This document shows, in pieces, positions 1 to 64,000 of a DNA stretch of 64,000 nucleotides. The stretch's first letter is position 1. Every line of letters starts with the position of its first letter. The stretch spans positions 1,531,501-1,595,500 of the forward strand of contig NZ_CP049074.1 in assembly GCF_013343295.1 (NCBI RefSeq), in the 5' to 3' direction. This stretch comes from Metallosphaera tengchongensis (GTDB taxonomy: Archaea; Thermoproteota; Thermoprotei_A; Sulfolobales; Sulfolobaceae). Below the pieces are notes generated by a model. It was not told the DNA's origin, did no database searches, and saw only the letters and a list, made by a program, of their open reading frames with translations. The translations under genes were made by a program, and so were the position numbers.

Positions 1-500
1 TAGAGAAGGTAAGTTGACATTGGTGGAGTTTCCTTGAAGATGTAGGTTACCTTATCTCCTTTCTCTTCCACCCTCTCTACGTCCATGTTGGATATTACCT
101 GAAGTTCCCTTTCAACTGTTACAGATAACTTAAACTTAGCCTTATAGGAAGGATGGTCCACGCAAGGTATGAACTCTCTGGCGTGGCTTGATTCAAACTG
201 CGTAGAAATGACATATGACCCGTTGTAAGGTGCTCTATAGATCCCTACTAGGGAATCCTTGACTTTCCCCCTAAAGTCCACCTCCAGGTTACCACGATAG
301 CTTCCAGTGTTAACCTTTACCTTGTTATTAGCTACCTCATACCTTACTTTTTTCCCGTCCAATGTCACATTGTCAATTTTAAGGTCAACAGCGTCCAGCT
401 CTAGATCCTGGTCGGTTTCAATATTTATAATTTCATGCCCCTGATATGTTAACTCCTTAAAGTTGAAGTCCAAAAATATATCATAGTAGTTTATCTTCAT
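1..500 (-). CDS. M1-family aminopeptidase, N-terminal part (cut by window edge)
   Basis: An open frame starts with ATG at 500 and runs off the left edge, giving 166 residues that begin MKINYYDIFLDF. Known family features seen: the beta-rich N-terminal domain of M1 zinc aminopeptidases (tricorn-interacting factor type), with VGIYRAPY near residue 100 and QFESSHAREFIPCVDHPSYK near residues 115-134, the counterpart of the family's QFE..DAR..FPC.DEP segment. The zinc motif HExxH would lie beyond the edge, so catalysis cannot be checked. The family trims N-terminal residues from peptides released by the proteasome in the cytoplasm. The neighbour to the right is a decayed transposon, so this gene is probably the last of its own unit. 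Confidence 0.85.
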   Translation of the reverse strand, partial: MKINYYDIFLDFNFKELTYQGHEIINIETDQDLELDAVDLKIDNVTLDGKKVRYEVANNKVKVNTGSYRGNLEVDFRGKVKDSLVGIYRAPYNGSYVISTQFESSHAREFIPCVDHPSYKAKFKLSVTVERELQVISNMDVERVEEKGDKVTYIFKETPPMSTYLL

Positions 501-714
501 GTTATCAGCGACATGAACCAGGCATAAAAAGATTATTGTAAATTTTGTCAAGGTTACCTAAACGATAGGATCAACGCTTCATCGAATACGCCACATAAAA
601 CCTTAAGGGGATGTGTATCGGCTATTTGCCTTAGTTGCGGAGGAAAGTTAGCTTGGACACAGATCTAAGGGGCTTTACCAGCGCCAAACTGCATGGATAG
701 GTCGGTAATGTAAA

Positions 715-1824
715 TCAATCTGACTTCCTCCCCGCAATGACGGGGGTTCCCCTCATCGGCTCGGGGCTATATCTCTCATGTGGGGGTAGTCGAGAGGGAA
801 GAGGACTCCTATACAAGTTCATGACTGAGATGACGTCGCGGTGGTCCTCATAACCACACGGACAGCGGAAGTACCTATGGGCTACTTCCTCCACCTCTTT
901 ACCGCATTTAGGACATGAAGTAGAGGAGTAGTGTGGGTCAACGTAGACTACCTCAAGTCCGTGTTTTTTAGTTTGCCGCTCAACCCAGTACTGAAGCCTA
1001 CGGTAATGCATGAGGTAGAGTTTATCCCTGAGCTTAGATGGTAGGTCCTTCACCTAGATGAGGTTGTTTAAGTCCTCTAAGAAGGAGGATGAGGCGTTAA
1101 GCGAGTTGGTGACCTTTACGACCCACTCCCCGACCTTCCTTGCTGAGTCCTCTAATACGTCTCTAGCCTTCTTGTGGTACGACCTTATCCTGCTAAGGAT
1201 CCTCTCGTTCTCCTTCCACCTCTTCTCGTACTTCTTCTGTAATGACTCAGCTAGTGACTTGTAGTGGTGGGCGTCCTCCAAACGTGTTGGTATCCTAAAG
1301 CACTTTTCGTCGTCCTTACCTACAACTACCTCAGCCATGTTCACGTCTACGGCGAGACCTTCCTTAACTTCTGGTTCCTTCCATCCCTTGAGGAATGAGA
1401 CCTTCAGAAATACCTTTCCATCCCTCAGCAACAGCCTAGCCTCCCTCACTTCCCAGTCCTTGTACCCAGAAAAGTTCCTTGGATAACCTAGTATTAGTAA
1501 CACACCGACTCTTGCTATCCTCACGATCATCTTGTTGGAGTCGACGGAGTATGACTGTACTGGGGTTAGTCATATAAAGACGTTGCGGACACTAGGCCTA
1601 CCGCGTTTAGGGTTGTTTAACATGACTTGTACTCTGCTATGGCGTCTCTATATCAGTCTACAGCTAACTTGGAGGGTAGATTGAACTTTTGCCTTAGTGT
1701 CTCATAAGTACCCTTGTGTGTATTTTAACAGTCTGAAACAAGGCTGAGCAGGGGGCGATGGGGAAACCCTCATCGAAACCGTAGCTCCTATTTCTTTCCC
1801 ACTCTTTTTACCCCCTCTACCCAT
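715..1824 (-). pseudogene. tnpB: tnpB (RNA-guided nuclease-like transposon protein), inactivated
   Basis: The frame begins near ATG 1824 (MGRGGKKSGKE) and has several stops between 1700 and 1531. From 1530 a long open stretch carries the RuvC-like core: Asp in GLAVDVNMAEVVVG and Glu in SSFLEDLNNLI. A single in-frame TAG at 1054-1056 follows, and the next codon is GTG. The C-terminal 112 residues (715-1053) hold the four-cysteine zinc finger CPKCGKEV...CPCGYED and the last acidic residue in [11 protein letters not shown]. All catalytic residues therefore survive, but the N-terminal domain is ruined and the protein is cut in two. Intact relatives nick DNA using an RNA from the element's right end. 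Confidence 0.8.
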
Positions 1825-1892
1825 AAATGGACGAATGAAAAAGGGGTTAAAATCTTTCACAACTCCACCCTAAAGGGCGAAGCTTCCTCTAC
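721..1892 (-). mobile_element. Degenerate IS200/IS605-type tnpB element, copy A
   Basis: The element holds a broken tnpB gene without a tnpA. On the minus strand its left end carries a hairpin (about 1862-1892, core CGCCCTTTAGGGTGG) followed some 40 bp later by the tnpB start. Its right end is a hairpin fused to the last tnpB codons (721-765) and finishing GGGGAGGAAGTCAG, the typical 3' end of such elements and of the guide-RNA scaffold encoded there. Two more copies, B at 37231-37578 and C at 59073-60233, share the same left-end hairpin and coding segments, which lets the boundaries be inferred by comparison. Confidence 0.7.
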
Positions 1893-2163
1893 CTTTTGTG
1901 AATTCTTAAGTTAAAATTCTCCAAAGGAAGACTCCTCTTGAAACGGTATCATCTGAGCTTCTGTACTTATGCTTATACTTTGAGTCAACTTCCCACAAGC
2001 GGAGACTAAGGTCACAGGAATCGGACAAGGATTGGAAAGCCTTTGTCTCTTCCCTCCGAAGTCTCATTGAATATTGGAAGAGTACTAGGTGTGGTAACCA
2101 TCCTGGAGTATCAAGTCCCAATAAGGCGTGGAGTATTACGTCTTATTTGGTATTGCCAAAGAG

Positions 2164-2173
2164 TTTTTATAAA
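2164..2173 (+). promoter_or_regulatory. TATA box for the 2194 gene
   Basis: TTTTTATAAA is centred about 25 bp before the ATG at 2194. That is the normal TATA-to-transcription-start distance in Sulfolobales, so the mRNA should be leaderless. This supports the chosen start. Confidence 0.6.
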
Positions 2174-2193
2174 CTGTTGAAGCTAGGTTTACA

Positions 2194-3042
2194 ATGAAAA
2201 CATTTCAAGTAGCGTTAATAGCTGTAATCCTCGTTATCGTCGTTGCATCAGTCCTTGTAATCCATTACAGATCTGGGAGTGGATCAAGTTTAACCTTAAC
2301 CCAGTCCTCCGCTGGACCATACTTTCCGACCGAAGTGCAGGTTCAGTCCACTCAACCTGGCTGGAAAATAGTGTCGCTAGGAGAAGTGGTCTCTCCTTCC
2401 CTAGTGAGCGGATTATATCCCAACGCTGACTCGGTTTACCAAGAGTTTCTGGAACAGAACAATAATAACAATTCAGTAATATCCATCACTGTAGTTCACT
2501 ACTCTGGGACTCCGAACGGAAATCAGACTATTCCCCACGCAGTGTTGGGTCACTATCTGATCTTGGTCAATTCGACAGGTAACGTATCCTCGCAGGTCCT
2601 CACTAACTTGCTTAGCCTGGAGAAGTCCGTCCTCTCATCTGGCAATGGTATTGAGATTACTATTCCTTCTTTCATGTACCCGAACTCTTCAACCTTACCT
2701 GTTGTCGAGTACGTTCAAACTAATATTACCTCGCCTCAGGGAAACTTCACCCAGTACTCCGAGTATCTATTGAATTCTAGCACACTTGGAGGAGAATCTG
2801 TGGGGATAAACGTCCTTAAGGGGGATAACTCTACCGTCTTGTATAATTATCTGTACTCTACTGCATCCAAACTCGCGGTTAATGGAAGTCTTGGCGGGAT
2901 CAAGTACTTCAACATCTCAGTTAACGGTACGTTTGGGCAAGTTTACTACAACGTAGGATTAAACGGGAAGTACGTCGTATTAATCCAGTCCCAACCATCA
3001 CCCTACTTCCAGGCTTTCCAATATATCATAGAAAAAGTCTAG
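2194..3042 (+). CDS. Membrane-anchored, N-glycosylation-rich extracellular protein of unknown function
   Basis: The 282-residue protein starts with one hydrophobic segment (about residues 5-24, FQVALIAVILVIVVASVLVI), then a Ser/Gly-rich linker. The rest is rich in Ser, Thr, Asn and Tyr with many N-x-S/T sequons (for example NNSV, NGTF, NSST, NGSL). This composition is typical of Sulfolobales surface proteins that are heavily glycosylated and face the acidic exterior. I recognise no catalytic domain. The start is supported by a TATA box at 2164-2173. The gene is monocistronic and lies between two transposon remnants. Extracellular exposure is an inference from the single N-terminal segment and the composition. 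Confidence 0.75.
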   Translation: MKTFQVALIAVILVIVVASVLVIHYRSGSGSSLTLTQSSAGPYFPTEVQVQSTQPGWKIVSLGEVVSPSLVSGLYPNADSVYQEFLEQNNNNNSVISITVVHYSGTPNGNQTIPHAVLGHYLILVNSTGNVSSQVLTNLLSLEKSVLSSGNGIEITIPSFMYPNSSTLPVVEYVQTNITSPQGNFTQYSEYLLNSSTLGGESVGINVLKGDNSTVLYNYLYSTASKLAVNGSLGGIKYFNISVNGTFGQVYYNVGLNGKYVVLIQSQPSPYFQAFQYIIEKV

Positions 3043-3070
3043 GTAATGCGGGATTACAATTCACTTTTTT

Positions 3071-3107
3071 TGCAGAGTCCTCTAAGACGTCTCTAGCCTT
3101 CTTGTGG
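3071..3107 (-). repeat. 37-bp relic of tnpB copy A
   Basis: Thirty-five of 37 bases match 1141-1177 inside tnpB copy A (the part coding around RARDVLEDSA), and the match stops abruptly at both ends. It sits between two converging genes. It is either a deletion remnant of a former insertion or a captured fragment. Confidence 0.7.
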
Positions 3108-3135
3108 AAGTGTTTCACTTACTTGAAGACTCAGG

Positions 3136-3918
3136 TCAAATGTAGTTAGACACTGAGGCAATAATCTCCTTTATCCTCGTGATCTCTGCGCTTAGCTCAG
3201 GATCGATGCCCTGACCTTTCTCTTTTATAAGTTTTAGGCCCTCCATTATTCCCATCTCAGTTAAGACCTTGTCCAAACATTTTGTTCTCTCAGCCGCCAG
3301 TATTAGGATCTCCAGTTCCTTCTCTATAAGGAAATTGTCCATCTTTCCAGACAGTCCTAGAGCCTTCAAAGAGTCAGATCTAGTTACAGTCTTAGCCCAA
3401 GGGGTAGTTCTCTTCATCTCCAACATAGTCTCGCTCTCATAGGCCATGTCGTTGAGGGCGTCAGTGAGGTCTCTCTTGGAATCTTCCTCTCTTTTTCTGA
3501 CAAGGTCGCTGATAAATGGAAAGAAGTCTTGGGTTATCTTGATGTCTTCCTTTTCTGGATAGCTGTGGATCGAAGAGTTCAAGGAATCTTCCTTTATTAT
3601 TTTGAACACATTCTCTACTTCTTCCCTCACCATTTGGACCTGTAGAGGTTTATTGAGAATCACTGATGAAGCCCCCAAAATGGAGACTACGTCCAGGGTC
3701 ACTAGAAGGTTAACAGCCTCGTTATAATGCCTTTGGCTCAATAGTGGGAAGTGCTTCTTAGCCCTCAAGTACTGCTGAGGCCAGTCCGCGATCTTATACA
3801 TTATTGGGGTCCTAGCGTAGTATATACTCATGTAATAACCGCCGTTAAGTCTCCTGTATACTGAAATGGACTTCTCCCTGTCTATCCCTGCCTTTATAGC
3901 TAACTCTATAAAATCCAA
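3136..3918 (-). CDS. Conserved-looking hypothetical protein, mostly helical
   Basis: The protein has 260 residues and no membrane segment or signal peptide. It looks almost entirely alpha-helical, with repeated charged stretches such as KREEDSKRDLTDALNDMAYE around residue 140. It begins MDFIELAIKAGIDREKSISV and has a Tyr-rich segment (GGYYMSIYYARTPIMYKI) near residue 27. I do not recognise a family. It is transcribed in the same direction as malonyl-CoA reductase, 47 bp downstream of it, so the two may share a transcript. No function is assigned. Confidence 0.7.
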   Translation of the reverse strand: MDFIELAIKAGIDREKSISVYRRLNGGYYMSIYYARTPIMYKIADWPQQYLRAKKHFPLLSQRHYNEAVNLLVTLDVVSILGASSVILNKPLQVQMVREEVENVFKIIKEDSLNSSIHSYPEKEDIKITQDFFPFISDLVRKREEDSKRDLTDALNDMAYESETMLEMKRTTPWAKTVTRSDSLKALGLSGKMDNFLIEKELEILILAAERTKCLDKVLTEMGIMEGLKLIKEKGQGIDPELSAEITRIKEIIASVSNYI

Positions 3919-3965
3919 ATTACCGTCTTATGAAAAAAGAGATGGTCCAGTTTAAAAAGAGTGTC

Positions 3966-5623
<1,658 letters not shown>

Positions 5624-5786
5624 ATCATACTCTTAATTCCTAAACAAAAAAGGATTTCCCAAAGGACAAAACTTCAATCTTCACAGCTACTCCCTTCACC
5701 TCCTTTGCAAACCAGAGGGAAAAAGGATCCTCTCCAGGTTCCCATAAAAAGGGCTTTTGTGCTCAGGAATCTCCACTTTAGAGAAG

Positions 5787-7460
5787 TTACACTAGAACTG
5801 CCCCTCTTGAGGACGAAGTAACAAGCTTGGAATACTGGGAAAGCAAACCGCTTTTATACCTTGGCTCTGGAGGGGTCCAAGCCTTTGCCCTAGCCTTCAT
5901 CTCTTCCTCCTCGACTAGTACGTCTATTCTACCTTTTTCCCCGTCAATAACAATTGTATCTCCGTCCTTGATAAGGGCTATGGGTCCACCCGCAGCGGCC
6001 TCCGGTGCGACATGACCTACCATGAGGCCCCTGGTCGCTCCAGAGAACCTACCGTCCGTAACTAAGGCCACTTTCTCTCCAAGTCCCTGACCTACTATGG
6101 CGCTTGTCACAGCCAACATTTCCCTCATTCCCGGCCCTCCCTTAGGTCCCTCATACCTTATGACCACTACGTCTCCCTCCTTTATCTTCCTCTCTATGAC
6201 GCTCTTAAAGGCCTCCTCTTCAGAGTTGAATACGACTGCCGTACCCTTGTGGTACTTTATCTTTGATGCCGATATCTTCACCACAGCACCCTCCGGAGCC
6301 AATGAGCCCTTTAGGATCCTGATCCCTCCAGCTGGGGTGAACGGATTAGACAATTCCCTTACTACGTGGTCATGCTTGACATCAGGGAACTTCATCTCAG
6401 AGATGTTTTGCGCCATTGTCTTACCGGTCACTGTCATTACTTCTCCATGGATCAAGCCGGCGTTGAGGAGTTTCCTAAGTATTACTGGAGTACCGCCGAC
6501 CTTGTATAGGTCTGCCATAACGTAGTCTCCACCAGGTTTCATATTAACTATCTCAGGTACCTTCCTGCTGATCCTATCGAAGTCGTCAAGGGACAAGGAA
6601 ACACCAGCCTCATGGGCAATGGCTAGAAGGTGTAGGACAGCGTTGGTTGATCCACCTGATGCCATCAGGACAGCTATACCGTTTTCAAAGGCCTCAAAGG
6701 TTAAAACGTCCCTAGGCTTCAGTCCTAACTCCAAGACCTTCATCAATGCCTTTCCAGTCTCCTTGGCGAACTTTACCCTATCAGAGCTCACGGCGGGCGG
6801 TGCGGAGCTGCCTGGTAAGGCTATACCCAGAGCCTCGGATAGCATCGCCATGGTGTTGGCTGTATAAAGTCCACCGCAAGCCCCAGGTCCGGGCACCGCT
6901 TCGTCCTCCATTAGTCTCAAATCATCAGCGGTAATCTTGCCTGCAGAGAAGGATCCTACTGCCTCGTACACGTCCCCGATAGCGATCTCCTTCCCTCTGA
7001 AGCTCCCAGGGAGAGTTGTTCCCCCGTACATGTAAACTGAGGGTATGTTGAGCCTGGCCATTGACATCATGAGCCCTGGCTGAGTTTTGTCACATCCCCC
7101 CAGAGCAACGAAACCGTCATAACCGTGAGCGTTAACTGTTAGCTCCACCGTGTTAGCTATAACCTCCCTGCTCACAAGGGAGTACTTCATTCCTTCGCTT
7201 CCCATGGCTATACCGTCTATCACAACAGGTGTCGTGAAGGTTCTGGGAGTTCCTCCAGCTTCCCTGATCCCTTCCTTTACTACCTGGGACATGCCTAGGA
7301 GGTGGATGTTGCACGGCCCTGCCTCATTCCAGGCTACGGCTACACCTACCAAAGGTTTTGAAATATCCTCGTCGGTTAGTCCCATTGCCTTCAAAAAAGC
7401 CCTATTAGGTGCCTTCTCGTAACCTCCGTAAGTCTTGTTTGACCTAGATTTTAAAGACAT
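5787..7460 (-). CDS. ilvD: Dihydroxy-acid dehydratase
   Basis: The enzyme dehydrates 2,3-dihydroxy-isovalerate and 2,3-dihydroxy-3-methylvalerate in branched-chain amino-acid synthesis; the Sulfolobus enzyme is also reported to act on gluconate. It is full length at 557 residues. Three cluster-ligand cysteines are visible: Cys50 in EAGPCNIH, Cys123 in GGCDKTQPG and Cys195 in [10 protein letters not shown]. The C-terminal half has the expected swivel domain with [13 protein letters not shown] and VGHVAPEA. The ATG at 7460 is the only sensible start. There are no other ilv genes nearby, so the pathway is scattered. Confidence 0.93.
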
Positions 7461-7603
7461 ATGAGGGAGATGGTGTTAAAGTAATTTAACTTATTGCTGT
7501 TTGTTGTGTTTCTATCATTATTGATATAGTCATAGCAAACCCATTATTGAGGTATGACAAAGCTCACATCCTCCAGTCATAAAGGGCAAGTCTAGTCGTT
7601 TTG

Positions 7604-8155
7604 TCACGCATCTACCCTGGCTCCCTCTTTCACTAGGGGAGCGAAGTGACTCATCAGCTTCCTTACCTTAGGGCTTATTATAACCCTACAGTAGGGATAA
7701 TACCTATTCCTATCGTAAAAGTTATGGTGGTACTCCTCTGCCTCGTAGAAAGCCTTGAATGGGACCACCTCGGTTACGATGGGATCCCTGAACTTTCTGC
7801 TCTGGGTTAGCTCCTGTATTACCTCTTCCGCTATTTTCCTCTGCTCCTCATTATGATAGAGAATTATGGATCTGTACTGGCTCCCAACGTCGTTTCCCTG
7901 CCTGTTCGGTGTTGTGGGGTCATGAATCTCGAAAAATACCTCCAATAATGTCCTGTAGGATATCACGGCAGGATCATAAGTTATTTGAACAACCTCTGCG
8001 TGACCTGTATTATCCGAGCACACCTCCTCGTACGTGGGGTTTGGAACCCAGCCACCTGAGTACCCTGGAACTACCTTAATGACTCCCTTTAGCCTGGAAA
8101 ACACAGCCTCAGTGCACCAGAAACATCCACCCCCAAGGGTAGCGACCTCGTACAT
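7604..8155 (-). CDS. msrA: Peptide methionine sulfoxide reductase A
   Basis: The enzyme reduces Met-S-sulfoxide in oxidised proteins. The catalytic motif [10 protein letters not shown] is at residues 10-19, with the nucleophile at Cys11 and a second cysteine at Cys14. The family signatures [28 protein letters not shown] and [18 protein letters not shown] follow in order. Length is 183 residues, typical for the family. Recycling cysteines near the C terminus are not obvious. The start is at ATG 8155, the first codon before the conserved strand. Neighbours do not form an operon. Confidence 0.93.
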
Positions 8156-8228
8156 TTCAGTAACTATAAAAGGTTACGTATTTAAGGATATAGAAAAAAG
8201 ATCAAATCAATTTTACGGACTCAGAGGA

Positions 8229-8456
8229 TCAGACTTTAAAGGTGTACTTCCTATAAACTCCTTTCTCAAGTAACAGCTCTAAGGTGTGTTCTCCCCCCTT
8301 ATATGGACCCTTGAGCTCAATCATTAGTCTCTTCTCCTTATCTCCAATTACTTCATCCCTAAAGTCCATGACAGGTTCTCTGTCTACATTTATGGCAATA
8401 AGTTTCAAACCATACATGTCTCGTTCCATCGGGATAATTAATTTCATTAGTGACAT
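8229..8456 (-). CDS. Small hypothetical protein, 75 aa
   Basis: The short protein starts MSLMKLIIPMERDMYGLKL and ends in a beta-rich Lys/Glu-rich segment (GGEHTLELLLEKGVYRKYTF). There are no cysteines and no membrane segment. It has the alternating pattern of a small beta-sandwich, but I recognise no family. It lies divergently from the 8503 gene, with 46 bp between the start codons, so the two promoters overlap. The coding character is good (Glu/Lys-rich, few rare residues), but the gene remains a hypothetical call. Confidence 0.55.
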   Translation of the reverse strand: MSLMKLIIPMERDMYGLKLIAINVDREPVMDFRDEVIGDKEKRLMIELKGPYKGGEHTLELLLEKGVYRKYTFKV

Positions 8457-8502
8457 CCTTGTTCCGGATAACTAATTAAAGGAGACATCTCCATGTTATA
8501 CG

Positions 8503-9105
8503 ATGGATCTGTACTACCTCCTATTGATATTCGCCATTTCCTTCATCTCAAACGCGACACCGTTCTTCGGAGCACCATACACCTTAATCGCGACAACATT
8601 TCTCCTGAAATTTGGAGTTTCGATAGTAAACTTCGTTGAAGTGGTATTAGTCTCAGGCATTGGCGCTTCCACGGCCAAGTCTGTAATGTATGGGGTGGGC
8701 TTTGGAGTTGGCTCGAGGCTAAAACACAACAAGAACGTCATGTATTTCCACAGAGTAGCTAAAGGGAGGTCCTTCTATCTCATTCTGTTCGTGACGTCCA
8801 TAATTCCGTTCCTACCCTTAGACGATGTTGTGTTCCTCATGGGAGGGGCAGGTAAAACTTCCCTGTTCAAGATGCTGGAGGTCGCCGTGATCTCTAAAAT
8901 ACTGAAAAGCATACTTGAGATCGGCATCGAGGTAGAGGGAATAGTCCAGATAAGCAAGGTTATAAACGTAAGCCCTGTGAATATCGGCATAATATCATCC
9001 GTAGTGTTCCTCGTTCTTGGAGTGTTTATTTTTAAGATAGACTGGGAGAGCCTCCACCAAAGAGTAGAAAGATACTTAAAATCTCGCACCTCTGGTGTAT
9101 CATGA
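8503..9105 (+). CDS. VTT/SNARE-associated (DedA-like) membrane protein
   Basis: The protein has 200 residues with hydrophobic segments at about 4-20, 28-57, 88-110 and 155-178. It carries the glycine/proline-rich re-entrant-loop pattern of this superfamily: SNATPFFGAPYTLIAT near residue 17 and TSIIPFLPLDDVVFLMGGAG near residue 98. Family members are proposed lipid or ion transporters of the plasma membrane. The Nudix gene starts inside its stop codon (ATGA overlap at 9102-9105), so the two are co-translated. The substrate is unknown. Confidence 0.65.
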   Translation: MDLYYLLLIFAISFISNATPFFGAPYTLIATTFLLKFGVSIVNFVEVVLVSGIGASTAKSVMYGVGFGVGSRLKHNKNVMYFHRVAKGRSFYLILFVTSIIPFLPLDDVVFLMGGAGKTSLFKMLEVAVISKILKSILEIGIEVEGIVQISKVINVSPVNIGIISSVVFLVLGVFIFKIDWESLHQRVERYLKSRTSGVS

Positions 9106-9611
9106 AAGTTTTCTCCGGGAAGAAGTTCGAAGTACACGTGGACAAAGTGGGTCTCCCAAACGGGAAAGAGAGGGAATTGGAGTACGTGAAACATAGGGGC
9201 TCCGCAGTGATCATACCCATACTTGAGGACAAGTTAATTCTCATACGCCAATACAGACCAGTAATAGGAAAATGGATATATGAGCTACCAGCAGGATCGG
9301 TGGAAGAAGAGGAAGACCCGTTATCGACGGCTAAGAGAGAGCTCGTGGAGGAGACTGGGTACGAGGCAGAGGATCTAAGGGAGATCTTGAGGTTCTACCC
9401 ATCTCCAGGGATAACAACTGAACTAATGCACCTATATTTGGCTCATGGTCTGAAGTACGTTGGGGCAAAGCCTGAGGAATATGAGGTAATTCAAGTAATA
9501 CCCTTGAAGTTCACAGAGGTCAAGAATCTCCTTGACAAGGGGGAAATAGAGGATGGAAAGACCTTAATTGCCATCTATTATCTCATGAATAAAGGAATTC
9601 TGGATCCATGA
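9102..9611 (+). CDS. Nudix hydrolase, ADP-ribose pyrophosphatase type
   Basis: A perfect Nudix box spans residues 65-87: Gly65, five residues, Glu71, seven residues, then RELVEETGY. It is preceded by the beta-strand YRPVIGKWIYELPAGS that is characteristic of ADP-ribose pyrophosphatases. The enzyme is expected to split ADP-ribose into AMP and ribose-5-phosphate with Mg2+. Length is 169 residues, which is usual. It overlaps the upstream membrane-protein gene by 4 bp. Its 3' end overlaps the convergent chlorite-dismutase-family gene by 29 bp. Confidence 0.9.
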   Translation: MKVFSGKKFEVHVDKVGLPNGKERELEYVKHRGSAVIIPILEDKLILIRQYRPVIGKWIYELPAGSVEEEEDPLSTAKRELVEETGYEAEDLREILRFYPSPGITTELMHLYLAHGLKYVGAKPEEYEVIQVIPLKFTEVKNLLDKGEIEDGKTLIAIYYLMNKGILDP

Positions 9612-10248
9612 GCTCTCCAGTGATGAGAGGTTCCTCCTTAGTTATCCATTTCCTGGCCTTAGCTTCCCTAAGGCTCTCCACAACCTCTATCCACTCTGGT
9701 AGTGAGGACATCTCATAGATCACTACGAACTCGTAATCAGCAACCCCAAAGGAGTAGGTTGTGTAGGACTTTATCCCATTATTGGCTGGATGCTCCTTCG
9801 CCATCTTTATATGTTCCGCCATTATTTCCTCCCTCTCCTTGAAGGGTAACAGGTACCAGCTCACGTCCTTTTTCATTGGGTATGCCACAAAATACTTCAT
9901 TGGGGGCGACTTAAGGACGCTCCTGGGGTCGAAGCTACCCTTAACGTAGGGGGAAGGCCTAAACACTGAGAGCAGTAAAACGTCCTCCTCAGCGTAGCCC
10001 GATAATGAGGAGAGTAGGGAGGACCTAAATTTAACTAGAGGGGTTGTATGGTCACTAGATAACCAGTAAACCAGGGAGGAGGGTCTGTTCAGGGACGCGT
10101 ATCTCTTCAACGATATTACATCCTTTTCGGTGTCTTTTTCCACCTCCTTGGCCATCCCGATGATCCTAGACCTCTGCCCCTTGCTTAGAGCCCACCAGCT
10201 AGGCAAGAATTTTATCGACAACACTTGCATAAAGACTTCATTTGTCAC
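9583..10248 (-). CDS. Chlorite dismutase/HemQ-family heme protein
   Basis: The 221-residue protein has the dimeric ferredoxin-like fold signatures of the Cld family: FRPSPYVKGSFDPRSVLKSP, then MKYFVAYPMKKDVSWYLLPF, and near the end GIKSYTTYSFGVADYEFVV, the counterpart of the conserved TxYSFGLDDxEFV strand. Histidines at about 145 and 152 are candidates for the heme ligand. Bacterial relatives make heme (HemQ) or degrade chlorite; the role in Sulfolobales is uncertain. The start may be GTG 10248 or ATG 10230. The GTG lies inside the end of the upstream 433-residue gene, so the two form an operon. Confidence 0.8.
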   Translation of the reverse strand: MTNEVFMQVLSIKFLPSWWALSKGQRSRIIGMAKEVEKDTEKDVISLKRYASLNRPSSLVYWLSSDHTTPLVKFRSSLLSSLSGYAEEDVLLLSVFRPSPYVKGSFDPRSVLKSPPMKYFVAYPMKKDVSWYLLPFKEREEIMAEHIKMAKEHPANNGIKSYTTYSFGVADYEFVVIYEMSSLPEWIEVVESLREAKARKWITKEEPLITGELMDPEFLYS

Positions 10249-11539
10249 CCTTCATCAACTCCGAAGTAATATCAGAGTATATAATTAAAGCTTCCTTCAG
10301 GCTCATCAAGTAACCTATGAAGTAACCTGACACTGACTTTTTCACGAGCTCGTCAAGGATTTCCGCTCCGTCGTTGGTCGGTCCATTGGCTATCCTAGAC
10401 GTCACCTGCTCAAACTCCTCCTTACTCTTGGTTACTATGACGAAACCAACTGGTATAACCCTTATCCCCAAGTAGACCTCGCCTGACCCATATTCAGGTC
10501 TGTAGTTTCGCAGTTCCTCTACGTAAGGGTCTTCTAGAACCTCCTTCAAGTCGTAGGATAAACCTCTCTTCTTCAGGGATCTGGTAACCCTGTTCGTTAA
10601 CCTGTTCAACTCTTCTGGAAGTAAATTCAACGGGATGGCGTGACTGCTCATAACGATCTCCACTCCCTCATCCTTTCCTAATTTCTCGACATATAGAAGA
10701 GCCCTCAAGGTCCTCACGAGCTTACCCTTGTTCTTGACCAACAGTCTCCTACTGGAGACTTCCTTGACCGAGGAGGACGGGAAGAAGCCTAGAAAGTACT
10801 TGAAGATTACCCCTACGTAATACCGCGAGCCATCCTCCAACGTAATTTCCTTGGGTGAAGGAAATCCGACCTCCGAGTCACCGTAAACCACAGCAACGTC
10901 CTCAGAGGAGACCATGTCCTTAACGTAAGTTTCAAAGTCGTCTACGCTCTCCCTTCTCTCCTCCACCAGTTGACCCAACTCGTTGTATACCTTAATGAGG
11001 GGCACTCCAGAGGAAGAATCCATGAATATTTGAAAGAGGGGGAAAGTGTCCTCTTTCCTTATTGCGGTGGCAGCGTAAACTGAGGCTGAAAACTTGACGA
11101 TTCCAAGTATAACTTTTGTCTCAAAATCCCCAGATAAGGCAGCGTGTTTAGAGGCAGCTAAGGCCAACCTCTCGAGGTCGTACCAAGCCTCGCTTAGGAT
11201 TAAGTCGTCCACCTCTTCCCTGCTCTCCTCCCCATACCTGAAGACAATTGCCTTGGCGTTCAACTCCTCAGCAACCTCCTCTATGACCTCCTTTATTAGG
11301 GAACCGATCTGGGGTATGGGAGGTATGATGTAGTGGTCTTCCTTCTCCAAGGTTTTATGGACGTGAATGCCATTATCTTGTAATGATATGGTCAGTATGT
11401 CTCTCTCTGACCCTGAGCTATCCACTAGGGAGCAAGTAACTTTAGGGACTCTCGAATCTGAAATCACTTGCAAAATACTCAATTTCCCTACCTTGATCCA
11501 GTATAATCTAGTTTCATAAGTACAAAAACCTTTCCACAA
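10238..11539 (-). CDS. Hypothetical protein, 433 aa, coupled to the Cld-family gene
   Basis: I recognise no family. The protein has a beta-rich N-terminal region (residues 1-80), a helical middle with a run of acidic residues (VIEEVAEELNA, then EESREEVDDLI), and a C-terminal half with KNKGKLVRTLRALLYVEK and YGSGEVYLGIRVIPVGFVIV. There are no transmembrane helices and no cysteine clusters. It overlaps the Cld-family gene by 11 bp and precedes it in the transcript, suggesting a shared process such as heme or oxidative metabolism. That link is inferred from context only. The start at 11539 is the longest choice and could be internal. Confidence 0.65.
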   Translation of the reverse strand: MWKGFCTYETRLYWIKVGKLSILQVISDSRVPKVTCSLVDSSGSERDILTISLQDNGIHVHKTLEKEDHYIIPPIPQIGSLIKEVIEEVAEELNAKAIVFRYGEESREEVDDLILSEAWYDLERLALAASKHAALSGDFETKVILGIVKFSASVYAATAIRKEDTFPLFQIFMDSSSGVPLIKVYNELGQLVEERRESVDDFETYVKDMVSSEDVAVVYGDSEVGFPSPKEITLEDGSRYYVGVIFKYFLGFFPSSSVKEVSSRRLLVKNKGKLVRTLRALLYVEKLGKDEGVEIVMSSHAIPLNLLPEELNRLTNRVTRSLKKRGLSYDLKEVLEDPYVEELRNYRPEYGSGEVYLGIRVIPVGFVIVTKSKEEFEQVTSRIANGPTNDGAEILDELVKKSVSGYFIGYLMSLKEALIIYSDITSELMKGDK

Positions 11540-11593
11540 GCTTTCGGTCCAAGGGATGTCGAGCTAGTTAAACTTAGCTCCGCCGCACTTACC

Positions 11594-12343
11594 TTAAGTT
11601 GAGGGAGATAGGATAAGCGTCATCTCAGGATCCACTATTTCGAAGTTTTTCCATGAATAACCCGAGAACACTCCCAAGACCTCAAATCCAGCCTTTTTGA
11701 CCATGTTAACCATTTCATGGAGGCTGTAGAACCTCTGACTGTACTCGATGGATCCAACTTCGTTCCCCTTACCGTCCACGTATTTTCTAATCACCTGGAC
11801 TCTAGAAGTCATAGGATCAAATCTAGAGTTATCAATTACCATATATGGTGGGATGTAGGCATACTTGACATCCGGAAGATTGAAGAGAACGTAATCCCTG
11901 TTATCAAGATTTATAACTGCGACTCCTTTTGTGACTTGTCTCAGGGAGGATAAGATCTGAAGGTCCTCCTCTTCGCTGTAGTATCCTAGGCTATTAAAGA
12001 GGTTGAGAACGACGTCAAACTTCTGACCCCCGACTATATCTCCCAGCTTCCTCATATCCCCCTTCAGGAAGCTGACGTCAGGGACGTTCTTCCTAGCCAA
12101 GGAGATCATCCTGTCCGAGATATCCACTCCAAGGACGTTAAAGCCCTCCTTGGATAGGAAATAGCTTACCCTTCCAACGCCGCACGGAACGTCTAATACG
12201 CTCCTTCCTAGGTTGAACCTTTTGATCAGCTCCTTTACCCACTCAGACCACTTCTGACCCTCGTCCCAGACCTTAGTCATTTCGCTAATGTAAAAATCAG
12301 ACTCGAAAACCTTCAGAGTTGCTTCCTCACCTGCTGCGGACAT
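11594..12343 (-). CDS. Class I SAM-dependent methyltransferase
   Basis: SAM-binding motif I is SVLDVPCGVGRVSYFLS, followed by VLGVDIS (motif II) and FDVVLNLFNSLGYYS (motif IV). The substrate is unknown; small-molecule methyltransferases of this shape are common. I choose ATG 12343 (MSAAGEEATLK) over the upstream ATG 12415, because a TATA-like CATTTATTCT at about 12365-12375 gives a leaderless start there and the extra 24 residues look uncharacteristic. That leaves 249 residues. It is monocistronic, and the neighbouring genes give no substrate clue. Confidence 0.75.
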   Translation of the reverse strand: MSAAGEEATLKVFESDFYISEMTKVWDEGQKWSEWVKELIKRFNLGRSVLDVPCGVGRVSYFLSKEGFNVLGVDISDRMISLARKNVPDVSFLKGDMRKLGDIVGGQKFDVVLNLFNSLGYYSEEEDLQILSSLRQVTKGVAVINLDNRDYVLFNLPDVKYAYIPPYMVIDNSRFDPMTSRVQVIRKYVDGKGNEVGSIEYSQRFYSLHEMVNMVKKAGFEVLGVFSGYSWKNFEIVDPEMTLILSPST

Positions 12344-12625
12344 AGACCATCTTGATGTCCCTAAGAATAAATGTCTATATGAAATTCTGACCACACAGTA
12401 TTGAGAGAATTCCACTGAGGTCTGAAGCGTTACTCGTCTTTAAGGTACTCAGTACAGCAGGGAATGGGGTCTCCGGGATGACCTTCTTTATTCTTGATTT
12501 TATCATGTGAAACATACCATGACGTCACCGTAAAGTTTATTAAAAGACCCTACCGACTCCCCCTTTAAGGGGTAAATTCAACGAGAGACTCAAGAAACTT
12601 GTGCAACTTACCATAGTCGCAATTA

Positions 12626-12636
12626 AGTTTTAAAAA
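12626..12636 (+). promoter_or_regulatory. TATA box for the Mo-hydroxylase gene
   Basis: AGTTTTAAAAA is centred about 28 bp before the ATG at 12660, predicting a leaderless transcript. Confidence 0.5.
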
Positions 12637-12659
12637 CCATTTTATTCTATGACTAACCC

Positions 12660-14852
12660 ATGACCTACGTAGGTTCAAGAGTGAGACGGATTGAGGATGA
12701 AAGACTTATCTCCGGAAAAGGACAGTACATTGATGATATTGAACTTCCTGGAACCCTCTACCTTGCAATATTAAGGAGTCAAGTTGCCCACGCCAAGTTG
12801 AGGAGAGTTGACCTATCGGACGTCTTGAAAATTCAAGGAGTAGTGGACGCCTTTTCCGGTCTCAACATCAAGGTGGAGAACAGGCCTAGGAATTTCCCCA
12901 TGGCATCAGATGAGATCCTTTACGAGGGACAACCAATCGCGGCAGTAGTTGCCACGGATAGGTACCTTGCCTACGACGCACTCGAGAGCGTTCAGTTGGA
13001 ATATGAGGAACTGCCTGCAGTGACAGATCCGGTGAGTGCGATCGAGGAGAAGATTAGCGCAGTGGAAAACCAAAAAAACCTGGTATATTCAAGGACTTAT
13101 TCCTCAGGTAACGCAGAAGAAGCCATTGAGAAATCAGATAAGGTGGTGGAGCTCGACCTAGAGATTTCCAGGGTATATCCAGCAGCAATGGAGACAAGAG
13201 GTCTGCTCGTAGTTTATTCGCCCAACTCCTTGACAGTGTATGCTCCAACGCAGTCCCCCCATTTCATGAGGAGATACCTCCTTCAAGCCTTTTCCGACCA
13301 AATCCAGGACATAAGGGTAGTCCAACCTGACGTGGGCGGGGCTTTTGGATCCAAACTTTTCCCATACCCTGAGGACTACATCACGGTACATGCGTCCTTG
13401 AGGCTAAGAAGACCGATCAAGTGGATATCAACTAGGAGCGAGGATATGAGGTCCACTTACCACGCTAGAGGACAGGTACACAAAGTTAAGGCTGGAGCTA
13501 AGAAGGACGGAACGTTGATGGGAATTATGGACGATCTCTTCATCGATCTTGGAGCTGCCAGTCATGGTACCTACTTGGCGGACATAGCGGCAACCATGCT
13601 ACCAGGTCCGTACTCTGTCAGAGATGTAAAGGTCATGGTCTACGGAGTGTACACCAATAAGACCCCACTGGACCAGTACAGAGGGGCTGGAAGACCGGAG
13701 GCGTCGTTTGTAATAGAGAGGATTATGGACTCGCTGGCTGACGAGCTTGGGATGGACCCTGTGGAACTTAGGAAAAAGAACTTGATCAGGGAGGTTCCCT
13801 ACAAGAACCCGTTCGGTCTTCTATATGACTCCGGAAATTACCTCAGCCTACTTGAGAGGGCGGAGAAGGTCTATAGGGAAATGGTAGCTAAGGCTGAGGA
13901 GCTAAGAAGCGCTGGAAGACAGGTGGGAGTGGGCTTCGATTTTTACCTAGAGCAGAACAACTTCGGTCCATGGGAAAGCGCATCAGTCAGAGTAAGAGGC
14001 GACGGTAAGGTCACAGTGATCATCGGTGCGGCTCCCCACGGCCAGGGGACAGCTACAGGCGTGGCCCAAATAGTGGCTGAGGAATTGGGCGTTGACATGA
14101 GGGACGTCGAGGTCAGATGGGGTGACACTTCCATGATAGGTGAGGGTTATGGGACCTACGGGAGCAGGAGTCTTACCCTTGCAGGAAATGCCGCCCTCCT
14201 GGCGTCAAGGAAAGTTAAGGAGAAGGCCCTGAAGCTAGCCTCACAGTTTCTGAGAAGCGACGTTCAGGAATTGAGGTATGAGCAGGGAAAGGTAACCAAT
14301 CTGAAGACAGGGAAGTTCATGACCTTGAAGGAGATAGCCTCCAAGTCTATGTCCAGCCTAGGGGGAATTTGGAGATACAGGGAGGAACCAGGACTGGAAG
14401 GTACAGCCTACTTCGGACTTGATAACTACACCTATCCCTACGGGAGCCACGTCGTAATGGTAGAGATAGTGGATGGAAAGCCCAGGGTGTTGGACTACTA
14501 TGCAATTGACGATATAGGTCTAGTAGTAAACCCGCTCCTGGCTGAAGGACAGGTTAGGGGAGGTATAATTCAAGGGTTTGGTGAGACGATCTTAGAGGAA
14601 GTGTCTTACACTCAGTTCGGTAACTTACTCACAGGCAACTTCTCCGATTACGCTATTCCCACAGCAGTTGAGGCCTTTAGCATGAGGTGGGACTACCTAG
14701 AGGAGGGAAAGTCCAACGCTCCTCTCCCCGCAAAGGGTATAGGAGAAGGTGCTACTATCGGGACTCCCCCTGCACTCATAAGGGCAGCAGAGAAGGCAGT
14801 GAGCAAAAAACTACATAGACTCCCGATTAGACCTGAGAGTCTTTTACCTTAA
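12660..14852 (+). CDS. Molybdenum hydroxylase large subunit (aldehyde/CO dehydrogenase type)
   Basis: This is the catalytic, molybdopterin-binding subunit of the xanthine oxidase family. It is full length for Sulfolobales glyceraldehyde oxidoreductase alpha subunits (730 residues). It begins [20 protein letters not shown], as these subunits do, has the cofactor-binding segments [11 protein letters not shown] and [17 protein letters not shown], and ends with [17 protein letters not shown], containing the catalytic glutamate. Active enzymes also need FAD and 2Fe-2S subunits, and neither is encoded next to it. The partners must be elsewhere, or this subunit works with a shared set. The substrate cannot be read from the sequence. 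The 3' end overlaps the convergent SelD-like gene by 26 bp. Confidence 0.88.
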
Positions 14853-16248
14853 AGTACTTGAGAATGTTCTCTCTATGGATCAACTTGCAAACGTCTTTTT
14901 TGACGTAAACGACTCCGCTACCTCTTCTCAGTACTCTACCAATAACTCTCGGCTCAAGGCCCTCTCTGCTCAGCGACTGAGCAACGTCATCTATCACTTT
15001 CCTCGAAGCGAAAATAACTATGGCTCCGTTGGTCCCTGCAGTGGAGTTAGGAATGATGAAGTTCTCTGTGGCAAACTCGCTTATCTCCTTATCAATGACC
15101 GGAACGTCGTAGAGCTCCACATCCGCAGAAGCCTTCTCAGCAAATTCCTTCACTACGAATATCCCCGGTCCTGTAACGTCAGTTGTCATTGCTACGTGAG
15201 ATTGAGGGTCGAACTGTTTGCCGAACTCAGGAAGGTGGTGGTAAATCGTCTTAGCCGTAGCGAAGTTGGGCTTAGTCATGTAGTCCAAGGCCCTCTTCTT
15301 GGCCTCCTCGACCCTCTGAAGGGTTATACCCCTCTCCTCCATGGTCTCCAGAAGCTCTGGGACCGTAAGTAACCACATGTGTACGTTTATCGGGGTAAGC
15401 TCACCTACGGGTCTGGTCACAAGGATCTCCATAGTTTCGTCGACCTTATCGTAATACGTGGGGAGTTCGTGGTCGGACTTACCTATAACTGTGGCACCTA
15501 TCAGGAGGGTCTTGGTGTCTGGCTGAACCTCGGGAATTAGCTCCACGTTGTACCTCTTCCCGAAGCTTTCGAAGTTCTTGAGTAACCTCTCCTTTAACTC
15601 TGGGTCGGGGGCGTCTGCCACAGGAATCATTTTTAAATCGCTGAAGGCTCCCTTGGTGAACAGGTCGTTGAGGGAGTTTGATACCCCTACGTCAACCTGC
15701 ATTTGGGACCCCGGGTCATCTAGAGGATCCACTATCTGAATGGTATCGTTGTTGGCCAGGGTGTAGGACTTCAAAGGTTCTCCATCGAGTTTAAATAGGT
15801 CTAGAACAGCCACCTCAGCCTTAGGGTTTGTGGTCACAATTGAGTGACCCTTGCCCACTACCAGCCTCCTTTTGGTCTTCACTGAGGTATACATCCTAAG
15901 TAGAAAGTTAGCGAACTTCTCCGGATTTCCCGCAGTTTCCTGATTTACCTGTATTAGGCTCACTGCCCTATCAGCGTCGAATTCCCCTCCGTTTATCACT
16001 CGTTTAACCTCGATGCGGTTTCTGGTCACGAAGATGTCAGCGTCCTCCCTTGGCATTACGTCTATGTTGTTCTCGAGAAGTTTTTCCCTCAGTTTCTCCA
16101 ACGCAGGGTAGACTGTATCTATTAGGTCGACCTTGACAGCGCATCCTGTTGCAAGAGAGAGAGGATTAAGACCCATTTTCTTGTACTTTGAAAGGTTTTC
16201 TCTGAATCTCTCAAATAAGTCAGCCAATCTTAACCATCTACTTAACAC
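14827..16248 (-). CDS. SelD-like (selenophosphate synthetase-related) protein
   Basis: The N terminus carries [12 protein letters not shown], with Cys36 and Lys39 at the C-x-x-K spacing of SelD's catalytic cysteine and lysine. The rest shows the PurM/AIR-synthase-like pattern: [29 protein letters not shown], and the C-terminal [20 protein letters not shown] near residue 355. Sulfolobales lack known selenoprotein synthesis, so these relatives are thought to serve sulfur rather than selenium chemistry; that role is unproven. Divergence from a rhodanese gene (16393) fits sulfur transfer. The GTG at 16248 is only 18 bp from a TATA-like TTTTTAAAAC near 16266, so the TTG at 16227 is a plausible alternative start. 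Confidence 0.7.
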
Positions 16249-16360
16249 ATTGATTTTCAGTTTTAAAAAGTTGCCTTTAATATGAATTCTTCATATAAAA
16301 ACATTTAATATAATTTCATATATTGTTCAGAGAATAGGTATTAGATCTCTTTTGAAAGTA

Positions 16361-16371
16361 AATATTTAAAC
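16361..16371 (+). promoter_or_regulatory. TATA box for the rhodanese gene
   Basis: AATATTTAAAC is centred 27 bp before the ATG at 16393, giving a leaderless transcript. The intervening AT-rich region (16250-16360) also holds the divergent promoter of the SelD-like gene. Confidence 0.5.
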
Positions 16372-16392
16372 CACTCTTTACGATAAGAACAT

Positions 16393-16794
16393 ATGCAGAT
16401 AATAGAGCAGTACTCCACACCTTTCTACAAAAATATAGTAGATCTCCCTCCATCTATGGTTAGAAAACTGTGGAAAGGAAATAAGATCATGATTTTAGAC
16501 ATAAGGACTCCGCAAGAGTATATTGAACACCACATACCAGGATCCGTCCTAATACCAATGGATTATCTGGAAGTCCTCTCAGAGTACTTCAGCGACAAGG
16601 AAGTTGCTGTGGTTTGCGAACACGGCAATAGGGCCCGATACGCTACTTACGGGATGCCTCATCTATACAAGAAAAGGTCAATCTACATGATAGGAGGAAT
16701 GGTGGGTTGGATGTCGATGGGGTACGAAGTGGAAAGCGGGATGGACGAAAATGGGACAAAATGGGAACAATGGCTTGATGAAAAATTGAAGTAA
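16393..16794 (+). CDS. Rhodanese-domain sulfurtransferase
   Basis: The protein is a single rhodanese domain of 133 residues. The CDC25-like N-terminal motif is ILDIRTPQEYIEHHIPGS (residues 34-51). The active-site loop CEHGNR starts at Cys75 and ends at Arg80, the six-residue length of sulfurtransferases rather than phosphatases. The C-terminal IGGMVGWMSMGYEVE is standard. The enzyme would carry persulfide sulfur from donors to acceptors in the cytoplasm. It is divergent from the SelD-like gene, and together they suggest a small sulfur-handling locus (inference). The start is fixed by the TATA box 27 bp upstream. Confidence 0.88.
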   Translation: MQIIEQYSTPFYKNIVDLPPSMVRKLWKGNKIMILDIRTPQEYIEHHIPGSVLIPMDYLEVLSEYFSDKEVAVVCEHGNRARYATYGMPHLYKKRSIYMIGGMVGWMSMGYEVESGMDENGTKWEQWLDEKLK

Positions 16795-17109
16795 TACCCC
16801 CAGATAAGTGCGCTAAATTTTTCCAATACGATACATTTTGGCAAAAGTTCGGAGTTTATTTGAAAAATCCCATAAAAATATTTGGGTTTTATAATTGACG
16901 AATGCGTTCCTCTTTAGAGCTGGGGAAAGTCAGACTCATCACCCTGCCTCATCCTATAACTTAACGCATCGTCCTTTAACCGTGACCCTCGACTTAGTAC
17001 TTCTCTTCAACGTTCCAGTTGTAAGATTGGTGAGGGAAGTATGATGGGAGGATAGGTCAGTTTCTACCATAAACCGCTACGTAAGGTTCATCATGTCAGA
17101 GAGGAGTTT

Positions 17110-17392
17110 GGGTTTCATCGGGTCTCATGCTTGATATCAACCCTCAACCCTTGTCACGGGGGTCGAGCGGGTCTTCCTTTATCCTCCTCCGCCCCATTAG
17201 TGGGTAACCCCAACCCACCTAGATGGGATACCACCTAAGTGGGAAACCCTCACATCTCAAGTTATCTTACTCCCTTTCGGGACACATACCCACATCTGGG
17301 GTAAGACCTTTTCTGTCGTGTAAGATATCAATATGGAGTTACATAAACTTAATTCTCCCACTGAAACTGCTTATCACGGCTTTTCCTCCTAT
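17110..17392 (-). repeat. Structured repeat, copy 1 (possible ncRNA)
   Basis: One of three related elements (others at 21662-21944 and 29057-29327). Read on the minus strand it goes from GCCGTGATAAGCAGTTTC to the conserved tail GAGACCCGATGAAACCC. It has stem-loops at the same places as the other copies: a GTCTTAC...GTAAGAT long-range stem, a CCCGAAAGGG hairpin, and CCCATCTAGGTGGG followed by TTGGGG. Unlike copies 2 and 3 it lacks a good internal TATA box, so it may be decayed. It fills most of the 660-bp gap 16795-17454; the rest (16795-17109) shows nothing I can name. Confidence 0.6.
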
Positions 17393-17454
17393 TTCGCTTA
17401 GACCGTAAACTTGATTAAGGAATCAAAAAGAAGGGAAAAGGGGTTTACTGAAAG

Positions 17455-18075
17455 TTGCCTAAAATTCCCGTGAAGGTAGTCACTTGGGAGGACATTGTAG
17501 TCTTAGCTGAAAAGTTAAGCGAGATAATAAAGAACAGCTACTCTCCGGACGTTATAATTGCTGTCGCTAGAGGAGGTTTGGTTCCTGCCAGATTGTTAGC
17601 AGACTCTCTTGGTGTAGTTGACGTCCTCTCTCTTAAGGTCGAACACTGGATTACGACAGCAAACCACACAACCGAGGCGAGGATAAAGTATCCTTATAAG
17701 GTAGACCTAAACGACAAGAAGGTTCTAATAATTGACGACATAACGGACACGGGAGACAGTCTAATATTGACCAGCAGTTACGTTAAAGAGAACTTCTCTC
17801 CATACTCAATGAAAACTGCTACGTTACAACACATAAAGACGTCCTCTAAATTTGTCCCGGACTATTACGCGCAGGAGATCACGGAATGGGCTTGGTTCAT
17901 GTATCCCTGGAATTATTGGGAGGACGAGATCAACCTGGTTAGGAAAATAATCGATGAGAAAAAATCAAAGGACCTTGAAGTACTAAAGGAGCGTTTTAGG
18001 GAAGACTACGGGGTGGATCCGCCCGTCCCGCTGGTGAAGATTCTAGAGGAGATGAGGAGAAGAAAAATCTTTTAA
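17455..18075 (+). CDS. Purine phosphoribosyltransferase (Gpt/Hpt type)
   Basis: The PRPP-binding motif [14 protein letters not shown] spans residues 90-103 with the paired acidic residues at Asp94-Asp95. The upstream loop [17 protein letters not shown] (residues 38-54) is also diagnostic. The enzyme joins a purine base to PRPP for salvage; whether it prefers guanine, xanthine or hypoxanthine cannot be told. The C-terminal extension contains Trp/Tyr-rich [13 protein letters not shown], as in Sulfolobus homologues. Translation starts at TTG 17455 (MPKIPVKVV). The stop lies 3 bp from the convergent aRF1 stop. Confidence 0.85.
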
Positions 18076-18078
18076 TAA

Positions 18079-19146
18079 CTAGACTTTGTACCTCAACTTC
18101 CCTATCATTCCATTGAAGGTCTTCCTAACCCACTCAGCCTCTGGGATCTCATCCCCAACAAGGTAAACTGTGGTACCGTATTTTTCAGCCTCCTGCATCA
18201 GCTTCTCGTTCTCAGGGTTCCCGTCATCAAATATGATAAGTCTATCCACAGCTCCCATTTGTAAAGCCTTCAGGATTTCCTCCTTTCCATAAATGACCAA
18301 ACCGTCGTCCTTAGCTAGGTGGAACTTCAGTTCCTCTATTAGGTCCTCCACCTCTATGTACTTCTGATTCTTTAGTTGGTCCTTGGATTTCATCACCATC
18401 TCCCTGAGCCCAGCCTCCCCTTGGTAACCTATATCCACGAGGGGAAGCATTATCAACTTCTTCAGCCTATAGTCTATGTAATCTGAATCATAGAAGTCCT
18501 TCTTGGCATAGCCTGGACCGCCCAGCAGTATACCCTTCAGTTTACCCCCTTCCAGATACGGAAGGAGATAGTTGTTTACCTTCTCTCCAAAGGACTTGAG
18601 AAAGTCGTGATAGAGCTCTTCTATTATTCTATCAATTCTTCTTTGGCTCTGTCCTCCCATCATATGCTTCCCTGGGACGTAACCCTCCATCTCTTCAAGT
18701 ACCTCAATTCTAGAGCCCCTCAGTACCCCAATGGTTCCTTGGTCTCTCTCCACAATAAGCAAACCGTAGATCTCAGAGACTTCGACCATGTCCTCCAGGA
18801 ACTCCGTGTGGAACTGTTTATCAGTCCTGTAAAAGTATACGTTGACCTTCTCCGGTGGAGTGAACATGTAACACCTGAAGTCTCCGTTGTCGAAGTTCTC
18901 CCCACAAAAGAGAACTAGACCGTTCTCTGGAACCTTGTTAAGCGTAACTAGTCTGTCTATGGCTGATGTTATGGCTGACTCCACCGCGTCCCTAGTCCTC
19001 TTCAACTTAATGTTTTGGGATATGGAAGCCTCCTGTCTCAGCATGTTGACGACGTCTGACACCGGCCTGTTGGGAGGTATGTAGAGCGAAAGTAGGACAG
19101 TCGCAGGAGCACTCCACTTTTTTAGCTCCCTGAGAAGGACTTTCAA
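18079..19146 (-). CDS. prf1: Peptide chain release factor 1 (aRF1), uninterrupted part
   Basis: aRF1 recognises all three stop codons and triggers peptidyl-tRNA hydrolysis. From TTG 19146 the open frame gives 355 residues. It has the decoding loop NIKLKR (residues 45-50; NIKL is the form I recall in other Sulfolobales), the catalytic GGQ at 164-166 in [10 protein letters not shown], and the C-terminal domain ending [19 protein letters not shown]. Homologues are around 370 residues, and the reading frame stays open and aRF1-like upstream of the TTG (DKYLLSRQE). The only well-placed ATG, 19183, lies one base out of frame. See the frameshift feature at 19147-19183. The TTG start is therefore the conservative choice, not necessarily the native one. 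Confidence 0.93.
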
Positions 19147-19183
19147 CTCTTGTCTACTTAAGAGGTACTTGTCAAAGACTCAT
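19147..19183 (-). other. prf1: Putative +1 frameshift region of prf1 (CTT TGA C at codon 3)
   Basis: From ATG 19183 the codons read ATG AGT CTT TGA, stopping after MSL. Skipping one T after CTT continues GAC AAG TAC CTC TTA AGT AGA CAA GAG and joins the aRF1 frame, giving [13 protein letters not shown] and a 367-residue protein. CTTTGAC is identical to the heptamer used for autoregulatory +1 frameshifting in bacterial prfB. A TATA box at 19214-19223 places transcription start about 9 bases before this ATG. Alternatives are a sequencing or real single-base insertion, or a tiny upstream ORF with re-initiation at TTG 19146. Confidence 0.5.
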
Positions 19184-19213
19184 CCCTGATCAATACTACT
19201 TTCCTTCCGCTAC

Positions 19214-19223
19214 ATATATAAAA
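19214..19223 (-). promoter_or_regulatory. TATA box for prf1
   Basis: Minus-strand TTTTATATAT lies 26-27 bp before position 19192, so the transcript should begin about 9 bases upstream of ATG 19183 and over 40 bases upstream of TTG 19146. That favours 19183 as the native initiation codon. Confidence 0.6.
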
Positions 19224-19417
19224 CTGACTTCAACGCGGTTAGTCAAACAAAACCACGTTAATTGAGGTAGCGGATTAGGGAATGGTAGCTCCTTAAGTCC
19301 TTGTTGACCATGAGGAGACGTTCAGCTTATCTGAATTCGTTGATTAGGTGTCATGTTAAAGAGGTTCAAGTCTGATACGAAAACGTTATTATTTGATCTC
19401 TAGGAATTTATTGCAGA

Positions 19418-19502
19418 GCGGGGGTGCCCGAGCTAGGCCAAAGGGGGTGGACTGAGGCTCCACTGGAGTAGTCCTGCGCGGGTTCAAATCCCGCCCCCCG
19501 CA
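19418..19502 (+). tRNA. tRNA-Leu (anticodon GAG)
   Basis: This is a class II tRNA with a complete cloverleaf. The acceptor stem GCGGGGG pairs with CCCCCGC, with discriminator A at 19502. The D stem is CCC/GGG and the anticodon stem is GTGGA/TCCAC. The loop CTGAGGC places GAG at 19454-19456. A 14-base variable arm follows, then T stem GCGGG/CCCGC around TTCAAAT. There is no intron and the CCA end is not encoded. It reads CUC and CUU leucine codons. Confidence 0.95.
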
Positions 19503-19644
19503 CTCACACTTAAAGCGAGATTCCACGACCTTGTCTAAAGGTCTGTTGTAGTATCGTTTTTCCTTGTTATTGAGATGAGCTTAAAGGAATAGGGTGATTG
19601 TCCTAATCAAGTCTAAAAGGAAGGGTAAGACAAAGATTCCACGT

Positions 19645-19990
19645 TCATAACACCATTTTATATGTATTTGGAACATTATTTTTTTTTAAAAAAACTAAGG
19701 AGTAAATACGGCATAGATCTGACCTCCTCCCCGCGCTAAAGGGCGAGGCTCCCTTAGAGCAGTTCACCGGTCTATGGATTACCGCCTTCATCACCGCTTC
19801 ATTGCTAGTTGGCTTTAACGCCCACAACGCTTCACTCGTCCAGCGGTAGACCAAAGGCTGGGCCCTCAGCCAGGTTACCCCTATCCCTTGGGTAGAGGAG
19901 CTTTCACTCCACCCTCCTAGGGGCTCGGGGATATGTATTGAGAAGGAGGGACATATTTTTTACTACTTGCTTTTTTGCCCCCCAAAAAGT
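19645..19990 (-). pseudogene. C-terminal relic of a second tnpB subfamily with its right-end hairpin
   Basis: On the minus strand the stretch codes for SEALWALKPTSNEAVMKAV and then KGASPFSAGRRSDL, the tail style of Sulfolobales tnpB proteins. It runs directly into a hairpin (19717-19755) ending GGGGAGGAGGTCAG. No upstream tnpB domain survives. This relic occupies most of the 550-bp gap between the tRNA and the PIN operon. The recognition of the tail rests on memory of tnpB C termini, so it is tentative. Confidence 0.5.
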
Positions 19991-20055
19991 CCTCCACTAA
20001 AAGCTTAAAGAGGCTACCTTGCCAGAAGGGCAAGGCTTGTCCTTCCTTTGTCAGA

Positions 20056-20108
20056 TCCTAAACTTTATTAATGTTTAGTAAGGTTCCTAAACTTTATTAA
20101 TGTTTAGT
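20056..20108 (+). promoter_or_regulatory. Tandem palindromic operator overlapping the PIN-operon promoter
   Basis: An identical 24-bp sequence occurs twice, at 20056-20079 and 20085-20108, with 29 bp from repeat to repeat. Each copy is a palindrome of the form CTAAAC-TTTATTAAT-GTTTAG. The second copy contains the TATA element (TTTATTAA, about 20094-20100), centred 27 bp before ATG 20125. A repressor bound here would block transcription factor access, the layout of an autoregulated toxin-antitoxin or defence operon. Confidence 0.7.
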
Positions 20109-20124
20109 GCGATATTATTTTAAA

Positions 20125-20835
20125 ATGACGTTATCACTGGAACTTAAGGATGCTATTGGAGAAGTTTACTCGCTGACCGCTACTGAAAAACAGTCGAGAC
20201 TGATTGGGGTTCCATACAACTACCATACTGAAAGGATAGATGAGCACGTAGAGAGACTACTTAACGATGAAGAGTTCGAGAAGGATATATTAAGGGTCAT
20301 GGCCGGTCTCTTCAACTTTTTATCGTCACATGATATTGGCGATTTAGCTAATTTACAGAGCTTCCTGGAAGAGAAATACTCGCAAAAGTTGGAACAGCTT
20401 AACAGGCTCCACAAGTTACTAGAAAGACTTCCTGCTAAGGAATACAAAGAATACTGGTTAAAAAAATATTATGAGGTACTTCAAAAACTCGTAAATGTAG
20501 AGGGAGAGTTCCTAAAGACCGTTGAACAGAGGGAAGGAACGAACACTCTAATGGAGTTTTACTATAAAGTCTTCATTGGGATATTGACCGAGCTAATACA
20601 GAGTATTAGACACCACGAGGCTGGGGAAGTAAAGGCAAAAGACGACGTAAAGCTCCGAGCATTAGTGTCTAGAGCTAACATTCTTCTCTTGACTCTCTCT
20701 TATCCAATACTTGCATATTTGCAGGGGGAAAAAGTAGATTATGAGATCCTTACGTACTTAATAGTAACCTTTGCGAAGCCTTCTGCGTTAAAGGACAAGT
20801 ATAGTATACTAATCGGTGAGGCAATTTTTGGATGA
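20125..20835 (+). CDS. Hypothetical helical protein, partner of the PIN-domain gene
   Basis: The protein has 236 residues from ATG 20125 (MTLSLELKDAIGEVYSL). The GTG at 20107 is rejected because it lies inside the operator repeat. It is almost wholly helical, with HVERLLNDEEFEKDILRVM near residue 40 and a Tyr/Lys-rich coiled stretch (KEYKEYWLKKYYEVLQKLV) near residue 110. I recognise no family. It overlaps the PIN gene by 20 bp and shares its promoter, so it is probably a partner, perhaps an antitoxin or regulator. This is inference from arrangement alone. The pair is more AT-rich than its neighbours, suggesting acquisition. Confidence 0.65.
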   Translation: MTLSLELKDAIGEVYSLTATEKQSRLIGVPYNYHTERIDEHVERLLNDEEFEKDILRVMAGLFNFLSSHDIGDLANLQSFLEEKYSQKLEQLNRLHKLLERLPAKEYKEYWLKKYYEVLQKLVNVEGEFLKTVEQREGTNTLMEFYYKVFIGILTELIQSIRHHEAGEVKAKDDVKLRALVSRANILLLTLSYPILAYLQGEKVDYEILTYLIVTFAKPSALKDKYSILIGEAIFG

Positions 20836-21688
20836 ATGTTATGTATTGGACACCAATGTACTTCTTGATTACTTATTTGACTACATAGATAAAAATAAGC
20901 ATTTACAAGCCCGGGAACTAGTTAAAACCTTAAAGAAAACCGCATCTAGTATTTACATCCCTAATGGCGTAGAATTCGAAGTACTCAAGGTAATAGCTGA
21001 ATCCTTTATGATATTGAGAGATTTAATTATATTAGAAATGCGGAAAAATGACTGGGATAACCTTTCTGTAAAGGATCGTCTGAACATTTTGGATAGGACT
21101 AGAAATGACTTCGACCAGTTATTTGATGACATTCGAAAAAAGTTCTATCCGAACACTTCTAAAGGTATCAGATTATCTATAGCAAAGAGGGTTTTCTCTA
21201 CCCTTGCTAGTCAACTTATAGATAAAAGGCTTTCCGAAATTAGAGACGATATACTTACAGAAAATAAGATAAAGGATCAGGAAGAATATTTAACTGAGAA
21301 AATATCGAAGAAATTTTCGACATTTCCTCCTTCAGTAACCATTACTAATTCTTTTGAGGAATACCTTAAGCATACAATATTTATGCGTGAGTTTGGAAAA
21401 GTAAAAAATGTTGGTCTTGGTGACCTGGTAATCTTTTATGAAATCCTTTTAGCTGTAAAAGGAAGGGTTTGTGAAACTCTTATCATTATAAGTAACGATT
21501 ACGATTTAATTACAATAAGGGAATCTCTTATAAAGAACCTAAACGATTTCATGAACTCCAGCAATAACAAAGAGCACAAGAAGTATGCTAGAGAGATAAG
21601 AGATTTGATCAGTTCTAACGTGAAAGTTGAAAAGGTGAACGAAGTAATAAACAAGATAAAGAGTAGCCATAATCAACAATTTCCGTGA
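20816..21688 (+). CDS. PIN-like domain protein (putative ribonuclease)
   Basis: The N terminus reads CYVLDTNVLLDYLFDY, with Asp12 and Asn14 in the first acidic motif of PIN nucleases. A later acidic pair occurs in SNDYDLITI near residue 227, and GLGDLVIFYEI near 200 is the expected central acidic helix. At 290 residues it is about twice the length of a VapC toxin. An inserted helical region (about residues 60-185) lies between the motifs, so this is not ordinary VapC. The start is GTG 20816, inside the end of the upstream gene. The last codons fall inside a structured repeat shared with two other loci (21662-21944). Target RNA is unknown. Confidence 0.75.
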   Translation: MRQFLDECYVLDTNVLLDYLFDYIDKNKHLQARELVKTLKKTASSIYIPNGVEFEVLKVIAESFMILRDLIILEMRKNDWDNLSVKDRLNILDRTRNDFDQLFDDIRKKFYPNTSKGIRLSIAKRVFSTLASQLIDKRLSEIRDDILTENKIKDQEEYLTEKISKKFSTFPPSVTITNSFEEYLKHTIFMREFGKVKNVGLGDLVIFYEILLAVKGRVCETLIIISNDYDLITIRESLIKNLNDFMNSSNNKEHKKYAREIRDLISSNVKVEKVNEVINKIKSSHNQQFP

Positions 21689-21944
21689 GACCATTATGAA
21701 TGTATAATCTTGGTCACTGAGGACTTTATATACAGCAAAAGGGTCTTGCCTCAGGTGTGAGTCTGTACCCCTAAAGGCTGGTAAGACATATGGACAGTCC
21801 AAGATGTGCGTTCCCCCATCGTCTAGGGGGCTGGGGACACCGCTAATGGGGTGGAGGAGGATGAAAGCGGGGAATCCGCTTGACCCACGTGAAGCCCTAA
21901 GGTTGAGCGTTGGGCTCAAAATATTATGAAATCCGATGAAAACC
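21662..21944 (+). repeat. Structured repeat, copy 2 (possible ncRNA downstream of the PIN gene)
   Basis: The best preserved of three copies. It begins AGCCATAATCAACAATTTCC, overlapping the last nine codons of the PIN gene. It has a TATA-like ACTTTATATAC at about 21723-21733, then a GC-rich structured core: GTCTTGCC pairs with GGTAAGAC, CCTAAAGG is a hairpin, GGACAGTCC is a hairpin, and TTCCCC pairs with GGGGA. It ends GAAATCCGATGAAAACC before CTCTTTT. Transcription from the internal TATA would give an RNA of roughly 190 bases. The remaining gap to 22097 is AT-rich with nothing further seen. Confidence 0.6.
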
Positions 21945-22097
21945 TCTTTTGTATTTAGTTATACGCTATATAGTAACCTCGTATTGTCCAAAACTTATTG
22001 AAAACATTTAATTCCCATCTCCAAGGTTAATTCCCAAGGAAATAACGCAAAATTTAAGGAATGCAACAAGAGAAAATTCCAACGGCTCTAATTTACC

Positions 22098-22901
22098 TTA
22101 AGCTGAAAGGTTCTCTATGTCGAAGATCTCCGGTGGTTGTCTCTTATGTTGAGACCTTTTGACCATTTCCTTAATCCTTAAGACTAGGCTAAGGTCAACC
22201 TGTGTCTCCACAGCTATCTCTTCTTCCTTCTTTCCCTTTTCTAGGAGGTAAAGAACTGGGTCTGCCACCTCATAAGATACTCCCAACTCTCCCTCTGCGG
22301 TCTGCCCCTCCCAAAGGGCAGGAGAACTGGGCTTCTTAACTATACTTTCTGGGACTTTCAAGTACTCCCCTAGTTTCCTAACCTGGGTCTTGAAAAGGCC
22401 ACCAATGGGTAATACGTCAACCCCTCCATCACCGTATTTTGTGAAGTAGCCTAACATGAGCTCTGATTTATCCCCAGTGCCTATTACAAGGTAGTCAAGC
22501 TTCTGAGCCATAGCATAGAGCAGGATCATTCTAGTCCTGGCCTTAATGTTCCCCACTATCACCTTGTCCTTGGACTCAATTTTGTCTGAAAACTTGTCTA
22601 CAACATCGTCTATGGGAATAACCCTATGTTTTAACTCGCCCCCAAGTTTTTTAATAAGACCTAAGGCGTCCTCGACGTCGTCCTGGGGGGTTGAACTGGA
22701 GGGCATGACTAAGAAGTAGAAGTTCTGAGTTGCCATACTCAATAGGGTCGCGGTAACAGCGGAATCTATTCCTCCGCTGACCCCAACTATCCCACCTTTC
22801 TTCCCACTTTTATCTATGTACTCCCTTAGTCGGTTTACCAAAACTGATGTTACCCTGGCATAGTCCAACGAACCTAGACCATCTTTTATTAGTTTTTGCA
22901 T
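22098..22901 (-). CDS. nadE: NH3-dependent NAD+ synthetase
   Basis: The enzyme makes NAD from deamido-NAD, ATP and ammonia, the last step of NAD synthesis. The ATP-pyrophosphatase P-loop SGGIDS is at residues 42-47. DDVEDALGLIKKL, GTGDKSELMLGYFTKYGDGG and PSPALWEGQTAEGELG (starting PSSPALW) follow in the usual order. At 267 residues there is no glutaminase domain, so free ammonia is the nitrogen donor. The start is ATG 22901. It is transcribed toward the PIN operon and is not part of it. A PadR regulator lies just upstream on the same strand, with its own spacing of 72 bp. Confidence 0.93.
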   Translation of the reverse strand: MQKLIKDGLGSLDYARVTSVLVNRLREYIDKSGKKGGIVGVSGGIDSAVTATLLSMATQNFYFLVMPSSSTPQDDVEDALGLIKKLGGELKHRVIPIDDVVDKFSDKIESKDKVIVGNIKARTRMILLYAMAQKLDYLVIGTGDKSELMLGYFTKYGDGGVDVLPIGGLFKTQVRKLGEYLKVPESIVKKPSSPALWEGQTAEGELGVSYEVADPVLYLLEKGKKEEEIAVETQVDLSLVLRIKEMVKRSQHKRQPPEIFDIENLSA

Positions 22902-22973
22902 AATTAATTACTAATTCCAAGGTTTAAATAGCTTCATTCGATCCAGGTCAATACCTGACCATAGAATCTCTAA

Positions 22974-23312
22974 CTATTTTGGAGGAGAGGAATAATAACT
23001 AATAATCTCGTGGATTATTTCTTCGACGTTTTGCAAGATAGATACGTGGTTCCTCATGAATTTTTTCCCTCCCTCTGTTACTGTATACATTGTCTTTCCG
23101 TCTCTCTCGTAGGAGGTAAGAAGCCCGTTCTTGACCATCCTTTTTAAGGTGGTATACATCACACCGTGCGGTATTTTCTTTTTATGTAATTCCTCTATCT
23201 TTAATTTAAGCTGGTATCCGTACATATCCCCATATCTGCAAAGTAGATAAATGACAATGACTTGTAACAGTCCCCTTATGATCATCATTTTGGGGGTCTC
23301 TCTGTAGGCCAA
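22974..23312 (-). CDS. PadR-family transcriptional regulator
   Basis: The protein has 112 residues and a winged helix-turn-helix. It shows the PadR pattern YGYQLKLKIEELHKKKIPHG (residues 32-51), then VMYTTLKRMVKNGLLTSYE and KTMYTVTEGGKKFM. A short C-terminal dimerisation helix follows. PadR proteins repress genes and often respond to small molecules. The start is TTG 23312 or ATG 23288. The target genes cannot be read from the sequence. nadE, 72 bp downstream, is the nearest candidate but would be an unusual one. Confidence 0.82.
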   Translation of the reverse strand: MAYRETPKMMIIRGLLQVIVIYLLCRYGDMYGYQLKLKIEELHKKKIPHGVMYTTLKRMVKNGLLTSYERDGKTMYTVTEGGKKFMRNHVSILQNVEEIIHEIISYYSSPPK

Positions 23313-23785
23313 CCCAATCCCTCCCTATTATTCATTATTATAATATTAAAGACTTGGTACATTGACAAGTTAATTGGTTATATAAGGAATTATTTTCATT
23401 TATTTATTACTTGATTTTTAATTTAAACTAAAATTCATAAGAAAAATCTTTATTTAACCTTTTGTGGATCCTACAACGTAGGTCTGATGAATACCTGAGC
23501 TTCTCTACCCTAAGGGCGAGGGATTTACTGAGGTAGATGGCTACTCTCCCTCGTGGACGGTGCTCTGTTTGAGGAGGAAAGGGGAGGAGACGATCCCTAC
23601 ATAACCTCTTAAACAGGACTTTATCGTATTGCATCAACAAGGCAGATCCCTTTTCCTAACTTCAAGGAGATCCGCCGTTTGGAAACCCATGCCTCAATAT
23701 GGAGAGATGAGTCTTACGACTGTAGGTTGACCCATAAAGTGTATTTTCATGTAAACATAAAACCGTCTTAAAATTAACCTAAAAC
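23313..23785. other. Intergenic stretch without a credible gene
   Basis: The left half (23330-23450) is very AT-rich and probably holds the PadR promoter. At 23500-23535 there is a weak, degenerate terminal-hairpin-like sequence (CTCTACCCTAAGGGCGAGGG). The region 23570-23760 shows nothing I can name. The AT-rich sequence before 23786 is the HIT-gene promoter. Confidence 0.5.
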
Positions 23786-24223
23786 ATGTGTCTCTTCTGT
23801 AACATCGTCTCAGGGATGGAGCAAGGGTACTTCGTCTACAGGGATGAGGACGTTTCGGCAATTCTAGATAAGTACCCTTCAGCGCCGGGACATACATTGG
23901 TAATACCAAACAGGCACTATCAGAACATCTTAGTCACGGACCCTACATTAGCTTGCAAACTGACGAGCAAAACCATATTCATAGCTAAGGCCATAACGGA
24001 GGCCCTCAACGCTACTGGAGTCAGGATACTGAGCAATGTGGGGACCACTTCAGGTCAAGTAATATTTCACACTCATATTCATATTATTCCTAGTTGGGAA
24101 AAAATTCCAGAGGTATTCTCCAACTTTGAGCCAAGGAGAGTCCAAGAACAGTCATACTATATTTCGTTGCAAAAAGTTATAAGCCAATATATCAAAAGTA
24201 GCATGGAGAAAGAAATTAATTAA
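23786..24223 (+). CDS. HIT-family nucleotide hydrolase/transferase
   Basis: The catalytic triad motif HTHIHIIP has His95, His97 and His99, the HxHxH signature. The N terminus CLFCNIVSG and DKYPSAPGHTLVIPNRHYQN are typical of the Hint/Fhit group. These enzymes hydrolyse nucleotide phosphoramidates or dinucleoside polyphosphates. Length is 145 residues. Cys2 and Cys5 could bind zinc together with a histidine, as in some HIT proteins. The next gene begins 1 bp after the stop, so the two form an operon. Confidence 0.9.
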   Translation: MCLFCNIVSGMEQGYFVYRDEDVSAILDKYPSAPGHTLVIPNRHYQNILVTDPTLACKLTSKTIFIAKAITEALNATGVRILSNVGTTSGQVIFHTHIHIIPSWEKIPEVFSNFEPRRVQEQSYYISLQKVISQYIKSSMEKEIN

Positions 24224-24224
24224 G

Positions 24225-27203
24225 GTGAATCGATTGGGGATTAAGGAAGAGCTAGAAGCTCGTTTTGGGGACAACTTCTCTGACTCATTGGTTGAACGCT
24301 TATCCCATACAGCTGATATGGGCTTCGTACCCCAACTAGTTTGGACCGGGATAAAAATCAATATAGTCCCAGATTACGTGGTGTATCCTAGGAACGTTGA
24401 AGATCTAATTGACCTCATTAAGATATCGGCCAGGCACAAGGTGCCCATTACTCCTTACGGAAGGGGCACAAACAGGTACGGTAACGCCATCCCCGCAGAT
24501 GGTGGGATCCTGGTTGATCTATCCAAGATGGATAAGATCCAAATAGACGACGTAAACAAATTAGCTATCGCTGAGGCCGGTGCTACGTGGAAACTAATTG
24601 ATATAGCAGCCCAAAGTAGAGGTCTCCAACTTAGAACTTTTCCTTCCTCCTACGATTCCACCATAGGTGGAGGAGTCGCGGGGGACGCCCTGGGTGTCGG
24701 ATCCTATCAGTATGGCTTCATTTGCGACAACGTGGCCTTCGTTGAGATGGTCAACCCTAAGGGAGAGTTAGTCAGGTTAGAGGGTAAGGACCTGGCTTTA
24801 GTTTGCGGTGCAGAGGGGACAACGGGGTTGATTTACAGGGTGGGAATGAGACTGAGACCTTTCTCTCCCACTGAGTCTTTGGTACTTTCTTACGATAGCT
24901 TCGAGCAGGCTTACAGGGGAATAGGAGAGTTCTACAGGGAGTCCATCCCTGCTTGGCACGTCCAGGTTAGAGGTCCTGCAATCTCAACTTACATTGCTGA
25001 GAACTTCAAGGCTTCCTTAGCACCTGATAAGTGGAATATGGTGGTTCTGTACCCATCAAACGTATCCAGCATTGTTGAGCCTAAGCTCTACAGGGTAGCA
25101 CAGGCCACTGGAGCCAAGACCTTTGAGGGGGAGTGGACAGGTTGGTGGTCCTTCAATCACGGTGTGAATGCTGCCCTGAGGACTAAGGGGCTCTTAATTC
25201 ATCAACACGGACTTATACATTATACTAAAATAACAGATCTCATTAAAGGACTTCAGGAGAACTTAGGTAAACTAGGGGACTTGGCCCCTGACGGTGGTTT
25301 CGATCTTGACATAGACCTGGAGAGGAGGGAAGTCCTCCTTGTGAATTCCTTCACTCAGGTGTCTCTGCTCCCAGTGGACAAGAAAATACTTTTCGAACTG
25401 GCCAAGAACACGCTGATGATGGAGCAATACATCAAGCTGGGAGGTTCAATGCTTTCAATAGGGATCTTCGTACACAAATACGCTAAGAACAGGCTTACCA
25501 CCATGGGTAAGGTATTCCAGGAAATGGGTGTCGACAGATACGAGGCCATGAGGAAGTACAAGGAGGAGCTGGATCCTGAGGAACTGGTCAATCCTGGAAA
25601 GGTTTTCGAGCCAAAGAAGAGGGCATTGGAGGTATTAGATATAGTGAGGAAGCAGAACGATGCCCTGAGGTATAGGTTCGGTATAGGCTTCGCCAAGAGG
25701 GTAGTGCCTGGAGGAGAGGTGGACGGGTATAAGGTTACTAAGAAATATCTCGACATCTTTGTCGACTACTCCATAAAGTGCATAGATTGCGCCATGTGCG
25801 TGACAGTGTGCCCCCAGTATAAGCTAATCCCTCAGTGGCCATACGCTCCAAAGGGGATGTTTGACTTCACCAAAGGTCTGATTTCGATGTACGAGCTTAC
25901 AGGAAAGATCGACGTACCTGACAGTGCCATAGCTGAGATATCTGGTTGCCATAAGTGTGGGCTATGCGATGGTGTCTGCCCAGCTAGGATTCCAATATCA
26001 TCATTATTGATAAAACTGAGCTCCATGGTTGCCAGGAAGATACCTGAAGAGACTACCCCTGAGATACCTATCCCAGAGAAGTACAAGGACGTCATATCTG
26101 AGGATAGCGACATAGGAATCTGGTTTGGAAAATACTTGGCAGAGAACCCATCCACTATGTTCGCTACTTTGGAGGTCTTGAAAAAACTAGGGTTGAAGGT
26201 GAAGATTTATGGTACGTCGATGGATAGCGGGTTTAACGACTACATCAGCGGAAGCGGTAACGAGTTCATCGAGAAGATTAGGAAGAACTCCGAGAAGGTT
26301 AACGTGGTCGAGTTGATTACTGTCTCACCTGAGGACTACAAGACCTTTACAGAGGGCTATCAAGAGTACTCAAGGCTAGGAGGGAGGGCAAGCTCTTTTG
26401 AGGTAGTTCCCTTAGACCTTAGACTTCTCAAGTCGATTCAGATAGAGGGCAACGAAGAGATAAACCTTCACATTGCCTGTTTCTCCAACGCGTACTCCGA
26501 CGAGGTTGTGAAGCGACTTAGAGAAAAGGGGTTTAAGGTCAAGAAAGTGGAGGGGTGTTCTGGAGCCACTTTGGAGAGGAACGTCGGTAAGAGGGCTGAC
26601 ATGATGGCGAAAGCTCTAGGTGAGAGGTATGGCAACCTCGTTACTCTGTGCCCATTGGCAGCGGTTAAGTTCAGAAGTGTAGGGGTGAACGCTAAAACCC
26701 TTGTAGAATATATAGCGGAAAAGGTTGGGGCTTCAGTCAAGATTGAACAGAAAGCGCTAAAAATAGCAGATTCTGATAGGGCTACGTTGAGCAACGCCAT
26801 AGTCCAGTCCATAACTGACAGCTTAAAGAAGAGATCATCACTGATTGCTGATACGGTGTCCTTCATGTCTTCGGGATTGGACGAGTTTAAGAAGATTATA
26901 GAGCCCATAATAACTGAAGCGATGGATGAAGCTAGCGTCTCTGTGAAAAATACGTTAAACTCATTGGTGTCCAACAGAATAACTAGTAGCGATGCATCAG
27001 AGAGGGCACTTGTCCTTAATGCCTACTATAAGGAACTTAATGCAGTAATCATGTCAATGACTTTTGACTCCATTGTGTCCGTCATTATACCTGAAGTTAA
27101 GTCTAAGGCGACAGACGAGTTCTCTGAAAGGGACCTAGGAATAGTCCTCCTAGACCTCATCAGGGAAAAGATAGATAGATTTAGACTGAACGTTACGACC
27201 TAA
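24225..27203 (+). CDS. FAD/4Fe-4S oxidoreductase (D-lactate/glycolate dehydrogenase type)
   Basis: The 992-residue protein joins a PCMH-type FAD domain (PYGRGTNRYGNAIPADGG near residue 82; GGGVAGDALGVGSYQYG near 146) and its C-terminal oxidase domain to a ferredoxin-like module. The module has two 4Fe-4S motifs, CIDCAMCVTVCP from about residue 519 and CHKCGLCDGVCP from about 575. One CCG-like segment follows (HIACFSNAY, EGCSGATLERN, TLCPLAAVKF). The last 140 residues are an extra helical tail with no recognised role. Family members oxidise 2-hydroxyacids and feed electrons to the quinone pool. The substrate is not identifiable. The start is GTG 24225, 1 bp after the HIT stop. Confidence 0.85.
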   Translation: MNRLGIKEELEARFGDNFSDSLVERLSHTADMGFVPQLVWTGIKINIVPDYVVYPRNVEDLIDLIKISARHKVPITPYGRGTNRYGNAIPADGGILVDLSKMDKIQIDDVNKLAIAEAGATWKLIDIAAQSRGLQLRTFPSSYDSTIGGGVAGDALGVGSYQYGFICDNVAFVEMVNPKGELVRLEGKDLALVCGAEGTTGLIYRVGMRLRPFSPTESLVLSYDSFEQAYRGIGEFYRESIPAWHVQVRGPAISTYIAENFKASLAPDKWNMVVLYPSNVSSIVEPKLYRVAQATGAKTFEGEWTGWWSFNHGVNAALRTKGLLIHQHGLIHYTKITDLIKGLQENLGKLGDLAPDGGFDLDIDLERREVLLVNSFTQVSLLPVDKKILFELAKNTLMMEQYIKLGGSMLSIGIFVHKYAKNRLTTMGKVFQEMGVDRYEAMRKYKEELDPEELVNPGKVFEPKKRALEVLDIVRKQNDALRYRFGIGFAKRVVPGGEVDGYKVTKKYLDIFVDYSIKCIDCAMCVTVCPQYKLIPQWPYAPKGMFDFTKGLISMYELTGKIDVPDSAIAEISGCHKCGLCDGVCPARIPISSLLIKLSSMVARKIPEETTPEIPIPEKYKDVISEDSDIGIWFGKYLAENPSTMFATLEVLKKLGLKVKIYGTSMDSGFNDYISGSGNEFIEKIRKNSEKVNVVELITVSPEDYKTFTEGYQEYSRLGGRASSFEVVPLDLRLLKSIQIEGNEEINLHIACFSNAYSDEVVKRLREKGFKVKKVEGCSGATLERNVGKRADMMAKALGERYGNLVTLCPLAAVKFRSVGVNAKTLVEYIAEKVGASVKIEQKALKIADSDRATLSNAIVQSITDSLKKRSSLIADTVSFMSSGLDEFKKIIEPIITEAMDEASVSVKNTLNSLVSNRITSSDASERALVLNAYYKELNAVIMSMTFDSIVSVIIPEVKSKATDEFSERDLGIVLLDLIREKIDRFRLNVTT

Positions 27204-27347
27204 GGGGATTTTTTAACCATATCTTGAGAAATACGGTGGAGAACGAGACAACTCCCACGTAATACCCTTGCTTAAGTACGTCTCAAGTGCTGTTAAGAGG
27301 GGGTTCTAATCCCTTAAACTTAAGATTTACCCCTTGTCCTTTTTAAC

Positions 27348-28829
27348 ATGCTATTTGAGGTAACTCCTAGACCAAGATATATAGAGGTAGAGGCCTGGGG
27401 AAGAGAGGGTACTGTTACCTTTCCCACTTATGTCCCTGGATCTTACGTAGTAAGGGAGCTAGAAAGAAACATCGTTAAAATAGATGGGTTTAGGGTCTCC
27501 AAAAATCGTTTTTATGTTAGAGAGAACTTTAAGTACACATTGTACGCCAACAGTAAGGATCAGAGAGAAGCCATATCGACACATGATTACCTCTTCATCA
27601 ATCCTCCGGCAGTGTTCCCGTTCCAGGACAAGGATGAAAAGTATTGCATCAAACTCAAGGTGAGCTGGCCCGTTAAGACCACCCTCCGTGAGGAGAAAGA
27701 CATGTTTTGTGGCGATAGCTACCATGAGTTCGTGGATTCCCCAATTCAGGCCAGTCCAGCACTAAAGACTATCTCCATTGACGAGAGTCACGAGGTTTCC
27801 ACCGTTGATGACTTAGAGGTCGACAGGATAAGGGACGTAATTAAGGAGATAGATAAGGAGATGGGCTCCCCACAAAAATACGTTTTCTTTTTCAGGCGAT
27901 CCGATAGAAACTTTGGTGGAATAGAACATGCAGATTCCTCGGCCATTGTCGTCCCCTGGGACAAGAATGATATAGTCACCCTATTCGCCCACGAGTACTT
28001 TCACCGCTGGAACGTAAAGAGGTTTAGACCGAAGGATTTAGAACTAGACCTAGAAGTGGAAGCCTACTCGGATCTCCTGGGATTCGCTGAGGGGGTCACT
28101 GATTACGTAGCTGTTTTGAGCACATTGAGAGCTAGGGGGACCAAGGTCGAGGACATAGCAAACTACCTGGCTAACGCCATATCCAAGTTGACCTTCCCCG
28201 GGGCTAGAATGAGCCTTGCCGAATCTTCCAGGACGACGTGGATAAAGTACTACAAACAGGATGAGAACTTCCTCAACACCGGAATTTCATACTATGATGC
28301 TGGAATGCTTATGGGACTATATTTAGATGCGAAGCTAAGGGAGAGGGGAGCAAACATTTTTCATATCTTTAGGAACATACCTAACAGGTATACACTCAAT
28401 GATATTGACAGCTACCTGAGAAAAATGGGGATAGAAGTCTTCGAGGATATGATATACTCGCCAGCTTCAAATCTTCTAAATTATCTGAGGGAATTGATGG
28501 AGATAGAACTTATCGATGCTGGATCTCCGTATTTTGGTTTACTTATGGACGGAAGCAAAGTAACTTTCGTGGAGGATGGATCCCCTGCAGACATAGCAGG
28601 TCTGATACCACAGGACACCATCCTAGGTTTCGATGAGATTGCCAGAGCTGTACGTCCCAAACCCGTAGCGGAACTTACCATAAGCAGGGAGGGGAGGATA
28701 AAGAGGATAACAATAACCGCGGGGAAGAATCCAGGTCACAAGGTCAAGTTTAGGTTGAAGGGAAAAGTTGCTCAAGCAATAGCAAGCCTTGACGAGCTAA
28801 CCGGCATTTCGAACATAAATATAATCTAG
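27348..28829 (+). CDS. M61-family glycyl aminopeptidase with PDZ domain
   Basis: The zinc motif HEYFHRWNVKRFRP (histidines at about residues 215 and 219) is diagnostic of M61. The segment FGGIEHADSSAIVVPW just before it and the glutamate in FAEGVTDYVAVLS (third ligand region) also fit. An N-terminal beta-domain precedes it, and a PDZ-like module occupies about residues 400-480 (SKVTFVEDGSPADIAGLIPQ). Length is 493 residues, somewhat shorter than bacterial members. The protein is likely cytoplasmic, since no signal peptide is visible. The start is ATG 27348. It is not tightly linked to other genes. Confidence 0.88.
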   Translation: MLFEVTPRPRYIEVEAWGREGTVTFPTYVPGSYVVRELERNIVKIDGFRVSKNRFYVRENFKYTLYANSKDQREAISTHDYLFINPPAVFPFQDKDEKYCIKLKVSWPVKTTLREEKDMFCGDSYHEFVDSPIQASPALKTISIDESHEVSTVDDLEVDRIRDVIKEIDKEMGSPQKYVFFFRRSDRNFGGIEHADSSAIVVPWDKNDIVTLFAHEYFHRWNVKRFRPKDLELDLEVEAYSDLLGFAEGVTDYVAVLSTLRARGTKVEDIANYLANAISKLTFPGARMSLAESSRTTWIKYYKQDENFLNTGISYYDAGMLMGLYLDAKLRERGANIFHIFRNIPNRYTLNDIDSYLRKMGIEVFEDMIYSPASNLLNYLRELMEIELIDAGSPYFGLLMDGSKVTFVEDGSPADIAGLIPQDTILGFDEIARAVRPKPVAELTISREGRIKRITITAGKNPGHKVKFRLKGKVAQAIASLDELTGISNINII

Positions 28830-29808
28830 ACATTATGGAGTGATCTCCCTCCATATTCCTTTAATGGCTTAAGACTCTTGAAACTTCTATACCTAAGCCT
28901 TGAGTCTGTCTAGCTTGGGTTCACCTTGTGAAAATAGAAATGGTCGTGCTTAGCCGTGAAACTGTGGTAAAAGAAAAAAGGTGAATTTATTCTTGATTAC
29001 TGTTGCCTTGTTGGCGCTAAGCGCCATTGACACTACCTTTTTATCGCTAGTGGTTTTGGGTCTCATCGGATTTCATGGTTTTGATATCAACCCTCAACCC
29101 TTGACACCAGAGTTGAGCCGGGGACTCGCTCTAACCCCACAAGGGGGGACCCCAACCCACCTAGACGGTATGGAGACCCACACACCTCGGACTGTCCATT
29201 AGGCTTACCAGCCTTTCTGGTTAAGACCAACGTCCGGGGAAGACCCCTTTACTCTATATAAAGACTTCAACAACCTAGAAGGTATAAACTTAACAGTCTC
29301 AAGGAAACTGTTGACTACGGCGCTACGATCTGGATCTCTCATCCCCCTTACCGTGAAGAATGAGGAAATGCTTCATCCCCTTTACAAAAAGGGGAGAGCC
29401 CAGCTCTTGAGGATCAGGAGAAAGTAAGATTCATTGTAAAGTAGCCTCACTACCATTGTCCCGACCTCACTCTCTAAATTGCTGGAGCGATAGACTCCTG
29501 TTCATCATCTGATGAATTTAACAGAGAGTGGGAAAGAAAAGCGGCGATTATATTTTAAACACCGTTTCCTTACCATAAAATTTAAGTCCCTTTTTTATAA
29601 TACTAACACTATAATATATTGATGACTGTCCTAAGGTTTAAGTTGAAATAAAATCCATATAATATTATCATTTTAACTAAATTAATTAACCATATAGAAA
29701 TAGAAACATAAAGGCATAATATACCGCGTCGCCCTTAAGTTAGCAGAGTTTTCAAAACGGCATAGTAACTATGCTCCGTGGTTTAGGAGAGGTGGGTCTT
29801 GTGGTGGA
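28830..29808. other. Long intergenic region holding repeat copy 3 and hairpins
   Basis: No credible protein gene is seen. It contains a perfect palindrome TGGCGCTAAGCGCCA at 29012-29026, the structured repeat at 29057-29327, and a hairpin CCCCTTT-ACAA-AAAGGGG at about 29376-29394 that resembles the IS605 end hairpins. From 29560 to 29730 it is very AT-rich. Together it reads like a landing zone for decayed mobile sequences. Confidence 0.55.
29057..29327 (-). repeat. Structured repeat, copy 3 (possible ncRNA)
   Basis: On the minus strand it runs from GCGCCGTAGTCAACAGTTTCC to GAAATCCGATGAGACCC. It keeps the internal TATA-like TCTTTATATAG, the GGACAGTCC hairpin, the AGGCTGGTAAG block and the GTCTAGGTGGGTTGGGG block seen in the other copies. 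The loop sequences differ while the stems persist, which suggests selection on structure. Confidence 0.6.
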
Positions 29809-30576
29809 TCACGTGTTGGAGTTCAAGGCAAGGGTCAACTTGAATTCGAACCTACCTACCCCCCCCCCCGTACTTCTTCGTTCCTCCGGGACCGCGTTCC
29901 TTATCACACCTTCAGCGAGGTCAGCGACCTCCTTGATCTCCTTTATTTCTACTGAGTGGAAACCCTTGAATAGGAGGTCCCTATAGAAGGGGATTGTGAT
30001 GTGGGGTAGTGGGAGCTCAGGGAGTTTAGTCCCTTCCTTGACCATGTTGACTATTAGGGACAGTAACCTGAGGTCCATTGAAGGTACAGCTGAAGTTAGG
30101 GCTCTGGCCACGTCGTTCATCTCCCTAAGGGTCAAGTCAAGGGAAATACCTGGGGTGGTCACCCAGAGGCAGTAGCAACGGAGCTCCCTAGCCGATAGGT
30201 AGTAGGCCTTGAGCTCAAGCTTGGATATCTCGTCTACGCCAGGTGGGTTGTCAGTTATGAGGATGTCGGAGTCCTTCAGAAGAGGGAAGTAGAAGTTAGC
30301 TAACTCTTCAGCTGAGGGGATGGAAGACGGTTGAAAGGAGACGAGGGAGATTACCCTTAGGTTTCCGTCCTCAGCTAGGTAAGGGCCTTCAACGCCGTCG
30401 ACCAAGCTGTTGATTAGCCCAGTCCTAAGTCCGTAGTACCTACTGACCGTGTTGGTGTAGTCCCTGTCGACTAGGGTCACCCTGTACCTCTTGGAGAGCT
30501 CCTTGGCGAGTTGGTAGGCGATAGTGGACTTACCAACTCCTCCCTTGATGCTGAAGACTGAAAACCTGATAGACAT
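29809..30576 (-). CDS. ParA/MinD-like P-loop ATPase with an 11-G tract near the C terminus
   Basis: The deviant Walker A motif KGGVGKST is at residues 11-18. LVDRDYTNTVSRYYG is the A' region, and SDILITDNPPGVDEISKLE is a Walker-B-like segment. The family partitions DNA or positions proteins on surfaces. No ParB-like partner is adjacent, so the role is open. The coding strand has 11 consecutive G residues (29859-29869) coding Thr-Gly-Gly-Gly. Loss or gain of one G brings a stop within two codons and would remove the last 16 residues. It is bounded by long AT-rich intergenic DNA and may be accessory. Confidence 0.82.
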   Translation of the reverse strand: MSIRFSVFSIKGGVGKSTIAYQLAKELSKRYRVTLVDRDYTNTVSRYYGLRTGLINSLVDGVEGPYLAEDGNLRVISLVSFQPSSIPSAEELANFYFPLLKDSDILITDNPPGVDEISKLELKAYYLSARELRCYCLWVTTPGISLDLTLREMNDVARALTSAVPSMDLRLLSLIVNMVKEGTKLPELPLPHITIPFYRDLLFKGFHSVEIKEIKEVADLAEGVIRNAVPEERRSTGGGVGRFEFKLTLALNSNT

Positions 30577-30850
30577 TAATAAATTATTTTTCTTTAAGGT
30601 ATTTAAAGATGGTTTTAACTCTGAATTAGTAAAATTTATTTTTAAAAATTAATAATTAAATAACTTTGCTTATATCCCCCATTCTGTACATTATCTCTCT
30701 AAGTGAGATATCTTCACTCTATAATGATAGGAGATATTTTTAATATCGCCTAATCAAAGAGTAAGTTCCTCGGTCTTAACGGATTCTAAATGCGCTCAAG
30801 AGTCGCAAACCTTTAACCCCATTAGCTTTACATATCTTTAGGTATTCACA

Positions 30851-31678
30851 ATGCCAAAGATCTTTCTGGGACCTGCAGGGATCCCTTTATCCAGTCGGGG
30901 CAAGGGCAGTGTGGATGGAGTGAAGAGAGTAAAAGAACTGGGTCTTAACGCTATGGAAGTGGAGTTCGTCCAGGGGGTCAAAATGTCAGTGTCAACAGCT
31001 AAGGAACTCGGTGAAGTCTCCAAGGAGATGGGGGTAAGGCTTTCGGTTCATGCACCGTATTACATAAACCTCTGTTCCTCCGAACGTGAGAAAATAGACG
31101 CCTCGAAGAAAAGGATCCTAGACACAGCAGAGAGAGCACACGCAATGGGGGCAGACGCCATCGCTATCCACGTAGGGTTCTATGGGGACTACACTCCAGA
31201 GGAATGCTACTCCATGGTTAGGGCATCTATGGGAGAGGTCATTGACCAGATGAGAGAGAAAGGGATCGACTCCGTGAAATTAGGTGTTGAGACCATGGCT
31301 AAGGAGACTGCCTTTGGAACAATAGATGAAGTGATTAAGATCTCTAAGGAATTGAAAGGGGTCATTCCTTATATAGACTGGGCACATACTTTCGCCAGAC
31401 AAGGGGGGAAGATTGACTATGGCGAGATACTTGACAGAGTCGTTAAGGAACTGGGTCTCACCCACGTGAATTCCCACTTCGAATCGCTCAAGCTGAGAAA
31501 CGGTAAGTACGTAGACGTCCACGAGCCTATAGAGAGGAACTCTCCCCCATTCGAGCCACTCGCTAAAGAGATACTCAAGAGAGACCTCTCGATCTCATTG
31601 ATATGCGAGAGCCCGAGACTTGAGGAGGATGCACTGATCATGAAAAAGGTACTTGAATCTCTAGGTTACAGGTTGTGA
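30851..31678 (+). CDS. Endonuclease IV-like TIM-barrel (AP endonuclease 2 family)
   Basis: The 275-residue protein has the zinc-barrel pattern of the Nfo/xylose-isomerase-like family: LSVHAPYYINLCS (first His, about residue 65), AIAIHVGFYGDY (second His), LGVETMAKETAFG (Glu), YIDWAHTFA (Asp and His), THVNSHFESL (His) and SLICESPR (last Glu). Endonuclease IV cuts DNA at abasic sites. Archaeal paralogues of this type are less well characterised, so isomerase-like activity is not excluded. A TATA-like TTACATATCTTTA lies about 20 bp upstream. It overlaps the HAD phosphatase gene by 4 bp, so the pair is co-translated. Confidence 0.82.
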   Translation: MPKIFLGPAGIPLSSRGKGSVDGVKRVKELGLNAMEVEFVQGVKMSVSTAKELGEVSKEMGVRLSVHAPYYINLCSSEREKIDASKKRILDTAERAHAMGADAIAIHVGFYGDYTPEECYSMVRASMGEVIDQMREKGIDSVKLGVETMAKETAFGTIDEVIKISKELKGVIPYIDWAHTFARQGGKIDYGEILDRVVKELGLTHVNSHFESLKLRNGKYVDVHEPIERNSPPFEPLAKEILKRDLSISLICESPRLEEDALIMKKVLESLGYRL

Positions 31679-32349
31679 CCATCTTGTGGATAGTCGCTTC
31701 AGACTTTGACAGGACCCTCTCACATGAAAGTGACAAGTTCGTCATCAGGAAAGATATCGCGGAAAAAATTAACTCCTTCTCTAAGATTTACAAATTTTTT
31801 GTGGTCACAGGCAGAGAGGAGAGATACATGAAGTTGTTGGCTCCAGGTTTGTCCCCTACGGGCTGGATACTGGAGAACGGATCCTTAATTGTTGTCAATA
31901 GCAAGAAGATCATAAATGCTCCCAAAAATTGGTTTACCATCAGACAGTCCATAAGCAGGAAACTGAAAGAACTGGGAATACCCCACTCGTTTGGGGAGGT
32001 AATAATTTACGTGGACTCTTGGTCAGAGGAAATAAGTTTCGAATCTGCCAGAGTCGAGAGGAATAGAAGGGACGCAATGATCCTCCCCCCAAACGTCGAG
32101 AAGGGATCGGGTCTTAGGATCGCACTGAAGGAACTGAATGTCGAGGGGAAAGTAGTTGCGGTAGGAGACGCCGAGAACGACGTCTCCCTCTTTAGGGTGG
32201 CTGATTACAAGGTAGCGGTAGAAAACGCTTTACCTGAGATAAAGAGCCTGGCGGACTTCGTGCTGGATAAGGAGGATGGGGATGGAGTTGTGGAGTTACT
32301 TGACCTCATCCTGTCCGGTAGGTTTCCTGAAGGCGTAAATATCCACTAG
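31675..32349 (+). CDS. HAD-superfamily phosphatase, phosphoglycolate phosphatase-like
   Basis: Motif I is ASDFDRTLS (nucleophile Asp10, acid Asp12), the motif II threonine is in FFVVTGREERY, and the last acidic motif is AVGDAENDVSLFRVADY. The cap between motifs II and III is of the type C2b seen in archaeal phosphoglycolate and sugar phosphatases. Length is 224 residues. The start is GTG 31675, overlapping the upstream stop. Its 3' end overlaps the convergent METTL5-like gene by 54 bp. The substrate is uncertain. Confidence 0.82.
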   Translation: MTILWIVASDFDRTLSHESDKFVIRKDIAEKINSFSKIYKFFVVTGREERYMKLLAPGLSPTGWILENGSLIVVNSKKIINAPKNWFTIRQSISRKLKELGIPHSFGEVIIYVDSWSEEISFESARVERNRRDAMILPPNVEKGSGLRIALKELNVEGKVVAVGDAENDVSLFRVADYKVAVENALPEIKSLADFVLDKEDGDGVVELLDLILSGRFPEGVNIH

Positions 32350-32901
32350 AAATCTATGGACTCTTTCAGTGTGCCATGGGTAATACGGAGTTAATGGGTA
32401 GAAAGACGCGATCATTTCAGCCTTGAAACCCTTGTCTTCAGCTTCCCTCATGATAATTCTCCTGGACTCTGGATTGCTCTTATGTATGGAGTAAACTGCC
32501 TTCCCCACTTCGAGGGCAGTCCTCAGGAACTTCAGGTCAGTCCCCTTCCTCGCAACTCCAAAGGGCGGGTTCTGAACTACAGTGTCAAACCTTCCGTGGA
32601 AGGAGGTAGAGTCTGCCTCCACAAATTCCGCTTCAAGGTTCATCCCCCTGAACGCCGATCTTGCGACCTGAAGGGACTCCAGGTCGACATCCACACAGAC
32701 GCAGTATCCTCCTAGGGCACTCACCCCTGCACATAACCTACCTGTACCACACCCCAGATCTAGAACCCTCTTACCCTCTATCTGTCCCTGCACGTATGCG
32801 GTCCATACTACGACAGAGGCAATACTTGAAGGAGTCATATACTGCTCCAGTTCCCATTTTGGGTTGGGGTGATTGGGTATACTTTCTAGTAATATTTCAA
32901 T
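32296..32901 (-). CDS. METTL5-like N6-adenine rRNA methyltransferase, probable ATT start
   Basis: The SAM motif VLDLGCGTGRLCAGV and the catalytic NPPF (VVQNPPFGVARKG) identify the METTL5 group, which methylates one adenine of small-subunit rRNA. The first ATG (32838) would begin at MTPSSIASV, but the frame upstream codes for NPKWELEQY, the conserved LEQY-T motif of this family. No ATG, GTG or TTG occurs in that extension, which is bounded by a TAA. ATT at 32899-32901 gives MEILLESIPNHPNPKWELEQ, the length expected. I therefore propose ATT initiation and 201 residues. It overlaps the end of the upstream HAD gene by 16 bp. Confidence 0.75.
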   Translation of the reverse strand: MEILLESIPNHPNPKWELEQYMTPSSIASVVVWTAYVQGQIEGKRVLDLGCGTGRLCAGVSALGGYCVCVDVDLESLQVARSAFRGMNLEAEFVEADSTSFHGRFDTVVQNPPFGVARKGTDLKFLRTALEVGKAVYSIHKSNPESRRIIMREAEDKGFKAEMIASFYPLTPYYPWHTERVHRFLVDIYAFRKPTGQDEVK

Positions 32902-33566
32902 CTTTCTTTTATTAAGTCTAGAGCCTGATATAGATCCTTCACCTTACTTTCCTTGATCTCGGGGTAGAAATCGAACCTATCCAGAAGGATCGGGCTGATA
33001 TAAGCCCTCTTAGCTCCAACGAAGTCTATCTCATAGACATCCCCGATGTGGAAAATGGGTTCTCCATACTCCTTCAAGGCATAATAGAAGATCTTTGGAT
33101 GGGGTTTCATGACCCCTACATCGCATGAGGCTATAACACTGTCCAAATACTGGTAAAGTCCTAGGGTTTTCAGGATAGTGTGTACTTTTCTGGTCGTATT
33201 CGTGACTAAGACAATCTTCATTCCTATGTCCTTTAGTCCCTTTAGAAATGGGATCGAATCGTCATAGAGTTCATATCTGTCTGAGAGGTAGTTCCTCTCA
33301 GATAGCTTCTTCACAAGATTAAGGTCAGCTGGCCTTCCCAATTCGAACAAGATATCTGAGAAGTCCAACGGGGAGAGCCCATCGTGTTCCGGATGCGGGA
33401 AGTTGTATTTCCCTAAATGCTTGACTAGGGCCCTGAACACTTCTCTTTCGCTAACCTCAATTCCCTCCTCTTTCAAAGTTGTAGCAATTCTCTCGTGCAT
33501 CCTAGGAACGAACTTCACAAGGGTGTCTCCCATGTCGACGAAAATTGTAGCCATTGTTAACCTCAA
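32886..33566 (-). CDS. HAD-family hydrolase
   Basis: Motif I is FVDMGDTLVKF, with nucleophile Asp and general acid Asp two residues later. VLVTNTTRKVHT is motif II, CDVGVMKPHPKIFYYAL is motif III (Lys), and HIGDVYEIDFVGAKRA is motif IV. The C1-type helical cap lies between motifs I and II. Length is 226 residues from TTG 33566 or 222 from ATG 33554. It resembles phosphoglycolate phosphatase/haloacid dehalogenase-like archaeal enzymes, but the substrate is unknown. It is the middle gene of a four-gene minus-strand run (epimerase, zinc-ribbon regulator, HAD, METTL5-like) with overlapping ends. Confidence 0.85.
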   Translation of the reverse strand: MRLTMATIFVDMGDTLVKFVPRMHERIATTLKEEGIEVSEREVFRALVKHLGKYNFPHPEHDGLSPLDFSDILFELGRPADLNLVKKLSERNYLSDRYELYDDSIPFLKGLKDIGMKIVLVTNTTRKVHTILKTLGLYQYLDSVIASCDVGVMKPHPKIFYYALKEYGEPIFHIGDVYEIDFVGAKRAYISPILLDRFDFYPEIKESKVKDLYQALDLIKERLKYY

Positions 33567-33856
33567 TCCTTTTCCCTTATTAAAAACTTGGGTGGACTAA
33601 CTCTTTCAGACTTGCACTTAGGGCATCTACTAGGTCTCTTGGGCTTCTCAAGGGAAATCTCAGACCCGCAAGATTGACATTTTGGTGGATAGAGTATTAC
33701 GACGTAATTTTTGTGCTTTGATGACAAAGCCAGGTGGTATATGTGGTCGTATACCTCTTGCTCCTTTCTTATTCCTGTAATTTGCATTATTTCCTTAGCT
33801 GTGAGGGGGAAATCGGTTTTCTTAAGTAACAACAGTATCCTTTCTCTCGTTGTCAT
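33563..33856 (-). CDS. Winged-helix regulator with C-terminal zinc ribbon
   Basis: From ATG 33856 the protein begins MTTRERILLLLKKTDFPLT and forms a helix-turn-helix (AKEIMQITGIRKEQEVYDHI). A zinc ribbon follows, with CQSCG and, 16 residues on, CPKCKS. The combination is a known archaeal transcription-regulator type. TTG 33871 is a possible longer start. It overlaps the epimerase gene by 35 bp and the HAD gene by 4 bp, so it is translated from the middle of the operon. It is either a regulator of this operon or a general factor. Confidence 0.78.
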   Translation of the reverse strand: MTTRERILLLLKKTDFPLTAKEIMQITGIRKEQEVYDHIYHLALSSKHKNYVVILYPPKCQSCGSEISLEKPKRPSRCPKCKSERVSPPKFLIREKD

Positions 33857-34601
33857 GAAACTCTCTGACAAATGTCTCCCTTATCTCATTCTTAGGGGAA
33901 GTTTTTATACCAAACGTTCTGAGTAACCAGTCGTCGAGGGAAAAATCCATTTTGGGTCCTTCCCTCTCTATCACATGTCCCTGAGAGTATTTAGCTATCT
34001 CTCCAAGTGCCTCACACTGGCTTATTCTCCCACCTACGTTTATTACCCCTGTGGCTCCCTTGCTTAGGAGAGATGATATTACCCTACCCAGAGATCTTGT
34101 AGATACTAATGACAGGTAAAACTCTCTGTTACACACCGCCCTTCCCTTCAGAAGAAGGGACCTTATGTGGTTAAACAGGAAACCACGATAAGAGAGGGAA
34201 AATATCGCTCCCGTTCTCAAGACCAGGTAGTTCCCAAGCGCCGAGATCCCAATCTCTCCAGCTAGCTTTGTGATCCCGTAGTAATTTAAGGGTTCAGGCG
34301 TGGAGGTCTCTTCGTAAAAGCCCCTCCTCCCGTTGAATATCATGAAAGAGGATAGGTAAACGTTTAGAGCTCCGATCTTGTGCCCGCTCTTAGCAATATT
34401 GATGGCCATCCAAGCGTTATAGGTCCACGCCTTATCCCTCCTCGTCCCTGCTTCATAGTAGGGAATCTCAAAGGTGTGTACTATTACATCAGGTTTAACT
34501 TGATAGACCTTATTTGGAGAGTCTATAACAACCACTTCCCAGTTACCGCTGCTGGCTATTTCCCTGGATACCTCTCCCTCATCGGTCACTGCTACCCTCA
34601 C
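33822..34601 (-). CDS. RmlD-like NAD(P)-dependent sugar reductase/epimerase
   Basis: This is an extended short-chain dehydrogenase. It has VHTFEIPYYEAG, the strand-end VYLSSFMIFNG, and the catalytic YYGITK (Tyr-x-x-x-Lys). YLVLRTGAIFS and GVINVGGRIS are typical of dTDP-4-dehydrorhamnose reductases. The N-terminal Rossmann loop is odd: MRVAVTDEGEVSREIASSGN lacks a clear GxxGxxG. It may therefore bind its cofactor weakly or use another mode. Length is 259 residues. It heads the operon that continues with the zinc-ribbon regulator. The substrate is unknown, and surface glycan synthesis is only a guess. Confidence 0.72.
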   Translation of the reverse strand: MRVAVTDEGEVSREIASSGNWEVVVIDSPNKVYQVKPDVIVHTFEIPYYEAGTRRDKAWTYNAWMAINIAKSGHKIGALNVYLSSFMIFNGRRGFYEETSTPEPLNYYGITKLAGEIGISALGNYLVLRTGAIFSLSYRGFLFNHIRSLLLKGRAVCNREFYLSLVSTRSLGRVISSLLSKGATGVINVGGRISQCEALGEIAKYSQGHVIEREGPKMDFSLDDWLLRTFGIKTSPKNEIRETFVREFHDNERKDTVVT

Positions 34602-34632
34602 ACATTACACCTGAGAAACAGGTATACATGGA

Positions 34633-35658
34633 CTAAGCGTTAATAAGTGAGGAGTAAACTTCTTCTATCCTTCTCACCAATTCCTGGGAGGAAACCCCTG
34701 AACTAAGCGACATGACCATGGAGCCCCCTGCCCCTACACCTTCCTTGACGTATCCCTGCTCATAGGCTCTTAGGCCATTGAACTTGCTCTCGGCGAAGCT
34801 CACGTTGGAGTAGGTTAGGTTAATCCCTATTTCCTTCGCTAGGCTGTACAGATTGGAGGAGCTATCATTTATGATCCATCTGGTGGTCGCAATCCCTACG
34901 TTCGATAGCTTCCCTTTGTCTAGCTCTTTCAATATAGCAGCTACTGCAGCCATCTGGGTTCCTCCTGAGAGAACTGTGACGCCCTTAAACCCCAGCGCTA
35001 TCCCAGCAACTGCTATGAGCACTGGATCTGAAAGCCAAAATATTCTCTCCAAGGTTTCCTTGGGTGCACTCTTCAACGCTTGATCCACAACCCTTTTCTT
35101 TAACTCCTTTGGGTTTACGGGAGAGGAAGAGCTGACCAAAGATACACCGTCATACCCTAAACCCGAGAGCACTGCAGCTGCGGTGGTTGTACCTCCAGGA
35201 ACGGATTCGCCTATGTAGATGATATCTGACTTAAGATTCTCGCCCAGTATTACACCCTGTTCCAGTATTCCCTCTCCAACTTCTCTCCTTAGTCCGCCAT
35301 ACCTGATGTCCTTGCCCGGTTCCCCGTTCAAGTTAATGAAGGGGATCTTGGGGTTTACCCTAGATCCTGCGTTCGCGATCAGCCTGGTAACCTTCAAGAA
35401 GGACAATGAGGCCCTCGTTATTAAGGCAGGAGTTGGTATTCCGTCAGGTGTCACAGGAACTGAATCTATTACTTTGCACTTCCCAGTCATGAGGAACTCG
35501 GCATCTGCAGCGGGAGTAAACATGGTGAGCTCGGGTGAAGCTCCAGCGAAACTGATTCCTGGAATTAGGCTCACATCTGTAGTTCCAATTACCAGGATGA
35601 AAGGTCCGAGCTTACCCTTTATTCTTTCGGACAGATTCCCCAATAGGTCAACGATCAC
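34633..35658 (-). CDS. CobT-like (UPF0284) phosphoribosyltransferase-family protein
   Basis: The protein resembles nicotinate-nucleotide-dimethylbenzimidazole phosphoribosyltransferase, with the GESVPGGTTTAAAVLSGLGY block near residue 155 and the C-terminal VKEGVGAGGSMVMS, which replaces the CobT catalytic end. Archaeal members of this family have 340-350 residues; this one has 341. Whether they activate a lower ligand base for cobamides is not settled. No other cobalamin genes are in the window. The start is ATG 35658, and the gene is divergent from the 35719 gene. Confidence 0.8.
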   Translation of the reverse strand: MIVDLLGNLSERIKGKLGPFILVIGTTDVSLIPGISFAGASPELTMFTPAADAEFLMTGKCKVIDSVPVTPDGIPTPALITRASLSFLKVTRLIANAGSRVNPKIPFINLNGEPGKDIRYGGLRREVGEGILEQGVILGENLKSDIIYIGESVPGGTTTAAAVLSGLGYDGVSLVSSSSPVNPKELKKRVVDQALKSAPKETLERIFWLSDPVLIAVAGIALGFKGVTVLSGGTQMAAVAAILKELDKGKLSNVGIATTRWIINDSSSNLYSLAKEIGINLTYSNVSFAESKFNGLRAYEQGYVKEGVGAGGSMVMSLSSGVSSQELVRRIEEVYSSLINA

Positions 35659-35718
35659 GCTATGCGTTTTAAAGGAGAGCTTAATTAACCTTACTAAGAG
35701 GTAGAACGTGATTAACCC

Positions 35719-36066
35719 ATGGAGTTCAGGGAGTATTACTCGATCCTGGAGTACGCCTCCAGATTGAGGGAAGAGGAGTTTCTTAAGGACGACGATCTGA
35801 AGTCCAAGGTGAGGGAAGTCATAAATGACATGTTGAACCTGATATTCAAGTTAGCGTCAAATCTAGTTGAGGGACGAGGAGAGGATTTGATTTGGAACCT
35901 AGTAAAAGGTGGAGTAATCCAGGCTCCCTTGGCTCAGGAGCTTCTGGACATAGTTAAGCTAACGAAAAGCTCCCCTGATGATCTACTTTACGCCTCTTTA
36001 GTTAGGGTAATGGAGGACATCGAAGAAGCTTACCACACAATTAAGTCTAGGATAAACAACTCTTGA
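35719..36066 (+). CDS. Small helical hypothetical protein, 115 aa
   Basis: The protein is acidic and all-helical, beginning MEFREYYSILEYASRLREEE. It contains NDMLNLIFKLASNLVEGRG in the middle and ends AYHTIKSRINNS. The helix pattern recalls four-helix HEPN/DUF86-like bundles, but I do not see the RxxxxH nuclease motif, so a HEPN assignment is not supported. The last 20 bp overlap the convergent aminotransferase. Function is unknown. Confidence 0.6.
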   Translation: MEFREYYSILEYASRLREEEFLKDDDLKSKVREVINDMLNLIFKLASNLVEGRGEDLIWNLVKGGVIQAPLAQELLDIVKLTKSSPDDLLYASLVRVMEDIEEAYHTIKSRINNS

Positions 36067-37165
36067 TTGCCTTTAGGGCCTCGCTCACTTCATCCTCTGT
36101 GTTGTAAAAATGGGTTGAAATCCTTATCCCATTCCCCCTAGGGGAGACAACTATCTTCTTCTGAAGCAACTTCTCAGCTACCCCTTTAGGGTTCTCCGTC
36201 CTCACAACAGTAATCCCTGCCCTCCTATGCTTGGGAGTTACAACCTCAAAATTCATATCCTCCGCCTCATCAACAGTATGTGCTGATAAATCTAGGACTC
36301 TTCTCTCTATCCTTTCCCGCTCTGGCGTTAATTTCTCAGCTATTTTGCTCATGGCTAAGTTGGCGGATACGTCTATAGTTCCAATCTCAAACCTCCTAGG
36401 TCCAGTCTCCAGTTCGAAGGACTCGCTGTCAAACTTCATGAACGTAGAGCTGGTTTTCCATCCATAAAAGGGAGGGTCTTTCAATAGACCTTTCCTAACG
36501 TACATGAAACCTGAACCTTGAGGGGACATCAGCCACTTGTATCCCCCAGCCAGAAGGAAATCAACTTCGGTCTCCTTGACGTCCAACTTGAGGGCTCCAG
36601 CTGACTGAATAGCGTCCACTAAGAGGAGGGCACCCACTTTCTTTGCCCTTTCCTTGATCTTTTTAATGTCAATCCTGGCTCCTGTGTTAAAGCTCACATG
36701 GCTCACAACCACTAATCTTACCCTCTCATCAATGTTCTCCGACATGGTTTCATCAATGCTCCCCGGTTCAACCCTCAATAGCTTGACTTCCACACCTCTC
36801 TCTCTTAGTTTATAAAGCGGATAAACGGTCGCCGGAAACTCAAGGTTATTGGTGAGAACTACATCCCCCTTCCCTAAGTTGAGACCGTGGATTATCATAT
36901 TGATTCCAAAACTGGTGTTTGGAATGAAGGAGACTTCTGAGGCCTCGGCCCCAATGAAACTGGCCACTCTCTGCCTCATTTCCAAAAAGTCGTTTTCCTC
37001 GACCCTATTTACGTGGACACTTCCTCTCGATGATACTCCGTAGAGGTAACCCAAAGCCTCTAGTAGGGCGAAGACCGGAGTTGGTGAGATTGCAGCGTGA
37101 TTAAGATAGATGTAATTATTTATTGCGGGAATTTCCTTTCTAAACTCGTCCAAATCTATTGACAT
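36047..37165 (-). CDS. Class-V aminotransferase (cysteine desulfurase-like)
   Basis: PLP-enzyme fold type I. The cofactor lysine is Lys210 in GGYKWLMSPQGSGF, Asp184 in VDAIQSAGAL binds the pyridine nitrogen, and His156 in VVSHVSFNTGAR stacks on the ring. The N terminus INNYIYLNHAAISPTP is typical of the SufS/isopenicillin-N-epimerase-like group. I do not see the mobile-loop cysteine that SufS needs near residue 340, so cysteine desulfurase activity is doubtful and a different aminotransferase or lyase reaction is possible. Length is 372 residues. It is monocistronic. Confidence 0.82.
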   Translation of the reverse strand: MSIDLDEFRKEIPAINNYIYLNHAAISPTPVFALLEALGYLYGVSSRGSVHVNRVEENDFLEMRQRVASFIGAEASEVSFIPNTSFGINMIIHGLNLGKGDVVLTNNLEFPATVYPLYKLRERGVEVKLLRVEPGSIDETMSENIDERVRLVVVSHVSFNTGARIDIKKIKERAKKVGALLLVDAIQSAGALKLDVKETEVDFLLAGGYKWLMSPQGSGFMYVRKGLLKDPPFYGWKTSSTFMKFDSESFELETGPRRFEIGTIDVSANLAMSKIAEKLTPERERIERRVLDLSAHTVDEAEDMNFEVVTPKHRRAGITVVRTENPKGVAEKLLQKKIVVSPRGNGIRISTHFYNTEDEVSEALKAIKSCLS

Positions 37166-37230
37166 ATTTATTGAGGTTGTCCCTAACTAGATAAGTTTAG
37201 CCTAAGATACCTCATTAGTCCCTTGAGTTT

Positions 37231-37578
37231 TTCTGACTTCCTCCAACTAACCAGGATTTGTATACTGCAATGACGTCGCTATAGGAGTCTTGGACAGCTT
37301 TAGAGGGTAGACCGAACTTCTCTTAATGTTTCGTAAGTCCCCTTGTGCGTCTTTTAACAGGTTCTTTCGTCTGTTCTCTCCTAACCATCCTAAAACTAAA
37401 CGTAGGCCTTTTCCATACCTTTCAATTAGACTGAGCAGGGAGCGGTGGGAGAAATCCTCATCGAAACCATAGCTCTGATTTCTTTCCCGCTCTTTTTGGC
37501 CCCTCCGTTCATAGATATGGAGGAAACAGGTTTTATGTCCTTGGTCATCCACGCCCTAAGGGGCGAGGCTTTCGTCAA
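37231..37578 (-). mobile_element. tnpB element, copy B: internally deleted to N terminus plus right-end tail
   Basis: On the minus strand it has the left-end hairpin (37545-37575, GCCTCGCCCCTTAGGGCG), then tnpB N-terminal coding matching copies A and C (RYGKGLRLVLGWLGENRRKN, then LLKDAQGDLRN). It jumps directly to TGGAGGAAGTCAG (37231-37244), the extreme right end. About 800 bp of the middle and zinc-finger regions are gone. It is a short, non-autonomous derivative in the manner of a MITE. Confidence 0.7.
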
Positions 37579-37591
37579 CTCTGTAACTCGC

Positions 37592-38482
37592 TTACAAAAT
37601 TTTGGCTTCAATTCTTGGGTAGTCCCACGACCTGTTCCTAAAGATTTCAACTGGTATGCTATAACCTAAGGCGTAAAGAGGTGACATTGGAGATATTATC
37701 ATCTTTATGGAAGAGGCCCTAAACTTTCTGGATACCTCCTCTAGGCCCTTCCTATCCACATGAAGTTCAGAGATGAACACTTCATCTCCCTCAGCTATCC
37801 ATATGAGGTCAGGGGCTTCATCGGAGATATCATCCTTAGTAATTAACTGAACCACGAACTCCTTTTTACCTAAGGTGTACATGAAACCCGTTATGATCTT
37901 CCGTATGTGAAACCTGTGGCTTAGGGTCCTGACATCGGCAAAGGGATTAACCTGAAGGGTTACGATCCCGTTAACGTCTTTCTCGTCTGGACTTGGTAAA
38001 ACACTACCCTGCTTAAATTCGACCTTGCCTTCGCATGTCCACTTACCTGAGGTCGGGTTGAAACATGAAGGATCCCTAGAGAATTTCCTTGTCTTACTCA
38101 CCTCATAGATGACGAAATTGGAGTTTCCCCTACGCAACTTTTCCATAACCTTCCTAACTTCCTCAGCTACATGTCTATTTCCAAATATCACGATGGAGAA
38201 GAGATCCTCCTCAACATCTCCCCTAAACAGATTCATTATGGGATGGAAAAGTCTCATGGCAACTTGATACTTTATTCCTTGGTTATTGGCAAGAATGAAG
38301 AACTTACCTAATCCCAAGCCCTCTGAGAACACCGCCGGGAAAATCCTTAGGTTTAAACTCCTTTGCATATCTAAGATTAGGGAAGTCACCCCCTTAGATG
38401 GTTCTCCCAAAACTTCCGCAAGACAAAAGCTGTTACCGCCATACTTCATCATCCCCCAAAGTAGCTCTTGATGAATAGACAC
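37592..38482 (-). CDS. Hypothetical protein, 296 aa
   Basis: I recognise no family. The protein begins MSIHQELLWGMMKYGGNSFC and has Cys-containing segments RDPSCFNPTSGKWTCEGK near residue 135. Two repeat-like beta segments follow (FKQGSVLPSPDEKDVNGIVT and later VVQLITKDDISDEAPDLIW). There are no membrane helices. It ends 14 bp from tnpB copy B, which stopped just short of its 3' end. It is transcribed alone. The start at ATG 38482 is followed by good coding sequence and preceded by AT-rich DNA. Confidence 0.65.
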   Translation of the reverse strand: MSIHQELLWGMMKYGGNSFCLAEVLGEPSKGVTSLILDMQRSLNLRIFPAVFSEGLGLGKFFILANNQGIKYQVAMRLFHPIMNLFRGDVEEDLFSIVIFGNRHVAEEVRKVMEKLRRGNSNFVIYEVSKTRKFSRDPSCFNPTSGKWTCEGKVEFKQGSVLPSPDEKDVNGIVTLQVNPFADVRTLSHRFHIRKIITGFMYTLGKKEFVVQLITKDDISDEAPDLIWIAEGDEVFISELHVDRKGLEEVSRKFRASSIKMIISPMSPLYALGYSIPVEIFRNRSWDYPRIEAKIL

Positions 38483-38906
38483 GGTAATTAGTTATTCATA
38501 TACTCTTAAAATTTTCTAGTATTACCAAAAATAGCATTAGTTAAATTGCTAATGAACGTTCAAATTCCATATCAAATCTATGGATTGAAATATTTCTGTT
38601 CTTTCTTACAAGAGTAGGATCCCAAACTATCTCACAAATTTGAGGTTTATGATCTTAGTATGAGCACTTAGTTAATGGAGTACCTAACAAGCGGTCGATC
38701 AACTAGATCACAAAAGAAGAGGAAGCCTTGCCTTTAGGGCGGGGAGGAAGTCAGTAATCTCCGTGGTAATTTATCCTTCTTAGACATGTCCACAACGGGT
38801 CCCTGAGACTTTGAAGTACACCCCCAGCTTTACAGGTTACTTTCGACTCCAGTTATACTTCTCAGATCTGGGCTAGAAGTAATGTAACTTTCCCGATTAT
38901 TGAGTG
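38483..38906. other. Intergenic region with a solitary IS605-type end hairpin
   Basis: The left part is AT-rich promoter-like DNA for the 38482 gene. At 38722-38754 on the plus strand lies GAAGCC-TTGCCTTTAGGGCGGGG-AGGAAGTCAG, a complete right-end hairpin with no tnpB beside it. Nothing else is recognised up to the Nob1 stop. Confidence 0.55.
38722..38754 (+). repeat. Solitary IS605/tnpB right-end hairpin
   Basis: The stem GCCTT..GGGC is followed by GGGGAGGAAGTCAG, identical in layout to the right end of tnpB copy A at 721-750. It is the cleanest of several solitary ends in this window (see also 41683, 57942, 58897). Confidence 0.6.
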
Positions 38907-39404
38907 TCAGCTTCCTCTCCTTTGGCTCTGTTTTACCACCGTTTTCCTTATTTTGCCCCCACATACTTCGCATTCGCTCTTCGGTTCTCGATAAGTCCTA
39001 CCACAGCTCTCGCAGACGTAACTGAAAGATTTGATCTCTTGAGCCGTCCTACCCAATCTGACAGGAGTAAACTTTATCCCCAGTTTAATTAGAACGTTCT
39101 GAACTGCAAAGTCGTCGGTAAAGACTACAGCTGGGTTCAGATCTACAGCAAGCGCTATTACGGACTTATCTGTCTTGGTTAGGCTAAATTCGTTGAGATC
39201 CCTGAGGACTTTTTCCACCTTCTTTAGGGCTGACTGGGAAGGTTCCATCACCACTATCTTGTTAGTTATAATGGAAAAAGAGAGGTTCCCCATTGACCTT
39301 GAGTCCTTAACTTCCTCTACAACCTGGGGGGTAGTGAATACCTTATCGAAGGAGTTTTGTAAACCCCCTAAGAACCCTGCAGTATCAAAGATTATCTTTT
39401 CCAA
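38907..39404 (-). CDS. Nob1-like PIN-domain rRNA endonuclease
   Basis: The protein has an N-terminal PIN domain (IIFDTAGFLGG with Asp near residue 7; TKTDKSVIALAVDL and VFTDDFAVQNVLIKLG carry the other acidic residues). A zinc ribbon follows, CESCGRTY then CEVCGGK, near residues 130-152. This is the architecture of Nob1, which cuts the 3' end of 16S rRNA during 30S maturation. Length is 165 residues. It overlaps NAD kinase by 13 bp and is translated after it. The start is ATG 39404. Confidence 0.9.
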   Translation of the reverse strand: MEKIIFDTAGFLGGLQNSFDKVFTTPQVVEEVKDSRSMGNLSFSIITNKIVVMEPSQSALKKVEKVLRDLNEFSLTKTDKSVIALAVDLNPAVVFTDDFAVQNVLIKLGIKFTPVRLGRTAQEIKSFSYVCESCGRTYREPKSECEVCGGKIRKTVVKQSQRRGS

Positions 39405-40132
39405 CTGAGTAAACCCCTCACAGGATCTGATTTAAAGAACCTGTAAATTACCGCCCTCTTAGGTGAAGGTTCTATAAGTAGACCTTCACCTGTTTTAATT
39501 AAGTCGACAATCTCTCCATCCGCCACAACTCTCGCCCTCTGTTCGTAACCCTTATCCTCCATAACTAGCCTAACTTGTGTTCTTGGGATTATTAAAGATT
39601 TAACGGGGGATAAGATAGGGCTAACTAGGGTAACTTCTAGGGCATCTACTCCCAGGTAGACCCCAGTGATTGACATGCTCCAACCTGTGGATCCTTGCGG
39701 AGTGGATATTAAAACACCGTCCCCCTCAGAGATGAAGCTCACGTCGGAGTAGTTTACTGAAACCAGGATACTCTCAGGCTCATCAAAGAGGATCCCGACT
39801 TCATTGAAGACTTCCACCGACCCCCTAGAGTGGGTAGCCCTCAGGAGAGGGTACTCTTGGACTAGATAGTCTCCCTTAGCTAGCCTTTGGAGGATGTTAC
39901 CTATCTCATCAGGTTCCCCGTCCATAAGGAAGCCCCTTCTCCCCGCCTTGATCGTAACAATCGGTTTTCCATAGCTTACTGCCTTAAGCAACGTTCCGTC
40001 TCCACCCACTGCTAGGATCACATCTGGTTCGCTCTCATCCAAGGTGAAGCCCAGAGATGAGGCGGTTTCCTTTATTTTATTTACGATAGGCTCTACCTTA
40101 GGGGATTTCTTGCTAATTATTTTAAGTCTCAT
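39392..40132 (-). CDS. nadK: NAD kinase
   Basis: The enzyme phosphorylates NAD to NADP. The GGDG motif is at residues 43-46 (ILAVGGDGTLLKAVS), followed by the second signature STPQGSTGWSMSITG near residue 143. Length is 246 residues, the short archaeal form. It is co-transcribed with the Nob1 gene (13-bp overlap) and lies head-to-head with the MFS transporter gene. The spacing to that gene's GTG start (40185) is 52 bp, so promoters are shared. Confidence 0.92.
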   Translation of the reverse strand: MRLKIISKKSPKVEPIVNKIKETASSLGFTLDESEPDVILAVGGDGTLLKAVSYGKPIVTIKAGRRGFLMDGEPDEIGNILQRLAKGDYLVQEYPLLRATHSRGSVEVFNEVGILFDEPESILVSVNYSDVSFISEGDGVLISTPQGSTGWSMSITGVYLGVDALEVTLVSPILSPVKSLIIPRTQVRLVMEDKGYEQRARVVADGEIVDLIKTGEGLLIEPSPKRAVIYRFFKSDPVRGLLSWKR

Positions 40133-40184
40133 TCACTCTAAGATTTTCACAACTCATAATAACTCTTTACTGTCTCATGTACGT

Positions 40185-41252
40185 GTGAAAGGAGCAACAA
40201 TATTATTCGCCAGGGCAGTGTACGCGATTAACTGGTTTTACCTGGCCCCAGAAATACCGAACTTGATATCCGAGTATCATCAGTCCTACAAGTTGGCTGG
40301 GATCATCCCCCTATCTTTCTTCCTAGGGTCTGGTCTCATGCAGTTACCAGCCAGCTATATTGGAACCAAAATTGGACAGAGGAACTCCATAGTGCTAGGC
40401 CTCCTCCTCATGTCACTCTCCTCCTTTTTAGTCGCTTTTTCCTCTAGTCTAACGGAGGTTTTAGTCTATTACTTTTTGGGAGGTGTTGGGGCGTCCTTCT
40501 TCTTCTCCTCTGGAGGAAGCATTCTCTCTGTCTTGAACAAGGAGAGGGTGGGTCTATATCTAGGCGTTTATAACGCTCTATTCTCGGTGGGTGGTTTCAT
40601 TGGCCTCAATTGGGTGCTTGTCTTTAGGGAACTCGGTTTTTCAAATGGAGTAGCTCTCGTTGGTGCCCTTGATTTCCTGTCGGCGCTCTTGAACCTAAGG
40701 TTACCCAACTATACACCGTCCTGGAAGGCCGTGAAGGATAAGGGAGTCGTACTGCTTGGTGTTGCCACTGTGGGAGTGTGGGGCATATACTACGCTGTAG
40801 GGGAGCTTTTCCCATCCTTCATGTTTTTCTTCTATCACGTACGCTCAGTGACTGCCTCAGAGGTTACAAGCTCTCTCCTCATTTTTTCAGCCATAGGAGG
40901 GGCAATGGGATGGCTAGGAGATAAATTTGGGGGAATGAAGGTCTTGTTGTCCAGTTCCATAGTGACCTCGCTCTCCCTCCTCTTCCTTTATACGCCCTTT
41001 TACGAGCTTGGATTAGCGATTCTAGGGATCTCCAACGAACTGGCGATTTCGGTCCTCTACTCAATCACGGCACTGAGGGTGGGCCTTAAGAACTCAAGCG
41101 TTACCCTAGCGATGGTGAACTCCATCAATATAAGCCTAGGAACTTGGCTCGAGTTCGTAGCAGGCTTCTTGGGGTACTACTCGTGGGCCACATTGGTGGT
41201 ACTGAGTTTGCTTCCTCTTCTGCTCTTACTCAACTTGAGGACTCGAACCTAA
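40185..41252 (+). CDS. Major facilitator superfamily transporter
   Basis: The protein has about 355 residues and 10-12 hydrophobic segments. The MFS loop motifs YIGTKIGQRNSIVLGLLL (after TM2) and AIGGAMGWLGDKFGGMKVLL (after TM8) mark the two halves. I start at GTG 40185 (VKGATILFARAVYAINW). The frame is open back to ATG 40044, but that part lies over nadK and is not membrane-like. A TATA-like CATAATAACT around 40155 fits a leaderless GTG. The substrate is unknown. The 3' end overlaps the next, convergent, gene by 23 bp. Confidence 0.85.
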   Translation: MKGATILFARAVYAINWFYLAPEIPNLISEYHQSYKLAGIIPLSFFLGSGLMQLPASYIGTKIGQRNSIVLGLLLMSLSSFLVAFSSSLTEVLVYYFLGGVGASFFFSSGGSILSVLNKERVGLYLGVYNALFSVGGFIGLNWVLVFRELGFSNGVALVGALDFLSALLNLRLPNYTPSWKAVKDKGVVLLGVATVGVWGIYYAVGELFPSFMFFFYHVRSVTASEVTSSLLIFSAIGGAMGWLGDKFGGMKVLLSSSIVTSLSLLFLYTPFYELGLAILGISNELAISVLYSITALRVGLKNSSVTLAMVNSINISLGTWLEFVAGFLGYYSWATLVVLSLLPLLLLLNLRTRT

Positions 41253-41580
41253 TAAGAAGCGAAACTTGGAACACCCTGCTCTCGTTTAGGATCTCCACTT
41301 CTCCCTTGGTATTTAACAGCCTGATTTTGTAGACTTTCTGAGGTGGACCTCCGTTGATCCTAATTGTGACCCAACTGGACACTCCGTTAACGACAAGTAC
41401 GCACTTACCATTTATCTGGATTTTGACGCTCTCAAGAGGCTTAAGGTGAATGAAACTCTCGTTATATGAACTTCCCGGGAATTTTAGAGCCTCCACCATT
41501 ATCTTCCTGTAATAGCTGAACCACAAACTACTCAATACTATCAATGGGAAAGTCAACACGGCCACTAACACGGCAAGCAT
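41230..41580 (-). CDS. Small protein with N-terminal membrane anchor
   Basis: The 116-residue protein starts with one hydrophobic helix (MLAVLVAVLTFPLIVLSSLW). A beta-rich domain follows with SVKIQINGKCVLVVNGVSSW in the middle. The domain would face the outside if the helix is a signal anchor. I recognise no family. It converges on, and slightly overlaps, the MFS gene. Confidence 0.6.
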   Translation of the reverse strand: MLAVLVAVLTFPLIVLSSLWFSYYRKIMVEALKFPGSSYNESFIHLKPLESVKIQINGKCVLVVNGVSSWVTIRINGGPPQKVYKIRLLNTKGEVEILNESRVFQVSLLIRFESSS

Positions 41581-41682
41581 TGTAGTTGCTTAAAGAGGAA
41601 AAATATATCATTATCTTATGTGGCAGCTATATTAGTAGGTTCTTTAACTGTAGCCTGAAGAATAATAAAAATGTGATACTGA

Positions 41683-41717
41683 TCTGACCTCCTCCAAGCC
41701 TTAAGGGTTAGGTTTAC
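41683..41717 (-). repeat. Solitary IS605-type end hairpin, degenerate
   Basis: On the minus strand it reads AACCTAACCCTTAAGGCTT and then GGAGGAGGTCAG, the end-hairpin pattern with mismatches in the stem. The surrounding gap 41581-41948 holds no other convincing feature except the TATA box (TTTAAATA, 41913-41920) of the next gene. Confidence 0.45.
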
Positions 41718-41948
41718 AAGGTGAGGGAAACCCTCGCATGGCTGGTAGGGAATCAGACCGTCTCTACTAATCTGTTGACCATAGCGGCAACTCACGCGAA
41801 ATTTTACCAATGGTTCAAGTTAACTCCCTATATACTGAGCTTAATTCTTTTATTCTCTTTATTTTTACTAGTATTGTGCCTTTCACGACTATTCATGATT
41901 GTTGTCGGAAAGTTTAAATAGTATAAATGTTTGTGATTCTTGGTAATT

Positions 41949-42947
41949 ATGGGAGAGTACGACATAATAGTTATAGGAGGAGGTCCAATAGGACTCTTCG
42001 GCACGTTCTACAGTGGTCTAAGGGATATGAAAGCCCTTCTCATAGACTCCCAAGACGAGCTAGGTGGTCAACTGGTGACCCTTTACCCTGAGAAGGCTGT
42101 CTATGACGTGGGCGGCTTCGCTGGTATACAAGCCTACGATCTAGCTCAGAAACTGGTCGAACAGGCAAAGATGTTCGGTCCTGATATACGCGTGAAGGAG
42201 TGGGCTGACATGCTCGAGAGGACTCAAGACGGGATGTGGGTAGTGAAAACAGATAAGGGCGAGGCATACAAGACGAAGGCGGTACTTATTGCCGCAGGCA
42301 TTGGGAAGATCACCCCAAGTAGATTAGGGGCGAAGGGAGAGCAGGAGTATGAGAACAAGGGACTTTACTATACCGTCAGAAGGAAGAGCGATTTCAACGG
42401 AAAGAGGGTCCTTATTGTTGGAGGTGGGGATTCGGCGGTTGACTGGGCATTAAACCTAGCACCAGTGGCAAAGGAAGTTACGTTAATACACAGAAGGGAT
42501 CAGTTCAGGGCACATGAGAGAAGCGTTAAGGAGATGTTCGAGGTAGCGAAGGTCTACACTTGGCACGAACTGAAGGAAGTCAAGGGCGACGGGAACAGGG
42601 TTACTCAGGCAGTGATCTTCGATAACCGTACCAAGGAGGAGAAGGTTCTAAACGTGGATGCTGTAGTGATTAGCATAGGTCATAAGGGAGACCTCGGCAA
42701 CATGCTGAAGTGGGGTTTGAATATGAAGGGAAGGGATATCCTAGTTAACACAAAGATGGAGACTAACCTACCGGGAGTTTACGCAGCTGGCGACATAGCC
42801 CAAGTGGAAGGTGCCCCCAAGCTCGCGCTAATAGCTGTAGGCTTCGGACAGGCAGCAATAGCTACCAGTGTCGCGAAGAAGTACCTGGATCCCAACGCCT
42901 CAGTATTCGCAGGGCATAGCTCCGAAATGGATAAGTTCAAGAAATGA
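41949..42947 (+). CDS. Ferredoxin/thioredoxin-type NAD(P)H flavin reductase (FNR-like)
   Basis: The N-terminal FAD loop is [18 protein letters not shown], and the NADPH loop is [18 protein letters not shown] near residue 155. [10 protein letters not shown] binds the NADP phosphate, and the C-terminal FAD motif is [19 protein letters not shown]. The redox-active CxxC of thioredoxin reductases is absent (YTVRRKSDF stands where it should be), so this is the ferredoxin-NADP reductase-like subgroup. The start at ATG 41949 (MGEYD) is supported by a TATA box at 41913-41920. Length is 332 residues. Confidence 0.88.
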
Positions 42948-42960
42948 AAGACCTTTTGTG

Positions 42961-43842
42961 ATGAAATGCATTAAGGTACCCAGGCGCGAATTAGGTCGTA
43001 TAAGGATAAGGGTAGCTCCTGGGTACCAAATAATTTTTGATGGAGATTTCGCATTAATTCCAGTACTGGAGCCTCAGCAGGGGTATGAAGCTGTGGAGTG
43101 CTCCCCTGCACCCAAGGAGACTACGCCTAAATTGAGGGATCTAATCCCTAACGTCTCCTCCTTCTACGTCATAGGAGACATAATGGTGCTGTCCCCCAAG
43201 AAGGAGATAATCAAAGCAGAACTGGAGAAATTACTAAAACTTCGCAGAGGAGTAAGGAGCATTTACATCAGGAAAAGAGTCTCGGGAGAATTGAGGATAA
43301 ACGAGTTGGAGCACGTAGCCGGGGAGAAGAGGACTGTGACGGAATTCAGGGAGGGTGGATTAAGGTTTATTGTTGATATTGCCAAAGTTTACGTTAACCC
43401 TTCCATGGCAACAGAGAGACTAAGGTTGGTCAAGTCCATTCCTGAGGGGTCAAGGGTACTGGACGTTTTCACTGGTTATGGGGCTCTTGCCATCCATGTG
43501 GCCAGAAAGATAGGGTATGTAGTTGCGGGCGATCTGAATTTAGACGGTCTTTACATGGCTAGGGAGTCGCTGAGACTGAACTCATGTAGGATTTCCATGG
43601 ACTTAGTGCAGTATGACGCTCGGTACCTACCCTTTAGGGAGAAGTCCTTCGATTGGGTGATTGGGGATAACCCTACCATGATAAACGTATTCCTCCAGGA
43701 ACTATGTAGGGTGAGCAGGAAGTTCACTGTTGTCTACAGACTTGGGGCTCTGGAAGAGGGATGGGAAAGAGTCAACGACTACTCTAAGGACTTGGTCATA
43801 GCTAAGAGAGTTATCCGATGCCAGGATAAAGATGTCTACTGA
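42961..43842 (+). CDS. Trm5/Taw2-like tRNA methyltransferase-family protein
   Basis: From ATG 42961 (MKCIKVPRREL) it is 293 residues. The SAM-binding region VLDVFTGYGALAIHVARKIG and GDLNLDGLYMARESLRLN match the Trm5/TYW2 group that modifies G37 of tRNA. The catalytic segment reads IGDNPTM rather than the usual NLP or NPPR, so its exact reaction is uncertain. The upstream frame to 42868 lies over the flavoprotein gene and is discarded. It follows that gene by 13 bp and may share its transcript. The 3' 141 bp overlap the convergent DUF371 gene. Confidence 0.75.
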   Translation: MKCIKVPRRELGRIRIRVAPGYQIIFDGDFALIPVLEPQQGYEAVECSPAPKETTPKLRDLIPNVSSFYVIGDIMVLSPKKEIIKAELEKLLKLRRGVRSIYIRKRVSGELRINELEHVAGEKRTVTEFREGGLRFIVDIAKVYVNPSMATERLRLVKSIPEGSRVLDVFTGYGALAIHVARKIGYVVAGDLNLDGLYMARESLRLNSCRISMDLVQYDARYLPFREKSFDWVIGDNPTMINVFLQELCRVSRKFTVVYRLGALEEGWERVNDYSKDLVIAKRVIRCQDKDVY

Positions 43843-44226
43843 ACCTTCCTTCAGCTTAAGTACCAGATCCCTCCTGAGATCCCTTGCGGACTTGTCAGCT
43901 TTGATTAGTATGGTAGCGTCAGAGATGAAGTCAGACCTCCTCACGATTAGCTTAACGGGAGAACTGAAGGTCAGCTCTTTCGAACCTCTCCCGGTAACCA
44001 TTTCAAGGACTCCGTCCTTATGGATCAGCACATATCCGTAACCTCCCCTCTTCAGAATAGCCTTGACATCTTCAGAAAGGTCCGTTGAGCCTTTTGTGGA
44101 ATTGATACATATTATGCAGTCTCCCCTTCGAGTAAGATAGTCCTCCCTTGTTATCTCCAGGGTACTTCTATGTTTAGCAAGTACGTTCCGGTGTCCAGAG
44201 CACGTCAAGGTGTCAACTGCTATCAT
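43702..44226 (-). CDS. DUF371-family protein
   Basis: The sequence matches the archaeal DUF371 pattern: CSGHRNVLAKHRSTLEITRE at residues 9-28, GDCIICINSTKG, ILKRGGYGYVLIHKDG and later RRDLVLKLKEGSVDIFILAS. Its function is unknown, but it is often next to RNA-processing genes, as here behind rnp4 and the YhbY gene. The last 35 or so residues (after FILAS) extend beyond the usual domain and are encoded antisense to the end of the Trm5-like gene. Start is ATG 44226, overlapping the YhbY gene by 14 bp. Confidence 0.8.
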   Translation of the reverse strand: MIAVDTLTCSGHRNVLAKHRSTLEITREDYLTRRGDCIICINSTKGSTDLSEDVKAILKRGGYGYVLIHKDGVLEMVTGRGSKELTFSSPVKLIVRRSDFISDATILIKADKSARDLRRDLVLKLKEGSVDIFILASDNSLSYDQVLRVVVDSFPSLFQSPKSVDNSELPAHPT

Positions 44227-44473
44227 CCTTCTTCAGTATAAAGGTCCTCCCTCTAATATCTAAAAGTTCACTCTTAGTTTCCTTGGCGATCAACTGGGCC
44301 ACCTCTAACCTATCGCAGGACCGGTCAAGTAACCTGATCTTGATCACTTCGTGCTCCTTTAGGTGTCTTTCTATTTCTTTCTTGGTCTCCTCTGTGAAAC
44401 CCTTCTTTCCGATTCTTACCTCTGCGCTCCCTTCTATCACTTCCCTTAAGCTTCTCCTGGTTTCTCGTGTCAT
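44213..44473 (-). CDS. YhbY/CRM-domain RNA-binding protein
   Basis: The protein has 86 residues from ATG 44473. The CRM-domain fold is recognised from EVRIGKKGFTEETKKEIERH and LKEHEVIKIRLL. The GxxG-like loop IGKKG is the RNA contact. E. coli YhbY binds pre-50S particles; archaeal members are presumed to help ribosome or tRNA maturation. A longer start at 44491 is possible. The first 149 bp are also read in another frame by the end of rnp4. It sits in an rnp4-yhbY-DUF371 operon. Confidence 0.85.
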   Translation of the reverse strand: MTRETRRSLREVIEGSAEVRIGKKGFTEETKKEIERHLKEHEVIKIRLLDRSCDRLEVAQLIAKETKSELLDIRGRTFILKKDDSS

Positions 44474-44744
44474 ATCTTCTAGTCCACCCACAAACTAAAC
44501 ACGTTCTAATTAAAATCTTCGACCTTATCCTTCTCCTCTCAGTCACCCCTACGATTAAGGGGGTCTTACATTTCCTACAAAAGCTTCTCTTTACCCTCAA
44601 GGGGAGCTTCACTCTAGCCTTGGAGGTGTATTGAAGTCCTAGATCCACGTACTTCCTCGCTAGGTCTAACTCACCTTTGGAGGCTAGGAGCGCCGCCTCC
44701 ATTATGAGCTCAACGGCCCTTTGACTTACCTCCTCTCGTTTCAA
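44325..44744 (-). CDS. rnp4: RNase P protein component 4 (Rpp21), with basic tail read over yhbY
   Basis: The zinc ribbon FCRKCKTPLIVG ... RTCLVCGWTRRYDT (about residues 55-92) and the N-terminal helices (SQRAVELIMEAALLASKG, LARKYVDLGLQYTSKARVKL) identify the archaeal Rpp21 subunit of RNase P, which matures tRNA 5' ends. The usual protein ends shortly after this ribbon. Here 45 or so further residues, rich in Arg, Lys and Glu, are read from the first part of the YhbY gene in another frame. The overlap is about 149 bp. Start ATG 44744 is 52 bp from the divergent Nep1 gene. Confidence 0.88.
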   Translation of the reverse strand: MKREEVSQRAVELIMEAALLASKGELDLARKYVDLGLQYTSKARVKLPLRVKRSFCRKCKTPLIVGVTERRRIRSKILIRTCLVCGWTRRYDTRNQEKLKGSDRRERRGKNRKEGFHRGDQERNRKTPKGARSDQDQVT

Positions 44745-44795
44745 CGGTTAAAATGGGAAGGAAACCATTATAAAGCCAGATCCTCTCTTTTCGCA

Positions 44796-45419
44796 ATGAA
44801 CGTCGTTTTCTTGGACTCCTCTGTGGAGTTGGTTCCTGAAGAGATATCAGGGCATCCAAGCGTAGTCAAGAACGCGAGAAAGTTCGGCAAGAACCCCACT
44901 GAGGTCCTTCTAGATATTTCTCTGCACTACTACGCTATGAGTAAGCTCAGTAATAAGGAGAAAAGAGGAAGACCAGACATTCTTCACAACGCCCTGACGA
45001 TGTTGTTGACCTACCCCTCATTCCAAGGGGAGGTATACGTCCATACGGTGGACTCTAAGATAATATGGGTTTCTAGCAAAATGAGGCCTCCGAAGAATTA
45101 CCTGCGATTTGTAGGTTTGATGGAACAACTACTAGTTAACGGGCGTATTCCTCCTACGGGAGATGCCCTCATGGAGGTAACAAATTTAACTCTGAGCGAA
45201 GTTGTGAAGGACGAAGGGCTCATTGTGCTGGACGAGAAAGGGGATAGGACAGATGCAAATTCCCTATGCCAGAGGAGAGAGTTCATTGGGATAGGGGCTT
45301 TTCCTCACGGTGACTTCAGTGAAGAAGTTAAAAGGTCTTCGAAAACGTTCCTGTCCGTGAGCGACAAAGTCTTGGAGACCCAACACGTAGTCTGTAAGCT
45401 GCTTTCCGCATGCTTTTAA
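44796..45419 (+). CDS. Nep1/Emg1 rRNA pseudouridine methyltransferase
   Basis: This SPOUT-fold enzyme methylates N1 of a pseudouridine in 16S rRNA helix 35. Recognised from NVVFLDSSVELVPEEISGHP, KRGRPDILHNALTMLLTYPS (family RPDILHxxLL motif), HTVDSKIIWV, RPPKNYLRFVGLMEQLL, and GIGAFPHGDFSE, the SAM-binding knot. ATG 44796 is chosen because a TATA box (CATTATAAAG, about 44766-44775) lies 26 bp upstream. Length is 207 residues, normal. Divergent from rnp4: two RNA-maturation units share this short promoter region. Confidence 0.92.
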   Translation: MNVVFLDSSVELVPEEISGHPSVVKNARKFGKNPTEVLLDISLHYYAMSKLSNKEKRGRPDILHNALTMLLTYPSFQGEVYVHTVDSKIIWVSSKMRPPKNYLRFVGLMEQLLVNGRIPPTGDALMEVTNLTLSEVVKDEGLIVLDEKGDRTDANSLCQRREFIGIGAFPHGDFSEEVKRSSKTFLSVSDKVLETQHVVCKLLSACF

Positions 45420-45421
45420 TT

Positions 45422-45997
45422 CTAGGTGGAGAACTTAGCCTTAGCGTAGATTATTCCCCCAGGAGAGGGAGTCAGATCTAACACCGTGAAACCGTAGCTC
45501 TCTAGAACCTTTTTAAATACCATTGAGGCACAGAAGGTCGACTCCAGGCTGAAACCTGTCCCGGTAAGCCTAACCTCGAACTCATCGTCCTCTATTTTCT
45601 TAACTTTCAGATCCTTAATCGGTAACACTGACTTCACGTTCTCATAAACTACAATCAATTCCTCCAGAGTGGAAGCTCTAGACTTGAGATAGGACGCCAC
45701 CTGTAGTCCAGCTCCCTCACAAACTGTCTGAAACGCCTTTTGATCCTTTTCATAGGCCAGCTTAGCTAGGCTTTCAATATACCAAGAGGTTATGGGAACT
45801 ACGTCAAGGTCTTTGAATATTTTGTGTAACTCTACAAGCTCCTGCAGCTTAGTCGAATCCTCTCCCATCCTTATCATCTCTAACATAGCCCTGAGGGCTA
45901 AGTTCGTCAAGGAGAAGATCGTGTACCCGCGACTCTTAGCCTCCTTTTCCAACTCCTTTATTAACTCACTGTCTGCAGCTATGTTAACTCTTCCCAA
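45422..45997 (-). CDS. Ribbon-helix-helix domain protein with unknown C-terminal domain
   Basis: The N terminus (GRVNIAADSELIKELEKEAK then GYTIFSLTNLALRAMLEMI) has the strand-helix-helix pattern of CopG/MetJ-type DNA-binding domains. The C-terminal 120 residues have LTGTGFSLESTFCASMVFKK and a beta-rich end, perhaps a ligand-binding or dimerisation domain. It may regulate transcription. Start is TTG 45997: a TATA-like TTTTATAAAG at about 46026-46036 puts transcription start near 46005. Stop lies 2 bp from the convergent Nep1 stop. Confidence 0.65.
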   Translation of the reverse strand: MGRVNIAADSELIKELEKEAKSRGYTIFSLTNLALRAMLEMIRMGEDSTKLQELVELHKIFKDLDVVPITSWYIESLAKLAYEKDQKAFQTVCEGAGLQVASYLKSRASTLEELIVVYENVKSVLPIKDLKVKKIEDDEFEVRLTGTGFSLESTFCASMVFKKVLESYGFTVLDLTPSPGGIIYAKAKFST

Positions 45998-46079
45998 CTT
46001 TGTTCGTAAATATATACATTTTAATACTTTATAAAATCTCTGTAATGTATTTTACAAACTAAAGCTTGTAGAAGAGAGG

Positions 46080-46226
46080 TCAGTGGGGAGTAAAAGCAAC
46101 AACGTCGAAGATTATAAATAAAATTAGAAGGATTATAAATCCTCCTAAATACCAGTTGCCATCCTGGAATAATGCCTTTATTAAGTCAATCAAGGAATTT
46201 ATCTCCTTTTTGTCCCGGCTCGCCAT
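46080..46226 (-). CDS. 48-aa small membrane protein
   Basis: A short open frame, MASRDKKEINSLIDLIKALF through a single hydrophobic helix (GGFIILLILFIIFDVVAF) to TPH. The charged N-terminal part is amphipathic. A TATA box, AGTTTTATATC on the minus strand at 46249-46258, lies 27 bp before the ATG, predicting a leaderless transcript. The combination of promoter, clean start and coherent helix makes this more likely real than the antisense 79-codon frame at 46156-46395. It is upstream of the ribbon-helix-helix gene. Function is unknown. Confidence 0.6.
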   Translation of the reverse strand: MASRDKKEINSLIDLIKALFQDGNWYLGGFIILLILFIIFDVVAFTPH

Positions 46227-46248
46227 GATATACACTACATCTTTTTAT

Positions 46249-46258
46249 GATATAAAAC
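46249..46258 (-). promoter_or_regulatory. TATA box for the 48-aa protein
   Basis: Minus-strand AGTTTTATATC, 27 bp before ATG 46226, in an otherwise gene-poor 300-bp stretch (46227-46522), where nothing else is recognised. Confidence 0.5.
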
Positions 46259-46522
46259 TTTTCTCCATTAATTCTATAATAAGTCTATTAACTCTGTCAA
46301 GTCTTCTCAACCTAAACTGGGCCTATTTGGTTCTTTATTTGAAAAAACGAATTGGCTACCTCATTCGATGTACTTTAGATGAGATAAAGGATTGAGAGGA
46401 ATTTCCATAGAGGAGTTTCCATAAAGGATAGCCCGCCTTGGGATGATACCACGCGTGCAAGTCTGAGGTCATAAAATTCAGATGAAAAGTAGACTTTGAG
46501 AACACCCTTAATCTCAAATGCG

Positions 46523-47248
46523 TTAAATGATGGGTCTGGTAAAATCCTTAGCTGTGGTGGAAAAAAGTAAATGTGCGTGATTCTTTATTTCATAAATTAC
46601 TTCCATGACTTCCTTTACGTGTGCCTCGGGGATTGATAATTCAGCCAGATAAATGATACTTTCATCCTTAATCCACATTACGTACCTCAAAAATGGTAAA
46701 TATTGTAAGCTCTCCTTTATCTCCTCATATGGGGTAATCACATCGAGAATGAAATCCCTTCTGCCGTAGTCCACAACAAAACCCTGAATGGTGCCCAAGT
46801 TGAGCGAAGACTTGAGTATATCGTTCATGGACGAAGTTGTTGAAAAAGCGGATGCGTCTATAGGTTCCACCTCCCCTTCATAGGAGAACTCGTAGACCTG
46901 GGGCTCTGACCTCCCCTCGTAATCCAATCTCCAAGTGTCCATCATTACGTCGTAAGCCTCGGGTATCCCGGAGAAATTTTCAAATTTCACAACGGAAGCT
47001 CCGCGTTTGGAGAAGAGGATGGAGAAATTACCCTTAAGGTTAACCCTACTGTAAATCCCGCCATTAATATCTCTATGAAAAGTGACCTTTAGGAACTTAT
47101 TGGCTGGGACAGGTGAGAACGATAGGTTCTTAACGGAGTTCAAAAGGTTTATAATATCCGCCTCGCTCTCTCCAACTAGCCTTGATATGAGTTCTACGTT
47201 GGGCCCTACTCTCCTCAACATCCTCAAGAGGTTTGGAAATTCAAGCAT
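46523..47248 (-). CDS. Hypothetical protein, possibly a regulator, 241 aa
   Basis: The protein begins MLEFPNLLRMLRRVGPNVEL with helices (RLVGESEADIINLLNSVKNL) that could form a small helix-turn-helix. Three beta-rich segments follow (KVTFHRDINGGIYSRVNLKG, then VQGF-like and YVMWIKDESIIYLAELSIPE). The tail AHVKEVMEVIYEIKNHAHLL recalls the small ligand-binding folds of Lrp-like regulators, but I cannot assign the family. There are no membrane segments or cysteines. ATG 47248 is the start. It is monocistronic. Confidence 0.6.
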   Translation of the reverse strand: MLEFPNLLRMLRRVGPNVELISRLVGESEADIINLLNSVKNLSFSPVPANKFLKVTFHRDINGGIYSRVNLKGNFSILFSKRGASVVKFENFSGIPEAYDVMMDTWRLDYEGRSEPQVYEFSYEGEVEPIDASAFSTTSSMNDILKSSLNLGTIQGFVVDYGRRDFILDVITPYEEIKESLQYLPFLRYVMWIKDESIIYLAELSIPEAHVKEVMEVIYEIKNHAHLLFSTTAKDFTRPII

Positions 47249-47375
47249 CAGTTTCTCTATGGTTGATAAGTCTAGGACCTAAAAAGCTCTCTAGGTACCT
47301 GAAACCGCTTCGTCTTGTTCTTCCGGGGACTCGTCTCATGATGGGTTTCAGTTGATATAAACTCGGCTGGTTTAG

Positions 47376-48242
47376 TCATATTACGTCCAGGCTCCTGACT
47401 GCCGGAAGGATTCCTTTCTCCGATGTTAGTCTGTAAAACTTACCTAGACCCTCCATCACCTTATCTTGAGGTACGTTATACTCCTGTATGTCAGCCCATA
47501 TGGTCTTTTCGACTATCTCCTTGTCCATACTGACTTTCTGGGATTCGCTCATTATCTCCACGTCCCTGGGTATTACTCTGTCCAAGTTCTTCTCGGCGTA
47601 CCTCTTACTCCTCTCATACAGCTCCTTGAACTTCAAGGCCACGTCCTTCCCAACGTCTTTGGAGATCACCACGGTACCCATAGGCATGGGCGATCCTCCG
47701 GATACCTTAGTCCACATCTCCCACATGCTAGAAACAACGAAAGGTTTAACACCTAACTTCTGCATAGCGTACATCATCTTTATTTCGTGGACTGCCACCA
47801 ACACGTCCCCTTCTTTTCCCAAGGCTTTGATTTCATCCAGAACCCTGGGGATGATCTTTAGTCTCTTGTATTTACCAACCAGGAGTCGGTAGAGAGTAAA
47901 AGCCGAGGTATTGGGTCCGTGCACTATTAGGACGTTGTTGCTCAGATCCGTCAACTTCATTGGGGTCAACGATAGTATAGGCATCCCTGTTATGCCGTCG
48001 ACGGCAGTAGCGACCGCATTTCCGAGGATGTAGTAGTCATCCTGAATGTAAGGGTACATGGCAGCTGAAGGGACTGATACGTCCACTGATTTAGTCAAAA
48101 CGCTCATGTTAACGTCTTGAACCGTCGGGATTACTTCAAACTCTAGGTTTATTCCGTCCTCTTTTACCCAACCTTCCATCAAGGGTATGAAGGGATATAG
48201 ATCCCCGGAGTCAGCTAATGCACCAACTTTTATTGTTACCAT
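47376..48242 (-). CDS. MqnA/MqnD-like periplasmic-binding-fold protein
   Basis: The fold of futalosine-pathway enzymes (dehydratase or naphthoate synthase): VGALADSGDLYPFIPLMEGW, then VDVSVPSAAMYPYI, GNAVATAVDG and VHGPNTSAFTLYRLL in the expected order, finishing with DIQEYNVPQDKVMEGLGKFY. Sulfolobales use caldariella-type sulfur quinones rather than classical menaquinone, so the reaction is uncertain. A solute-binding role is an alternative, but there is no signal peptide. Length is 288 residues. It is divergent from the NTPase gene with overlapping promoters. Confidence 0.7.
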   Translation of the reverse strand: MVTIKVGALADSGDLYPFIPLMEGWVKEDGINLEFEVIPTVQDVNMSVLTKSVDVSVPSAAMYPYIQDDYYILGNAVATAVDGITGMPILSLTPMKLTDLSNNVLIVHGPNTSAFTLYRLLVGKYKRLKIIPRVLDEIKALGKEGDVLVAVHEIKMMYAMQKLGVKPFVVSSMWEMWTKVSGGSPMPMGTVVISKDVGKDVALKFKELYERSKRYAEKNLDRVIPRDVEIMSESQKVSMDKEIVEKTIWADIQEYNVPQDKVMEGLGKFYRLTSEKGILPAVRSLDVI

Positions 48243-48270
48243 GGGGTTATATCAAGTCCTGTGGATAAAA

Positions 48271-48780
48271 ATGTTAGTTTGTCTCGGTTCAACAAATCCA
48301 GTTAAGCTCAAGGCAGTCAAGGATGCGTTGGAGGAAATAGGTCTCGGCTGGGAGGTTAAGGAGGTTGACGTAGACTCCGGAGTTGACAGGCAGCCCTTTT
48401 GCGAAGAGACCATGGCTGGAGCTAGAAATAGGGCTCTGAAAGTAATGGAGGACGAGAGCTGTAACTTGGGTGTAGGGATAGAGGGGGGTATATGCTTCAT
48501 TAGGAACCGGCTTATGGCTTACGCAGTAGTTTACGTCATAGGTAGGGATCAAAGAGAAAATTTTTCCTTTTCTCCCGCCTTCTCCCTGCCCAATAATCTA
48601 GCCAAACTAGTTCTCGAGGGGCGGGAACTAGGGGAAGCCACTGACATACTTTACGGAAGGAGGGATAGCAAGAAAGCGGAAGGAGCTGTCGGTGTACTCA
48701 CCGGAATAATTGACAGAGCGAGGCTTTACAAGGACTCTGTAATTTTAGCCCTCTATCCCTTTTATTCCAAGGGTAGCTAA
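48271..48780 (+). CDS. Inosine/xanthosine triphosphatase (YjjX/DUF84 family)
   Basis: The enzyme removes non-canonical ITP and XTP from the nucleotide pool. Signatures: MLVCLGSTNPVKLKAVKDAL at the start, SGVDRQPFCEETMAGARNRA and LGVGIEGGICF, with a C-terminal GAVGVLTGIIDR. I start at ATG 48271; the frame is open to 48187, but that part overlaps the MqnA-like gene and its promoter. Length is 169 residues, typical. Confidence 0.87.
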   Translation: MLVCLGSTNPVKLKAVKDALEEIGLGWEVKEVDVDSGVDRQPFCEETMAGARNRALKVMEDESCNLGVGIEGGICFIRNRLMAYAVVYVIGRDQRENFSFSPAFSLPNNLAKLVLEGRELGEATDILYGRRDSKKAEGAVGVLTGIIDRARLYKDSVILALYPFYSKGS

Positions 48781-48821
48781 AATAGTTCCTAATACCGTGA
48801 CTAAGAGCCAGCCCAAACCTG

Positions 48822-49700
48822 TCACCGTAACATACTCTTGACCTTTTTAGCTAGAACCGGTGCTAGTGCCCATCCGAACCTGTAACCTGTCACCACAATA
48901 GCGTTCTCAAGTCTGGTTATCACTGGTTTGCCATCCCCCGAGACAGCCCTGAAGCCTACCCTAACCTCCACTGGATTAACCTTTAAGCCCAAGTACCTGG
49001 AAAAGACCTCCAAGGTCTTCTCAACCTGACCTTTATCAATTTTTTCCTCTTCCGAGGGGTAGGAGTCTCCATTTAATAGAGTATATCCAAATCCCTCTAC
49101 CCCAAGCCTATCCTCGAGCAACAGGACGTTTTTCATGCCCAGAGGAGGGGTCTTTATTACGTGCCCCTTGTAGGGCTTCACGTCAACGAGACTCTTCAGT
49201 AACTTCATCCTATCGTAACCAAGGGCAAAAACGTATTGCTCCGCCTGAACCTCTCCTATGTCAGTGACTGCCTTGGTCACTCTATTCTTCTCAAGCTCTA
49301 CGCTCTTGAGTTCAGCCTTAACCACTTTAGTGGAAAGTTTAGACAGTAACTTCTCACCATTAACGTGAAGAACTTTACCTAAATCCTCGCTCTCTTGATG
49401 CAGTTTTGGCTCCAACTCCCTAGTTTCATTTGGGCTCAAAACCTTGTTGCCTCTTGGGGGAACCCTAAGGAGGTTCAGTTCCTTATATTCAACGCCCAAC
49501 TCGTCACAAAGTTTCATGTATTCCATCATGGATTCCCTGCATTGATCCTCTAGATCACCGCACAAGCCGGGCATAACGTTCCATAGGCTAGCTAAGGAAT
49601 TTCTAGGTCTCCCTTCACTATCCATTACTATTGCGTCCTGGAGATAGCGTGCGGTGAGAAGACCTGTTATACCTCCCCCAAATATGACCAGCCTATTCAC
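48822..49700 (-). CDS. FAD-dependent amine/amino-acid oxidase-like protein (DAO family)
   Basis: The FAD loop is LVIFGGGITGLLTARYL at the N terminus. QYVFALGYDRMKLLKSL, and the C-terminal VRVGFRAVSGDGKPVITRLE and VTGYRFGWALAPVLAKKV, match glycine oxidase/D-amino-acid oxidase-like enzymes. At 292 residues it is shorter than typical members (about 370), because the substrate-domain insertions are reduced. The substrate is unknown. It is divergent from the thioredoxin gene (61 bp between starts). Confidence 0.78.
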   Translation of the reverse strand: MNRLVIFGGGITGLLTARYLQDAIVMDSEGRPRNSLASLWNVMPGLCGDLEDQCRESMMEYMKLCDELGVEYKELNLLRVPPRGNKVLSPNETRELEPKLHQESEDLGKVLHVNGEKLLSKLSTKVVKAELKSVELEKNRVTKAVTDIGEVQAEQYVFALGYDRMKLLKSLVDVKPYKGHVIKTPPLGMKNVLLLEDRLGVEGFGYTLLNGDSYPSEEEKIDKGQVEKTLEVFSRYLGLKVNPVEVRVGFRAVSGDGKPVITRLENAIVVTGYRFGWALAPVLAKKVKSMLR

Positions 49701-49760
49701 AACTTTTTTTATGTTATTCTAATATAAACTTTTTTAATCTCTTATGGTTTAATCTAGTTT

Positions 49761-50171
49761 ATGAGCGAGGAGAAGGACCCGGAGCTGGAAGCGTTGTTAC
49801 AGAAAAAAATTAAACAGATGATGGGGCATAGGAATGCCATGGAGAAAGAGGAGACTGTAAAACACTTAGACTCTAAGAACTTCGACGAGTTCATAAAGGG
49901 AAGAAAAGTGGCAGTTGTTGACTTTTGGGCAGAGTGGTGCGCCCCGTGCTTCATTTTAGCCCCTGTAATTGAGGAATTAGCAAGGGATTACCCGCAGGTG
50001 GGTTTCGGCAAGATAAACTCCGATGAGAATCAGGACGTGGCAATGAGATACGGGGTTATGAGCCTTCCTACAGTGATCTTCTTTAAGGATGGAGAACCTG
50101 TGGATGAAGTCATAGGGGCTGTACCAAGAGAAGAGCTTGAACTGAGACTTAGAGGTCTGCTGGGCGATTGA
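49761..50171 (+). CDS. Thioredoxin with N-terminal extension
   Basis: The active site is FWAEWCAPCFILAP with Cys60 and Cys63. The fold continues with INSDENQDVAMRYGVMSLPT (cis-proline) and VIFFKDGEPVDEVIGAVP. About 33 extra residues precede the thioredoxin fold and are rich in Lys, Glu and Met (KIKQMMGHRNAMEKEETVKH), an unusual charged helix. It reduces disulfides in the cytoplasm, probably served by a flavin reductase elsewhere. The next gene starts 1 bp after its stop, so the two form an operon. Confidence 0.92.
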   Translation: MSEEKDPELEALLQKKIKQMMGHRNAMEKEETVKHLDSKNFDEFIKGRKVAVVDFWAEWCAPCFILAPVIEELARDYPQVGFGKINSDENQDVAMRYGVMSLPTVIFFKDGEPVDEVIGAVPREELELRLRGLLGD

Positions 50172-50172
50172 G

Positions 50173-50808
50173 ATGAAGGCGTTATTGATAGGAGTTGACG
50201 GTTTGAGTTACTCTAGTTTCATGAAATGCAACCCGAGATTCCTATTGACTCTGTTCAGTAGTACCTTTAGGGGAGTGGTCTTAAATAGGAGACCCCAGTA
50301 TCCGTCTTCATCGTGGCTTTCAATCCTAGAGATGAGGGAAGTCCAACCATCCACATTCGACGTGAGTCCTGAGGACCTTACACTGATTAAGGAGACTAAA
50401 GCTGTTCCTGTTAACCTCCCCATATCCAACCCGACATTCGGTGAAGTTAGCCTAAAGTATGGCGAAGTGAGCCTTCAGGACGAGCTCGATAAAGTCACCG
50501 AGACTATTCTTAGCGCAGTGGAAAAAAGACCTGTAATAGCAGGTATAACTGGATTAGACGCCCTTCTTCATAGGGGGGGAGATAAGTGCCAGGCATACTC
50601 AATAGTGGATAACGCCTTAAGGAAATTGGTGAACGCTGTTGACGACTTTATTATCTTTTCCCCCTTCGGTGAACCCAAGTCGGCATCGGAAACTGACCAC
50701 GAAGACTACGGAATCTATCTCTCAACGGTGCCTAGACCATCGGATCACGAGACAGTCAAGTTACCTGAAATAGGTTACCTGTTTCTGAAACTGGTGACAG
50801 GATCATAG
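50173..50808 (+). CDS. Compact alkaline-phosphatase-superfamily-like protein
   Basis: The protein begins MKALLIGVDGLSYSSFMKCN, the first strand and metal-binding Asp of the phosphodiesterase/phosphopentomutase superfamily. It later has GITGLDALLHRGGDKCQAYS and AVDDFIIFSPFGEPKSASET with DHEDYG, which resemble the remaining metal-site Asp and His segments. At 211 residues it lacks the cap domain and is much smaller than usual members (about 400). Catalysis is therefore unproven. It is co-transcribed with the thioredoxin (1-bp gap). Confidence 0.6.
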   Translation: MKALLIGVDGLSYSSFMKCNPRFLLTLFSSTFRGVVLNRRPQYPSSSWLSILEMREVQPSTFDVSPEDLTLIKETKAVPVNLPISNPTFGEVSLKYGEVSLQDELDKVTETILSAVEKRPVIAGITGLDALLHRGGDKCQAYSIVDNALRKLVNAVDDFIIFSPFGEPKSASETDHEDYGIYLSTVPRPSDHETVKLPEIGYLFLKLVTGS

Positions 50809-50911
50809 GCCTAACATCCTGGCAGAACAAGAGTTGGATACTAAGGGTTTGCTCGGTTCTGTTTACCCTTCTAGAATAGCTATTTAGGTATGAGAGCCCG
50901 TTTCATTACCA

Positions 50912-51625
50912 ATGAAAGTCAGCGTAATCATTTCGTCCCAGGACCCTGTAGGGAAGACTTTGAAGAGGCTAGGGTACCAGTTTGAGGAGATTACGGAGGA
51001 CGTGGTCGACTTTAGCTACAATAAGGGTGACGCAGTAATAATGATTTGTAGGCATGAAAGTTCGTCCAGAACTCCCACCATAACTGTACACCACCCTGGA
51101 AACCCTGGGGGAAAGCCCCTTGGGGGAAAGCCATGGGAGCTAGGCATTGCCAACCCTAGACTTCTCACCTCCATCTTTAGAGAAATACTAAAAATGGACA
51201 CTGACCTGGACAAGGTAATAGAGGCTACACACCACGGTCCAACAAACCTGCCGGTCTCTGTAACCTTTGTAGAAATCGGAAGTGATGAGCGTTTCTGGAC
51301 AAACCAAGGCTTAGTGGACTCCCTGGCAAGAGCTGTCCTTCGTGGGATAGAGAACTTTGAGAATACAGATTGCTCTTCCACTTACCTAGTTTTCGGGGGA
51401 CCGCATTACTCCAGGACAGCCTCGTCCCTAGCCAAGATGAACTGTATTTCACATATTATCTCAAAACATTTTATTTCAGAATTAAACTCGAACCTTATAT
51501 TTCAAGCAATAGAACGTAATGTAACAAAACCAAATACCGCTATTCTAGACAGCATCCAACGGGAAAAGAGAGAAATGATAACCAATATATTAAGCTCTAA
51601 TAATATATCTTTCCAATTTAGATAA
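50912..51625 (+). CDS. dtdA: D-aminoacyl-tRNA deacylase, archaeal type
   Basis: The enzyme hydrolyses D-amino acids from mischarged tRNA. The family signature runs [20 protein letters not shown], then [20 protein letters not shown] and, later, [15 protein letters not shown]. Length is 237 residues, normal. The start at ATG 50912 lies 104 bp after the preceding stop. The 3' 36 bp overlap the convergent histidine phosphatase gene. Confidence 0.9.
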
Positions 51626-52207
51626 CAAACTATTCGAAATTATTGGGGACCCTATGGCAAGGATCTTAGGTGAGGACATCACCTCAATTGCAGTCACACT
51701 CGCATTGGGGATGGATATACCGTGTGCAGATATATCGTCCAAGTCCAAGATGCTTGCTATAACAGCCCGTATGGGGTCGTAATGACTCACGGCTACAACT
51801 ACTTGTTCAGGCTTTAAGGAGCTAATGAACTCTAACACCCTCTTTTTCAGGATGTCCCAAGGTTCGAGATCCCTTACTTCCAGCTGTCCTTTGGCAATTT
51901 TGAGTTTCCAATGGTCTGTGGGATCAAACTTCTTGTTATTTAGCTCTCCCAACCACCTCTCCCTCAGTCTTTCATCTATAACCGGGACTAGTCCCAGTTC
52001 GTCACCTATTATCCTCGCGGTTTGGTAGGCCCTTAGTATAGGACTAGTAAATATTGTATTTATTTTGATCTTTTTCAACTCCTGGGCTACTTTCTTTGCT
52101 TGCTCCCTTCCCTCCTCTGTGAGTGGAAAATTGTGTACGTCATGGGATAATATCTTGTTGATGTTGGACACGCTCTGACCATGCCTTATGAACAGGATTA
52201 GTGTCAT
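51590..52207 (-). CDS. Histidine phosphatase (phosphoglycerate-mutase-like)
   Basis: The RHG motif [10 protein letters not shown] (phospho-accepting His9) is followed by [32 protein letters not shown] and the second catalytic histidine in [22 protein letters not shown] supplies the family's arginine and glutamate. Length is 205 residues. These enzymes are general phosphatases or mutases, and the substrate is not predictable. ATG 52207 start. Confidence 0.88.
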
Positions 52208-52470
52208 TTACCACTATTTTGACCAGGTTTATTATTAAGTTTCAGCTGACCTTGTGAACAGGAGTACAAGGAGTTCAATTTAAGATGAGACTATAAAATA
52301 ATTTCGCGGATTTTTAGACAATTCGTCTTAACCCCCTAGGTATTGAACTCCTAAGATAGTCTTATGAGCGGGCGTTGATGTCTATTTCATCTTATTGTTG
52401 AAAAAACTGAAGAGGTTTAGCCGAGGAACAATTGAGATAACCTTAAAATTTTAACTCCGTTCATGATATT

Positions 52471-53442
52471 GTGGGGTTATTTAAGAGGAAGGAACAAGAA
52501 CCTTCAGGTGATCTAGTAAAGATACTTTATACGACAGACATACACGGATCGGATGTAATTTTTAAAAAATTCTTGAATGCAGGAAAAATATACAAAGTCG
52601 ATTTCCTCATAATCGGAGGGGATATTGCAGGAAAGTCCCTGACTCCCATTATAGAGTTGGGCGAGGGTAAATACGAGGTTGATGGAAGTACTGTTGGTAG
52701 GGAGGGACTCCAGGAGATCATGAACGAGATTAGGAAACAAGGTAATTACTATGTCATTGTGGACAGAAAAGAGCTGGAGGCTATGAGAGAGGACAAAAGG
52801 AAGGTGGATGAGGCCTTCAAGACTGCCATGGTAGAGGTCGTGAGAAACTGGGGAAGGATTGCAGAGGAGAAGCTGAAAGACACCAACATTCCTCTTTACG
52901 TGAACCTAGGCAATGACGACCCTCTTTACCTTTTCGACGTAATAGACGAGTCCAAGATCATGAGACGATGCGAAGATATGGTAGTGAACCTATCTGGGTA
53001 CGAGATGATCTCATTTGGATACGTTAACCCGACACCGTGGAACACCCCACGAGAAATGAAAGAGGAGGAGATCTACGCTAGGTTAAAGGAGGAAGCAAAG
53101 AAGGTATCCTCGATGGAAAAGGCCATATTCAATGTACACGCTCCTCCCTACAACACTAATTTGGATAATGCCCCAATGCTGGATTCCAATTTGAAACCTG
53201 TAATAAAAGGAGGAGAGATTGTAATGACCCACGTAGGTTCCCAATCCGTGAGGAGAGTAATAGAGGAAGAACAGCCCCTCTTGGGTATTCACGGTCACAT
53301 TCACGAGTCTAGGGGGTTTGACAAGTTAGGGAGAACTCTAGTCCTTAATCCGGGTAGTGAACATAACGAGGGAATACTACACGCAGCTTACATTGTCCTA
53401 GAGAAGGGGAAGATAAAGGCTCATCAGTTCATTATTGGATAG
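52471..53442 (+). CDS. Calcineurin-like metallophosphoesterase
   Basis: All five metal-binding blocks are present in order: [38 protein letters not shown] and [10 protein letters not shown]. The protein has 323 residues; the insertion at about 60-135 is rich in Lys/Glu. The start is GTG 52471 (MGLFKRKEQ), with a TATA-like CTTAAAATTTTAAC near 52441-52454. The substrate is unknown; archaeal members act on nucleotides or phosphoproteins. Confidence 0.85.
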
Positions 53443-53705
53443 GATACAATGAGCTGAAAATTATTAACTTTCTAATAGATTAATACTAGCTCTCACATGA
53501 ATGATTAAAATTTCCCTTGAAAGCGGCGCTTAGCGCTGCCTATGAAAACCCTCTTATCCCTTAACGCTTTCTTTAAAAGGTGAGTTCTCGGGACTATTAA
53601 AGGGAAGGTGAGATTCTCCATAAACCTCCTCGGTTATATAACAAGAGTTTATACCCTATAAACGTTCAAAAGGTTTTTATTATATTAATACCTATTCTAT
53701 CCTAT

Positions 53706-54200
53706 ATGAGTCACACAGTTTCTCAAATTGCTACAAAGGTCATTCATGTAATAAAGGAAGATGATAGTGTCGTGTCAGCAGCGTCTGAAATGAAAAACCA
53801 CAACATGGGTTCCATGATAGTGGTGGATTCAAACAATCAGGTGGTGGGTATCATAACGGAGAGGGATATGGTGAGGGCTTTGGCAGATAGGAAAATTGAC
53901 GCTAAGGTTAGGGACTACATGACAGCTTCAGTTAAAGGCGTCACAGAGGAGACCACAATAGAGGACGCACTGGAAATCATGCTTGAGAACGGCTTCAGAC
54001 ACCTGCCCGTCATAGGTAAGAACGGGAAAATACTGGGAATAGTCTCTATTAGGGACATTGCACGAGCACTTTCAGATTCTCATTTTTTACAGTACGGAAA
54101 AGACTGGACAGAAGTGAAGGGTAGCGGAGTTGTGTGCCCTGTCTGCGGATTGGAAATAGACGAAACCGGTTACTGTAACTGTGGTACAGGTTCGAGCTAA
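53706..54200 (+). CDS. Two-CBS-domain protein with C-terminal zinc ribbon
   Basis: CBS domain 1 covers about residues 8-65 (GSMIVVDSNNQVVGIITERD) and domain 2 about 75-135 (GFRHLPVIGKNGKILGIVSI). The tail CPVCGLEIDETGYCNCG has four cysteines in a zinc-ribbon arrangement. CBS pairs bind adenine nucleotides and sense energy state; the zinc tail may contact RNA, DNA or a partner. TATA (TTTTTATTATATT, about 53674-53686) gives a leaderless start at ATG 53706. Confidence 0.85.
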   Translation: MSHTVSQIATKVIHVIKEDDSVVSAASEMKNHNMGSMIVVDSNNQVVGIITERDMVRALADRKIDAKVRDYMTASVKGVTEETTIEDALEIMLENGFRHLPVIGKNGKILGIVSIRDIARALSDSHFLQYGKDWTEVKGSGVVCPVCGLEIDETGYCNCGTGSS

Positions 54201-54218
54201 CTTTTTAAGACGGTTTTG

Positions 54219-54559
<341 letters not shown>

Positions 54560-54688
54560 ATATCTCCTTATCAAGTGAGGTCTTTTTATTTTATGCGTTA
54601 TGGATCAATATCTACGATTAAAATCATAACGTTGCGTATTATCATGGGTAACTTGACTAGAGGTAGTACTGCCCTAAACGTTGTGAGC

Positions 54689-56443
54689 TTAGCCTGACAC
54701 TGTCTGCGTTTCTTCCCTCTGCTCAACCTTCATTGAGACGTTCTCATCGCTCCTGGTTATGATAATGTACTCTGTAAGATCTTTCAGATAATTGGTCAAC
54801 TTCTGGAACCTCCTTTGATCGAAGGTCATGAACGACTCATCTACTATGAAGAACGGCGTCTTGAAGTAAGCCTTTATCGCAGTCACCACTAGTATCAGAG
54901 CTAGAGAGGTCCTTTCCGAAGAGGAGAGCTTCTTGAGATCCATAACCGTCCCGTTCCTCTTGGCTACTAGGGTGAAGTCCGGAGTAATCTCAGCCTCTAA
55001 GTCAAACTCCAACTCCTTTATCAGCGAGTTTGCTACCCTTACAAACTCCTCCCTCGTAACTGATAACCTCCTCATGTATTCTATCTGAAGGTTTTGGGAC
55101 TGGGACTCAAGTTCCTCTATCTCCTTCTCTTTCTCCCTGATTTTGTTGAGAGTTGAACTGGGTACCCCCAGGCTCGCAAGTTCGTACTCAAGCTGGTTCT
55201 TCCTGTTCATAAGTTCGGAGATCCTCTTGGAGATAGCGTTCTCAGGACCCGTAACCCTTATCATATCCGAATTCTTGTTGAATCTGTCCTCCATTTCCCT
55301 CTTCTGTCTTTCCAGCTCCCCTATTTGCTCTTTGACCATTTCCATTCTACCAAACAGCTCCTGTTTCTTCAGCTTCAACCTCTGCACCTCGTTCTTCATG
55401 TTTTCAAATTCTGCAATTTTCTTGGTAATCTCCTCCTTTTTCTTGGTCAGTTCGTCGATCTCCTTCTTTATACCTTCAAACGAGTTTTGCTTTAGTCTCA
55501 ACTCACCGGAAATAACGTCCACTCTCACCCTCCAATTCTCAGGATCGACGTGACTACCGCATACGTAGCATGTATCTAGATGGCTCTTTTCAGCCTCCTT
55601 TATCTCATCGAGAACCCTTTCCAAAACCTTGATCCCTATCTCAGTCTCATTTCTTAGGGAAGCCTTTCTCTGAAGCTCTTCAGTTACTTGATTCAACTGC
55701 TCTTCAAAAATTCCCTTTAGCTCTGGTTTTACCATACCTTCTTTCTGCTGGATCTCCAACTCCAATTTTGTATGTTTAGTCTGGAGATCCAATAGCTCCT
55801 TTTTCTTTTGCTCTATCTTGTTGTTAAGTTCTGCTAGTTTGTTCTGCCTAGTAACGGATATGGATTGAGTGGTGCTATTGATTAACTTGTCGCTCTCAGT
55901 CTCCTTCTTCAGTGACTCCAGTTCGTTCTCTATGCTCCTTATCTCAGCCTGAATAGTTACAGCATCCTTATACTTGGACTTGAGCTCCTCGTGTTCTCCC
56001 TTAATGATTTTTAGCTTCTCATCTACGCTCTGTTTCTGTTGTTTTAACTTCTCAATCTCTGAGGTTGAAGATATAAACCACTCTAGATCGTCTTTCCCGG
56101 ACAGAATATGGTTTAACAACGCGTTCTCTGGTGAGAAATACGATAGGAGCAACGCCCTTTTATCGTCCATGATGAGCTTAGCGCTCTCGGTCAGTTTGTT
56201 CTTTAACCGCCTTATTCTCCTGTAGTACTCCTTATCTTTATACTTGACCTCCACATATCCCGAGTCAGAAAAGACGTTGAGAAGATCTTCTGGCTTTATT
56301 TCCGACGTCAACATAGAGATTAAAGCTCTTGACAGAGATGTCTTTCCGTATGCGTTAGGGGCAGTATATACATTCACACCCTCATTTATTTCTATGTCGA
56401 GAGGACTAGTTATTCCACCTATATTGCTAATTCTAATTCTCAT
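54689..56443 (-). CDS. Archaeal SMC-related ATPase with zinc hook
   Basis: The N-terminal Walker A reads TAPNAYGKTSLSRAL (residue 31 on). A long coiled coil (about 120-470) is broken by a hook motif CYVCGSHVDPE near residue 290. The C-terminal half has the ABC signature KLSSSERTSLALIL and Walker B FFIVDESFMTFD. At 584 residues it is shorter than Rad50 or SMC and fits the archaea-specific SMC-related group (Sph-like). It may act in DNA repair or chromosome organisation. The Rad50-like CxxC hook is notable for a protein of this size. No Mre11-type partner is adjacent. The divergent nucleoside hydrolase is unrelated. Confidence 0.78.
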   Translation of the reverse strand: MRIRISNIGGITSPLDIEINEGVNVYTAPNAYGKTSLSRALISMLTSEIKPEDLLNVFSDSGYVEVKYKDKEYYRRIRRLKNKLTESAKLIMDDKRALLLSYFSPENALLNHILSGKDDLEWFISSTSEIEKLKQQKQSVDEKLKIIKGEHEELKSKYKDAVTIQAEIRSIENELESLKKETESDKLINSTTQSISVTRQNKLAELNNKIEQKKKELLDLQTKHTKLELEIQQKEGMVKPELKGIFEEQLNQVTEELQRKASLRNETEIGIKVLERVLDEIKEAEKSHLDTCYVCGSHVDPENWRVRVDVISGELRLKQNSFEGIKKEIDELTKKKEEITKKIAEFENMKNEVQRLKLKKQELFGRMEMVKEQIGELERQKREMEDRFNKNSDMIRVTGPENAISKRISELMNRKNQLEYELASLGVPSSTLNKIREKEKEIEELESQSQNLQIEYMRRLSVTREEFVRVANSLIKELEFDLEAEITPDFTLVAKRNGTVMDLKKLSSSERTSLALILVVTAIKAYFKTPFFIVDESFMTFDQRRFQKLTNYLKDLTEYIIITRSDENVSMKVEQREETQTVSG

Positions 56444-56523
56444 GATACGAGACTTGTCACTCTCCTTTAAAAATATTATCTTAAGTTTTCAGCATATGAT
56501 TACCAGATATAGGTGTTAGAAAT

Positions 56524-57438
56524 ATGAGGAGGAAAGTAATTGTAGACTCCGATACTGCAACAGATGACACTATAGCAATCCTACTATCCTCGGCTCTTTT
56601 CGATCTAGTGGGCGTTAGTATAGTGGCAGGTAACGTAAACTTTCAAGATCAGGTTAACAACGCTCTCTTCACTTTGGAATATATTGGAAGGGACGACGTC
56701 CCTGTCTACATTGGTTATGATAGGCCTATCTTAGGTCAATGGAGGACTGTTGAGGAAGTCCACGGGAAGTGGGGTATGAGCGGGTGGAGGGTCAGCCCTA
56801 ACAGAAAAAAGCCCGAGAAAGAGCACGCTGTTGACGCAATTCTCAGACTGTCCAAGGAGTATGAGGGGGAGTTGGAAATAATGGCCATATCTCCCCTAAC
56901 CAACCTAGCCCAAGCGTACCTAAGGGATAATGGCCTAACCAAGAGAGTCAAAAAGGTTTGGATAATGGGCGGGGCGTTCACTAGGGGTAACACTACCCCA
57001 TTGGCTGAATTCAACTTTTGGGTGGATCCTGAAGCAGCTAAGATTGTGCTGAATGCAGGTTTTGAAGTTACTATAGTTCCGTGGGAAGTTACCGAGAAGT
57101 ATGGGGTGATTTATGAAAACGAATGGGAGGAAATAGGGAAGTTGGGTAGTAGGTTGTCTGAGTTCTTCGTAAGGTCAAATAAGGCTCTTCTAGAATTTTC
57201 TAAGTTACAGGGAAATCTTGGGAGTGTACATCCAGACTCCTTAACCGTCTACCTAGCCTACAACAATCAAGCTATATTGGAAGAGAGAAAGCTTAAGGTT
57301 GATATCGAGCTCTGTTCTTTGTCCAGAGGGGGAATGCTAGTCGACTGGTACAACAGGGAACATAATTCTATAGTTGTACTCAAGGCAGACAGGGAAAGGT
57401 TCAAGACTGCCTTACTTGATGTCCTTTCATCATTTTAG
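56524..57438 (+). CDS. Inosine-uridine-preferring nucleoside hydrolase
   Basis: The signature [17 protein letters not shown] (residues 5-21) carries the calcium-binding aspartates. [20 protein letters not shown] follows, with [15 protein letters not shown] and the C-terminal [17 protein letters not shown]. It splits ribonucleosides to ribose and base. Length is 304 residues, normal. Its 3' 38 bp overlap the convergent Fur gene. Start ATG 56524. Confidence 0.9.
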
Positions 57439-57823
57439 AACATTCGGCGTATACTATAACGCTAAGGTTCTTGGGCTCTATCCCCTTTTCAACCAGACTC
57501 TTCTGGAGGTTCTCCAGATCCAAGTCCACGTCAATTATGTCGCCTATGTCCTCACAAAATACATTAACGTGTGGCTCCATCCTCATTTCATACCAAGTCT
57601 TTCCGCCCGCCTCGAAGGATCTAATTATCCCTGCCTTCTCTAGGGTCTCCAGAGCGTTGTAAACTGTAGATAAACTTATACTTGGCTCCGTCTTCCTTAA
57701 TTCGTTAAATATCTGCTCCCCGCTAAAGTGACCTCCTCTTTCCATGACCCTTATTACAGCTATTCTCTGAGGAGTAACTTTTAATCCTCTATTCCTGAGC
57801 ATTTCAGCGATATCCATTTCCAT
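57401..57823 (-). CDS. Fur/PerR-family metalloregulator
   Basis: The protein begins [20 protein letters not shown]. The winged helix has [16 protein letters not shown] and [20 protein letters not shown], the family's recognition helix. The metal and dimerisation segment [20 protein letters not shown] replaces the usual HHH..C motif, and no CxxC structural zinc site is visible, so its metal set differs from bacterial Fur. Length is 140 residues. A palindrome over its promoter (57830-57853) suggests autoregulation. Confidence 0.88.
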
Positions 57824-57829
57824 TATGTA

Positions 57830-57853
57830 ATAACTATTATATCGTAGTAATTA
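57830..57853 (-). promoter_or_regulatory. Candidate Fur autoregulatory operator over the TATA box
   Basis: An imperfect palindrome, ATAACT-N10-AGTAAT (five of six arm positions pair), covers the TATA-like GATATAAT centred about 20-26 bp upstream of the Fur start. Such a position is usual for autorepression. Confidence 0.45.
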
Positions 57854-57941
57854 AAATTAGCTTCAGTCATCCTAGAAAGTGGTTAATTATAGTTTAACGT
57901 GATCCCTTGTGACGATATTGTCATTCCCTCATGGTGAGTAA

Positions 57942-57970
57942 GTCTGACTCCTCCCCAAAAGGGGAGGTTT
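57942..57970 (-). repeat. Solitary IS605-type end hairpin, short form
   Basis: Minus strand CCTCCCCTTTTGGGGAGG followed by AGTCAGA: perfect CTCCCC/GGGGAG stem fused to the end tail. No tnpB remains beside it. Confidence 0.5.
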
Positions 57971-57982
57971 GTCATTCCTTTA

Positions 57983-58792
57983 TCAAAAGGATGACGTGTA
58001 CATCTTTATCTCATAAAGATACTTCTTAACTGCTTGGTCCATCAAGGCCTTTACTACATCAGTGGTAGTCACTATACCAGCTAGTTTGCCGGTTCTTTCC
58101 ATGACAGGTATGCCCTTTATCTTTCTGGAAGCCATAAGTCTCGCAGCGTTGGACATATCCTCGTTTTCATCCACAACTATGACGTTAGGGCTCATCACAT
58201 CACGAACCTGAACCTTCAGATCCTTGTACTTGAGAATTGGAGCCATGTAGAGAAGATCTGTGGTAGTTATAACCCCTAAGACTCTCCCAGGTGTGAAAAC
58301 GACAAGTCTGCTCAGGCTGTTCTGTATTATCTTCTCAACGGCCTCGCCCAGAGTGGAGGACGGTTCTATGGTAATAACAGGAGAACTCATAAATTCCTTC
58401 ACCTTTTGTATCCCCTTGACCTGCGTTGCATAGAAGTTTGAAAGATCGCTCTTTATTATGATCCCCACTGCCTTCTCGTTGTCGTCACACACTGCTAGGA
58501 GGGGTTGCCTTTTGTCTACTATTATCTGAGCAGCTTCAAAAGCATCTATATTAGGGTTAACGCACACTACATCCTTCCGCATGACCTCTGACACCATCAC
58601 GTTCTCCATTGCCCTTTCCTCACCCATGCTGTACACGAACTTTACAATATCCTTTTGTGTGATCGCTCCTACAGGTCTTCCGTTTTCATCTATAACGATC
58701 GATTTGGGAACGTGTTCCATTACCATGATCTTGGAGGCGTATAACAATGTATCAAACGGCCGTAAGGGCATGAATTCTCTAACAATACCCAT
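57983..58792 (-). CDS. Four-CBS-domain protein
   Basis: The protein has 269 residues with four consecutive CBS repeats: MEHVPKSIVIDENGRPVGAI (repeat 1), RQPLLAVCDDNEKAVGIII (2), LSRLVVFTPGRVLGVITTTD (3) and IKGIPVMERTGKLAGIVTTT (4). There is no catalytic domain, so it acts as an adenine-nucleotide sensor or a regulatory subunit. Start is ATG 58792. Monocistronic, on the same strand as Fur but separated by a mobile-element scar. Confidence 0.88.
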   Translation of the reverse strand: MGIVREFMPLRPFDTLLYASKIMVMEHVPKSIVIDENGRPVGAITQKDIVKFVYSMGEERAMENVMVSEVMRKDVVCVNPNIDAFEAAQIIVDKRQPLLAVCDDNEKAVGIIIKSDLSNFYATQVKGIQKVKEFMSSPVITIEPSSTLGEAVEKIIQNSLSRLVVFTPGRVLGVITTTDLLYMAPILKYKDLKVQVRDVMSPNVIVVDENEDMSNAARLMASRKIKGIPVMERTGKLAGIVTTTDVVKALMDQAVKKYLYEIKMYTSSF

Positions 58793-58896
58793 AAATTACT
58801 AATTTGAGTTCAAGCTTAAAACTCCTTCTTAGCAGGATATCGTGATTATGAAGCCCTGATGCCATAGGAACTTAGTTTTGAGCTTGCAATTGGTTA

Positions 58897-58935
58897 TCTG
58901 ACTTCCTCCAAGACCTAAGGGGAGAGGCTTCTGTG
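58897..58935 (-). repeat. Solitary IS605-type end hairpin
   Basis: On the minus strand it reads GAAGCCTCTCCCCTTAGGTC then TTGGAGGAAGTCAG. The tail is intact and the stem partly mismatched. It lies about 140 bp from the left-end hairpin of tnpB copy C, in the 460-bp gap 58793-59252, which holds nothing else I can name. Confidence 0.5.
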
Positions 58936-59072
58936 AATTATAAATACTCCCTAGATGCGTCTCGGATCTTTTGAGGTCGTTAGACCATTAGAGTGAGCTC
59001 TAATCCCTAGGGCAAAAATTGAGCAAGAATCTTTTGGTCGTAACCATTCTCGAGCCCAAATAGTTTTACGAG

Positions 59073-60233
59073 GTAGGGAAAGCCTCTCCCTTTAGGGAGG
59101 AGATATAAAAAGTATATAAAACCTCTTTTCTCCATTTCTCTATATCTATGATATGGAGAGGCTAAAAAGAGTGGGAACAAAACCGGAGCTACAGTTCCAA
59201 TTAAGTTTTCCCCACCGCCCCTCTGCTCTCCCTAATTATCTACCATTCACTTACCTACCTTTTTGCGGAGTCCTCTAAGGTGTTCCTAGCTCTCTTGTGG
59301 AACGACCTTATCCTGCGTAGAACCCTCCTGTCCTCTTTCCATCTCTTCTCGTACTTCTGTAGGGACTCAGCCAGACTCTTGTAGTGATGGGCGTCCTCTA
59401 AATGAGTTGGTATCCTAACGTACTTTCCGTCGTCTTTTCCAACTACGAGTTTAGCCATGTTGATATCGACTGCGATACCGTCCTTAACTTCTGGTCCTTT
59501 CCGGTCCTTAAGGAAGGAGACCTTCAAGTACGCTTTACCATTCCTCACAACTAGCCTAGCCTCCCTCACTTCCTAGTCCTTGTATTCTGGCAGGTTCCTT
59601 GGATATCCCTTTATAGACAGTTCGCCAACTCCTGTTACCCTTACGCTCCTTTTATCGAAATCTATTTAAAACGATAGGGTTGGGATTAACCATACAGAGA
59701 CGTTGCGGACTGTAGAGTACCTACTGCGTTTAGGGCTGTTTAACCACGACTTGCATACTGCGATTGCATCTGTATAGCAGTCTTGGGCAACTTTAGACGG
59801 TATACCGAACCTCTTAGAGTCACGTAAGTACCCTTGTATGTCTTTTAACAACGTCTTTGGCTTGTTTTCTCTTAACCATTAAAGGGCAAAAACGTGATTA
59901 AAGGCGTGAAAAAGTTAACAGGTAGTTTATGGACAGACTGTACTTGATGCGGCACCGTAGACTGCAGTACCCGATTGAATGGGGAAAAACACGGTCTCAA
60001 GGTAGTCTACTTCGACCCCAACTACTCCTCTGCTAGATGCCCACAGTACGGGAAAGAGATGAAGGAGTCGCCCACAGTACTTCCACTGTCCATGCGGTTA
60101 TGAGAATGTGAATGATGTAATAGCAGTCATGAACTTGTAGGGGGTTCTCTGAGCCTCTCGGCTGCCCCCACATGAAGGCTGTAAACCCGGACCTATGAGG
60201 AAACCCCCATTATTCATGGCGTGGAGGAATCCA
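59073..60233 (+). mobile_element. tnpB element, copy C, with inverted middle segment
   Basis: The outer parts read on the plus strand: left-end hairpin (59073-59104), tnpB N terminus from ATG 59153, then, from about 59890, the zinc-finger and C-terminal part to the right end (ATGGCGTGGAGGAATCCAG, about 60215-60233). The middle, about 59234-59880, carries the N-domain and RuvC core on the minus strand. By comparison with copies A and B this is one element in which some 650 bp were inverted. Confidence 0.65.
59153..60180. pseudogene. tnpB: tnpB copy C, rearranged and interrupted
   Basis: Segments in protein order: MERLKRVGTKPELQFQLSFP (plus strand, 59153-59233); LLKDIQGYLRDSKRF to VRNVSVWLIP (minus, 59851-59670); GIAVDINMAKLVVGKDDGKY to LEDSAKR (minus, 59569-59255) with an in-frame TAG before EVREAR at about 59571; then DRLYLMRHRRLQY (plus, about 59930) and, after frameshifts, CPCGYENVNDVIAVMNL. 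The RuvC Asp and the finger residues can still be read, but no functional protein is possible. About 30 codons between the RuvC middle and the finger are missing. Confidence 0.65.
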
Positions 60234-60268
60234 GCTCCGCGATGGTGGACGTTTTGGGATTACTATAT

Positions 60269-60892
60269 TCATTTGGGGTATGCAAACTGGTCGTTACGTT
60301 TAATACCCTTGATGCACATGAAGGCTCCGTTCCCCCACTCCTTCGGGATTTCGGGAACCTCCTCTTCCATGGGGCCATAGTCTATGGTTGTGACAACTCT
60401 CTCTACTTCAAAGAACTTCTTTACGAGATTCATAAACTCCATTCTAGTCAAGAAGCGAGCTTTGGAGTAGTATTTGTGACCTCTGGAGCCTAGATCGCGG
60501 TAAAACTCGCCCCAGCTAGAGTCTGCAGTAACAATGCAACTGACGAATGTCCTTTTCGTTACTCTATTAGCCTCCTCGAAGAATTTTTCCAAGTTATCTA
60601 AGAAACATAAGGTTACTGAGGAGAATACGCAAGGAATGGCGTCCCTCCTGAAAGGGAGATAGTGAGCGTCAGCTAGGATCCTATCTCCATCGATGTATTT
60701 TAGGACAAACTCTGAGATATCCAACGAAATAACCTCTCCCTTTAGAGCCTCGTGAAACACGGAGGGTCCAGAGCCAACGTCTAGACAGTCCTTGAGGTCA
60801 AGAGCGTCCACAGCTTGCCTCTCGTTTTCATAAGTTACTTTATGATTCTTGTACCAGTTAAGGTAACCCTTAGGGTCATCGAATATTGACAT
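60269..60892 (-). CDS. Class I SAM-dependent methyltransferase
   Basis: The SAM-binding motif CLDVGSGPSVFHEALKG and ISLDISEFVLKYIDGD are followed by ILADAHYLPFRRDAIPCVFS and the post-motif FEEANRVTKRTFVSC. The group includes small-molecule and lipid methyltransferases; the substrate is unknown. Length is 207 residues. It overlaps the upstream cysteine-containing gene by 17 bp and ends 36 bp from tnpB copy C. Start ATG 60892. Confidence 0.8.
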   Translation of the reverse strand: MSIFDDPKGYLNWYKNHKVTYENERQAVDALDLKDCLDVGSGPSVFHEALKGEVISLDISEFVLKYIDGDRILADAHYLPFRRDAIPCVFSSVTLCFLDNLEKFFEEANRVTKRTFVSCIVTADSSWGEFYRDLGSRGHKYYSKARFLTRMEFMNLVKKFFEVERVVTTIDYGPMEEEVPEIPKEWGNGAFMCIKGIKRNDQFAYPK

Positions 60893-61346
60893 TTGATTCC
60901 ATCTCTTTCAAAAGGACTTTTATAAGGTTAATTTTGAAGTCCACTTGCTCAATGGTGCCCATGAGCTCGTCTCTACGCTTCTTCAGCATTAGCGAGGAGT
61001 AAATCATTTCGCCCATCTTCCCTTCCAACCTTGATATCTCCTTCTCTATGCTATTCCTTAGGGAGATGTAATCCCTCAGGAGCTGTAAGAGGGAGATTTC
61101 AACTTTCTCCTCAAGATTGAGGCCATAATACGGGCACAAAAAACAGAGAATGGGATGGGGTTTGATCTTGCCCTCCGCCACCCATGATGAAAGTATCCAG
61201 TCCCTTGTCCTGATGAGATTACAGTATTTCCCATCATAATGGTTACAACGATTACGCTTTTCGACTCCCTCCTGAATAATCCTCCCTGAATCGCTCACCC
61301 GAGAGGACAAAAAGACATCAATTATAACGGAGCGGAAGCTTTCCAT
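60876..61346 (-). CDS. Hypothetical protein with cysteine cluster and coiled coil
   Basis: The first half holds RCNHYDGKYCNLIRTRDW and later ILCFLCPYYGLNLEEK: four cysteines as C-x7-C and CxxC, a possible zinc or iron-sulfur site. The second half is a long charged helix (SLRNSIEKEISRLEGKMGEM and onwards), likely a coiled coil. I recognise no family. It is translationally coupled to the methyltransferase (17-bp overlap), so the pair may modify a common target. Start ATG 61346. Confidence 0.65.
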   Translation of the reverse strand: MESFRSVIIDVFLSSRVSDSGRIIQEGVEKRNRCNHYDGKYCNLIRTRDWILSSWVAEGKIKPHPILCFLCPYYGLNLEEKVEISLLQLLRDYISLRNSIEKEISRLEGKMGEMIYSSLMLKKRRDELMGTIEQVDFKINLIKVLLKEMESNVNIR

Positions 61347-61532
61347 TGTTATAGATTATGCACCATCTAGTAAATTAACTTTAACCAACTTTTTACCGTT
61401 CGTTGGAGGTATAACGTAATGAATGTCGACCTCCTTAAGCGATTTTTAGGCATGGGGCAGGGGCGACGACATTTTAAACGAGGACCTTTAAGAAAACAGA
61501 GGAAGTCTTAACCTAATGAGTGTGAAGTTCCA

Positions 61533-62525
61533 TCAATAGAACTGTCCAGGCCACCAATCCACACTTCTTTTCCTCTTGAGGTTCAAGATCTCAATTATTC
61601 TGGACCTGTCGTTGTAAGATATTTTTACATCAAAATGGACTTTTACTAAGGGATAAGGGTAGCCCTTTACAGATATGTGATACAGGTCATTCATGAGAGT
61701 TTGTATACCCTCCTCGTCTGAAGTCATGACGTCAATTCTGAGGACCCTTTCCTGATCCTCGAGCCTAGCGTAAAAGCTACAGACCTGGAAGTTCTCAAGG
61801 TCCCTTCGCTCGTCCTCTAAGTCAATTTCTCCCTTAATGAGAGGTCTACAAGTTGTTGGCGTCCTTCCCATTTTAACGGTTAAAGTCTCAAGGATCGCGA
61901 TATCCGAAATCTCGTGACGAAACAGATCTCTCGATTTGTTCATCTTAGATATCCACGCTAGCTTGGTTCCATATCTGCTCAGTAGCCTGGCCATGTAGAC
62001 CTGCTTTTCATAAACTAAGTGTGTTAGCATAATACTCTCGTCCTGATGCTTTAGGGAATTGATCTTTCCCTCCTCGAAGGTTAATTTCCCTTCCAAAGGT
62101 TTCACATCACCTAGTTTCATCTTAACGCTACCGTCCATGAGTATCCAGTCGACCTTCTCTCCATTCTCAAGTGCCAACTTCAGTTCCATCAGGTTCATCA
62201 GCTCCCCAACCCTCTCCCTAGCTTTATTCCCAGGCCTAAAGACCCCGGACCTCACGTCCTGAGCCATATCCACTACGTTTATTCCCTCCGTGATCAACGC
62301 TTCAGCGTTAAGCACAAACACCGTCCCAGCCCTCAATTCCTTTACAAATTCTCCACCATCAACAGCCATGAATTTCTTCCTTGTTGGACTCGAAGGGACA
62401 AATTCCTTCCAATTACCCTGGACTATAGACCCTAGCTCCTCAGTTAGTTCCTCCTTAGTGACGTTGAGCTTACCCGCTATATTTTGAGCATTTACAACCA
62501 GTTCCTCATAGACCTTCTCTATCAC
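61533..62525 (-). CDS. nurA: NurA nuclease
   Basis: This 5'-3' nuclease works with HerA helicase and Mre11-Rad50 to resect DNA ends. The catalytic motif KKFMAVDGGEFVKELRAG (Asp near residue 54) and the later VDWILMDGSVKM (Asp) and AWISKMNKSRDLF match archaeal NurA. Length is 330 residues. Its ATG overlaps the Rad50 stop by 4 bp, the standard herA-mre11-rad50-nurA order, so mre11 and herA should lie beyond the right edge. Confidence 0.92.
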   Translation of the reverse strand: MIEKVYEELVVNAQNIAGKLNVTKEELTEELGSIVQGNWKEFVPSSPTRKKFMAVDGGEFVKELRAGTVFVLNAEALITEGINVVDMAQDVRSGVFRPGNKARERVGELMNLMELKLALENGEKVDWILMDGSVKMKLGDVKPLEGKLTFEEGKINSLKHQDESIMLTHLVYEKQVYMARLLSRYGTKLAWISKMNKSRDLFRHEISDIAILETLTVKMGRTPTTCRPLIKGEIDLEDERRDLENFQVCSFYARLEDQERVLRIDVMTSDEEGIQTLMNDLYHISVKGYPYPLVKVHFDVKISYNDRSRIIEILNLKRKRSVDWWPGQFY

Positions 62526-64000
62526 TGGGGTATCTCCTCCTTTACCCTACTACTCTCTCCCACCTTCTCGACCCTTATAACGAAATCAGCTATCCTGAGA
62601 ACCTCCTCATCATGCGTCACTACTATTATTTGAGGTACTACGTTCATAGATTCCCTTATCACTTCGAGGAGTTCAGCCCTCCTCTGGGAGTCCAAATGTA
62701 TTGTGGGCTCATCTAGGATCATAAAACCTAGTTCTCCCATCAAGGTTTTGGCTATCGCTAACCTTAAGCCTAAAGCTATAGCTATCCTTTCCCCACCGCT
62801 AAGCATATTGATGGATAGAGTTTGCCCTGCCGGTGTACGAACTGATAGGTTCACCTTACCAGTCAGCGACCTAGTCTGTTCGATTATTATTTCAATCCTC
62901 ACGAAGGACAGGTTGAACATTGAAACTATATCGTTTAGATTGTTCTCTATTCTGCCCTTCAGCGTGGATATCAAGTAGGACTGTAACATACCTTCACCTA
63001 GAACTTTCCTGAGCCTCTCAAGCCTCTCCTTTGCCCTCTCAAACTTACTTACCTCTAACAACCTCTCCTTGATCTCCTCCTCTGTTTTCCTTATCCTCTC
63101 TAAGTTCTGCATAGATGAAGTCAATCTCCCTTCCTCTGTAGCCTCATCTCTACTTAAAGTCTCCAACTGAGCGAGAAGAACCTTCAGCTCATTGTTTTTT
63201 CTTTCTAGGACTTGCGCATTGAAGTTAAGGGAAGCCAGCTCCCCCTCTACCCTCCTCTGTTCGTCTTCCAGTGTTTCCAGCCTATCCGATAACACTCGCT
63301 TTCTCCCCAGCTTGGATTGAAGCAGGGACAGTCTCTCCTTAAGGGAGCTCAGTTTCCTCTCAGACTCCTCTATATCTTTAGCGGTAACGTCCCCCAACTG
63401 TTTCCTTAGATTTTCGATATCATTTTCGATATCGAATAATCTCTGGTCCATCGAAGCTATCTCCATCTCTATGCTCTCTAGTTCCTCCCTACTGGCATTG
63501 GCTACTGTAAGGTACTTCACGGCCTTTTGCTCTATCTCTTTGAGTCTCCTGTCCACGTTTATGTAGCTCTCTTCATCTCTCCTGAGTTCCTCTACCTTAT
63601 CCTCTAACGATTTTATCTCGGTGGACAGTTTGTTGACATTTTCCATGGAATCTCTTTTCCTGTCCTCTAACCTCTTGGCTTCCATTAGTTCCTTCTCTAG
63701 ATTTTCCCTCTTACCCTGCAAGGAGGTGAGAGATGCCCTGAGCTTGTAAACTTTTCCCTCTATGTCCTTTATCCGTTGGGTATATTCCTCCAAAAGCTCC
63801 CTCCTGTGAAGGTCGTCGAGTGGACCGTTACAAACTGGACACTTTCCGCCCTTAGCTGTCTTAAGGGACTCTACACTTTTCTCCAACTGTTTCTTCTCGT
63901 TGGCGAGGGAGCTGATCTCCTCGTTCAGCTCAGTGATCTCCCCCTCTGTAGACTTCAACTCCTTGTCTATTAGTTCTAAGTCCCTGTGTGTAGGAATGAG
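62522..64000 (-). CDS. rad50: Rad50 ATPase, C-terminal part (cut by window edge)
   Basis: The frame is open to the right edge and gives 492 residues ending in ...KEEIPQ. The zinc hook is GKCPVCNGPL near the start of the visible part. The descending coiled coil follows (KQLGDVTAKDIEESERKL and on). The ABC signature MLSGGERIAIALGLRLAIA and Walker B ELGFMILDEPTIHLD complete the C-terminal ATPase half. The N-terminal Walker A half is missing because of the window edge. Rad50 partners Mre11 at DNA double-strand breaks. Confidence 0.93.
   Translation of the reverse strand, partial: LIPTHRDLELIDKELKSTEGEITELNEEISSLANEKKQLEKSVESLKTAKGGKCPVCNGPLDDLHRRELLEEYTQRIKDIEGKVYKLRASLTSLQGKRENLEKELMEAKRLEDRKRDSMENVNKLSTEIKSLEDKVEELRRDEESYINVDRRLKEIEQKAVKYLTVANASREELESIEMEIASMDQRLFDIENDIENLRKQLGDVTAKDIEESERKLSSLKERLSLLQSKLGRKRVLSDRLETLEDEQRRVEGELASLNFNAQVLERKNNELKVLLAQLETLSRDEATEEGRLTSSMQNLERIRKTEEEIKERLLEVSKFERAKERLERLRKVLGEGMLQSYLISTLKGRIENNLNDIVSMFNLSFVRIEIIIEQTRSLTGKVNLSVRTPAGQTLSINMLSGGERIAIALGLRLAIAKTLMGELGFMILDEPTIHLDSQRRAELLEVIRESMNVVPQIIVVTHDEEVLRIADFVIRVEKVGESSRVKEEIPQ

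Follow-up and report, generated by a model that had tools for sequence, protein, structure and literature searches.

Three repeats in the window, the 64 000 nt stretch of the Metallosphaera tengchongensis genome analysed here, are almost certainly mini-elements derived from an IS607-type transposon and devoid of tnpB. The best overall explanation, to which we give a probability of about 0.6, is that they are non-autonomous, using TnpA and possibly TnpB supplied in trans, and that they carry a guide derived from their flank. The first-pass annotation had taken them for a possible new ncRNA family, a proposal that a match to a characterised insertion sequence was to count against; such a match was found, the element being derived from IS607.

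The repetition itself is real and far beyond chance by BLAST, with 73 % identity between copies 2 and 3 (E=1.7e-24) and 73 % over 120 nt between copies 1 and 3 (E=1.9e-17). The end-to-end alignment originally described is obtained only with copy 2 reverse-complemented; the forward alignment is poor and the reverse-complement alignment good. Copy 2 thus has the orientation opposite to that of the other two, with its RNA strand + and theirs −. Copy 2 (21666..21950, +), a mini-element of subfamily A, is inserted after GCC (21666–21668) and has a degenerate right end, GATGAAAACCTCTTTT. Its left end (21666..21737, +) shares homology with the region of full-length IS607 elements that holds their left end and tnpA promoter (nhmmer, 60 bits; full-length left ends in L073 and L074) and includes, by sequence and alignment, the TATA-like box TTTATATA (21725..21732, +). 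A remnant of the tnpB zinc-finger codons (SCPRCG...SRK.GK; 21741..21836, +), recognised by nhmmer and by comparison with the intact tnpB of L057 and L061, has an internal deletion of ~50 nt and forms the 5′ hairpin region of the predicted RNA. The 3′ guide-RNA scaffold and right end (21810..21946, +) were placed by fold and by covariance model R1, which matches G000:C1:1553310–1553446 with 70.3 bits, and the predicted guide is the flank from about 21951. Copy 1 (17102..17380, −; R1, 138 bits) belongs to subfamily B; its target GCC appears as GGC at 17378–17380 on the + strand, and its right end, CCCAAACTCC, lies at 17102. Copy 3 (29052..29321, −; R1, 96 bits) belongs to subfamily A. As first noted, TTTATATA occupies the equivalent place in copy 3 (29255..29262, −) and copy 2; it is missing there from copy 1. 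The tail reads GAAATCCGATGAAA in copy 2, GAAATCCGATGAGA in copy 3 and GAGACCCGATGAAA in copy 1. The gene-poor setting described earlier fits most copies, as these lie between genes; copy 2, in contrast, extends into the final codons of a PIN-domain gene (20816–21688), whose C-terminal residues SHNQQFP are element sequence. Elsewhere in the window, the − strand carries, at 811–1431, a degenerate gene for a TnpB of another lineage, and a sequence near a tRNA gene (19719–19939) has 70–76 % matches at several places in the congeners G002 and G003.

Read from left to right, the element comprises a left end that carries the tnpA promoter, then the final ~240 nt of tnpB, beginning at the zinc-finger codons, and lastly a right end. 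Several partial matches to the repeat immediately follow a TnpB gene and share its strand, and at the TnpB-adjacent loci that were read the repeat starts at the tnpB zinc-finger codons SCPRCG and runs through the 3′ end of the gene into the right end of the element. In the congener G001, an IS607 tnpA reading frame and then tnpB come after the left end. Searches of both ends with nhmmer showed them to be common to mini-copies and to full-length elements with tnpA and tnpB. Colinearity with the full-length elements indicates that the short copies comprise the left end, an internally deleted tnpB and the right end. They measure 258–327 bp in the ~36 loci in which both ends were recognised, a count from which weak left-end assignments were set aside. 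They have neither tnpA nor an intact tnpB, and are frameshifted (e.g. by indels of 2 and 4 nt) and non-coding for protein.

A complete element is present in the same genome (L068; G000:C1:~2143700–2145636), with a tnpA of 194 aa and a tnpB of 432 aa. Its TnpA matches NF033518 (transpos_IS607, 1.8e-66) and contains the Pfam domains Resolvase (PF00239) and, N-terminally, HTH_17 (PF12728), while its TnpB matches PF07282 (4e-21), PF01385 and NF040570 (guided_TnpB). Two further genes bring the intact TnpBs of this lineage in the genome to three. An intact IS607 tnpA without tnpB was also observed (L080:594–1175; G000:C1:480105–480635), with a stand-alone scaffold element ~350 bp downstream. A full-length element of the lineage is carried by Acidianus tailed spindle virus (L165; KU645528.1, 24163–28331), with a tnpA of 194 aa, a tnpB of 429 aa and a scaffold, and could possibly serve as a vehicle between genera.

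The genome is a single contig of 2 176 897 bases; BLAST with copy 3 found 43 matches in it, and searching it with a covariance model built on the 3′ half yielded 58 scaffold loci (E≤1e-5), not three. The repeats thus belong to a dispersed family. Scaffolds were found by covariance-model search in 23 of 31 Sulfolobaceae genomes, with anything from 0 to 66 per species within a single genus, and plasmids contained no match to the element. Some genomes have mostly full-length elements (G004, 17 scaffolds and 14 TnpB matches; G031, 11 and 10). Others are rich in orphan scaffolds, with 58 scaffolds to four TnpB matches (three intact) in the M. tengchongensis genome, 66 to 16 in G001, 25 to two in G011 and 31 to five in G036. 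At E≤1e-60, a threshold that may miss shorter fragments, no TnpB of the lineage was found in G009 (two scaffolds), G010 (11), G033 (four) or G035 (nine).

Reading frames interrupted by three full-length elements were restored when the left flank, up to and including GCC, was joined to the right flank after AAACCCC. At one such empty site, in a phospholipase-like gene, the joined gene reads QAPALWDYAEEY, and the corresponding stretch in five congeneric orthologues is Q[VA]P[LV]LWDYAEEY. The orthologues are equal in length across the joint, indicating that full-length insertion is exact, with GCC as the target and nothing duplicated or lost. Nearly all short copies likewise start at GCC (GCC or a one-base variant in the ~36 complete loci), and the flank is variable immediately after CCCC. 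Reading-frame restoration across the joint of stand-alone copies gave no convincing interrupted gene. Copy 1 sits between rhodanese and phosphoribosyltransferase genes that are ~610–640 bp apart here; the gap is 51 bp in the congener G002 and 87 bp in G005, and copy 1 is missing from both. In published work on IS607, tnpA alone suffices for transposition, which uses a GG target and produces no duplication (PMC6188088). At L004, a left-end-like sequence in the opposite orientation (GGGTTCACGGAAACAGTAAACTTCGGC) lies past the right end, which suggests a second, inverted element near that copy.

In full-length elements, the left-end TATA box AAGTTTATATAA lies ~27 nt before the tnpA start codon, a spacing that would suit leaderless archaeal transcripts. 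Short elements keep the left end to about the tnpA start codon and continue directly into the zinc-finger hairpin, so that an RNA initiated from the tnpA promoter would now begin with the hairpin. TTTATATA is a second TATA-like box near the predicted RNA start and is strong only in subfamily A. The TATA region of the first-pass annotation corresponds to the left end from which full-length IS607 copies express tnpA.

The mini-elements probably encode a structured RNA. Among 39 sequences from several genera, the three helices in the 3′ half of the scaffold had 96 % of cells paired and 15 double changes; neither value was reached in any of 500 shuffles, and sliding the helix partners destroyed the signal. 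In the 25 stand-alone copies of this alignment, 52 of 64 single changes kept the pair, compared with 20–40 % expected, although these events are non-independent. Within the M. tengchongensis genome, covariation among 56 distinct scaffolds was no higher than in shuffles, and private single changes broke pairs in 21 cases and kept them in two, indicating that individual copies decay. The fold appears to be respected by older changes and not by recent private ones, as would be expected under selection on spreading elements rather than on a host locus.

The 5′ hairpin core CCAGATGTGGG..CCCGAAAGG is kept in lineages with different deletions. Its closing stem is AAGGUCUUGCC/GGUAAGACCUU in full-length tnpB, GGUCUUACC/GAGUAAGAU in subfamily B, AUGCCAG/CUGGCAU in subfamily C, from another genus, and GUCACACC/GGUGUGAC in G017. 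At least two separately deleted lineages, and probably more, keep the design of promoter, 5′ hairpin, scaffold and right end. Stems said to vary between copies while remaining paired were borne out for the 3′-half helices across genera and for the rebuilt 5′ closing stem, but not for GTCTTGCC/GGTAAGAC, which decays in subfamily A (nine single changes keep the pair, 17 break it and no double change occurs), nor for GGACAGTCC, a palindrome without room for a loop that lies on a deletion junction. No consistent 5′ fold was obtained with RNAalifold on subfamily A alone or from averaged pair probabilities. In comparison with swapped controls, the variable-arm hairpin stood above background for all sequences (2/1000) and not for stand-alone copies (97/1000).

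Searches of Rfam gave no match at the gathering score or at E≤5, RAGATH-18 included, other than tRNA or chance matches. What the mini-elements keep of tnpB, its 3′ end, together with the right end fits an omegaRNA/reRNA in position, in conserved fold and in having a variable flank as guide. The ncRNA idea therefore has merit: the element probably encodes a structured RNA and has a promoter in its left end. This RNA would be the IS607-derived guide-RNA scaffold of the tnpB 3′ end and not a new, unrelated family.

TnpB is thought to aid transposon persistence: its guide, a copy of the flank, would direct it to cut empty sites. We infer that the mini-elements are transcribed and guide in trans. 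The left-end promoter would transcribe an RNA of ~190–230 nt made up of the 5′ hairpin, the branched scaffold and a 3′ hairpin, after which the guide would be read from the right flank. TnpA, and possibly TnpB, would come in trans from full-length elements. Once a mini-element is excised, TnpB loaded with its RNA would recognise GCC and the flank at the empty donor site, and such recognition would favour re-insertion or retention of the mini-element. Selection would act on the replicating lineage, single inserted copies then decaying. The guides of 25 copies matched no second site in ~0.36 Mb (overlapping) of sequence from their own genome. That a guide-RNA scaffold is transcribed, selected for element spread and used in trans is, on balance, slightly favoured.

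A simpler reading is that these are plain, MITE-like deletion derivatives of IS607 that TnpA mobilises in trans. On this view the tnpB 3′ end would persist only because TnpA or excision requires a long right end, and the RNA would have no function. The decay of copies after insertion, the failure of covariation in the home genome to exceed shuffles and the persistence of scaffolds in genomes without a detectable full-length TnpB all agree with it, and we hold it possible, if clearly the weaker candidate. It does not readily account for the retention of ~240 nt of tnpB as far as the zinc-finger codons, given that binding by the TnpA of IS1535 takes ~20–69 bp of the left end (PMC6188088). Nor does it predict that different deletions end at one hairpin, with the closing stem rebuilt from other sequence, or that scaffold pairing is conserved across genera.

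An ncRNA or regulatory RNA domesticated from the transposon by the host, and retained locus by locus because it serves the cell, is improbable. The absence of the copy 1 site from G002 and G005, the range of 0 to 66 copies within one genus and the 21 to two excess of pair-breaking private changes all argue against maintenance per locus, despite a conserved promoter and fold, a mostly intergenic location and tens of copies, which such an RNA might also display. An unrelated Sulfolobales MITE family with terminal inverted repeats, of the SM/SMN type, was considered and can be discarded with near certainty: the size is close to that of SMN1 (320 bp, PMC3718332), but the ends and interior are common with IS607 and tnpB, and the features of a classical MITE are absent, with no terminal inverted repeats of at least 10 nt found in the mini-elements and no target duplication.

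Unexpectedly, each distinct TnpB of the lineage that was read, from several genera and Acidianus tailed spindle virus (L068:1827–3125, L066, L067, L034, L037–L040, L125–L137 and L165), has LDRQ[LFY]NAS at RuvC-III, where ISDra2 TnpB has DRDENAA (D361). The RuvC-III catalytic Asp is thus replaced by Gln and the D-E-D triad is incomplete, the RuvC-II Glu motif being present where read. With the canonical RuvC-III Asp missing from all of these proteins, nuclease activity is uncertain; the complex could act with a rearranged active site, or could bind DNA under RNA guidance rather than cut it. Rearranged and inactivated TnpB active sites have been described in published work. The mini-elements might even form repertoires of trans-acting guides, tens of RNAs per genome, for this Gln-variant TnpB, parasitising both the transposase and the RNA-guided protein, but this extension is speculative and we think it rather unlikely.

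If elements without tnpA and tnpB do repeatedly keep the guide-RNA part and a promoter, this would be natural evidence that the RNA itself is selected for spread, and would offer a simple test of the TnpB persistence model in a thermophilic archaeon. Tens of trans-acting guides per genome for a few nucleases would also bear on the route from TnpB to CRISPR-like or regulatory systems.

Scaffold RNA loci outnumber nuclease genes among the stand-alone omegaRNA loci of IscB/HEARO, as they do here. The partner in the present case is TnpB, not IscB, and full transposon ends are kept, which would make the mini-elements mobile in trans. In PATE-type non-autonomous IS200/IS605 elements, a tnpB element is similarly cut down to its ends; the chemistry here is that of the IS607 serine recombinase, and the end hairpins used by Y1 transposase are absent. 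Members of the IS607 family, of which ISC1926 is a Sulfolobales example (PMC6188088), agree with the mini-elements in their ends, in CC/GG where they insert and in lacking both target duplication and terminal inverted repeats; a complete copy is present in the genome. The mini-elements differ in having neither tnpA nor an intact tnpB. The omegaRNA of Sulfolobus SisTnpB1 (IS200/IS605) likewise belongs to a TnpB from an archaeon, has its scaffold at the right end and takes its guide from the flank, but differs in its TAM (TTTAA), its IS family and the canonical D/E/D residues of its nuclease (PMC10640517). IS607 TnpB uses RNA encoded downstream of tnpB, and only 64 % of RAGATH-18 RNAs adjoin a TnpB, a third lying away from one (PMC11061315). 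The RAGATH-18-derived reRNA of bacterial IS607 TnpBs is also a structured guide RNA at the tnpB 3′ end, with a TAM of AGGAG/GAGGG (PMC11061315); the RNA described here is archaeal, has no Rfam match and is associated with the insertion motif GCC, and many of its loci arose by deletion and possess a left-end promoter of their own. Stand-alone guide-RNA loci and non-autonomous transposon ends, both of known kinds, are thus combined here in a new form.
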